NCBI GenBank assembly: GCA_014376535.1
Contig: JACMRH010000288.1
Location: 1-36,538 of the forward strand
From: Cytophagales bacterium
GTDB taxonomy: Bacteria; Bacteroidota; Bacteroidia; Cytophagales; UBA9547
Length of the DNA stretch: 36,538 nucleotides
Direction: 5' to 3'
In this document: one piece after another, positions 1 to 36,538 of the stretch
How positions within the stretch are numbered: position 1 is the stretch's first letter
Layout: each line of letters opens with the position of its first letter
Position numbers and translations under genes: made by a program
Notes under the pieces: generated by a model
The model's database searches: none
Seen by the model: the letters and a program-made list of their open reading frames with translations, nothing else
Told to the model about the DNA's origin: nothing

Positions 1-48
1 ATAAAAATTTCGGCTAATCAGTTAAAAATAAAAATAAATTTAAGAAAT

Positions 49-2229
49 ATGAGAATAACCCTGATAATTGCCCTGTTTGCGAGCTTTTTCAACGTATATG
101 CACAGTCCGTTTCTGTTGCTACCGGTGGCTCTAGTGTTGATGTAAATGTTAATTCAGTTCAATCTGGTAAATTATATTACATTTTGAGTAAAACAACTGT
201 GCCATCCTTCACCGCTCAACAAATTAAAGATTTGTCTATTAGCGGATCAGCTAATATCCTAAGCAAGGGCAAAGTGATAATAGGTGGACAGGATGTAAAC
301 CAATCGCTTGTACAAACCATTACTGGATTGCAAGCCAACAATAATTTCTTTGTCTATACTTCATTTGAGCCTGAAAATGGATCCGTTGCTAACGCAAAAG
401 AAACTGCCATCAAAACATCAGAAAGATTTCAGAAAGCAAGCTACAATTCTCAAATCCCAGCTTTAAACAATAAAAACCTTGAGTATCTAATCTATAAAAC
501 AGAGTCTTACTTGAAGGATGCGTCAAATAAAAACTTTCCTGTTTTGTTCTTTTTCCATGGAGATGGAGAAAAAAGGACTGGTACTAATACAATTGATTTA
601 TTAAAAGTTAGCCCGGGACTTACAAAACTTATTCAGGATGGTAGAAATGTAGATTTTTTAGTTGTATCTGTTCAAATGCCTGTGTCTTTAACATGGATCA
701 CTGCTGGTTGGTTAAATGAATTAGTTGAAAAAGTAAAAGCTACTAATAGAATTGACGGGGATAAAATTTACGTTTCAGGTTACAGTGGTGGTGGAGGTGG
801 CATGTACCACTTAACGGCAACTCAACCTGAAAAAATCGCAGCATTTGTTCCTGTAGCTGGTGTGAATAGTTTTTGGGTAGATAAAACCATGAGTTATAGT
901 AATCTAAAAAACATACCTGAATGGGCCTTTCATGGTCAAAATGATAATACTGTTACTATAAACAACATGAATGAGCCAATTCGCCAGGTTGGTTTATTGA
1001 CTCCAGCATCAGCTGTTTCAGCCATCACCACAATTTATACTGATTCAAAAGGTGGCCATGGTTCGATCCCATTTTATGCTTACAACACTGAAGAACTTTA
1101 TTCATGGTTAATCAGCAAAAGTAAATTATCAGCAACCAATACTGCTCCGGTTATTTCTGCTGCACCTTCATTAGCTGCTTCTACAGGAAGTTCTATCGTT
1201 ATCAATGCAGGTGCTAGTGATTCAAATGGAATTATCGCTTATGATTGGATTAAAACTTCTGGCCCTGATATTACTATGGAAGGAAAAAATTCAGCCAATG
1301 TTGAATTGAAAAATCTATCAGCAGGTACCTATACTTTTCACCTACTTGTTACTGACGGATTAAAATCTACCTCTTTTAAAAATATCACTTTGTTAGTTAC
1401 CGGATCAGGAATTGCTGCTAATGTTGCCCCAACTGTTTCTGCAGGTACTGATAAAAACATAATTTCCCCTTTAACAGGATTAACAATAAATGGAACAGCA
1501 AGTGATGTCGATGGAAGTATTTCTTCTTACAACTGGACACAAACAGATGGTCCAAATTTATGTATTCTGAATGGCTCTCAAACTAAGGATTTACAAGCAA
1601 CTGGTTTGGTCATTGGCAAATACACTTTCAGACTTTCAGTGAAGGACAATGCTGGTGCAAGTCAATCTGATGACATGGTAGTAAATGTTACATCAACTGT
1701 AGTGACTACATCTATTATAATACCTTCGGGAGATTATGCAATATCATTTCCTGAAGGTTTGAATATCAACAAATGGAAAAACAAAGCTTTATCTGAATTT
1801 TATGCATCTACAATTAAATTGCAGGTTCAGGCCAATGATTCTAAAAATGTAAGTTCTGTAGAATATACTTTGAATGGTGTAACTTCTAAAGACCAATGGG
1901 CTGATAAAGACGCAGTGAATGGCAAGTTTAATTATCAATATTCTTTTTATGCTTTAGCTACAGGAAGTTATACTGTTCAAATAACTGTAAATGAAAATTC
2001 TGGTAACAAAATCACTTCTGAAGTAAGCTTCACGATTTCTTCTGCAGGTCAGGCAAGAATGGATGATTCTAACGAGCAGCTTATATCAGTAAACAATACT
2101 TATCAGGTTTATACTTTAAACGGTTTAGTAGTAAAAGAAGGTCAAGGCCAATTGGATACAAACACTTTGGCCCAAGGCATTTACATCGTAAAATCGGGTA
2201 ACGAAACAAAACGGATTTTAGTAGACTAG
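49..2229 (+). CDS. Secreted esterase-like alpha/beta hydrolase with PKD-like domains and T9SS sorting domain
   Basis: Predicted secreted multidomain hydrolase. A signal peptide covers about residues 1-18 (hydrophobic run ending VYAQS). An alpha/beta hydrolase domain similar to the PHB depolymerase/feruloyl esterase group spans about 130-355: HGDGE at 170 fits the oxyanion-hole strand, GYSGG places the nucleophile at Ser246, HGQND supplies a candidate Asp299 and GGHGS a candidate His337. Two PKD/K319-type beta-sandwich repeats follow (about 365-460 and 465-555, each with a YxWxxTxGP-like segment), then an Ig-like module (about 560-665). The last ~60 residues resemble a type A T9SS sorting domain (YTLNG...GIYIVK...), implying export through the outer membrane and surface attachment or release. 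The family assignment is from motifs; the substrate (ester, polyester or decorated polysaccharide) cannot be read from the sequence. The start is an ATG followed at once by the signal peptide. Confidence 0.82.
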   Translation: MRITLIIALFASFFNVYAQSVSVATGGSSVDVNVNSVQSGKLYYILSKTTVPSFTAQQIKDLSISGSANILSKGKVIIGGQDVNQSLVQTITGLQANNNFFVYTSFEPENGSVANAKETAIKTSERFQKASYNSQIPALNNKNLEYLIYKTESYLKDASNKNFPVLFFFHGDGEKRTGTNTIDLLKVSPGLTKLIQDGRNVDFLVVSVQMPVSLTWITAGWLNELVEKVKATNRIDGDKIYVSGYSGGGGGMYHLTATQPEKIAAFVPVAGVNSFWVDKTMSYSNLKNIPEWAFHGQNDNTVTINNMNEPIRQVGLLTPASAVSAITTIYTDSKGGHGSIPFYAYNTEELYSWLISKSKLSATNTAPVISAAPSLAASTGSSIVINAGASDSNGIIAYDWIKTSGPDITMEGKNSANVELKNLSAGTYTFHLLVTDGLKSTSFKNITLLVTGSGIAANVAPTVSAGTDKNIISPLTGLTINGTASDVDGSISSYNWTQTDGPNLCILNGSQTKDLQATGLVIGKYTFRLSVKDNAGASQSDDMVVNVTSTVVTTSIIIPSGDYAISFPEGLNINKWKNKALSEFYASTIKLQVQANDSKNVSSVEYTLNGVTSKDQWADKDAVNGKFNYQYSFYALATGSYTVQITVNENSGNKITSEVSFTISSAGQARMDDSNEQLISVNNTYQVYTLNGLVVKEGQGQLDTNTLAQGIYIVKSGNETKRILVD

Positions 2230-2265
2230 TTTTTTAACTTGTTTATATGAAAAAAATGAACGTAA

Positions 2266-2296
2266 ATAGTGGTTTGATATTCAATCAAACCACTAT
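2266..2296 (+). promoter_or_regulatory. Perfect 13-bp hairpin abutting the sixA start codon
   Basis: ATAGTGGTTTGAT (2266-2278) is the exact reverse complement of ATCAAACCACTAT (2284-2296), with a 5-nt loop ATTCA. The next base is the A of the sixA ATG. No T-tract follows, so it is not a textbook terminator of the upstream gene. If transcribed it would bury the region just before the start codon. The structure is seen directly; a role in translation control or in ending the upstream transcript is inference. Confidence 0.6.
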
Positions 2297-2809
2297 ATGT
2301 TCAAACACCTCGTTTTGATGCGCCATGCCAAGTCGGATTGGTCTGTTTCTGGTCAAAAAGATTTTGATAGAGAGCTCAATCCAAGAGGGAACAGGGATGC
2401 TCCAAGAATGGGAGGCAGGCTGGTTCAGGAAAAGAGTTTTAATCCAGATTTGGTAATTGCCAGTCCAGCGGTAAGAACTTCTAATACTGCTAAGTACGTT
2501 TGTGAACAATTAAAATTTCCTGAAGACAAAATAGTTTTTGAACCAGAAATCTATGAAGGTTCTGTTAGAAATTTATTAAAAGTTGTCAATTCAATTGACG
2601 ATTCATATAACACCATATTACTTGTGGGCCACAATCCCGGGATTAGTTACCTGGCAGAATATATTACCAAACAGGAAATAGGTGAACTTCCTACTTCAGG
2701 CATAGTTTCAATCCATTTTGAATTTGATTCATGGTCTTTAATATCTGAAGGAACCGGGAAATTAGAGTGGTTTATATATCCAAAAGATGCCGATGTTGAG
2801 TCGGAATAG
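2297..2809 (+). CDS. sixA: Phosphohistidine phosphatase SixA-like (histidine phosphatase superfamily)
   Basis: A 170-residue cytosolic protein of the histidine (phosphoglycerate-mutase-like) phosphatase superfamily, SixA branch. It opens with a beta strand and the catalytic R9-H10 (LVLMRHAKSDW), followed by the SPAVRTSNTA segment with Arg60 and the second catalytic histidine in GHNPG (His112). SixA in E. coli removes phosphate from histidine of phosphorelay/PTS proteins; in Bacteroidota the target is not established. Length matches the family. The chosen ATG is needed to keep the first beta strand, because the internal Met8 would remove it. The gene sits alone between a T9SS protein and a carboxylase subunit, with a perfect hairpin directly before its start. 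Confidence 0.88.
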   Translation: MFKHLVLMRHAKSDWSVSGQKDFDRELNPRGNRDAPRMGGRLVQEKSFNPDLVIASPAVRTSNTAKYVCEQLKFPEDKIVFEPEIYEGSVRNLLKVVNSIDDSYNTILLVGHNPGISYLAEYITKQEIGELPTSGIVSIHFEFDSWSLISEGTGKLEWFIYPKDADVESE

Positions 2810-2860
2810 AACAATTCTATCTTTTTGGCTTAGTTTCCGTATGAATTAAAAAAAACTCTT

Positions 2861-4471
2861 ATGGTTTCATCCAGCCTGCATGATCTTCTCGAACATTTAA
2901 AAACCAAGGAAGAACAAGTAAAATTAGGTGGAGGTCAGAAAAAAATTGACCAGCAACACGAACAGGGCAAACTTACAGCCCGCGAAAGAATTACGAAACT
3001 AATTGATCCTGAAACACAAACCCTTGAAATAGGGGCTTTTGTGGGGGATGAAATGTATGAAGAATTTGGTGGTTGCCCTTCAGCAGGTGTTGTTGTGGTA
3101 ATCGGATACATTCATTCAAGAATATGTGTTATCGTGGCTAATGATGCTACGGTTAAAGCCGGTGCCTGGTTCCCCATAACTGCTAAGAAAAATTTACGGG
3201 CACAGGAAATAGCCATGGAAAATAACATTCCAATTATTTACCTGGTTGATAGTGCAGGAATATTTTTACCTCTCCAGGACGAAGTTTTTGCAGATAAAGA
3301 ACATTTTGGTAGAATTTTTAGAAACAATGCACACATGTCAGCAATGGGAATTGTGCAAATTTCTGCTATCATGGGCAGTTGTGTGGCTGGTGGTGCTTAT
3401 CTGCCTATCATGTCAGACGAGGCTATGATTGTCGAGAAAACCGGCTCAGTATTCTTGGCAGGTTCATATCTGGTAAAAGCTGCTATAGGTGAAGATGTTG
3501 ACAATGAAACTCTTGGTGGCGCTATAACCCATTGTGATATTTCAGGAGTAACAGACTACCGCTTTCCGGACGATACTGCTTGCCTTGAAGCAATCAGAAG
3601 AATGGTTGGCAAAATAGGAGCGAAGCCTAAAATAGGTTTCAACAGAGAGAAATCTATACAACCTTTACTAAAACAAGAAGAAATCTACACAATACTTCCT
3701 GCAGATAGGGTCAAACCATACGACATGAGAGAAATCATCATGCGCTTGGTTGATAATTCTGAATTGGATGAATACAAAAAAACGTACGGCCAAACGATTA
3801 TCTGTGGTTTGGCGAGGATTGACGGCTGGGCTATAGGAATTGTAGCTAACCAAAGAAAAACTGTTAAAAATGGTAAGAATGAAATGCAGATGGGCGGCGT
3901 AATTTATTCTGATTCAGCAGATAAGGCTACCCGCTTTATCATGAATTGTAACCAGAAAAAAATTCCGCTCCTATTTTTGCATGACGTGACAGGATTTATG
4001 GTTGGAAGCCGTTCTGAACAAGGCGGTATTATTAAAGACGGCGCTAAAATGGTAAATGTTGTGGCAAATTCTGTTGTTCCTAAGTTTACTGTTGTGGTAG
4101 GAAATTCTTATGGTGCCGGAAATTATGCCATGTGCGGAAAAGCTTATGATCCTAAACTTATGTTGGCCTGGCCTACTGCCCGTATTGGGGTGATGAGCGG
4201 AAACTCTGCTTCATCCACTCTTTTACAAATTAAGGTAGCTTCTATGAAGGCCAAAGGAAAAGTGCTGACCAAGGAAGAAGAAGAAGCATTAAAAGATCAG
4301 ATAAAAGAAAAATACGAGAAAGAATTATCTCCTTATTATGCAGCTTCCCGCCTCTGGGTGGATGCCATTATTGATCCTTTAGATACCAGAAAATGGATCA
4401 GTATGGGAATAGAGAGTGCTGACAACACCCTGTCAATCAATAAGTTTAATCCAGGTGTTTTACAGGTCTGA
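2861..4471 (+). CDS. Acyl-CoA carboxylase carboxyltransferase (beta) subunit
   Basis: Carboxyltransferase subunit of a biotin-dependent acyl-CoA carboxylase (propionyl-, methylcrotonyl- or related), moving CO2 from carboxybiotin to an acyl-CoA. The 536 residues match the family length. Visible hallmarks are the N-terminal GGGQKKIDQQHEQGKLTARER region, the first crotonase-like lobe with IIYLVDSAGIFLPLQ and the glycine-rich MGSCVAGGAYLP oxyanion loop, and the second lobe with LLFLHDVTGFMVG and GNSYGAGNYAMCG. The FLPLQDEVF sequence after the DSAG motif is reminiscent of methylcrotonyl-CoA carboxylase beta subunits, but the substrate cannot be fixed from this alone. No biotin carboxylase/BCCP alpha subunit lies beside it, so the partner must be encoded elsewhere. 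Its stop overlaps the next start (TGATG), suggesting co-transcription with the MORN-repeat gene. Confidence 0.88.
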   Translation: MVSSSLHDLLEHLKTKEEQVKLGGGQKKIDQQHEQGKLTARERITKLIDPETQTLEIGAFVGDEMYEEFGGCPSAGVVVVIGYIHSRICVIVANDATVKAGAWFPITAKKNLRAQEIAMENNIPIIYLVDSAGIFLPLQDEVFADKEHFGRIFRNNAHMSAMGIVQISAIMGSCVAGGAYLPIMSDEAMIVEKTGSVFLAGSYLVKAAIGEDVDNETLGGAITHCDISGVTDYRFPDDTACLEAIRRMVGKIGAKPKIGFNREKSIQPLLKQEEIYTILPADRVKPYDMREIIMRLVDNSELDEYKKTYGQTIICGLARIDGWAIGIVANQRKTVKNGKNEMQMGGVIYSDSADKATRFIMNCNQKKIPLLFLHDVTGFMVGSRSEQGGIIKDGAKMVNVVANSVVPKFTVVVGNSYGAGNYAMCGKAYDPKLMLAWPTARIGVMSGNSASSTLLQIKVASMKAKGKVLTKEEEEALKDQIKEKYEKELSPYYAASRLWVDAIIDPLDTRKWISMGIESADNTLSINKFNPGVLQV

Positions 4472-5082
4472 TGCTACTTAAAATCTGCCTGCTCTTATTT
4501 CCGTTTTATCTATTCTCTCAGGAGATTACAAAGGAGCTTTATGGGAATGGAGCATTAAAATCTGTAGGCATTTTAGAAAACGGCAAAAAAGAAAAATCCT
4601 GGAAATACTATTTTCCCAATGGGACTTTAAATGCTGAGTTCTATTACAAAAGTGACGTTCCTGATGGGCAGATTAAGTATTACAACCTTCAAGGTAATCT
4701 ATTAACTACTGAAACATGGGCTAATGGAAACATGAACGGCCCATATCAGGTTTTTTCTCCTCAGGGACAGGTTTTATCGAGAGGGAACTTTCAAAACGGT
4801 TTGCAGGAAGGAGAATGGAAAATTTATTATCCTAACGGAAAAATTCATAAACAAGGTGAATATAGCAAAAGCCTTCAGCAAGGCTCATGGAAAATCTGGA
4901 ATGAAAATGGAGTACTAATTGAAGAAAGCACTATAAAAAAAGATGTTTTGGAAGGCCCTGCTAAATTTTACCGTAGTGATGGAAGCCTTGAATTTGAAGG
5001 GAATTATGAAAATGGAGTAATGAAAGGAGAGTGGAAGACTTTCAATAAAAAAGGGAAGTTGGTGAAAGTTAAAAAGTATTGA
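4471..5082 (+). CDS. Exported MORN-repeat (YwqK-like) protein
   Basis: A 203-residue protein with a short N-terminal hydrophobic segment (LLKICLLLFPFYLFSQ), probably a signal peptide, followed by repeating units of about 23 residues with the pattern G-x-W-K-x-Y-x-x-N-G-x-(L/I): for example EKSWKYYFPNGTL, EGEWKIYYPNGKI and QGSWKIWNENGVL. These are MORN/YwqK-type beta-hairpin repeats, common as exported proteins in Bacteroidota; membrane or protein contact is the usual suggestion, with no enzymatic activity. It overlaps the carboxylase stop by one base, so translation is probably coupled. A functional link to the carboxylase is not evident. Confidence 0.75.
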   Translation: MLLKICLLLFPFYLFSQEITKELYGNGALKSVGILENGKKEKSWKYYFPNGTLNAEFYYKSDVPDGQIKYYNLQGNLLTTETWANGNMNGPYQVFSPQGQVLSRGNFQNGLQEGEWKIYYPNGKIHKQGEYSKSLQQGSWKIWNENGVLIEESTIKKDVLEGPAKFYRSDGSLEFEGNYENGVMKGEWKTFNKKGKLVKVKKY

Positions 5083-5089
5083 TTCCAAA

Positions 5090-5669
5090 ATGAAGGTTAA
5101 GCATTTTTTATTAATAGCAATTCTATTTTCATGTATGCATAAAACTGAAACAAAAAAAGTTTTAGATTTTGAAATGGAGACTAAATTGAAGAAATAAGTT
5201 TGAATTTTTTTTAAATAAGGTCAATGAACCGGTAAACTTAAATTTAAAACAAGGTTACCTATTTCAAGAATACAGAATTATTTTAAACTGTTATCCACCA
5301 ACTAAATTTATTTTTAGAATTAAATATGTTGGGAATAGAGATTCCACCACTTTACTATTTAAGTATATAAGTATAAAGGACACGAATATTCTACTTCAAA
5401 AAAGAATAATTGTGAGTTATGATGATTTTGAAAAAATTAAACGACTAGTTATTGGATCTCATTTTTGGAGTGCAGCAAAGTATGATTACGATTCCAAACA
5501 ATCATGTGCAGATGGTTGTAACATTATTTTAGAAGGAAAACGAGATACAATCGAAGATCATAAATTGAGGTCTTACAATAAGATTAATCGCAGTTGTATA
5601 TCAGAGAATTGTGCCTACAGTTCAATTTTAGAGAAACTAAAGAATCTTTCTAAAATTAATTGGAATTAA
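5090..5669 (+). pseudogene. Frameshifted lipoprotein gene of unknown function
   Basis: An ATG at 5090, 7 bases after the MORN gene, opens a reading frame for a lipoprotein signal peptide (MKVKHFLLIAILFSC, with a lipobox-like LFSC) that stops at 5195-5197. The +1 frame is then open from about 5190 to 5669 with coding character (NKFEFFLNKVNEPVNL and on), continuing into an ORF that could otherwise start only at a weak GTG at 5412. Joining the frames at the A-rich stretch near 5188-5197 gives one lipoprotein of about 190 residues. Its C-terminal part has two cysteine pairs (SCADGC and SCISENC). The same frame also reads on for 16 codons after the TAA at 5667 to a stop at 5718. No family was recognised. 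This may be a real lesion or a single-base sequence error. Confidence 0.6.
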
Positions 5670-5752
5670 GTCAATCAAATCGATAAAGAGCTTGAGTTGA
5701 AGTTTAAGAAATCTAATTAAAACTGTAGTATCAAAAATCTGCTTAATAAAAC

Positions 5753-5784
5753 AAAAGGCCTCCCAAATTATTGGAAGGCCTTTT
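5753..5784. terminator. Bidirectional intrinsic terminator
   Basis: AAAAGGCCTCCCAA (5753-5766) pairs with TTGGAAGGCCTTTT (5771-5784) around the 4-base loop ATTA, with one mismatch. The A-run on the left and T-run on the right make it usable from both sides. It lies between the plus-strand lipoprotein pseudogene and the convergent DUF4142 gene. Confidence 0.8.
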
Positions 5785-5804
5785 GAAGTAAGCTTAACTA
5801 TAAA

Positions 5805-6416
5805 CTATTTTTTGTCTTTGTCATTTTTGTCTACTATTTCTTCAGCAGCTTCAGCCATTTGTAAATGATGCTCTAATGTTGACAATTTACCAGCAGCCCA
5901 GGCTCTAACTTCAGGATCATTTCCTTTCTCTGCTTCCTTTTTGAAATCTGAAATATCATCTTTGTGGTCTTTCACCATAAATTCTGTGTAAGCATCATCG
6001 AAGTCATTCCCTTTTTTCTTAGCAAGATCTTCATATTTGTCCTTAGCGTCATCGCTAAGATCAGCTGGCAAAGAAATATTCTTTTTGGCAGCTAATTCTT
6101 TTAATTCTTCATTTGCTTTTCCGTGATCTTTCACCATAAGCTTAGCGAATTCTTTTACTTTCGCAGAAGAACCATTTTTAAGAGCCAATTCTCCTAATCT
6201 TACTTCCATTAAACCACCATCAGCAGCTGCTACAGCGAATTTTGTATCATCTTCAATGTTAGTAGAATCGAATTTTTCATCGTTCATGTCTTTTGCTACC
6301 TCTTTGCTGTCTTTGTTGTCATTGTTAGTGTCTGCAGTATGATCAGCATCTTTTGAGCAAGAAGCGGCCATAAAAATAGTTCCGATAAGGGCAAAGTTTA
6401 AAGCAATACGTTTCAT
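5805..6416 (-). CDS. DUF4142 lipoprotein (ferritin-like four-helix domain)
   Basis: A 203-residue exported protein. The N-terminus has a lipoprotein signal with lipobox ending at Cys20 (MAASC), then an acidic, Asn/Asp-rich linker (about 22-55), and a helical DUF4142 domain (about 57-190) recognisable by DDTKFAVAAADGGLMEVRLGE-type helix 1, FAKLMVKDHGKANEEL, and EFMVKDHKDDISDFKKEA. The paired KDH motifs are typical of this DUF, which adopts a ferritin-like four-helix fold; its biochemical role is not known. The tail is Lys/Asp-rich. It stands alone, ending at a shared bidirectional terminator. Confidence 0.85.
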   Translation of the reverse strand: MKRIALNFALIGTIFMAASCSKDADHTADTNNDNKDSKEVAKDMNDEKFDSTNIEDDTKFAVAAADGGLMEVRLGELALKNGSSAKVKEFAKLMVKDHGKANEELKELAAKKNISLPADLSDDAKDKYEDLAKKKGNDFDDAYTEFMVKDHKDDISDFKKEAEKGNDPEVRAWAAGKLSTLEHHLQMAEAAEEIVDKNDKDKK

Positions 6417-6540
6417 AAAATAGATTTAGTGATTAATGAACACAGATTCTTAAAAAATCATGCCTGATGCTTGAATTAATTCATTGCGGTAATAATTTTA
6501 TGTTAATCTGACATATAAAAATCCTATGTTCTAAACTTTG

Positions 6541-6972
6541 CTAATTCTTTTCAACCAATTCCTTGATTTTATTCAATACCTGCGCCCAATTAGCATCGGA
6601 GTGTTTTTTAGTCTCTTCTTTGGCAATATTGTCTTGTGTTATAGTGAGTAGAACCTGGTCGCCGTCCTGTTCCAGGTCATAGGTAATATGAGCATAATTC
6701 TGGGGTAAATCTTCCAGGCCCGACATAGAACTCCAATATGTATACCTTACTTGTTTTTCATGCGCTACATGAAGCACTGTGCCCTTATCTTCATATTTTT
6801 TTCCTTCCCATTCACCAACAAATTTTATGGGGCTACCTTCTTTCCAATCAGTAATAGTGTCTGTGCCATATAACCACTCCTTAATGATGGATGGATTGGT
6901 AAGTGCATTCCAAACTGTTCCAGGATTTGATTTTAAAGAAATTGTCTTTTTTGATATGAGGTTCATTGACAT
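6541..6972 (-). CDS. SRPBCC / AHSA1-like domain protein
   Basis: A small cytosolic protein of 143 residues made of a single START-like AHSA1 domain: SNPGTVWNALTNPSIIKEWLYG at the N-terminus, a central beta sheet (GSPIKFVGEWEG, VRYTYWSSM), and a C-terminal amphipathic helix (HSDANWAQVLNKIKELVEK). The fold has a hydrophobic cavity. Members in Bacteroidota are often annotated as activator of Hsp90 ATPase-like or polyketide cyclase-like, without a proven reaction. Met3 is an equally possible start. The neighbouring response regulator is transcribed in the same direction, with a 72-bp gap. Confidence 0.8.
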   Translation of the reverse strand: MSMNLISKKTISLKSNPGTVWNALTNPSIIKEWLYGTDTITDWKEGSPIKFVGEWEGKKYEDKGTVLHVAHEKQVRYTYWSSMSGLEDLPQNYAHITYDLEQDGDQVLLTITQDNIAKEETKKHSDANWAQVLNKIKELVEKN

Positions 6973-7044
6973 AATCAGGTCTAATTAAATTTATATAAAT
7001 GTTATTTTCACAATAAAACAAAATATTAAACAATGATTGGCCAC

Positions 7045-7716
7045 TTAGAGATCAAAATTTATAGAACCTGATTTGCGGGTGGTTTCAATGATTTCTTCAA
7101 TACTGTTCTTTTTGAATTTTCGCATAATATTAAGCCTGTGGGTTTCAATTGTTCTTATACTTATACCATAATTATCGGCTATGTCTTTATTGGAAATACC
7201 TAAACCAATTAATCTTAGTATATCCTCTTCTCTCTTTGAAAGTTTAACATTTGTTGAGTTCGAAATATCGTCTGAAGAGGTATTTTTTTTTAATTCTTGA
7301 TATTTTTTTACCAATATATCTGTTACTTCACCTATGAAATAGTATTGCCCATTGTTCACAGCACGGATTGCACTTAAGAAAATTTTATTGCTGGTATCTT
7401 TTAATATATATCCTTGAGCGCCCATATCTAAGGCACTGGAAACGTAATCTTCACGGTCGTAAAGACTGAAAAATATCAGTTTTGATTTCGAGTTGGGTTT
7501 TAAAATTGATTTGGTAGCATCTAAACCACTAATACCCGGCATTCTGATGTCCATAATGATAACATCTGGTTCTATTGTGTTTAGCAATTGAATAGCCTCC
7601 TCTCCACTGGCTGCTTCTCCAATAACTGTCATATCTGTTTCAGAATTAATAAGTTGTTTTACTCCGTTCCTGAATATTTCATGGTCATCTACCAGGAACA
7701 ACTTAATCTTGTTCAT
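7045..7716 (-). CDS. NarL/FixJ-family response regulator
   Basis: A transcriptional response regulator of 223 residues. The receiver domain (about 3-120) has the acidic pair Asp10/Asp11, the phosphoacceptor Asp56 in VIIMDIRMPG, and the conserved lysine in YILKD. A LuxR-type helix-turn-helix follows at about 157-215 (LSKREEDILRLIGLGISNKDIADNYGIS...TIETHRLNIMRKF). The start codon overlaps the stop of the histidine kinase gene by 4 bp (ATGA), so the two form a translationally coupled two-component system. Targets are unknown; the nearest divergent gene is ureD. Confidence 0.92.
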   Translation of the reverse strand: MNKIKLFLVDDHEIFRNGVKQLINSETDMTVIGEAASGEEAIQLLNTIEPDVIIMDIRMPGISGLDATKSILKPNSKSKLIFFSLYDREDYVSSALDMGAQGYILKDTSNKIFLSAIRAVNNGQYYFIGEVTDILVKKYQELKKNTSSDDISNSTNVKLSKREEDILRLIGLGISNKDIADNYGISIRTIETHRLNIMRKFKKNSIEEIIETTRKSGSINFDL

Positions 7717-9542
7717 ATTAATATTGGTAACTCTAGTTGCAAAATAGTTCCTTTTCCTATTTCAGATGTAATATTGAGTACTCCTCCTAATAGTTCAGCT
7801 CTTTCTTTCATGTTGCGGAGACCGTTTGATTTTATAATGAATTCTTTTGAGTACACACTGTTTTCATCGTAAAAGAAACCTTTTCCATTGTCTTCCACGA
7901 TCAAATTAAAATATTGCTCGTCATGGTCTATTTGTATAAAAACCCTGGAAGCTTGAGAGTGCTTTGTGATATTGTTCATTGCTTCCTGTAAAATCCTAAA
8001 AACCCCAATTTCAATTTCTCTGGGCAAATTTCCTGTAATTGATTCTTCCAAATCAAATGAAATAGAGGGATTTATTTCTTTGCAAATCTTAATAAGTTCT
8101 TTTATAGCAGCACTTAAACCAAAATCTTCCAACACACTTGGAAGTAAGTCAGAACATATTCTTTTAGTTTCGTTGATGATGGTTTTTAACATGTCATGAA
8201 CATGAGAGATCTCTCCATTGAGATGAGGATTTTTAGATTCTATAATTTCTACTTTCATCCTCATACTTGTAAGCATTTGTCCGATGCCGTCATGAATCTC
8301 AGCAGCCACACGTTTTCTTTCCTTTTCCTGGCCATTGATCATGGAATAAGATTTGATCTTTCTTTCAGAATCCTGCCTTCTCAGTTTTTCTTCTGTTAAT
8401 AATCGAAGTTCTCTTTCTGTATTTTTTCTTTTTGTAATGTCAGTACAAATAACCAGGTACTGATAAAGTTCTCCTTTATAGTCAATTAGAGGCATTAAAG
8501 TGACATCAAGCCAGAAACCAGTACCATCAGAAGCATGGTCAAAAATCTCCCCCTGCCAAAACTCTCTTTTTCTGGTAGGGTCATGTACATGTTCATAAAT
8601 AATGCTTTCCTTGCCTCCCATATTGTTATAAAAAAGGGGTTTATCTCTTAATTCGGACATGGTATAGCGAGTTACATGGCAATATTTTTCGTTAGCATAT
8701 ATTATTTTACATTCCTTGTCTGTTTTAACCAGATAATTGGCCTTTTCCAATGCAAAAGTCAAGTCTCGTAGTTCTATATGAGACTTTTCAAGTGTGGAAT
8801 TGGCTTCTTTAATCTGGTCTGCCAGTGTTTTAGAAGTCACCTCAGAATCAATCAAACCTTTTATTACATGTTTAATTTTTACAGATAGAGGATAAAAAAT
8901 AAACATTGCTTCGAGGCCGAGTGTGAATATTACAAAGCCAAGAAGTATGTATTCAATTTCTTTTAAAGTTGAAACCCTTCCCCTTGAAAACCTGTCGTAA
9001 TCAAACACTATCAGTTCCATACCTAACATGTAAGCTTTTTCATTGGCAAGGATCTTTCTTACAAAGGGTTGAATATTCAAAGAATCCAATGGTTTTGAGC
9101 TATATAATTCTTTTACCATGTCATTCGATGCTTCTGATATTTCCTGGTATGGGGCTTTAATTATATTAAACATTTGCTCCATTTCTTCCCTGTCATTGGC
9201 AGGAAGATTCAGAAAATCGCTACCTGTTGTGAGGCCGATATGTGATTTTTGCCATTGTCGAAGGGAGTTTATGAAATCTTTCCTGTTTGTTTCTATATCC
9301 CTTCCACTTTCCAGGAGCAATGCTGTTTTACTTAAAGTCTGACTATAGGTCCGGAGTTTGGCAGCGAAGTTTATCACATGAGAATCGTCAATTTGGTTAC
9401 TTAGGTATTTCTGAATCAATACCTGACTCATGATCGTGATAAATGCGATGATAGTAAGGGCAACCGCATACATTAAAGTGAAGTATTTAAAAGTATGTTG
9501 TTCCTGGCCCAGATCCTCTAGTTTCCTGTTTGAAAAGAACAT
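7713..9542 (-). CDS. Membrane histidine kinase with PilJ-like sensor, PAS and HisKA_3 domains
   Basis: Sensor kinase of the NarX/DegS type. Starting from the ATG at 9542 (609 residues; an upstream TTG at 9572 in the same frame is less likely), it has TM1 at about 22-45 and an extracytoplasmic domain of about 150 residues whose first helix (AAKLRTYSQTLSKTALLLESG) resembles the P-box helix of PilJ/NarX-type sensors. TM2 lies at about 195-215, then a coiled segment, a PAS domain at about 260-375 (LVKTDKECKIIYANEKYC...) with a PAC tail, a HisKA_3 dimerisation helix with the phosphoacceptor His417 (AEIHDGIGQ), and a HATPase domain with RILQEAMNNITKHSQA and VEDNGKGF. It pairs with the downstream NarL-type regulator. 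The ligand is unknown; nitrate-like sensing would be a guess from the P-box resemblance only. Confidence 0.88.
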   Translation of the reverse strand: MFFSNRKLEDLGQEQHTFKYFTLMYAVALTIIAFITIMSQVLIQKYLSNQIDDSHVINFAAKLRTYSQTLSKTALLLESGRDIETNRKDFINSLRQWQKSHIGLTTGSDFLNLPANDREEMEQMFNIIKAPYQEISEASNDMVKELYSSKPLDSLNIQPFVRKILANEKAYMLGMELIVFDYDRFSRGRVSTLKEIEYILLGFVIFTLGLEAMFIFYPLSVKIKHVIKGLIDSEVTSKTLADQIKEANSTLEKSHIELRDLTFALEKANYLVKTDKECKIIYANEKYCHVTRYTMSELRDKPLFYNNMGGKESIIYEHVHDPTRKREFWQGEIFDHASDGTGFWLDVTLMPLIDYKGELYQYLVICTDITKRKNTERELRLLTEEKLRRQDSERKIKSYSMINGQEKERKRVAAEIHDGIGQMLTSMRMKVEIIESKNPHLNGEISHVHDMLKTIINETKRICSDLLPSVLEDFGLSAAIKELIKICKEINPSISFDLEESITGNLPREIEIGVFRILQEAMNNITKHSQASRVFIQIDHDEQYFNLIVEDNGKGFFYDENSVYSKEFIIKSNGLRNMKERAELLGGVLNITSEIGKGTILQLELPILI

Positions 9543-9657
9543 TGCATTATTATTAAGGTTTAAGTATAACAATATAAGCAGAAAACTTACCTGATCTGGA
9601 TTATTAAGTTTTTCATTGATAAATTACGTACGTTTTTAAGGAGTTTTGTTAGAATTG

Positions 9658-10515
9658 ATGTTAATAAAAGAAGAGATTTCGGAGTTAGAGATTGAATTAG
9701 TCCGTAACAGATCAGTTTTAATCACATCCAGGGTTTTTAAGCCCCTTAAGGTATTTCAATTAAAAAAGGAAACTGCTTGCCAGGTGGTATTTTCAAATTA
9801 TGGAGGGGGCTTTGTTGAAGGCGATAAAGTGCAGCTAAATATTCTGTGTGGTGTTGATACGAAAACGATATTTTCGACACAGGCAAACACCAGGGTTTAT
9901 AAATCAGTTGCTGGTTTGACAACTAGCCAGCATATTAAAGGAAAAATAGGAGAGAGGGCATTAACTGTTTTTCTTGGGGATCCATTAGTACCTCAAAAAG
10001 ATAGCATTTTTGAGCAAAAAATAGAGTGGCATATACAAAAGGATTCAGTTCTAATGTATGTAGATTGGTTTGAAGCAGGCAGAATACTTAACAATGAGAG
10101 ATTTGAATTTCATTCTTACTTTACAGAATTTAAGGTCCTTCAGGATAATATTCCTTTGGTTTGGGACAGGTTTAAGATTGAACCTTCTAATACAAATATT
10201 AATTCGCCTGGGGCATTCTTGAACCACAGTAGTTACTTGAATATTTTCCTGGTTGGAAATGAGAACTTACAAACAATAAAAACGCTAGAGGCCCATCTTA
10301 GATTTCTCGCCAGCAAATTTTTTCAAGAGGAAAAGCCCTTGCAGCTTAATGAAGTGGAGTTGTTGGGAGCAGTAGTTAAAATAAACGAATCTGTATTTTT
10401 AGTCCGTTGTTCGGCACGAAACAATGAAACATTGCATGCTTTTGTAAAAGAGCTTTCTATAGTTCTCGAAGATAAAAATTTGTTAGGTTTTAATCCTTTG
10501 GGAAGGAAGTTTTAA
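9658..10515 (+). CDS. ureD: Urease accessory protein UreD
   Basis: UreD (UreH in Helicobacter), the scaffold that binds apo-urease and with UreF and UreG delivers nickel. The diagnostic region is the glycine motif FSNYGGGFVEGDKVQLNI followed by KTIFSTQANTRVYKS; an FLGDPLVPQKDSIFEQ segment and the C-terminal FNPLGRKF-like tail also fit. The ATG at 9658 gives 285 residues; an in-frame TTG at 9646 lies only 2 nt from the AAGGAG at 9638-9643, too close for normal initiation. Unlike the other urease genes it is on the plus strand, convergent with ureG and divergent from the two-component system, so it needs its own promoter. A palindromic ACGTACGT sits 25 bp upstream. Confidence 0.87.
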   Translation: MLIKEEISELEIELVRNRSVLITSRVFKPLKVFQLKKETACQVVFSNYGGGFVEGDKVQLNILCGVDTKTIFSTQANTRVYKSVAGLTTSQHIKGKIGERALTVFLGDPLVPQKDSIFEQKIEWHIQKDSVLMYVDWFEAGRILNNERFEFHSYFTEFKVLQDNIPLVWDRFKIEPSNTNINSPGAFLNHSSYLNIFLVGNENLQTIKTLEAHLRFLASKFFQEEKPLQLNEVELLGAVVKINESVFLVRCSARNNETLHAFVKELSIVLEDKNLLGFNPLGRKF

Positions 10516-10561
10516 GAAATTGACTTCATCTGATTATTACAAACGCAATTCATGTTCATGT

Positions 10562-11341
10562 CTATTTGCTATACACTATATTTTTACCTTTAAGATTAAG
10601 TGATGGATTCTGTTTCCATTTTTCTGGTTCATGTTCATGGTTTAATCCCAAAGCATGCGCCCTTGCGTGTAAAATGTGGTCAATAATTATTTCAATCCCA
10701 AAGGAATCAGTCGCCCTTGCAAATACAAATGGGCCTTCGCCACGCATTTTTTTTGTATCTCTTTCCATTACTTCCAGGCTGGCATTTACTAAAGGTGCCA
10801 AGTCGATTTTATTTATAACCAGAAGATCAGATTGGGTTATTCCTGGCCCTCCTTTTCTTGGGATTTTTTCTCCTCCGGAAACATCAATCACATAAACAGA
10901 AAAATCTGCCAGTTCCCTGCTAAAATGGGCTGCAAGATTGTCTCCTCCACTTTCTACAAACAATAACTCAACCTCTGGATGCCTTTCCATTAATTTTTCA
11001 AGTGCGTAAATATTCTGGGATACATCTTCCCGGATTGCAGCATGAGGACAGCCACCAGTTTCAACGCCTATAATCCTGTCAGACGTTAAGGCCTCATTTC
11101 TAATTAAGAATTCTGCGTCTTCGCTGGTAAAAATATCATTTGTCACGACTGCAATATTCATTTTATCACGCAATGCAAGGCAAAGCTGAAGTAACCAGGC
11201 TGTTTTACCTGTTCCAACCGGGCCACCGATACCAACTGTAAATGCACGTTTCGTGTAATCTCTTTTTTCACTTACTAATTCCCTGTGATGAAAGTGCCCT
11301 GGTGATTCCCAGTGGTCAAGGTGGCGGAATGGTTTGTTCAT
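10562..11341 (-). CDS. ureG: Urease accessory GTPase UreG with His-rich N-terminal extension
   Basis: SIMIBI-class GTPase that drives GTP-dependent nickel insertion into urease. The P-loop GGPVGTGKT is at 39-47, the nickel-binding CPH motif is in [13 protein letters not shown], the ESGGDNLAA segment is typical of UreG, and NKIDL is the guanine-specificity motif. At 259 residues it is about 50 longer than usual UreG. The extra N-terminal ~30 residues carry five histidines in 13 positions (7, 10, 16, 18, 19), and the C-terminus has more ([18 protein letters not shown]). His-rich UreG extensions are known from plants, which lack UreE, and no ureE is seen here, so the extension may act as the nickel carrier (inference). 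It is the last gene of the long minus-strand urea series. Confidence 0.93.
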
Positions 11342-11348
11342 TGTTTTA

Positions 11349-11397
11349 GGTTATGGGTGATGGCTGTTGGCCATTAGCTATTATTCATTAGCTTAAT
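11349..11397. repeat. Degenerate heptamer array, ureF-ureG gap
   Basis: Seven consecutive 7-nt units on the plus strand: GGTTATG, GGTGATG, GCTGTTG, GCCATTA, GCTATTA, TTCATTA, GCTTAAT. The array fills nearly the whole ureF-ureG gap and runs over the ureF stop codon at 11393-11395. It is part of a series of similar arrays in seven successive gaps. Confidence 0.65.
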
Positions 11398-12064
11398 TCT
11401 GGAACAGCTTTGAATAAACTTTCTCGTGTTTTAATTGTGAAATTTCCATTAAATAAGCCGATTTATATGCTTCGTGAAATGGGATTGGTATATAAGTTTC
11501 TATTCTGTTGCTGAAATTTTTCAGCAAGAAATGTAATTCTGCATGCGCCCTAGCCGGACCTGCAATACCAAGACGGATTAGGGCACTTATCTGGTCACGA
11601 ATTGCCATGTAAAAGAACAGGTTTAAGGCTTTTTGGAGTTGAATATTTACCAGTTGCATTGTGCAGGCAAAAACTACTGGAAATACATATTGTATCTTTT
11701 CTTCTAAAAAAACCATGTCTAATTGTTCTAGTAAAATAGACTGGTTTAACTGTTTGCATATTTTCATCCAGTTTTTTCCTATTACCAGGTTGGCTTTCAT
11801 AACCTGAGGGTTTAGAAGCATTGATTCATAGCCTTCCGTTATCTCTTTAAGAATTGTAGGATTGCTGGTAGTAAGGTCAAGATTATATGCTGAAGAAATG
11901 AAGGCAAAATCAAAAGAGATTAGTTGTTCTGAATAAGTGATGAGATATTGTCTGAGAGCATAATGATCATTGAAAAACCCATGTTTGGTAGCTGATTCCA
12001 GCCCGTAAGAATAGGCAAATCCACCAACCGGGAAAGCGGAGTCTCCCATTTGTAACATGAGCAA
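11393..12064 (-). CDS. ureF: Urease accessory protein UreF
   Basis: All-helical accessory protein of 223 residues that binds UreD-urease and recruits UreG, acting as a gate or activator of its GTPase. Recognisable features are the N-terminal LMLQMGDSAFPVGGFAYSYGLESA, matching the UreF DSALPVGGFSHSFGLE-type signature, and the C-terminal DQISALIRLGIAGPARAHAEL region corresponding to the conserved R-L-G-P stretch. Length is close to the family norm. It lies between ureC and ureG in the minus-strand series, separated from each by gaps holding heptamer repeats. Confidence 0.92.
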   Translation of the reverse strand: MLMLQMGDSAFPVGGFAYSYGLESATKHGFFNDHYALRQYLITYSEQLISFDFAFISSAYNLDLTTSNPTILKEITEGYESMLLNPQVMKANLVIGKNWMKICKQLNQSILLEQLDMVFLEEKIQYVFPVVFACTMQLVNIQLQKALNLFFYMAIRDQISALIRLGIAGPARAHAELHFLLKNFSNRIETYIPIPFHEAYKSAYLMEISQLKHEKVYSKLFQN

Positions 12065-12076
12065 TATGTTTTCTTC

Positions 12077-12132
12077 AGTTATCAGTGAACAGTTGACGAT
12101 TAACAGTGGAACATCTTGATACTTGATAATTA
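12077..12132. repeat. Degenerate heptamer arrays, ureC-ureF gap
   Basis: Two adjoining 7-nt periodic arrays. The first, 12077-12111, reads AGTTATC, AGTGAAC, AGTTGAC, GATTAAC, AGTGGAA. The second, 12112-12132, reads CATCTTG, ATACTTG, ATAATTA, which on the opposite strand is the same ATCAAGT family seen upstream of urtC at 17758. It ends at the ureC stop. Sub-repeats are imperfect, but the 7-nt phase is kept. Confidence 0.65.
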
Positions 12133-13845
12133 CTAAAACAGGGAGTAGAGCTGCGCTAACGGCAATTTTGTTGCCGGTTTGCAGGTAAGCCAGACTCCAT
12201 CAATCGTGACTTTGTATGTTTCAGGATCTACTTTGATGTTTGGAAGGTAGTCATTCAGTTTCATGTCTTTTTTGCTGATGTTTCTACACGAAGAAACAGG
12301 TGCAAGTCGTTTCTTTAGTCCATATTTTTCAACAGTTTCTTTTGAATAAGCTGATATCAATGAAAATGAGTTTACTGAGGATGCCTGGCCGAGAGCCCCA
12401 AACATAGGCCTTGAAAAACTCGGTTGGGGTGTTGGGATTGAAGCATTTGGGTCTCCCATTTGCGCTTGGACGATTACCCCTCCCTTTAATATCATTTCAG
12501 GTTTTATACCAAAGAACTGAGGTTTCCAAAGAACCAGGTCTGCCAGTTTGCCTACTTCAAGAGAACCAATTAAATGACTGCAACCATGTGCTACCGCAGG
12601 ATTTATCGTGTATTTGGCTATATACCGCTTTACCCGGAAGTTGTCAGATTCTGTTTGCTTGTCTTCAGGTAGAAAGCCCCTTTGATCTTTCATTTTGTGT
12701 GCCGTTTGCCACGTTCTTGTAATGACTTCCCCAACTCTTCCCATTGCCTGCGAATCTGATGAAATCATAGATATAGCACCCAAGTCATGCAAAATATCTT
12801 CAGCTGCAATTGTTTCACCGCGAATTCTGCTTTCAGCAAAAGCAACATCTTCCGGAATATTTTTATCCAGGTGATGGCATACCATCAACATATCTAAATG
12901 TTCATCTATGGTATTGACTGTAAAAGGGCGTGTTGGATTTGTAGACGAGGGCAGGACATTTTCATCTCCGCAAAGGACGATAATGTCTGGTGCATGTCCA
13001 CCTCCTGCGCCTTCTGTGTGGTAAGTGTGAATTGTCCTTCCTTTGAACGCTGCCCTGCTGGTTTCCACAAATCCGCTTTCATTCAGGGTATCGGTGTGTA
13101 TGCAAACCTGAACATCCAGTTTTTCTGCCACCGAAAGACAATTATCTATAGTAGCAGGAGTTGATCCCCAGTCTTCATGCAATTTTAAGCCTATTGCTCC
13201 TGCTTTTATCTGTGCTTCCAGTTCTATAGGATGAGAAGTATTTCCCTTCCCAAGAAAACCAAAATTCATTGGAAAACTATCAGTGGCTTTCAACATCATT
13301 TCAAGGTAAAATGCCCCGGAAGTGCAGGTAGTGGCATTTGTTCCCGTTGCGGGCCCGGTTCCTCCTCCAATAAAAGTAGTTATGCCTGATGCAAGGGCTT
13401 CATTCATTTGCTGCGGACAAATAAAATGAATGTGACAATCAATCCCACCAGCAGTTACTATTGAGCCTTCTCCAGAAATGACTTCTGTACCAGCCCCGAC
13501 AATCATATGAGGATGTACACCAGGCATTATATGTGGGTTTCCACCTTTACCTATTGCTTTGATATTGCCGTTTTTGATTCCAATATCTGCTTTGTAAATA
13601 CCGGTATAATCTATAATTAAGGCATTTGTAATAATCAGGTCCAAAACCTCGTCAGGGTGAAATCCGGAAGCCTGACCCATTCCGTCACGAAGTACTTTTC
13701 CTCCCCCAAAAAGACATTCTTCACCATAAACAGTAAAGTCTTTTTCTACCTGAATGATTAAATTTGTATCACCCAAACGAAGTTTATCCCCGGTCGTGAG
13801 ACCATACATTTCAGCGTAATTGGTTTTAGAGATTTTGTAAGACAT
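12133..13845 (-). CDS. ureC: Urease alpha subunit UreC
   Basis: Catalytic subunit of urease, hydrolysing urea to ammonia and carbamate at a binuclear nickel centre in the cytoplasm. All expected metal and catalytic residues are visible at a constant offset of +4 from Klebsiella numbering: His138 and His140 (CHIHF), the carbamylated Lys221 (GLKLHEDWG), His250 (CIHTDTLNE), His276 ([13 protein letters not shown]), flap Cys323-His324 (MVCHHLD) and Asp364 (SSDSQAMGR). The length of 570 matches the family, so the enzyme should be active. The ATG start ([26 protein letters not shown]) is standard, and a heptamer array touches it directly. It is encoded downstream of the fused ureAB subunit across an unusually long 370-bp gap. 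Confidence 0.97.
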
Positions 13846-13875
13846 AGTATTCAGTACTTAGTATTGAGTATTAAG
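13846..13875. repeat. Heptamer array directly before the ureC start codon
   Basis: Plus-strand units AGTATTC, AGTACTT, AGTATTG, AGTATTA, then AG. The first unit begins at the base next to the ureC start codon (CAT at 13843-13845 on the plus strand), so in the mRNA the array is the last 30 nt of the 5' leader. The AGT core recurs every 7 nt without a slip. Confidence 0.7.
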
Positions 13876-13915
13876 ACTGCTGCATTTTATATTCGTCAGC
13901 GTATTTATTGGCCCC

Positions 13916-14166
13916 GATTCCATATGTATAAATCAATTTCGTTTATGTAATTGTGATTTCGTTCTGTCATATGTCTATTTCGTTCATGTATCAATCGATT
14001 TCGGAGGTGTAAATATTGATTTCGTGTATTTAAATATCAATTTCGCTTTCTCATATATTGATTTCGTTCATGTATAAAATGGTTTCTATGTTGCAAATGC
14101 TGATTTCGTTCATTCAAATGTTGATTTCGCAGTGATAAATGTTGATTTCGTTCATGTACTTATAGT
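13916..14166. repeat. 21-bp tandem repeat array between ureC and ureAB
   Basis: Eleven clear units with plus-strand core TTTCG begin at 13937, 13957, 13978, 13999, 14020, 14041, 14062, 14083 (TTTCT), 14104, 14125 and 14146. The spacing is 21 bp throughout except the first step (20 bp). A degenerate twelfth unit precedes them at about 13916. The consensus is TTTCGTTCATG followed by TAAATRTTGA. Units differ at many other positions, so this is an old or selected array. It lies inside the urease series, reading as GAACGAAA-type repeats in the mRNA sense, and is interrupted by stops at recurring unit positions when translated on the minus strand. The 370-bp gap holds no supportable gene. 21 bp is two helical turns of DNA. 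Confidence 0.85.
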
Positions 14167-14215
14167 TCCGGCTGATCTTCAAAAGCTGTTACCTATTACC
14201 CATATGCCATTTCCC

Positions 14216-14962
14216 TCAAATAAGCCCCGCTTCCCCCATCCTTCTCGTGATCTCCTCAATGCCTATTTCTTCGATGCTTCCGTTGATCAGGTTATTCCCT
14301 CCAAAAACTTTTTTCTCGCCAGCTATTTCTACCAGTTGAACATTCTTTTTCTCACCAGGTTCAAATCTTACAGCAGTTCCTGCTGGAATATTTAGCCTGA
14401 AACCAATAGCCTTTACTCTGTCAAAAACAAGTGAGGGATTTGTTTCTACAAAAATGTAGTGAGAACCGACCTGGATAGGGCGGTCTCCTTTGTTTACTAC
14501 GTCTAATGTGATGGTTTTTCTTCCTTCATTTAAGACCACATCTCCAACTGGAATTATTTTTTCTCCTGGACTTTCATTGATAACATTGTCTACCTGAAAG
14601 GAGACGGGCTGTTTAGTTAATCCAGAACCATATAGAGCCAGGCCATTTTTAAGTAATTGGGAGCAAATAGGATCGTGAACAGTAACCAGTTTTGTTCCAT
14701 CAGGAAATGTACCCTCTATCTGTACATCGTGGATCATTTCAGGAACGCCAGGCATTACATCATCAATTGATAATATTTTTTTGCCCTTATCCATGAGTTC
14801 AGCAACACTTTCTCCTTCCCGTATAAATTCAAGTAATTGGGCAGCAATCAAAGCGATAGATTCAGGATAATTTAACTTTAATCCTCGGGCATACCGTTTC
14901 TGGGCCAGAAAACCGGCATTGTGGAGCATTAGTTTTTCGATATCCTTGGGTGTGAGGTGCAT
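14216..14962 (-). CDS. ureAB: Fused urease gamma-beta subunit
   Basis: Single 248-residue structural subunit joining the gamma and beta chains of urease. Residues 1-100 are the gamma part ([17 protein letters not shown]...; [45 protein letters not shown]). After a linker, about 131-248 is the beta part ([75 protein letters not shown]). This fusion is the arrangement known from Helicobacter UreA and some other bacteria. It forms the structural complex with UreC. It lies between urtE and ureC; both flanking gaps are rich in repeats. Confidence 0.95.
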
Positions 14963-14967
14963 AGGTT

Positions 14968-15079
14968 AGTTAAGAGTTAAGAGTCAATAGTTAATAGTTT
15001 CTGGGACTTCTCCTAGCTTTATGGTTGTAGCAACAGTTCATAACTACTATTAACTGTTAACTATAGACTATTAACTAAA
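14968..15079. repeat. Facing heptamer arrays forming an inverted repeat, ureAB-urtE gap
   Basis: Left arm 14968-15000: AGTTAAG, AGTTAAG, AGTCAAT, AGTTAAT, AGTTT. Right arm about 15046-15079 is the reverse orientation: ATTAACT, GTTAACT, ATAGACT, ATTAACT. Aligned as an inverted repeat, the two arms match at about 24 of 30 positions around a roughly 45-nt loop. The left arm starts 6 nt from the ureAB start codon, and the right arm runs into the urtE stop codon (15075-15077). Confidence 0.7.
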
Positions 15080-15782
15080 CAGATAGATATTTACTGACAG
15101 TAGAATGGTCCATTGTTTCTTTGCTGCCTTCCATAACCATTTTTCCTCTGTCCATAAAATAATAGTAATCTGTAACCTGCTTGGCAAAGTCTATTTTTTG
15201 TTCTACTAACAAGATAGAAATTCCTTTTTCTTTTACCAATCTTTTCAATACCTGTGCAATATCCTGTGCTATTGAAGGTTGGATTCCTTCAGTAGGCTCA
15301 TCTAAAAGAATAAGTTTTGGATTGCTAACTAGAATTCTGCCTATTGCAAGTTGTTGTTGTTGTCCACCGCTGAGGTTTCCTCCAAGTCGCTTTTTGAAAT
15401 CTTTCAGGATAGGAAAAAGGTCGTAGATTTCCTCCTCCGGAAATTTTGCTTTTTTGTCTGTTACAGCTTCCATGCCCAGCTTCAGGTTTTCGAAAACGGT
15501 CAGTTTGGGAATGATTTCTCTTCCCTGAGGAATATATCCCATTCCTTTCCAGGCTTTTTTGTAAGGAGGAAGTTTCGAAATTTCCTCATCGTAAAGTTTC
15601 AGGCTGCCGGCCTTAACATTTACCAGGCCCATAATGGTTTTCAAAAGGGTAGATTTCCCCACACCATTTCTTCCCATAATAGTAGTGGCCGATCCTTTTT
15701 TTACCTGAAAATCCACTCCCCAAAGTATAGTGCTTTGTCCGTAAGCAGCCTGGAGGTTAGTGGCTGTTAGTATGTTCTCCAT
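15075..15782 (-). CDS. urtE: Urea ABC transporter ATP-binding protein UrtE
   Basis: ATPase of the urea importer, LivF-like branch of the branched-chain amino acid transporter family. Visible motifs are Walker A GRNGVGKST, the Q-loop region GYIPQGREIIPKLTVFENL, signature LSGGQQQQLAIGR, Walker B LILLDEPTEGIQPS, and the H-loop region (ISILLVEQK, where Gln replaces the usual His as in LivF proteins). Full length at 235 residues. It works with UrtD on the cytoplasmic side of the UrtB/UrtC channel. Its position directly upstream of ureAB in the same direction supports urea rather than amino acids as substrate. Confidence 0.94.
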   Translation of the reverse strand: MENILTATNLQAAYGQSTILWGVDFQVKKGSATTIMGRNGVGKSTLLKTIMGLVNVKAGSLKLYDEEISKLPPYKKAWKGMGYIPQGREIIPKLTVFENLKLGMEAVTDKKAKFPEEEIYDLFPILKDFKKRLGGNLSGGQQQQLAIGRILVSNPKLILLDEPTEGIQPSIAQDIAQVLKRLVKEKGISILLVEQKIDFAKQVTDYYYFMDRGKMVMEGSKETMDHSTVSKYLSV

Positions 15783-15791
15783 AAGTCTTTT

Positions 15792-15869
15792 AATTATGAA
15801 TTATAATTGATGAATTATAATTGGATTAACTAAACATTCATCAATCATAATTTATCGTTCATCATTTTT
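15792..15869. repeat. Facing heptamer arrays forming an inverted repeat, urtE-urtD gap
   Basis: Left arm units from 15792: AATTATG, AATTATA, ATTGATG, AATTATA, ATTGGAT. Right arm units from 15835: CATTCAT, CAATCAT, AATTTAT, CGTTCAT, CATTTTT. About 20 of 24 positions are complementary between arms, so the transcript could fold into one long imperfect stem. The right arm reaches the urtD stop codon at 15868-15870. The sequence family differs from the AGT-type arrays, but the 7-nt period is the same. Confidence 0.65.
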
Positions 15870-16620
15870 AAATCTCCAGCTGCGCATTGCTCCTGCCCAA
15901 ATAACTGTCTATCACTCTCTGATCGTTTCTTACTCCTTCAAATGTGTCTTCAGTAAGTAATTTTCCACGTACAAAAACTGCTACTGTTCCTTTGGCAATT
16001 TGCTTTACAAAGTTCATGTCGTGTTCTATAACCAATACACTGTGCTCTTTGGAAAGGTCAAGTAATAGCTGGCCGGTTTTTTCAGTTTCCTTGTCAGACA
16101 TACCTGCTGCTGGTTCGTCAATCAACATCATTTTCGGATCCTGAAGAATTACGATTCCTATTTCAAGCCATTGCTTTTGGCCATGAGATAAGGCGCCGGC
16201 AATTTTGTCAAGCTCATCTTTTAAACCGATCCGGTCAGCAACTGCCACAATTTTATCGTACATCTCGCCTGTCATTTTGAACATGATGGACCGCATAAAA
16301 CCTTTGGGCATTTTTACTGCGAGCAACAAATTATCGAATACAGTGATGCTTGGAAAAATGGATGGTTTCTGAAATTTCCTTGCTATTCCCAGGTCGGCTA
16401 TCTCTACTTCTTTCTTTCCAACTAGTTCATTTCCGTTAAAATTGATGCTTCCCCGCAGTGGTTTTGTTTTACCGCAAAGCATGTCCATAAAAGTAGATTT
16501 TCCGGCTCCATTGGGACCGATGATAACTTTTAATTCTTTATCGGCAAGAGAGAAGTCCTGCAAATCAGAGGCAATCACGCCTCCAAATGATACGAAAAGA
16601 TCTTTTACAGTCAGTAACAT
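15868..16620 (-). CDS. urtD: Urea ABC transporter ATP-binding protein UrtD
   Basis: Second ATPase of the urea importer, LivG-like. Motifs: Walker A GPNGAGKST, Q-loop region KFQKPSIFPSITVFDNL, the divergent signature LSHGQKQWLEIGIVI that is typical of UrtD, Walker B MMLIDEPAAGMSDKE, and switch VLVIEHDMNFV. The 250 residues are full length. It sits between urtC and urtE on the minus strand, in the canonical urtABCDE order. A heptamer array lies 3 nt from its start codon. Confidence 0.95.
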   Translation of the reverse strand: MLLTVKDLFVSFGGVIASDLQDFSLADKELKVIIGPNGAGKSTFMDMLCGKTKPLRGSINFNGNELVGKKEVEIADLGIARKFQKPSIFPSITVFDNLLLAVKMPKGFMRSIMFKMTGEMYDKIVAVADRIGLKDELDKIAGALSHGQKQWLEIGIVILQDPKMMLIDEPAAGMSDKETEKTGQLLLDLSKEHSVLVIEHDMNFVKQIAKGTVAVFVRGKLLTEDTFEGVRNDQRVIDSYLGRSNAQLEI

Positions 16621-16623
16621 AGT

Positions 16624-16656
16624 AGTTATAAGTTAATAGTGAACAGTTAATAGTTC
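16624..16656. repeat. Heptamer array directly before the urtD start
   Basis: Plus-strand units AGTTATA, AGTTAAT, AGTGAAC, AGTTAAT, AGTTC, preceded by another AGT at 16621. The array begins at the base next to the urtD start codon (CAT at 16618-16620) and keeps AGT every 7 nt. It belongs to the same sequence family as the ureAB-urtE and ureC-ureF arrays. Confidence 0.68.
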
Positions 16657-16678
16657 TTTAACTGCCAAGTCCATTTTA

Positions 16679-17755
16679 TTAATGTTGAGTTGTAAGGTCT
16701 TTTGAATTAAGTTCGAATAAGCCCATAAAACCTTTTTGAAAGAATAAAACTGTTAGAATGAACAAAATACCCAAAATATAAAGCCAGGAACCAGGAAACA
16801 TACTGGTGCAGATACTGTAAATAAAATTGACCAGCAATGCCCCAACTATGGCACCTTTAAGTTTTCCCCTTCCTCCCAATGCCACCCACATAACCATTTC
16901 TACAGAGGAAGTTACATCCATAAGGCCGGGAGTAATAATACCAGTTTGGGGAACATACAATATACCACCTATAGCTGCAAGAATAGATGCCAGGACAAAA
17001 ATGGCCAGTTTATAATCTTTCACATGGTAAGCAGTAAAACCAACTCTGGATTCACTGTCGCGGATGGCAGTCAGGACTTTCCCGAATTTAGATTTGACAA
17101 GTTTATAGCAAAGGAAATATGTTACGATTAAAACCGTAAGCGAAATCATGTACAAAGAGAGTTTCACATTGGCATGTGTTAAATTAAAACCAAGAAGAAC
17201 TTTGAAGTCAGTTAGTCCGTTTGTTCCACCCAACATGGTTTCATTCCGAAGAAAAATAAGCCACATAGCCAGGGCGAGAGCCTGAGTGATGATGGCAAAA
17301 TAAACTCCCTTTAAACGGCTCCGAAAAACAAAATACCCGAATATGCCTGATAAAAGTGCCGGAACCAGTAAAGCAAAAAAGATAGAAGGAACAAAACTAT
17401 GGAAAGCTTCCCAGAACCATGGCAGTTTCTCAACACCGTTCCAAACCATAAAATCCGGGATTGCAGCACCATAATTTCCCTTTCCGCTTGCAGATAAAAG
17501 CATGTGCATCGCAATGGAATATCCGCCTAAACAAAAGAAAAAAGCCTGACACATGGAAAGAATGCCGGTATAACCCCAGATCAGGTCGATACCTATTGCA
17601 GCAATAGCAAAACAAAAGTACCTTCCCCAAAGCGAAATTGTATTGGGTGAAACAAACCCGAGCAAATTTCCTACAGGAAGAAAAACTACCAACATTATTC
17701 CCAAACCAATAAAAGTGAACTTCTCGTACTTGTTTTCAAACATTGTGCTTTCCAT
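16679..17755 (-). CDS. urtC: Urea ABC transporter permease UrtC
   Basis: Inner-membrane permease of the LivM type, 358 residues with about 9-10 hydrophobic segments. Recognisable are the early GRYFCFAIAAIGIDLIWGYTGILSMCQAFFFCLGGYSIAMHM motif region (given here as the family hallmark WGYTGILSMCQA), the middle FRSRLKGVYFAIITQALALAM, and the cytoplasmic EAA-like loop VLTAIRDSESRVGFTAYHVKDYKL. It pairs with UrtB to make the urea channel. Met1 and Met5 are both possible starts; the gene begins 3 nt after a heptamer array. Confidence 0.93.
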   Translation of the reverse strand: MESTMFENKYEKFTFIGLGIMLVVFLPVGNLLGFVSPNTISLWGRYFCFAIAAIGIDLIWGYTGILSMCQAFFFCLGGYSIAMHMLLSASGKGNYGAAIPDFMVWNGVEKLPWFWEAFHSFVPSIFFALLVPALLSGIFGYFVFRSRLKGVYFAIITQALALAMWLIFLRNETMLGGTNGLTDFKVLLGFNLTHANVKLSLYMISLTVLIVTYFLCYKLVKSKFGKVLTAIRDSESRVGFTAYHVKDYKLAIFVLASILAAIGGILYVPQTGIITPGLMDVTSSVEMVMWVALGGRGKLKGAIVGALLVNFIYSICTSMFPGSWLYILGILFILTVLFFQKGFMGLFELNSKDLTTQH

Positions 17756-17757
17756 AT

Positions 17758-17834
17758 AGTATCAAGTATTTAGTATCAAGTATCAAGACTTCCAAACAAT
17801 AGCGGGCTAACTCACAACGCACAACACGCCACTA
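17758..17834. repeat. Heptamer arrays, urtC-urtB gap
   Basis: Left array 17758-17787: AGTATCA, AGTATTT, AGTATCA, AGTATCA, starting 3 nt from the urtC start codon. Right array 17807-17834: CTAACTC, ACAACGC, ACAACAC, GCCACTA, running into the urtB stop codon (17832-17834). The two arrays are not clearly complementary to each other, unlike those next to urtE. Confidence 0.65.
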
Positions 17835-19481
17835 ATCCTCTGCCGACCTGCCCTTATCCGGAAACAATCCTTTGGGTTTGAACTGGAGAAACAGGATAAT
17901 CATAGCTAGGATGAATACTTTTCCAAATACGGCTTCAAAAGGCAATTCCAAGGCTTTAGTAAGAATTCCTATGCTTAATCCGGAAAATATGGTTCCTGCC
18001 AGTTTTCCAACTCCTCCTGATACCACAACCAGAAAGGAATCTACAATGTAGGTTTGTCCCATGTCGGGCACTACATTTCCGATCAGCGTAATGGCACAAC
18101 CGGCCATTCCTGCTAAACCTGATCCGATAAAGAAAGTAAGGGCGTCAACTTTCCTGGTTTCTACTCCAAGGCAGGAACTCATGTTTCTATTTTGTGTAAC
18201 TGCCCTTATTTTTAATCCTGTCCTTGATTTAAACAGCATATAATAAACTCCGGCAAGGGTGATTAAAGTTAGACCGATGATAAATAGCCTGTTATAAGGT
18301 AAAACCAAATGTGGAATCGCTTCCCAGCCTCCTGATAAAACTGAAGGGGTTTTTACTGCTGTGAGGTCTCCGAAAATTGTTCTTGCCAGCTGAACCAGAA
18401 CCAAACTGACACCCCAGGTAGCAAGCAGGCTTTCCAATGGCCTTGAATACAAATGGCGGACTATCAACCGTTCAATAATAAAACCGAAAATGCCGGCAAC
18501 AATAAAAGATAGTGGAAGGGATATCCAGAAAAAGAGGTCAGATTTTATGCCTAGCAACCCGATAAACAAAGTTTGCATGCAAAAAGTAGTGTAGGCCCCG
18601 ATCATCATAAATTCACCGTGCGCCATATTGATCACTCCAGCCAGTCCATAGACTATTCCTAATCCCAGAGCAATTAGAACCATGATACTTCCCAGGCTGA
18701 TTCCGCTGAAAAATGTTTGGATATATTCTGTTATCTGATGCCTGGTGTGCAATGTTTTTCCTTTTTCGGCCGCATAAGCCTTCAGGTCAGAATTTGAAGT
18801 CTTTTCTGAAAATTCCACTAAAAAATTGGCAGTATTTGTTCCCCAATTATCAAACAGGCTATCTACATATAATTTGCCTTCGGAAGTTGATTTTGCAGTG
18901 TTTAATTGAATACTGTAAACAGATTCTTTTCCAGTCCTCAACACTTCCTCATCTTTTTCCAAAGTGATCGCTTGCTTTAACATGGCCAGGTTTGTTTTGT
19001 CAGTCTGATTTTGGAACTGACTATACGAAAGTTTTCTTTTTTCTTTTTCAGGACTAGTCAGGTTCAAAAATGGGAACAGTGGAGAAATAATGAGCCGGTC
19101 TGCCCTTCCAAAAACAATTTCCTTCAGATCAGAAGGTCCTTTCGTGATTTTCTGTTGGGTTTGGTCTAGTAGTGGTTTGTTTTCAGGATAAAGGGAATAA
19201 ATCACGAAGATGTCTTTGTCTTCTGTTACTTTTTCTCCAGTCGTTGCCAGCTTGTTATCAAATATGAATAACCGTTTTTCGTTAATAGCTCCCAGTAGTG
19301 GAAAAGCTTTGGGATCTTTTGTTTCAACCAGTTTTTTTAAGGCAGTTAGTTTTACATTCTCATTTACTGAAGTCAACAAGTTTGCATAGTAAGTGATAGA
19401 GTCTACCTGAGATTGGGCTGAATGCAGTAACACAAACATGAATCCAATTAAAAGAGCAATATTTTTCCTGCCTCTATTCAT
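17832..19481 (-). CDS. urtB: Urea ABC transporter permease UrtB (long form)
   Basis: LivH-type permease with a large N-terminal extracytoplasmic domain. The ATG at 19481 gives 549 residues and begins a clear signal peptide (MNRGRKNIALLIGFMFVLLH...AQSQ). The in-frame ATG at 19547 lies inside the hairpin behind urtA and adds a non-signal-like leader, so it is rejected. Residues about 25-235 form the soluble domain found in proteobacterial-type UrtB. The permease core follows, with GSIMVLIALGLGIVYGLAG, NMAHGEFMMIGAYT, and GLAGMAGCAITLIGNVVPDMGQ. It forms the channel with UrtC. The long N-terminal domain is a known variant; its function is not established. Confidence 0.92.
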   Translation of the reverse strand: MNRGRKNIALLIGFMFVLLHSAQSQVDSITYYANLLTSVNENVKLTALKKLVETKDPKAFPLLGAINEKRLFIFDNKLATTGEKVTEDKDIFVIYSLYPENKPLLDQTQQKITKGPSDLKEIVFGRADRLIISPLFPFLNLTSPEKEKRKLSYSQFQNQTDKTNLAMLKQAITLEKDEEVLRTGKESVYSIQLNTAKSTSEGKLYVDSLFDNWGTNTANFLVEFSEKTSNSDLKAYAAEKGKTLHTRHQITEYIQTFFSGISLGSIMVLIALGLGIVYGLAGVINMAHGEFMMIGAYTTFCMQTLFIGLLGIKSDLFFWISLPLSFIVAGIFGFIIERLIVRHLYSRPLESLLATWGVSLVLVQLARTIFGDLTAVKTPSVLSGGWEAIPHLVLPYNRLFIIGLTLITLAGVYYMLFKSRTGLKIRAVTQNRNMSSCLGVETRKVDALTFFIGSGLAGMAGCAITLIGNVVPDMGQTYIVDSFLVVVSGGVGKLAGTIFSGLSIGILTKALELPFEAVFGKVFILAMIILFLQFKPKGLFPDKGRSAED

Positions 19482-19513
19482 CGGGTAAAGATTAAGTGGA
19501 GTAAAGTGATTTT

Positions 19514-19550
19514 TTAACGCTGTCAGGGTAGAGAACCCTGACAGCATTAA
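19514..19550. promoter_or_regulatory. Strong hairpin between urtA and urtB
   Basis: GCTGTCAGGGT (19519-19529) pairs perfectly with ACCCTGACAGC (19535-19545) around a 5-nt loop AGAGA. After one mismatch, pairing continues for about four more A-T pairs on each side. It starts 18-20 nt behind the urtA stop codon. In the transcribed direction the stem is followed by an A-run, not a T-run, so it is not a canonical intrinsic terminator. A hairpin here would fit protection of the urtA 3' end, giving more binding protein than permease (inference), or an interspersed repeat element. Confidence 0.75.
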
Positions 19551-19567
19551 AGTGGTCAGGAATAAAA

Positions 19568-20902
19568 TTATTTACTTACTGTATAAGTTCCGCCATGGCT
19601 TACATGGTCACAATCTTTATCAGGAGAAGTTAATTTAGACCAGGGTTCCGGAGAAACCAATCCATTTGAACTCCAGATAATATCGAACTGACCGTCAGAA
19701 CGTATCTCACCAATAAGTACTGGTTTGGCAAGATGATGGTTTTTTGGATCCATTTTCACAAGCCCGCCAGGTGAGTTGAATTCCAATCCATACAGCATTG
19801 GCCTAACTTTTTCCACCTCTACTGAACCAGCTTTTTCTACCGCCAATTTCCAAAGATAAACTCCTGTATATGCCCAGCAGATAGGATCATCAGTAACACG
19901 CGCTTTGCCACCGGCCAGTTTGTTTTTCTCACAAAAAGCTTTGAAATCTGCAACAAATTTGCTGTTCACATCACTCTTCACAGATTGATAGTAGTTCCAT
20001 GCTGCAAGGTGCCCTACAAGAAATTCGGTATCCATTGCCCTGAGTTCATCTTCTGCAACTGAATAAGCCATAATAGGACAGGTTGCAGCAGAAAGTCCTT
20101 GATTCGCAAATTCCTTATAGAAAGGAACATTTGAATCTCCATTAATTGTAGATAATACGCAGGCTTTTCCACCAGCAGCAAACTTCTTGATTTTTGACAC
20201 AATAGTTTGATAATCCTGGTGATGAAAAGGAGTGTATTCTTCAATAATGTTTTTTTCAGGAACTCCTTTTGAAAGTAAGAAAGCTTTCAGGATCTTATTG
20301 GCAGTTCTTGGAAAAACATAATCTGTTCCTAATAAATAGAATTTCTTATAACCTCCTCCTTTTTCGCTCATAAGATACTCAGCCGAAGGGATTAGCTGCT
20401 GGTTGGGCGTAGCACCTGTATAAATAACATTTGCAGAACATTCTTCGCCTTCATACTGTACCGGATAGAACAATAATCCATTGTGTTCCTCAAAAACCGG
20501 AAGCACTGATTTTCTTGAAACAGAAGTCCAGCAACCAAATGTGGCAGATACTTTTTTGTCTACAAGAAGCTCTTTCGCTTTTTCAGCAAATAAGTCCCAG
20601 TCAGAGGCAGGGTCGACTATAACCGTTTCTATCATTTTTCCACCGAGTATTCCCCCTGATGTATTTATTTCATCTACAGCCATTTGAACTACATCTTTTA
20701 GGGAAACTTCAGATATCGCCATTGTTCCGCTTAATGAATGCAAAACACCTATTTTGACAGTTTCACCAGAGGGAGCTGCTGTCGAATCTGTACTTGCTGA
20801 AGCATCTTTTTTTTCTGAATTACATGAGCTAAGCCAGGAAGCAAAGCCTGCTATGGCAATGTATTTCAATACTCGTGCGATTGTTGTTGTTTTCTTTTTC
20901 AT
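19568..20902 (-). CDS. urtA: Urea ABC transporter substrate-binding lipoprotein UrtA
   Basis: Periplasm-facing urea-binding protein of the LivJ-like type I family, 444 residues. The N-terminus is a lipoprotein signal with lipobox ending at Cys27 (WLSSC), then a Ser/Thr/Ala linker. The mature part begins with KIGVLHSLSGTMAISEVSLKDV, a hallmark of the UrtA family, and continues with IETVIVDPASDWDLFAEKAKELL, FGCWTSVSRKSVLPVFEEHNGLLFYPVQYEGEE and TYTVSK near the end. Anchoring as a lipoprotein is common in Bacteroidota. It is the first urt gene, 13 nt downstream of the nickel permease gene, with a strong hairpin behind it. Confidence 0.95.
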   Translation of the reverse strand: MKKKTTTIARVLKYIAIAGFASWLSSCNSEKKDASASTDSTAAPSGETVKIGVLHSLSGTMAISEVSLKDVVQMAVDEINTSGGILGGKMIETVIVDPASDWDLFAEKAKELLVDKKVSATFGCWTSVSRKSVLPVFEEHNGLLFYPVQYEGEECSANVIYTGATPNQQLIPSAEYLMSEKGGGYKKFYLLGTDYVFPRTANKILKAFLLSKGVPEKNIIEEYTPFHHQDYQTIVSKIKKFAAGGKACVLSTINGDSNVPFYKEFANQGLSAATCPIMAYSVAEDELRAMDTEFLVGHLAAWNYYQSVKSDVNSKFVADFKAFCEKNKLAGGKARVTDDPICWAYTGVYLWKLAVEKAGSVEVEKVRPMLYGLEFNSPGGLVKMDPKNHHLAKPVLIGEIRSDGQFDIIWSSNGLVSPEPWSKLTSPDKDCDHVSHGGTYTVSK

Positions 20903-20915
20903 AAAAATTTAAGGT

Positions 20916-21512
20916 TTAAGAAATTTGATTGATAATAATGTTAATTCCATAAGCTATCGACATTAAAGCCATTGAGCATGAAAGGATGTTTAAATATCCA
21001 GGACTTAACTTCCGAAACTTTGTGATAAGGCCTGCAATAATTGACATTCCTATAATTGTTCCTGTCCCAAATAAGAACAAAAACGACAACTGGTCCCATA
21101 TTCCTGTTTTCTGGCCGGTAAGCAGGATAGCGACAGTGCCGCTTCCTGCCAGGCCATGAACTAAGCCAATATGAAAAAAGTCTGTTTTTCTATTTTCTTT
21201 TGTCGGATATGTTTGGTTCAGAAATTTGTAAACTTTCATAATTCCCACATAAACCAGCAGAAAACCTGCCAGAATCTCCAGCGAAAAGCCAGTTGAAATC
21301 AATGATGAATTCTTTAGGTTAATCCATACAATAGCTGCTACAATTACAGATACAGTATGTCCTAATCCCCAGCTTGCACCTCTCATCGCTTCATTTAAAT
21401 AATTACTCTTTTGGAAGTTAACAAGATTACCAACAGTTAAAACATGGTCTGTTTCTATAGAATGACCCATACCAATGATAAAGGGTGCAATTAGGATTTC
21501 TGAAATCATCAA
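20916..21512 (-). CDS. UreH-like nickel permease
   Basis: A 198-residue integral membrane protein with about six hydrophobic segments. It carries GMGHSIETDHV near the N-terminus, a variant of the H-x4-D-H nickel signature of NiCoT/UreH/NicO transporters (HAxDxDH), and GLVHGLAGSG in the middle, a motif of UreH/HupE-type proteins. It would supply nickel for urease. The gene sits between the porin gene (24-nt gap) and urtA (13-nt gap), supporting a role in the same process. Which metal it carries is inferred from motif and context. Met1 and Met2 are both possible starts. Confidence 0.8.
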   Translation of the reverse strand: MMISEILIAPFIIGMGHSIETDHVLTVGNLVNFQKSNYLNEAMRGASWGLGHTVSVIVAAIVWINLKNSSLISTGFSLEILAGFLLVYVGIMKVYKFLNQTYPTKENRKTDFFHIGLVHGLAGSGTVAILLTGQKTGIWDQLSFLFLFGTGTIIGMSIIAGLITKFRKLSPGYLNILSCSMALMSIAYGINIIINQIS

Positions 21513-21536
21513 ATTTGAATAAGGGTGTTTTATGGA

Positions 21537-22844
21537 TTAAAAGAAAAAGAACTGAAGTTGCAACCATGTCTGGCCATATGACTTTGTTTCTGTTTCCATA
21601 GGATTAGTAGCAGATATAGTAGTTGCCGATTTAGTTACATAGGACAAGCGCAGATTTGTACCATACCCGTTGAAGAAATAATTCAATCCTCCTCCAAAAA
21701 CTGTCGAGGAATGGGTTTTATTGAACATATCTGTAGGCACTCCACTTGTTTGTTCTTTTACTGCTGCTGCAGTAAAATTTTCATAACGGATCCAAGGCTG
21801 GATTTTAAGAGAGCTGATGTAATAACCTAATTCTCCAAACTGGATAGTTGAATTTGGTATTAGCCGGGTGTATGAAAACTTAGAAACTGTGTCAGTTCCA
21901 CCTGAAACATATTGGAAGGCAGTGTTTAAAGTGATAGATCCAGGCCCTACAGGAAGGTCAATAAATAAATCCGGTCCAAGATTGACGTAGTTTGCTTGTC
22001 CATCCACTCCAAATCCCAAAGAAACCGTTTTCCCTTTACCAAGGTTTGTTCCTGAGTAGTAGAAGTTTCTATCAGCATCCAGGAAATTGTAAACTAACCT
22101 GCCAACTGTTCTTAATGGATCGTTTCCATTAAGCCCTCTTCCTAAAAATACTCCAAGTCTATATTCAAGTTTGCTTTTGAACAATAAACCCCTTGTATTG
22201 ACCCCTACATCCCGTCCAAAGTTGCTTCTTAATGGCTGCCCAACAGGATTAAAGGCAAAAGTATTATAGGCATATTGATAAAAGGTAAAATCATTTGCCA
22301 TCAATGATGCAGCACCCTGAAGCCCGTTTCTGTTCCCTGATACCAGTTGCGCTCCTGAAATAACCTGGAAACCTTCGGCAAACTTGTGTTCATATTGACA
22401 ATCCAGCATAATCAGACCCGATTGTTCGTTTTTACCTCCGGGAGTAGACCCGATCGGTTTGGGTAATTCAGTCTCAAGGAAAAAGCTTCCTTTTCTTGAA
22501 AGTTGACCTCCAACCATAATCCTTCCCCGATAGAGCATTGCACCACGAACCCAATCTTCAGGTTTTCCATTTGTCGAGGGTGCCGATCCCGGATATCCAA
22601 CTTGCGCATAAGATGCCATCATGTGCACAATTGCTCCAACCTGTATACTGGGTTTAAATTCCTGGGGTGAATAGGCTGAATCAGCTTTCGTTGAATCTTC
22701 TTGTTGAAATGGGATTTCCCTTAATAAATTGGGTTTTGCTTTCTTTTTTGACTTTCCACCTCTGAGGGGATATTCTCCAGCTTCTGTATCGATGGAAAAA
22801 ACCGAAAGCAATGCTAAAGAGCCAAGTAGGAGTTTTCTTTTCAT
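21537..22844 (-). CDS. Outer-membrane porin-like beta-barrel protein heading the urea gene series
   Basis: A 435-residue protein with a signal peptide (MKRKLLLGSLALLSVFSIDTEA) and a Lys/Ser-rich linker. A long region of alternating hydrophobic/aromatic beta strands begins near residue 67 (FKPSIQVGAIVHMMASYAQVG) and ends YGQTWLQLQFFFF. The terminal run of phenylalanines is a normal beta-barrel insertion signal. It resembles phosphate-selective porin O/P-type proteins in general build, but no specific family is certain. Being first in the same direction as the nickel permease and urtABCDE, with gaps of only tens of bases, it is a candidate outer-membrane channel for urea or nickel (inference). 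Confidence 0.75.
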   Translation of the reverse strand: MKRKLLLGSLALLSVFSIDTEAGEYPLRGGKSKKKAKPNLLREIPFQQEDSTKADSAYSPQEFKPSIQVGAIVHMMASYAQVGYPGSAPSTNGKPEDWVRGAMLYRGRIMVGGQLSRKGSFFLETELPKPIGSTPGGKNEQSGLIMLDCQYEHKFAEGFQVISGAQLVSGNRNGLQGAASLMANDFTFYQYAYNTFAFNPVGQPLRSNFGRDVGVNTRGLLFKSKLEYRLGVFLGRGLNGNDPLRTVGRLVYNFLDADRNFYYSGTNLGKGKTVSLGFGVDGQANYVNLGPDLFIDLPVGPGSITLNTAFQYVSGGTDTVSKFSYTRLIPNSTIQFGELGYYISSLKIQPWIRYENFTAAAVKEQTSGVPTDMFNKTHSSTVFGGGLNYFFNGYGTNLRLSYVTKSATTISATNPMETETKSYGQTWLQLQFFFF

Positions 22845-23251
22845 TTTAATTAAGATTAAGGGTTGTATACGTATGTATATAATACAAGTATATATAATTA
22901 CTTACGTAATAAAAAGTAGTTTAGTAAAATACTTTTAATGTTATAATAAACTATAAAAATATTAATATATACTTCAGAAATTTGGTACATTATTATAAAA
23001 AATATAAAATAAAACTAAAAAAGGTAGAAATGATTACAGATAAGGAATGTTAAATTTTAATTTATCAATATCATTTCTACAATAATTAACTGAAATATGT
23101 AGTACTGAGAAATTCTATAAATTCTCTGCCCAATAGTAGAATTCTAAGGAAATAATTCAGATATCAGGAATTCAATGTTTTCCATTGCTTATCCAGAGTT
23201 CAGATTTAGTAATCTACCTTCATTCAATATTCAAGGATTCTAAGAAACAAA
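22845..23251. other. Intergenic region upstream of the porin; ACGT-core dyad, no gene
   Basis: About 400 AT-rich bases with no supportable gene. It holds two 8-bp palindromes with an ACGT core, ATACGTAT (22867-22874) and TTACGTAA (22902-22909), with centres 35 bp apart. They form a wider dyad (ACGTATGTA ... TACTTACGT, 8 of 9 matching, 22869-22907) starting 25 bp from the porin start codon. This is the expected promoter region of the urea series, so the dyad is a candidate operator. The regulator is unknown. Confidence 0.45.
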
Positions 23252-23279
23252 AAAAGCCCAGAAATTCATCTGGGCTTTT
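23252..23279 (-). terminator. Intrinsic terminator of glnN
   Basis: AAAAGCCCAGA (23252-23262) pairs perfectly with TCTGGGCTTTT (23269-23279) around the 6-nt loop AATTCA. Read on the minus strand it is followed by a run of T, so it ends the glutamine synthetase transcript and insulates it from the porin promoter region. Confidence 0.87.
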
Positions 23280-23301
23280 AAATAGTTAATTGAAAATAAA
23301 A

Positions 23302-25494
23302 CTATCTAATGAAAAGCATTTCTCTGTATTTAGGCAGAGGCCAAGCTTCGTCAGAAACGGTTAATTCCAGTTTATCAACACAATAGCGGATTTTGTCAAA
23401 GTAAGGTTTTACTTTTTCGCAATATGCAATTGCCCTGTCTTTTGCATCTTCCATTGCATTAGCCACTTTTCTTTCTTCAATCATAGCTTCAACATCTTCA
23501 TTGATAGAATCTATGAATTTAGAAATCTCAATAATATTATCTTTAAGTGTTTTATTAGCCATTTCACCCATTCCTATTTCTTTCAAGCCTCTTAGGTTGT
23601 CAATCAATAGATTTTGGTATTTAATTGCAACAGGAATAACATGGTTAATGGCAAGGTCTCCAATTACACGAGATTCAATCTGCACTTTTTTCACGTATTC
23701 CTCTAACATAATTTCATAACGGGCATGAAGTTCACGCTCACTCATGATGCCACTTCCAACAAGAAGTTTTTGTGCTTTGTCTGTTACAAAGAAATCTAAA
23801 GCATGCGCAGTAGTAGGAACATTGTTCAAGCCACGTTTTTTAGCTTCATCTTTCCACTCATCAGAATAACCATTTCCTTCAAAACGGATAGCTTTCGATT
23901 TGATTGTGTAGTCACGTAATACATTAATTATGGCAACCTCTTTCTTAGTGCCTTTGTTGATTTGTTTGTCAACATCCACTTTGAATTTTGTAAGCTGATC
24001 TGCCACTATTGCATTTAAGATCATCATTGGACTAGCACTATTTGCAGTACTTCCAACAGCCCTGAACTCAAATTTATTACCTGTAAAAGCAAAAGGTGAA
24101 GTACGGTTACGGTCTGTGCTGTCTAAAATGATTGCAGGTATTTTGTTGATACCCATTTTCATGTAAACATTATCGCCTTTGTCAACCTTTACTTTTGCGT
24201 TTTTCTCTAACTCATCCAATACTGCTGTCAGCTCAGAACCAACAAATACAGACATGATCGCAGGCGGAGCTTCGTTAGCACCCAATCTGTGGTCGTTTCC
24301 TGCTGATGCGATAGACGCTCTTAAAAGGTCGGCATACTCATAAACAGCCATAATGGTGTTTACAAAGAAAGTAAGGAACCAAAGGTTTTCTTTTGGTTTG
24401 CTGCTTGGAGCCAATAAGTTTCTTCCAGTGTTTGTAGCAATTGCCCAGTTATTGTGTTTACCGCTTCCGTTAATACCTGCGAAAGGTTTCTCATGGAAAA
24501 GAACTTTCAGATTGTGTTTTTCTGCCACTTTCTCCATTACATCCATCAATAGAATGTTGTGATCGACAGAAAGGTTTATTTCTTCGAAAACTGGAGCGCA
24601 CTCAAACTGACTTGGTGCAACTTCATTGTGACGGGTACGAACTGGTATACCTAGCTTTTGTGCTTCGATTTCAAAATCAACCATAAAGTTGTGAACCCTT
24701 GGAGGGATTGAACCAAAATAATGATCTTCTAATTGCTGGCCTTTTGCAGGTGCATGACCGAAAACAGCTCTTCCAGACATAACAAGGTCTGGGCGTGCGT
24801 AATAAAATGCTCTGTCGATAAGGAAATATTCTTGCTCAGGGCCTAAGGTTGCGTAAACTTTATTTACATCAGTATCAAAATACTGGCAAACTTCTGTTGC
24901 AGCCTTGTCAAGAAGTGCAAGAGACTTTAATAATGGAGTTTTATAATCTAAAGCTTCACCTGTGTAAGAAACAAATATTGTAGGGATACAGAGAGTTTTA
25001 CAAGTTCCTTGCTCAAATATAAAAGCGGGTGAAGTTGGATCCCAGGCTGTGTAACCACGAGCTTCGAAAGTATTTCTGATTCCACCATTTGGGAATGAAG
25101 AAGCATCTGGCTCTTGTTGTATTAATGCAGAACCTTTAAAACGCTCTAAAACACGTCCACCATCAGTAGGCTCGAAGAAACCATCATGTTTTTCAGCGGT
25201 TGTACCAGTTAATGGCTGAAACCAGTGTGTATAATGAGTTACACCCTTTTCCATTGCCCATGTTTTCATAGCTGAAGCAACTGAATCTGCTAATGAAGCA
25301 TCGATTCTTTCACCTTTGTCAATAACCGAAGCAAGTCTTTTAAAAGTTTCCGGTGAAAAATACAAACGCATTTTCTCTCTGTCGAAAACATTGCTACCAT
25401 AAAAATCAGAAACTTTGGCTGCAGGAGGAGTAACTTCTATAGTTGGTCTGCTTTGAGCCATTTCGAGGGCTTTTCTTCTTAAATCTGCTGACAT
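23302..25494 (-). CDS. glnN: Type III glutamine synthetase (GlnN)
   Basis: ATP-dependent synthesis of glutamine from glutamate and ammonia by the large GSIII class (about 730 residues, hexamer pairs), typical of Bacteroidota and cyanobacteria. Features: N-terminal GSIII domain (VFDREKMRLYFSPETFKRL; VTHYTHWFQPLTGTTAEKHDGF), metal-binding Glu segment LGPEQEYFLID, NGSGKHNNWAIATNTGRNLLAPS for the active-site His/Asn loop, AGNDHRLGANEAPPAIMS, and the C-terminal GSIII helical region rich in Lys/Glu. It would fix ammonia released by the neighbouring urease. It has its own terminator and lies in the same direction as the urea series and asnB. Confidence 0.95.
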   Translation of the reverse strand: MSADLRRKALEMAQSRPTIEVTPPAAKVSDFYGSNVFDREKMRLYFSPETFKRLASVIDKGERIDASLADSVASAMKTWAMEKGVTHYTHWFQPLTGTTAEKHDGFFEPTDGGRVLERFKGSALIQQEPDASSFPNGGIRNTFEARGYTAWDPTSPAFIFEQGTCKTLCIPTIFVSYTGEALDYKTPLLKSLALLDKAATEVCQYFDTDVNKVYATLGPEQEYFLIDRAFYYARPDLVMSGRAVFGHAPAKGQQLEDHYFGSIPPRVHNFMVDFEIEAQKLGIPVRTRHNEVAPSQFECAPVFEEINLSVDHNILLMDVMEKVAEKHNLKVLFHEKPFAGINGSGKHNNWAIATNTGRNLLAPSSKPKENLWFLTFFVNTIMAVYEYADLLRASIASAGNDHRLGANEAPPAIMSVFVGSELTAVLDELEKNAKVKVDKGDNVYMKMGINKIPAIILDSTDRNRTSPFAFTGNKFEFRAVGSTANSASPMMILNAIVADQLTKFKVDVDKQINKGTKKEVAIINVLRDYTIKSKAIRFEGNGYSDEWKDEAKKRGLNNVPTTAHALDFFVTDKAQKLLVGSGIMSERELHARYEIMLEEYVKKVQIESRVIGDLAINHVIPVAIKYQNLLIDNLRGLKEIGMGEMANKTLKDNIIEISKFIDSINEDVEAMIEERKVANAMEDAKDRAIAYCEKVKPYFDKIRYCVDKLELTVSDEAWPLPKYREMLFIR

Positions 25495-25536
25495 ACGATT
25501 ATTTTTAACGTTACGGTTTTAAGGTTGAATACAACA

Positions 25537-25544
25537 CAAAAATA
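25537..25544 (-). promoter_or_regulatory. Possible Bacteroidota -7 box upstream of glnN
   Basis: On the minus strand TATTTTTG matches the Bacteroides-type -7 consensus TAnnTTTG, 43 bp before the glnN start codon. No good -33 TTTG was found at the proper distance, and such AT-rich words occur by chance here, so this is a weak call. Confidence 0.25.
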
Positions 25545-25714
25545 TAAAAATCACTCAAAATATATGGTATTTGTAACTTTTTTTTCTGTTTTATTTAAAT
25601 TATTGTCGATTTTGAAACCATATAACTTAAAAAATTGCGAAAACAAGAGAAAAAAATCAATTTTTTGAACTTAAGCTCAAATATTGGTTTTTTTTAAGCA
25701 ATTATGATTTTTTA

Positions 25715-27613
25715 CTAAAGCTCACCATCAACCTTTAACATTTTAAAGAACCAAATTTGAAAATTCAAAATTGTCCAGATTTGAGTGGCAGAGTTATCAG
25801 GTTTTGAGGAATTAAGTTTTACTATTAACTCATTTATATACTGTGAACTGAAAATATTTTGTTCCTGAACCAGTTCTGTGTTAAGATATTTTACAATAAG
25901 GAAACTCAAATCATTTTGCAACCATTTAGTTAAGGGAACTTCAAAACCTCTTTTTGGTCTGTCAAAAACTGCTCCAGGCAAGTATGACCTGAACGTATCT
26001 TTTAAGATTTTTTTAGCAACAGAACCTGATACCTTATCACTTTCACTGAGAGTAAAGGCAAAATCAACAACACGACTATCTAAAAATGGATTTCTTAGTT
26101 CCATGCTGTTGGCCATGCTCATTCTATCTGCCTTAACTAACATATCGCCTTCTAAAACCATGTCTATGTCAGCTGCCAGCAAATAATTGAGATTGTAATT
26201 TTCTAATTGATTTGTTTTATCTTTTTTGAAGGTTTTAAAACAAGAAGCTGAAAGTTTTGAATTTGTAAAAGGAGACAGAGAATTTAAAACGCTTTTTTCC
26301 GGATTAAAGCAACACCAGCTCCAATAACGTTCTTGTACAGATAAGCTTGCTGAACTACTATACTTTTTAACTTTTCTTAAAGCATTTCCGATGTTTGCTC
26401 CTCTGGATTCGGGAAGATGTTTTAGGAAAGGCGCAATTTTGGAGGCAATTGAGGTAAAAATGCCACCGTTTCTAATCTTCATTTCGGCAATATGCTTATT
26501 GTATCCACCAAATACTTCATCAGCTCCATCGCCTGTCAATGCTACAGTCGCAAAATTTCTAGTTTGAAGACATAAATTGAAAACTGCAATTGCTGAAGAA
26601 TCTGCAAAAGGTTCGTCGGTATATTCAAGCATGCGTTCAACATTTTCCAGCAAAAGGTTTTCAGTTAAATGGAGAGTATAATGTTCAAGTCCCAAAAGCT
26701 TTGCAACATTTTCAGCATACTTACTTTCATCAAAAGATTTATCTCCTTTAAATCCGATTGAAAATGATTGAATATCTGGTTTATGTCGTTTTGCTAATAA
26801 TGATACTATGGAAGAATCTACTCCACCACTTAGAAAAACTCCAACAGGAACATCACTAACTAACCGGTCCTGAACTGCAAGGTCTAAAAGTGTGTCTAGT
26901 TTCTGCTTTTTTGTGTCATAATTTTCCTTTGATTCTTTAATTAATAAAGAATAATATTTTTGAAAATCCTCTTTGCCATTTTTATCAACTGATAGGCAAT
27001 GAGCTTGTTTTAACTTATAAACACCTTCTAAAATGCAATTTGTTGCTGGTAAGTAGGTTAGTTGCAGGTAAATAAAGAGTGAGTCGTAATCTATTTTTTT
27101 AGGTATGCCTAGTTTTATAAGTGCCTTAAGTTCAGATGCAAATGCGATGTAATTTTCATTCTTATATATATACAATGGTTTTACCCCGTACTTATCCCTT
27201 GCCAGTATCAATTTTTGGGTAAGCCTATCGTAAAATGCAAATGCAAAGAATCCGTTTAAACTGTCGAGGCATTTTGTACCCTCGTTAATTAGCAAATGCA
27301 ATAAAACTTCGGTATCAGATTCTGTTCTGAAATGTGTTCCAGATAATTGAAGATCACGCTTTAGCAATTGATAATTGAAAATCTCTCCATTGAAAATCAG
27401 AGTGTAGCGACCGCTTGAATCTTGGAATGGTTGGTTAGAAGCAGGATCTAAGTCAATAATAGCTAACCTGGAATGGCCCAATGCGATATTTTTATCCAAA
27501 TAAAAGCCACTAGCATCCGGTCCACGTTGTTTTAGGCAACTAATGGCATTCTTTAATGCAGAAACATCTGCAAATTCTTCATCAAACCTGAAAATTCCAG
27601 CGATTCCGCACAC
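25715..27613 (-). CDS. asnB: Asparagine synthetase, glutamine-hydrolysing (AsnB)
   Basis: Class II amidotransferase making asparagine from aspartate, glutamine and ATP. The true start is the GTG at 27613: it places the catalytic Cys at position 2 (V/M-CGIAGIFRFDEE), as this family requires for a free N-terminal nucleophile. Starting further upstream would add a 34-residue leader and block the active site. Residues 2-~190 are the Ntn glutaminase domain (QRGPDASG, GHSRLAIIDL, NGEIFNY, TESDTEVLLHL). About 215-600 is the synthetase domain with the PP-loop FLSGGVDSS and LTGDGADEVFGGYNKH. The length of 632 is normal. It is divergent from hisF across 92 bp and follows glnN in the same direction. Confidence 0.92.
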   Translation of the reverse strand: MCGIAGIFRFDEEFADVSALKNAISCLKQRGPDASGFYLDKNIALGHSRLAIIDLDPASNQPFQDSSGRYTLIFNGEIFNYQLLKRDLQLSGTHFRTESDTEVLLHLLINEGTKCLDSLNGFFAFAFYDRLTQKLILARDKYGVKPLYIYKNENYIAFASELKALIKLGIPKKIDYDSLFIYLQLTYLPATNCILEGVYKLKQAHCLSVDKNGKEDFQKYYSLLIKESKENYDTKKQKLDTLLDLAVQDRLVSDVPVGVFLSGGVDSSIVSLLAKRHKPDIQSFSIGFKGDKSFDESKYAENVAKLLGLEHYTLHLTENLLLENVERMLEYTDEPFADSSAIAVFNLCLQTRNFATVALTGDGADEVFGGYNKHIAEMKIRNGGIFTSIASKIAPFLKHLPESRGANIGNALRKVKKYSSSASLSVQERYWSWCCFNPEKSVLNSLSPFTNSKLSASCFKTFKKDKTNQLENYNLNYLLAADIDMVLEGDMLVKADRMSMANSMELRNPFLDSRVVDFAFTLSESDKVSGSVAKKILKDTFRSYLPGAVFDRPKRGFEVPLTKWLQNDLSFLIVKYLNTELVQEQNIFSSQYINELIVKLNSSKPDNSATQIWTILNFQIWFFKMLKVDGEL

Positions 27614-27705
27614 TTTAATCCTTTTTAATGTTGCAAAATACAAGATATCCTTTCTTAATTTTCTATAAAAGTGTAAATCGTGCAGGATATAAATTTGAAA
27701 GTATA

Positions 27706-28461
27706 ATGCTGGCAAAGCGCATCATTCCTTGTTTAGATATTAAAGACGGTAAAACTGTAAAGGGAGTAAATTTTCTAGAACTAAAAGATGCTGGAGATCC
27801 GGTAGAATTGGCGAAATTATATGCCGAGCAGGGAGCGGATGAATTGGTATTTCTGGATATAACGGCAACTGTTGAAAAAAGAAAAACTCTGGTAGAATTG
27901 GTAAAAAAGATTGCTTCGGTAATCAATATTCCCTTTACTGTTGGTGGAGGTATTTCATCTATCGAGGATGTATCTGCATTGTTAAATGCCGGGGCAGACA
28001 AGATCTCCATCAATTCATCTGCAGTAAAAAGACCTGGATTGATTGATGAGCTTGCCTTGCAATTTGGTAGTCAGTGTGTTGTAGTTGCAATTGATACAAG
28101 AGAAGTAAATGGTTTTTCATTAGTACATACTCATGGAGGAAGAACATCTACAGATATTGTGACACAGATTTGGGCTAAAGAGATTGAAAATAGGGGTGGA
28201 GGCGAAATTTTGTTAACCTCTATGGACCATGATGGGTGCAAGCAAGGATTTGCTAATCAACTAACCTCTGAAATTTCGTCCAATACAAATATTCCTGTCA
28301 TTGCTTCCGGAGGAGCGGGATCCATGTTAGATTTTTATGATGTTTTTACTCAAGGACAAGCCGATGCTGGATTGGCTGCAAGCATTTTTCACTTTAAGGA
28401 AATAGAAATCCAGGAATTAAAATTGTTTTTGAAAAATAAAGGGATAGATATCAGAGTATAG
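27706..28461 (+). CDS. hisF: Imidazole glycerol phosphate synthase cyclase subunit HisF
   Basis: Cyclase of histidine biosynthesis: with ammonia from HisH it converts PRFAR to imidazole glycerol phosphate and AICAR. It is a TIM barrel of 251 residues starting at the ATG in [15 protein letters not shown], which carries catalytic Asp11; the second catalytic Asp lies in VVVAIDTRE. Phosphate-binding loops VGGGISS and SGGAGS and the SMDHDG motif are intact. An earlier in-frame ATG at 27628 adds a non-homologous leader and is rejected. No other his genes are in the window, so it is either a detached canonical hisF or a second copy. Shared glutamine/ammonia chemistry with asnB and glnN is suggestive only. 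Confidence 0.93.
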
Positions 28462-28981
28462 CTTTTAGCTTAAAAAATTATTTTCAACGAAGATTCCCTT
28501 AATCCTTAATACAGTTAAATCCATATCTTTTGAATTAAAAAGATTTTTTTAAACATTGTTCAATATTGGATAATTATAAAATTGGCAGGCCTGCATGTCC
28601 AAAACAAGACACCTGTTAATCCCGAGCGGTAAGCTCAATTACCGAAATTAAAAATAGCAATGTTGTAATGGCTCTTGTTAGAAGGTTTCTTTTCTTAAGT
28701 GATATATTTTGTGTTATGATTTTGATGTTGCAAGGTTAGCCACATGCAATATGTCAACATACCAGAAATATATAAGTGGAAGCCGATGGTGTACAGATGG
28801 CTGAAAAATGTAATAGCTTGACTGGATCCATCAAGTTCATTTGTTTGGATGTTATATCTGGTCAAAAGTCAAAAGCTGAAACAGTTATCCGAAAATTGAG
28901 ATTGATACAGTAAAGGTTTTAGGCTAAGTCCTTTTGAAAACTTTAAAAAAAATAACAACATTACATTCTAAAACTACTTAT
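28462..28981. other. 520-bp intergenic region, no supportable gene
   Basis: The gap between hisF and the next secreted protein is AT-rich and broken by stops in all frames. The only clear structure is an inverted repeat CGGTAA-N6-TTACCG at 28627-28644. A 25-codon frame from 28744 (MQYVNIPEIYKWKPMVYRWL...) has no support as a gene. The region presumably holds the promoter of the T9SS gene at 28982, but no confident box was found. Confidence 0.5.
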
Positions 28982-30385
28982 ATGAGAAAAATTTACATTC
29001 TGTTGCTGGCTTTTTATTCTTTTCCTGCTTCCTCTCAGGTCATCCCAAATAATAATTTTGAGAATTGGATTTCAGATACCCAATTAAATGACTGGACTGT
29101 TGGAAATGCCGGAATACTTTCTTTTTACAATGCTCCTTCTACTATTTCAAAGAGCATAAATAAGTTTTCAGGGAGCTATGCACTTAAAATACAGAATAGT
29201 AAAGGGAGTTATATTAACAAATTTGGTACAAAAGTGGATACCATCTTTGGAGGATTAGTTACAACGGATGTTTCTATAAAAGGAAAAAGTGCACCAGGAT
29301 ATTTAAAAGGCCATATCAACTATTCTCTCGCGGCGGGTGAAACTGCAGAAATATCTATCTCCTACAAATATGCGCTTACGAGAGGTTTTCGTACAAGACT
29401 TGAAGCTATCAAACAATTTACAGGTTCAAGCGGTGGAGTATATGTGCCATTTACCTTACCGATAAATCAATACTATCATCCTGACCGGTTCTCAGATACA
29501 TTATTTATTACAATATCGACTTTTAAATTTGAAAATTCTGTGCAACGTGCTGTTTCTGAGCAATCTAATATTGTAATTGATAGTTTAGGTTTTGTTGGAA
29601 TAATGCCGGCAATTGAAGTTCCAGCTATCGGTACTGTTCTCAATGGGGGTTTTGAATCCTGGTCAAATATTGAAGGGAATAATATTCCTGATAACTGGCA
29701 TTTTTACGGTACATCTGCAGTTTTAAGAAACACCAGAATTGAACAGACAACAGATTTTCATTCAGGAAAGCTTGCCGCAAAAATGTCGATTGACCATGTT
29801 AATGATCCAGGTGTTTTATATACTTTTTCAAGGGCAACTACAGAATCAAAGTATCTGAATGGTTATGCAAAGTTTAATTTATCCGCTTCAGCAAAGGATA
29901 CTGTTTCAGTAACAGTTTTTAAATTTTCAAAAAGACAATTTGGAGATAAAATATTCGCATCCAAAGATTTTGCCGGTCAGAGTTCTTATCAGCCGTTTTC
30001 AATTAAATTGGACAACACCGTAATGCCTAACGATACATTGATGATATTTTACTATTTCTTGAACAGAGGAGTAGTGTCTCCTGAAGTATCAACATTTCAA
30101 CTTGATGATGTTTCAATTTCCTCAAATCCATTGGGCTTTGAAGAAGAAACTAATGCTCCACAGTACTTCACTGTTACGCCTAACCCTTCACAGTCAGGAA
30201 TATTTGTTTTGAATGGGTACAGGGAGATTAAAGATTTTAAAGTTTATAATTCAGAGGGAACAGAAACAATTGCACAATTCCAACATAGCCCGGACAATAT
30301 TGTAATAGATCTAAGCAACAATCCTAGGGGTATGTATTTTATTCATTCGGAATTGAATGGGCAATATTATAAACTCGTCTATTAG
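28982..30385 (+). CDS. Secreted T9SS-sorted protein with duplicated beta-sandwich domains
   Basis: A 468-residue exported protein. The ATG at 28982 starts directly on a signal peptide (MRKIYILLLAFYSFPASSQV); an in-frame start at 28934 adds a non-hydrophobic leader. Two related halves can be seen: NNNFENWISDTQLNDWTVG (about 23-41) and LNGGFESWSNIEGNNIPDNW (about 220-239). Each begins a module with NxxFExW...xxW, as in carbohydrate-binding-like/jelly-roll domains common in Bacteroidota surface proteins. The C-terminus (NPSQSGIFVLNG...DFKVYNSEGTE...IDLSNNPRGMYFIHSELNGQYYKLVY) is a type A T9SS sorting domain. No catalytic motif was recognised, so the role (adhesin, binding protein) is open. Confidence 0.78.
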   Translation: MRKIYILLLAFYSFPASSQVIPNNNFENWISDTQLNDWTVGNAGILSFYNAPSTISKSINKFSGSYALKIQNSKGSYINKFGTKVDTIFGGLVTTDVSIKGKSAPGYLKGHINYSLAAGETAEISISYKYALTRGFRTRLEAIKQFTGSSGGVYVPFTLPINQYYHPDRFSDTLFITISTFKFENSVQRAVSEQSNIVIDSLGFVGIMPAIEVPAIGTVLNGGFESWSNIEGNNIPDNWHFYGTSAVLRNTRIEQTTDFHSGKLAAKMSIDHVNDPGVLYTFSRATTESKYLNGYAKFNLSASAKDTVSVTVFKFSKRQFGDKIFASKDFAGQSSYQPFSIKLDNTVMPNDTLMIFYYFLNRGVVSPEVSTFQLDDVSISSNPLGFEEETNAPQYFTVTPNPSQSGIFVLNGYREIKDFKVYNSEGTETIAQFQHSPDNIVIDLSNNPRGMYFIHSELNGQYYKLVY

Positions 30386-30407
30386 AAATATTTTATCTCA
30401 AATTAAA

Positions 30408-30439
30408 AAACCATGGCCTGTTGCAATTGGCCATGGTTT
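30408..30439. terminator. Hairpin terminator after the T9SS protein gene
   Basis: AAACCATGGCC (30408-30418) pairs perfectly with GGCCATGGTTT (30429-30439), loop TGTTGCAATT. An A-run precedes and a short T-run ends the stem. It lies 23 nt after the stop codon of the plus-strand secreted protein and could also serve minus-strand transcripts. Confidence 0.75.
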
Positions 30440-30477
30440 ATGGATATAAAGACACAGTATAATCCAGAGAGCAAAAA

Positions 30478-30599
30478 TTATTTGTGCGGTAATTTTGCCA
30501 GTAATTTTTCTATATTATCAATAGCAATTGTAAACTTTCTTTAGAGCCCATTCTATCATTTTTCTCCATATGTGTGAGTGAGTTTTGAACATCAGTAGT
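30478..30599 (-). pseudogene. Possible degraded coding remnant downstream of the NmrA-like gene
   Basis: Minus-strand reading directly after the nmrA-like stop gives TTDVQNSLTHMEKNDRMGSK, and after frame changes MIEWALKKVYN and FTIAIDNIEKLLAKLPHK, ending at a stop at 30478-30480. The pieces in different frames have protein-like, helical composition and could be the tail of one frameshifted gene. No family was recognised, and chance is not excluded. Confidence 0.2.
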
Positions 30600-31469
30600 C
30601 TATAACCCAAATAGTCTTTTCAGACCTTCTTTTAAGTTGGTAGGCTTTCTCCCTAATTCATTTTTCAGATCGTCATATATATCAGCCTCCTGATTATTTC
30701 TTACGTCCGTTATAAAATCAGCTATTTTTAGGATAACAGATTCTGGCAAATTCCTTTGTTTCATTTGTGCATGATATAATTCATTCTCTACATTAGTGTA
30801 TTTTACTTCTTTGCCTGTAAGTTCTGTCAGAACAGCTGCAACGTCATGAAAGGTGTAGGTTTCACTTCCTGTAAAATTGTAAATTCTATTCCCTACCATG
30901 GTATTTAACAAAACATTCCCCATTGCTTCCCCCATTTCGCTTCTTAATGCGAATGAAACTTTACCATCACCGGCAGGCAAAAATATCCCATTCAGTAAAG
31001 CAGAGTTTCCACCAATAAATTGCGGAACCACATCCATATACAGAATGTTTCTAAAAAAAGTGTATTTAAGACCGCTCTTTATTATGTAATCTTCAGTTTG
31101 AAAGTGTTCTTTCATCAATTTATTAACAAGTGTGTCTGGGTTATTTAAACATCTGCTTGTATAGGCAATATGTTTAACACCCTTTTTACTGGCCATATCA
31201 ATCACATTTCTGTGTTCCAGCATTCTATCTCCCTGGTCTCCTGATGAAATTAGCAACACAGTTTCAACATCATTCATTGCGTTTTCAAGTGAAATAACAT
31301 TTTCATAGCTACCTAGAAATGCATTAAATCCTTTTGATTCAAAATCTTTTCTTTTTTCTTCATTTCGGGTTAGGATTGAAATTCCAGAAGGAGAGATTTT
31401 TTTTAACAAGGTTTCTATTACCGAACCACCCAGGTGTCCGGTTGCACCAGTAACCAATATTTTGCTCAT
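30600..31469 (-). CDS. NmrA-like NAD(P)-binding oxidoreductase (atypical SDR)
   Basis: A 289-residue cytosolic protein of the extended/atypical short-chain dehydrogenase group (NmrA, QorB-like). The N-terminal Rossmann motif is VTGATGHLGGSVIETLL, followed by ILTRNEEKRKDFESKGF (second strand, cofactor 2'-phosphate region), a VLLISSGDQGDR strand, and IAYTSRC in the position of the usual active-site strand. The usual SDR YxxxK pair is not evident, as in NmrA-type redox sensors and some quinone reductases. It lies alone, 65 bp upstream of the efflux pump stop, in the same direction. Function: NAD(P)H-dependent reductase or redox sensor; the substrate is unknown. Confidence 0.82.
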   Translation of the reverse strand: MSKILVTGATGHLGGSVIETLLKKISPSGISILTRNEEKRKDFESKGFNAFLGSYENVISLENAMNDVETVLLISSGDQGDRMLEHRNVIDMASKKGVKHIAYTSRCLNNPDTLVNKLMKEHFQTEDYIIKSGLKYTFFRNILYMDVVPQFIGGNSALLNGIFLPAGDGKVSFALRSEMGEAMGNVLLNTMVGNRIYNFTGSETYTFHDVAAVLTELTGKEVKYTNVENELYHAQMKQRNLPESVILKIADFITDVRNNQEADIYDDLKNELGRKPTNLKEGLKRLFGL

Positions 31470-31533
31470 ACTATTTTCTAAAGATTTAAATTTTATCAGT
31501 TAAGATAATGATGATATGAACTCCTCTTATTAA

Positions 31534-34500
31534 TCAATGCCCATGCTCCTCCGGCTTGTAACTGGCCTCAAGTTCCGCAAGTTTCTTTTTGCCGTAGGCC
31601 AATTTCGTTATTACAACATATAGTACTGGTACCACGAATATGGCCATGCTCGTGGCAGCGAGCATTCCTCCTAAAACAGTCCAACCTATTGTTTGTCTGG
31701 CTACAGCCCCTGCTCCAGAGGCAAATACCAATGGCATTACTCCTAAAATAAACGCCAATGAAGTCATAATAATTGGTCGAAGACGCAAGCCTACAGCCTC
31801 TATCGTGGCTTTTACGACTTCCATCCCAACATCTACCCGTTCTTTTGCAAATTCTACAATCAGGATGGCGTTTTTAGCTGCCAATCCTATTAAAGTGATT
31901 AATCCAATCTGGGCGTAGACATTGTTGTCCAATTTAGGCAGCAACATCAACGCAAGAATTGCTCCAAATGCCCCTAACGGTACCGATAACATGACAGAAA
32001 AAGGAACAGACCAACTCTCGTACAATGCTGCCAGGAATAGGAAAACAAACAAGATTGATAATGCGAAAATTGCCAGTGATTTATTGCCTGAGTCTATTTC
32101 CTGACGTGTTAAACCTGCAAACTCATAACCGTAACCTGCTGGTAATACCTTTTCTGCGACTTCTTTGAAAGCCTGGATTGCCTGGCCACTGCTGTATCCT
32201 GGTTTGGGGTTTCCAATAAATTCTGCTGACCGGAACAAGTTAAAATGTGAAACCAAAGGGGCACTTTCAGCTACTTTGTAAGTGACCAAAGTGCTCAAAG
32301 GAATCATCTGTCCTTCCAAATTACGGACATAATATTTGTCCAGATCGGTTATTTGTACCCTGTAATTGGTATCTGCCTGCGTAATCACACGAAAACTTCT
32401 TCCATATGTCGTAAAGTCGTTCACATAACGGCTCCCCATCATGGTCTGCATAGTTCCGAATACATCAGTTAAAGAAACACCTAACTTTTTGCATTTAACT
32501 CGGTCTACAGTCAATTGATAACCAGGAGTTTTTGCAGTAAAAAAAGTATAGGCCCTGGCAATTTCCGGTCGCTGGTTTATTTCTTTCATGAACGTCATAG
32601 CGACTTTCTCAAATCCTTTGATATCGTCATTGCTTTCTTTTTGTTCCAGCACAAAGTTGACTCCGGAAGCTTGTCCGAGTCCAGGGATAGGAGGTGGGGT
32701 AATTACAAGAATATTTGCCTCTTTAATCACACCAAGTTTTTTCTGAATCTGAGCAACTAATGCCTGCAGTTGCAGTGATTTGTCCTTTCTCTGATCCCAG
32801 GGTTTTAGCTGGCAGAATAAAGTTCCGCTGTTGGATTTTGATGCAAATGTGATGGCATTTAATCCGCCCAATGCTGCATAATGGTTAATTCCAGCAGATG
32901 TGTCGAGGATGCTCATGATCTTGTTCAATACACCTACAGTTCTAGCACTAGAAGATGCTTCCGGCAATTCAAAAGTAATGATTATCCGTCCTTCATCTTC
33001 TGTAGGCACAAAGCCAGTAGGTTTGAAATGGAACATGCCATAAGTCCCTGCGAATACACAAACGAGCATAACTAAAACTAAAGGTGATTTGCGGATGGAT
33101 TTTTGGACTCCCCTGGAATAAGAACTTGTCACGTTTGCAAACCAGATATTGAATTTGAAAAAGAACTTGTTTAATCCTTTTGATTTCTCGTCCATAACGG
33201 TTGGTCTTAACAACATCATACACAAAGCCGGAGTTAATGAAAGAGCAACAAATGCTGATATTAATACAGAAATAGCAATAGTAATAGCGAACTGCTGGTA
33301 GAGACGCCCCACAATCCCGGGAATGAAACCGACCGGAACAAAAACGGCTGCAAGTATCAGGGCAATAGCGATTACAGGAGCAGAAATCTCTTTCATCGCT
33401 TTGATAGTGGCATCTTTTGGAGAAAGCTTTTCTTTGTCAATATAATGTTGGACAGCCTCAACAACTACTATCGCATCATCCACCACAATTCCGATAGCCA
33501 GTACAAAGCCAAACATGGTCAGGGTATTGATCGTGAAGCCTAAGGGAACGAAAAATATAAAGGTCCCGATGATGGAAACAGGAATTGCTAAGACGGGAAT
33601 TAATGTTGCCCTCCAGCTTTGAAGAAACAAAAATACTACAATCATAACCAGAACAAGTGCTTCAATTAAGGTATGTAAAACCTCTGATATTGAGACTTCT
33701 ACAACTGAAACTGCTTCAAATGGAACCAGGTAGTTTACATCTGCAGGAAAGCTTTTCTTTAATTGGTCCATTGCATTGTAAACTCCTTTAGCAGTTTCCA
33801 ATGCATTACTTCCAGGTGCCTGATAGATAAGTAGATAAGATGATCGTTTGTGGTCAACAAAGCTGTTCGCTGCATAGGAAGTTTTACCAAGTTCCACTCG
33901 GGCAACATCACTCAGGTATACCAGCGAACCATCCTGTGGTTTGGTGTAGACAATAATGTCTTCAAAATCTTTTTGAGTGTTAAGGGGGCCATTTACTTTT
34001 ATGGTGTATTCGAAAGCCTGTGCATTTAATTGTGGTGTTGCCCCTACTGAACCTGCAGCAACCTGCACATTTTGTTCCTGTAATGCGGCAACTACCTGCT
34101 GACCGGTTAATCCTAACTGGGCTAACTTGTCAGGCTTCAGCCAGATACGCATACTGAAATTATCTGCCCTGGAAAACACATCTCCAACACCTTTTACACG
34201 TAACAATGCATCTTTAATATAGATATTTGCATAATTATCAAGGAACTTAACACCATGAGTAGCTTCTGGAGAATAAATAGCCACCAACATCAGGATACTC
34301 GGGTTTCTTTTTCTTACAACCAGCCCTGTACGGCGCACATCATCAGGTAGTTGTGGGTTTGCCATTGCAACACGGTTCTGTACATCCAAAGCGGCAATAT
34401 TAATATCTGTTCCAACATTAAATGTTACGTTCATCGTCATAGTACCATCGCTAGTACTGTTTGATTGTAAGTACATCATACCCGGGGTACCATTTACTTG

Positions 34501-34704
34501 TGATTCCACAGGTGTCGCAACAGTTTGCTCAACAGTAAGTGCATCAGCACCGGCAAAGTTTCCGGAAACCTGAACAACCGGAGGAGTAATGTCAGGATAC
34601 TGGCTGACCGGTAAATTCTGCATGGCGAGCAAACCGACAAGGGTGATCACAACCGAGATCACAATTGCCATTACCGGCCGTTTTACAAAAACATCTGCTA
34701 TCAT
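31534..34704 (-). CDS. RND multidrug efflux transporter (HAE-1/AcrB family)
   Basis: Inner-membrane proton-driven exporter of 1056 residues, full length for the AcrB/MexB family. It begins with TM1 (FVKRPVMAIVISVVITLVGLLAM) and the porter-domain strand LPVSQYPDITPPVVQVSG. Proton-relay residues are present: the adjacent aspartates in TM4 (GIVVDDAIVVVEAV) and the TM10 lysine (GLAAKNAILIVEFAKE). The GFVPTEDEGRI start of the second half and the repeated topology are typical. It is the third gene of the outer membrane factor - adaptor - pump operon, with 23 nt from the adaptor stop. The family exports hydrophobic and amphiphilic compounds, bile salts, dyes or antibiotics; the substrate here is unknown. 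Confidence 0.95.
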   Translation of the reverse strand: MIADVFVKRPVMAIVISVVITLVGLLAMQNLPVSQYPDITPPVVQVSGNFAGADALTVEQTVATPVESQVNGTPGMMYLQSNSTSDGTMTMNVTFNVGTDINIAALDVQNRVAMANPQLPDDVRRTGLVVRKRNPSILMLVAIYSPEATHGVKFLDNYANIYIKDALLRVKGVGDVFSRADNFSMRIWLKPDKLAQLGLTGQQVVAALQEQNVQVAAGSVGATPQLNAQAFEYTIKVNGPLNTQKDFEDIIVYTKPQDGSLVYLSDVARVELGKTSYAANSFVDHKRSSYLLIYQAPGSNALETAKGVYNAMDQLKKSFPADVNYLVPFEAVSVVEVSISEVLHTLIEALVLVMIVVFLFLQSWRATLIPVLAIPVSIIGTFIFFVPLGFTINTLTMFGFVLAIGIVVDDAIVVVEAVQHYIDKEKLSPKDATIKAMKEISAPVIAIALILAAVFVPVGFIPGIVGRLYQQFAITIAISVLISAFVALSLTPALCMMLLRPTVMDEKSKGLNKFFFKFNIWFANVTSSYSRGVQKSIRKSPLVLVMLVCVFAGTYGMFHFKPTGFVPTEDEGRIIITFELPEASSSARTVGVLNKIMSILDTSAGINHYAALGGLNAITFASKSNSGTLFCQLKPWDQRKDKSLQLQALVAQIQKKLGVIKEANILVITPPPIPGLGQASGVNFVLEQKESNDDIKGFEKVAMTFMKEINQRPEIARAYTFFTAKTPGYQLTVDRVKCKKLGVSLTDVFGTMQTMMGSRYVNDFTTYGRSFRVITQADTNYRVQITDLDKYYVRNLEGQMIPLSTLVTYKVAESAPLVSHFNLFRSAEFIGNPKPGYSSGQAIQAFKEVAEKVLPAGYGYEFAGLTRQEIDSGNKSLAIFALSILFVFLFLAALYESWSVPFSVMLSVPLGAFGAILALMLLPKLDNNVYAQIGLITLIGLAAKNAILIVEFAKERVDVGMEVVKATIEAVGLRLRPIIMTSLAFILGVMPLVFASGAGAVARQTIGWTVLGGMLAATSMAIFVVPVLYVVITKLAYGKKKLAELEASYKPEEHGH

Positions 34705-34727
34705 TTCTTCTTTATTTAGTGTTTAAG

Positions 34728-35900
34728 TTATTTTTTAGCTGGGCTGAACGAACCTTGTGTAGGGGTTCCCGGCGCTCCAGGTGCAGCGGGTATCCCAATT
34801 GTAATAGGGGTAGCGTTTTTGAGTTTTTGAACTCCGTCAACCACAATAAGTTCTCCTTTGTGAAGACCTTCTTTAATGAGGATTTTATCTTTCATTGGAG
34901 GGCCAACTGTCACTTTATGCTGAAATGCTGAATCCCGTTCCACCACATAAACGAAAAATTCCCCCATCTGCTCAGTAACTGCTCTGAAAGGTATGATAGG
35001 CAAAGCTTCCGGTGTTGTGTTTAGCACCCTGATAGCGCAACTCATGCCGGATTTTAAGAATTGTTTCGGATTAGGGAAGCGCAGACGAATTTTCAACGTT
35101 CCTGTACGGGGATCAACCGCACGGTCAATTAACTCTACTTCGCCAGGGAATGGGTAAATCTTTTTGTCCGGCATCATCAAAGTAAAAGTAGAGTCGTTCT
35201 TTAATAACTTCCTGTCTTTCAAAGTCATAAATCTGCTAATCTCCTTCTCGCTAATGACGAAATCTACTGCGATCGGATTGTCTGAAGAAATGGTATTTAA
35301 AAGAGTTTGTCCGGCAGTTATATAACCACCTTTTCTTAAAAGCGATATACCGATGGTACCTTCGAAAGGTGCGGTGATCACAGCATGGTTCAAATCAGTC
35401 CTTGCCCTCATAACTCCAGCTTCTGCGGAAGCAACCTGCATTTTGGCAGTTTCGACATCAGTCTGGGCATATTCCACTTTTTGTTTAGTTGCCATTCCTT
35501 GTTCTCCCAAGCGCGAGTACCTTCCTGCATCAGTAACTGCTTTCTGCAGGTTGGCTTTAGCTATTTTAAGCCCGGCATCCGACTGAGAATAGGCAGCAGC
35601 ATACTTGTTCTGCTCTATTTCATACAATTTCTGGCCTTTTCTTACGAAACTTCCTTCTTTAAAAGTAATACCCGTGATGAAACCGCTTACCTCACTCCTC
35701 AGTTCGACTTCCTGAAGGGCAATAACATTGCCTGGATACTGGTCGAAATAGGTGGCTGTCTGTACTTTTACCGTGTCCAGGTTTACTGGGATAGGGCCGG
35801 CCTGTGGGGGAGGTGTAGGCTTATTACATGAGACAATAACTGAGGATAATATTACGTACGTAGGTAGTAATAACTTATTAAAATTCAGAGTTTTAGTCAT
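34728..35900 (-). CDS. RND efflux periplasmic adaptor lipoprotein (AcrA/MexA family)
   Basis: A 390-residue membrane fusion protein. The lipoprotein signal peptide ends at Cys25 (VIVSC) and is followed by a Pro-rich linker (KPTPPPQAGPIP). The lipoyl/barrel-sandwich halves are visible as VELRSEVSGFITGITFKEGSFVRKGQKLYEI and ITAPFEGTIGISLLRKGGYITAGQ (partly shown). The alpha-helical hairpin lies between, at about 100-165 (Ala/Lys/Gln-rich), and then come beta-barrel and membrane-proximal domains (VDFVISEKEISRF; RTGTLKIRLRFPNP). It bridges the pump and the TolC-like channel. The C-terminus is Pro/Gly/Ala-rich. It is the middle gene of the operon. Confidence 0.94.
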   Translation of the reverse strand: MTKTLNFNKLLLPTYVILSSVIVSCNKPTPPPQAGPIPVNLDTVKVQTATYFDQYPGNVIALQEVELRSEVSGFITGITFKEGSFVRKGQKLYEIEQNKYAAAYSQSDAGLKIAKANLQKAVTDAGRYSRLGEQGMATKQKVEYAQTDVETAKMQVASAEAGVMRARTDLNHAVITAPFEGTIGISLLRKGGYITAGQTLLNTISSDNPIAVDFVISEKEISRFMTLKDRKLLKNDSTFTLMMPDKKIYPFPGEVELIDRAVDPRTGTLKIRLRFPNPKQFLKSGMSCAIRVLNTTPEALPIIPFRAVTEQMGEFFVYVVERDSAFQHKVTVGPPMKDKILIKEGLHKGELIVVDGVQKLKNATPITIGIPAAPGAPGTPTQGSFSPAKK

Positions 35901-35925
35901 GGTTTGTTATAGTGTTTTGTGTAAG

Positions 35926-36538
35926 TTATTTTAAAAGGTTTCCAGTAGATCTTTCGTAATCGGCTTTCGATACAAGTGCTCCGTAAAGAGCGTTGTAATA
36001 ATTGGTTTGTGCAGTGATAAAATCTGATTCAGCAACTGTCACATCCAGGTTCGAGCTAATGCCTTCTGCGTTCTCAGCTTTCAAAAGCTTTAAAGTATTT
36101 TCAGCAAGCTGCAAATTGCGCTTTTGAGTTTGAAGTGATTTCAGGTTGTTGTTCAGGTTTATGACTGATTGTTCTGTTTCCAGGTCTATTGTTTTTTCAA
36201 GTTGTTTGATGTCCAGGTCGGTTTTCTGTTCCTGGATCTTTTTTTGCTGAACACGATAGTGTGTTACAAAGCCATTCAGTATTGGGACCTGCAATCTTAA
36301 ACCAACATAAGAATATTGTTCCCAGCGAACGGATTGGGTAAGGTTTTTAAACTCTGAAGCACCCGGATTATAACCAATTGCACCAATGGCCAGCAAGCGC
36401 GGATATCTGCTTGCTTTTGCTGTCCGGGTGTCGTAGGAATACATCTTTTTTTGTGTTGATAAAATAGAATATTCGATCCGGTTGTTGTAAGCCCCTTTCT
36501 GTAAAGAAGTACTTTCAAGGCCCGTTAATATAGTTTCA
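35926..36538 (-). CDS. TolC-like outer membrane efflux protein (partial)
   Basis: The open frame runs off the right edge of the window, so only the C-terminal ~204 residues are present; a Met at 36444 is internal, not the start. Visible features: the outer membrane beta-strand segment RYPRLLAIGAIGYNPGASEF...YSYVGLRLQVPILNGF, a hallmark of the OEP/TolC family, then long amphipathic helices with coiled-coil character (KKIQEQKTDLDIKQLEKTIDLETEQ...), a second QTNYYNALY region, and the C-terminal end ADYERSTGNLL. It forms the outer membrane exit duct for the adaptor and RND pump encoded downstream. The gap to the adaptor gene is 25 nt. Confidence 0.92.
   Translation of the reverse strand, partial: ETILTGLESTSLQKGAYNNRIEYSILSTQKKMYSYDTRTAKASRYPRLLAIGAIGYNPGASEFKNLTQSVRWEQYSYVGLRLQVPILNGFVTHYRVQQKKIQEQKTDLDIKQLEKTIDLETEQSVINLNNNLKSLQTQKRNLQLAENTLKLLKAENAEGISSNLDVTVAESDFITAQTNYYNALYGALVSKADYERSTGNLLK

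Follow-up and report, generated by a model that had tools for sequence, protein, structure and literature searches.

A tandem array with a 21-bp period between ureAB and ureC

What is a long tandem repeat doing inside a urease operon, and why should its spacing be kept while most of its sequence drifts? In the window, by which we mean the whole 36,538-nt stretch of DNA analysed here, the ureAB fusion (urease gamma and beta; 14216-14962, minus strand; PF00547, PF00699) lies upstream and ureC (urease alpha; 12133-13845, minus strand; PF00449, PF01979) downstream of a 370-bp gap that holds a 21-bp tandem array (13925-14166, minus strand) and a 7-bp repeat adjoining ureC. On the minus strand, which is the urease coding strand, the units of the array read GAAATCAATATTTAMATGAAC, that is, GAAAT followed by 16 variable bases, and 11 GAAA-type cores are present. 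The corresponding plus-strand TTTC cores lie at 13937, 13957, 13978, 13999, 14020, 14041, 14062, 14083, 14104, 14125 and 14146, with a first core-to-core step of 20 bp followed by nine steps of 21 bp. The stretch of exact 21-bp steps (13956-14150, minus strand; ten cores) also contains higher-order blocks of 84 bp matching at 74%. A preliminary description of this DNA had reported eleven to twelve repeats with this succession of steps, and the analysis confirms 11 cores; its TTTCG pentamer was found in ten of the 11, the exception being the core at 14083, which is degenerate and reads TTTCT (14082-14087, minus strand). TRF returns periods of 21, 42 and 84 bp at the array (score 210 for the 84-bp period), indicating that part of the array expanded by block duplication. 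For TTTCG pairs separated by up to 60 bp across the 36.5-kb window, the spacings are 21 bp (seven pairs) and 42 bp (six pairs), and the sole spacing unexplained by the array, 13 bp, occurs once.

The 7-bp repeat between the array and ureC (AGTATTC-like; 13846-13872, no strand assigned) is separate from the array. Repeats of 7 bp (or 14 bp) with differing sequences (AGTATTC, AGTTAAG, ACTATTA, TAGTATCAAGTATT) were observed in several intergenic gaps of the window, the short-repeat gaps being 13846-13872, 14968-14999, 15046-15077, 15791-15823, 17757-17787 and 22995-23022.

The array is not a conserved urease element

The preliminary description had offered control of ureC against ureAB as one possibility. 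In G003, a genome of the same family and the closest relative in which this operon occurs (81% identity in UreC), the gap between ureAB and ureC is ~10 bp long and contains no array; the array is thus not a conserved urease element, the suggested control is unsupported, and any effect of the array on urease is putative. Gain of the array in this lineage would be the simpler reading of this comparison, the alternative being loss in G003. Elsewhere in the operon, the Rfam family 5_ureB_sRNA (RF02514) matches the window at 13398-13692 on the plus strand, antisense to ureC, with 127 bits, a match more likely due to conservation of the urease coding sequence than to an sRNA.

Sister arrays in the same genome

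Two further arrays with the core and 21-bp spacing of the window array are found in the same genome (G000), on C14 (~5840-6035) and C413 (~15014-15230), and the profiles of the three resemble one another with z = 7.5-9. Copies scattered with varied period had been named beforehand as a sign against selection on spacing; copies do occur in the genome, but their core and 21-bp spacing are identical to those of the window array, and the proposal survives. As paralogues, the arrays on C14 and C413 form part of a duplicated gene-plus-array segment. Because the G000 assembly is fragmented (551 contigs, 94% complete, 5.6% contamination), the three arrays represent a lower bound.

In the same-genus genomes G001 and G002, CGAAAT matches occur at background level only, so that the array family is either young or patchy. 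Across a sample of 395 genomes from the phylum, no phylum-wide signal of CGAAAT at 21-bp spacing was found: arrays of the window type, with diverged spacers, were found only in G000, and the remaining matches are isolated or belong to near-identical or 7-bp repeats. The many CGAAAT matches of G011 were considered as arrays of the window type and rejected, as they are mostly 7-bp CCGAAAT repeats. A scan for arrays across genome contigs gave many cyanobacterial repeats among the matches listed. As a separate observation, 21-bp arrays that combine a constrained SGCGAAAT core with variable spacers are numerous and dispersed in Neobacillus species (L095, L107, L112, L160, L166, L170, L270), some of them grouped in higher-order blocks of ~190 bp; three-core matches number 56-74 in three genomes, compared with 0-2 for a reversed control.

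Constraint on the repeat core

In the nine full units of the window array, the GAAAT core carries mismatches at 1 of 45 positions, compared with 48 of 144 in the rest of the unit (Fisher test, 4e-6), and the conserved run stands out against permutation within units that keeps the number of mismatches per unit (p = 1e-4). The same partition appears between the paralogous arrays on C14 and C413 (L012 and L013), where differences fall on 2 of 50 core positions and 42 of 160 other positions (p = 3e-4). The earlier claim of selection on core and spacing is thus supported twice, by the permutation test and by the independent divergence of two sister arrays. The differences between the C14 and C413 arrays show no codon-position bias, and the codon changes they cause are 17 nonsynonymous and 4 synonymous, which places the constraint on the nucleic acid and not on a peptide. 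Local folding at the window array is weaker than in shuffled sequences on both strands (z = +1.5 and +2.0), and an array of hairpins or other RNA structure is rejected for this site. Curvature predicted with Bolshoy wedge values exceeds that of plain shuffles in two of the three G000 arrays and is not consistently above that of column-permuted controls. Judged from sequence comparison, the 21-bp phase and the 5-bp core look selected; the shared period could instead reflect descent and concerted evolution rather than selection on helical phase.

Arrays adjoin genes for uncharacterised helical proteins

On C413, the array follows a 230-aa gene without a Pfam family at a distance of ~50 bp, on its 3' side, and the array on C14 adjoins the end of a paralogue of this gene. 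Two frames resembling Y1/RAYT-type transposases were noticed by eye upstream of the gene and its array on C413 (L013, 3552-4061 and 5813-6160). Homologues of the 230-aa protein in relatives share 21-37% identity, and a 20-22-bp array lies within 350 bp of the gene in all seven homologues inspected (G003, G013 and G038; gene coordinates in relatives are those of open frames, not curated annotations). The distance is 84-321 bp for six of them (G003 C21, G003 C273, three in G013 and one in G038); for the seventh, G003 C8, the adjoining array (L234) was already known when the gene was identified. At a stricter threshold, six of the seven remain linked. Among frames of similar length, an array is present at 24 of 292 (8%) in G003, 0 of 47 in G013 and 27 of 176 (15%) in G038, giving a chance of ~1e-8 for seven out of seven under independence with the G013 rate taken as 6%, a product that ignores effects of gene length and intergenic context. 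Arrays therefore adjoin these genes more often than expected by chance. In line with this, four loci fetched by the array DNA pattern alone encode homologues, namely in Flavobacterium sp. WM.006 (L276, E = 2e-42), Ancylomarina salipaludis (L116, 1e-21), a Verrucomicrobiia MAG (L131, 1e-10) and, only after iteration, G222 (L365). The homologue at G003 C42 (L213) likewise joined only after iteration; a third search iteration also pulled in translated cyanobacterial arrays, and these were discarded.

Several members of the ~230-aa family have a C-terminal CarboxypepD_reg domain, and the helical part has no Pfam or NCBIfam match. The AlphaFold model of the linked protein is all-helical (pLDDT 85, pTM 0.56), and a fold search of the PDB gave no match at E <= 0.001. 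With isoelectric points of 4.8-9.4, the proteins of the linked family are not conspicuously basic, which, together with the lack of family and PDB fold matches, makes DNA binding by these proteins a guess. No homologue of the linked family on a plasmid came up in a plasmid search, nor did a literature search, whose coverage left out most subscription journals, find a published description of 21-bp arrays linked to the ~230-aa family.

Array families in a relative

A scan of 1.2 Mb of G003 for noncoding arrays at lags of 9-130 yielded 28 arrays, and in most of those with a readable period it falls at or near 20-22 bp or double that value. The periods of 20, ~20.7, 21 and 22 bp lie around two turns of the helix. 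The families have different unit sequences, with several distinct consensus sequences, and the GAAA core is common to these arrays only in part, several of them having been retrieved with a GAAAT pattern. G005, of the same family as G000, has mostly 7- and 8-bp repeats instead.

By profile comparison, G003 has at least four array families with two or more members. One joins the gene-side array C42 to C44, C150 and C208, in whose fetched flanks we found no homologue of the linked family, and another joins the gene-side array C8 to C28; the other groups are C2, C81 and C127, and C13 with C14. The C44 array, which has a GAAAT core, is antisense to its flanking open frames, and its family includes arrays in both orientations. 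The C14 array of G003 (L239, 16349-16726) is a 20-bp array of small hairpins, CAGA-N5-TCTG, with some compensated changes and folding z of -5 to -7.

A second uncharacterised family of ~235 aa (YLPxxDxxxKDWL...), apparently unrelated to the first, has a 20-21-bp array directly 5' of the start at three G003 loci, C2, C13 and C14, a putative linkage noticed post hoc. Its members lie at L216 1793-2533 (minus strand), L219 2668-3402 (plus strand) and L239 15537-16265 (minus strand), and their arrays come from three different families. In a Prevotellaceae MAG, a third uncharacterised family (~165 aa) adjoins 21-bp CGAAAT arrays, with three copies on JAIRZR010000266.1 (L109, L144, L204).

Comparison with known repeat systems

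Plasmid iterons are direct repeats of ~20-22 bp, about two helical turns apart, that are bound by protein side by side. The arrays described here are likewise 20-22-bp direct repeats in helical phase; unlike iterons, the window array lies in a chromosomal operon between urease subunits. Among the part of the window genes that was scanned, no replication-initiator gene was identified beside it.

BrickBuilt, a minisatellite-MITE of Porphyromonas gingivalis, consists of dispersed, always intergenic, imperfect 23-nt tandem repeats with a leader and tail carrying terminal inverted repeats (PMC4596501). Both occur in Bacteroidota as intergenic, dispersed, imperfect tandem repeats whose unit spans about two helical turns and has a conserved and a variable portion (PMC4596501), and in G000 three such noncoding arrays were found. 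However, the unit is 21 bp, with one 20-bp step, instead of 23 nt, and no leader or tail with terminal inverted repeats common to the three arrays was found: an 11-nt inverted pair matching at 82% is all that was found at the ends of the window array, and it was not seen at the ends of the sister arrays.

With REP/BIME elements and their RAYT transposases (PMC2817692, PMC3116915), the arrays share a repeat-flanked gene plus dispersed copies without a gene. In contrast to the palindromic REPs, they are unstructured direct repeats that fold less than shuffles, family searches do not identify the linked protein as a tyrosine transposase, and the window array is flanked by urease genes. The TAACTGA heptamer direct repeats of Beggiatoaceae, Cyanobacteria and Bacteroidetes are intergenic and proposed to be regulator binding sites, and relatives may have a short repeat-free gap; the available part of that report describes no linked gene family (PMC4679880). 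The array is similarly intergenic, with a short gap without repeats in a relative, but in place of 7-bp repeats it has 21-bp units of core and drifting spacer (best TRF periods 21, 42 and 84); the small heptamer repeats elsewhere in the window resemble the TAACTGA class more than the array does.

Discussion

We tentatively favour a reading in which the window array is a solitary, lineage-specific member of a species-specific family of helix-phased arrays that would serve as multi-site protein-binding platforms and are tied to a gene family. Every 21-bp unit places its constrained GAAAT (TTTC) core on one and the same face of the helix and leaves the spacer free to drift, and the resulting platform of ~11 regular sites would be bound side by side by a sequence-specific factor recognising double-stranded DNA, while local duplication would add units. 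The copies on C413 and C14 are the gene-side members of the G000 family and the window copy, between ureAB and ureC, a dispersed one. If proteins bind side by side on one DNA face, the core should be constrained and held in fixed helical phase while the spacers drift, as is seen here, and the G003 family whose arrays run in either orientation with respect to the frames beside them points to double-stranded DNA. The multi-site protein-binding array suggested in the preliminary description is thus favoured as a multi-site array at the DNA level, by core constraint and phase; that a protein binds it we infer, and the linked gene product is at most a candidate for that protein. More broadly, and with distinctly less assurance, families of helical proteins, in Bacteroidota and at one Verrucomicrobiota locus, might each be paired with a private family of 20-22-bp arrays, one usually gene-side and the others dispersed, with protein and array diverging together to give orthogonal specificities per genome; the window array would then be a target of the C413 and C14 paralogues.

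It is also possible, if somewhat doubtful, that the array is a neutral minisatellite, seeded by a dispersed element and expanded by slippage, with its 21-bp period kept by descent and a core that looks conserved through recent duplication or uneven mutation. The 84-bp block structure fits this account, bearing out in part the earlier suggestion of an old minisatellite, as do the array-less G003 operon, the lack of conservation at urease and the dispersed look of array families within genomes. However, the divergence of the C14 and C413 arrays after duplication spares the core, which neither slippage nor recency predicts, and the gene linkage would require a separate explanation.

We consider it unlikely that the arrays are passive hitchhikers of a mobile gene cassette, whose recombination-prone flanks help the helical-protein genes to duplicate or move and whose remnants are the solitary arrays, all without a regulatory role. 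The duplicated gene-plus-array segment of C14 and C413, the gene linkage itself and the Y1-transposase-like frames seen by eye near C413 are consistent with such a cassette, but no terminal repeats common to the three arrays were seen, the window holds no remnant of a gene of the linked family, and the core constraint between the C14 and C413 duplicates is at odds with passive carriage.

An RNA-level platform, in which a string of CGAAAU motifs in the ureC leader governs ureC translation or mRNA processing, a version of which the preliminary description had offered, is very improbable: the window and C413 arrays do carry GAAAT in the sense of the transcript, yet folding falls below shuffles, the G003 operon does without an array, and the GAAAT-core array G003 C44, in a family with both orientations, is antisense to its flanking frames. 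That the arrays encode a heptapeptide repeat (xxEIxxx) whose window copy has since been disrupted is barely credible, since, although the C14 and C413 arrays each carry an open frame of 64-65 aa, stops break the repeat frame in five of the nine window units and the two open copies differ without codon-position bias and with a nonsynonymous excess.

Bacterial intergenic minisatellites are usually treated as neutral markers; here, phase and core look selected. If the pairing of helical-protein families with arrays is true, it would open a way into the abundant hypothetical proteins of Bacteroidota and offer a directly testable case of helix-phased, multi-site DNA recognition whose sequence varies by genome.
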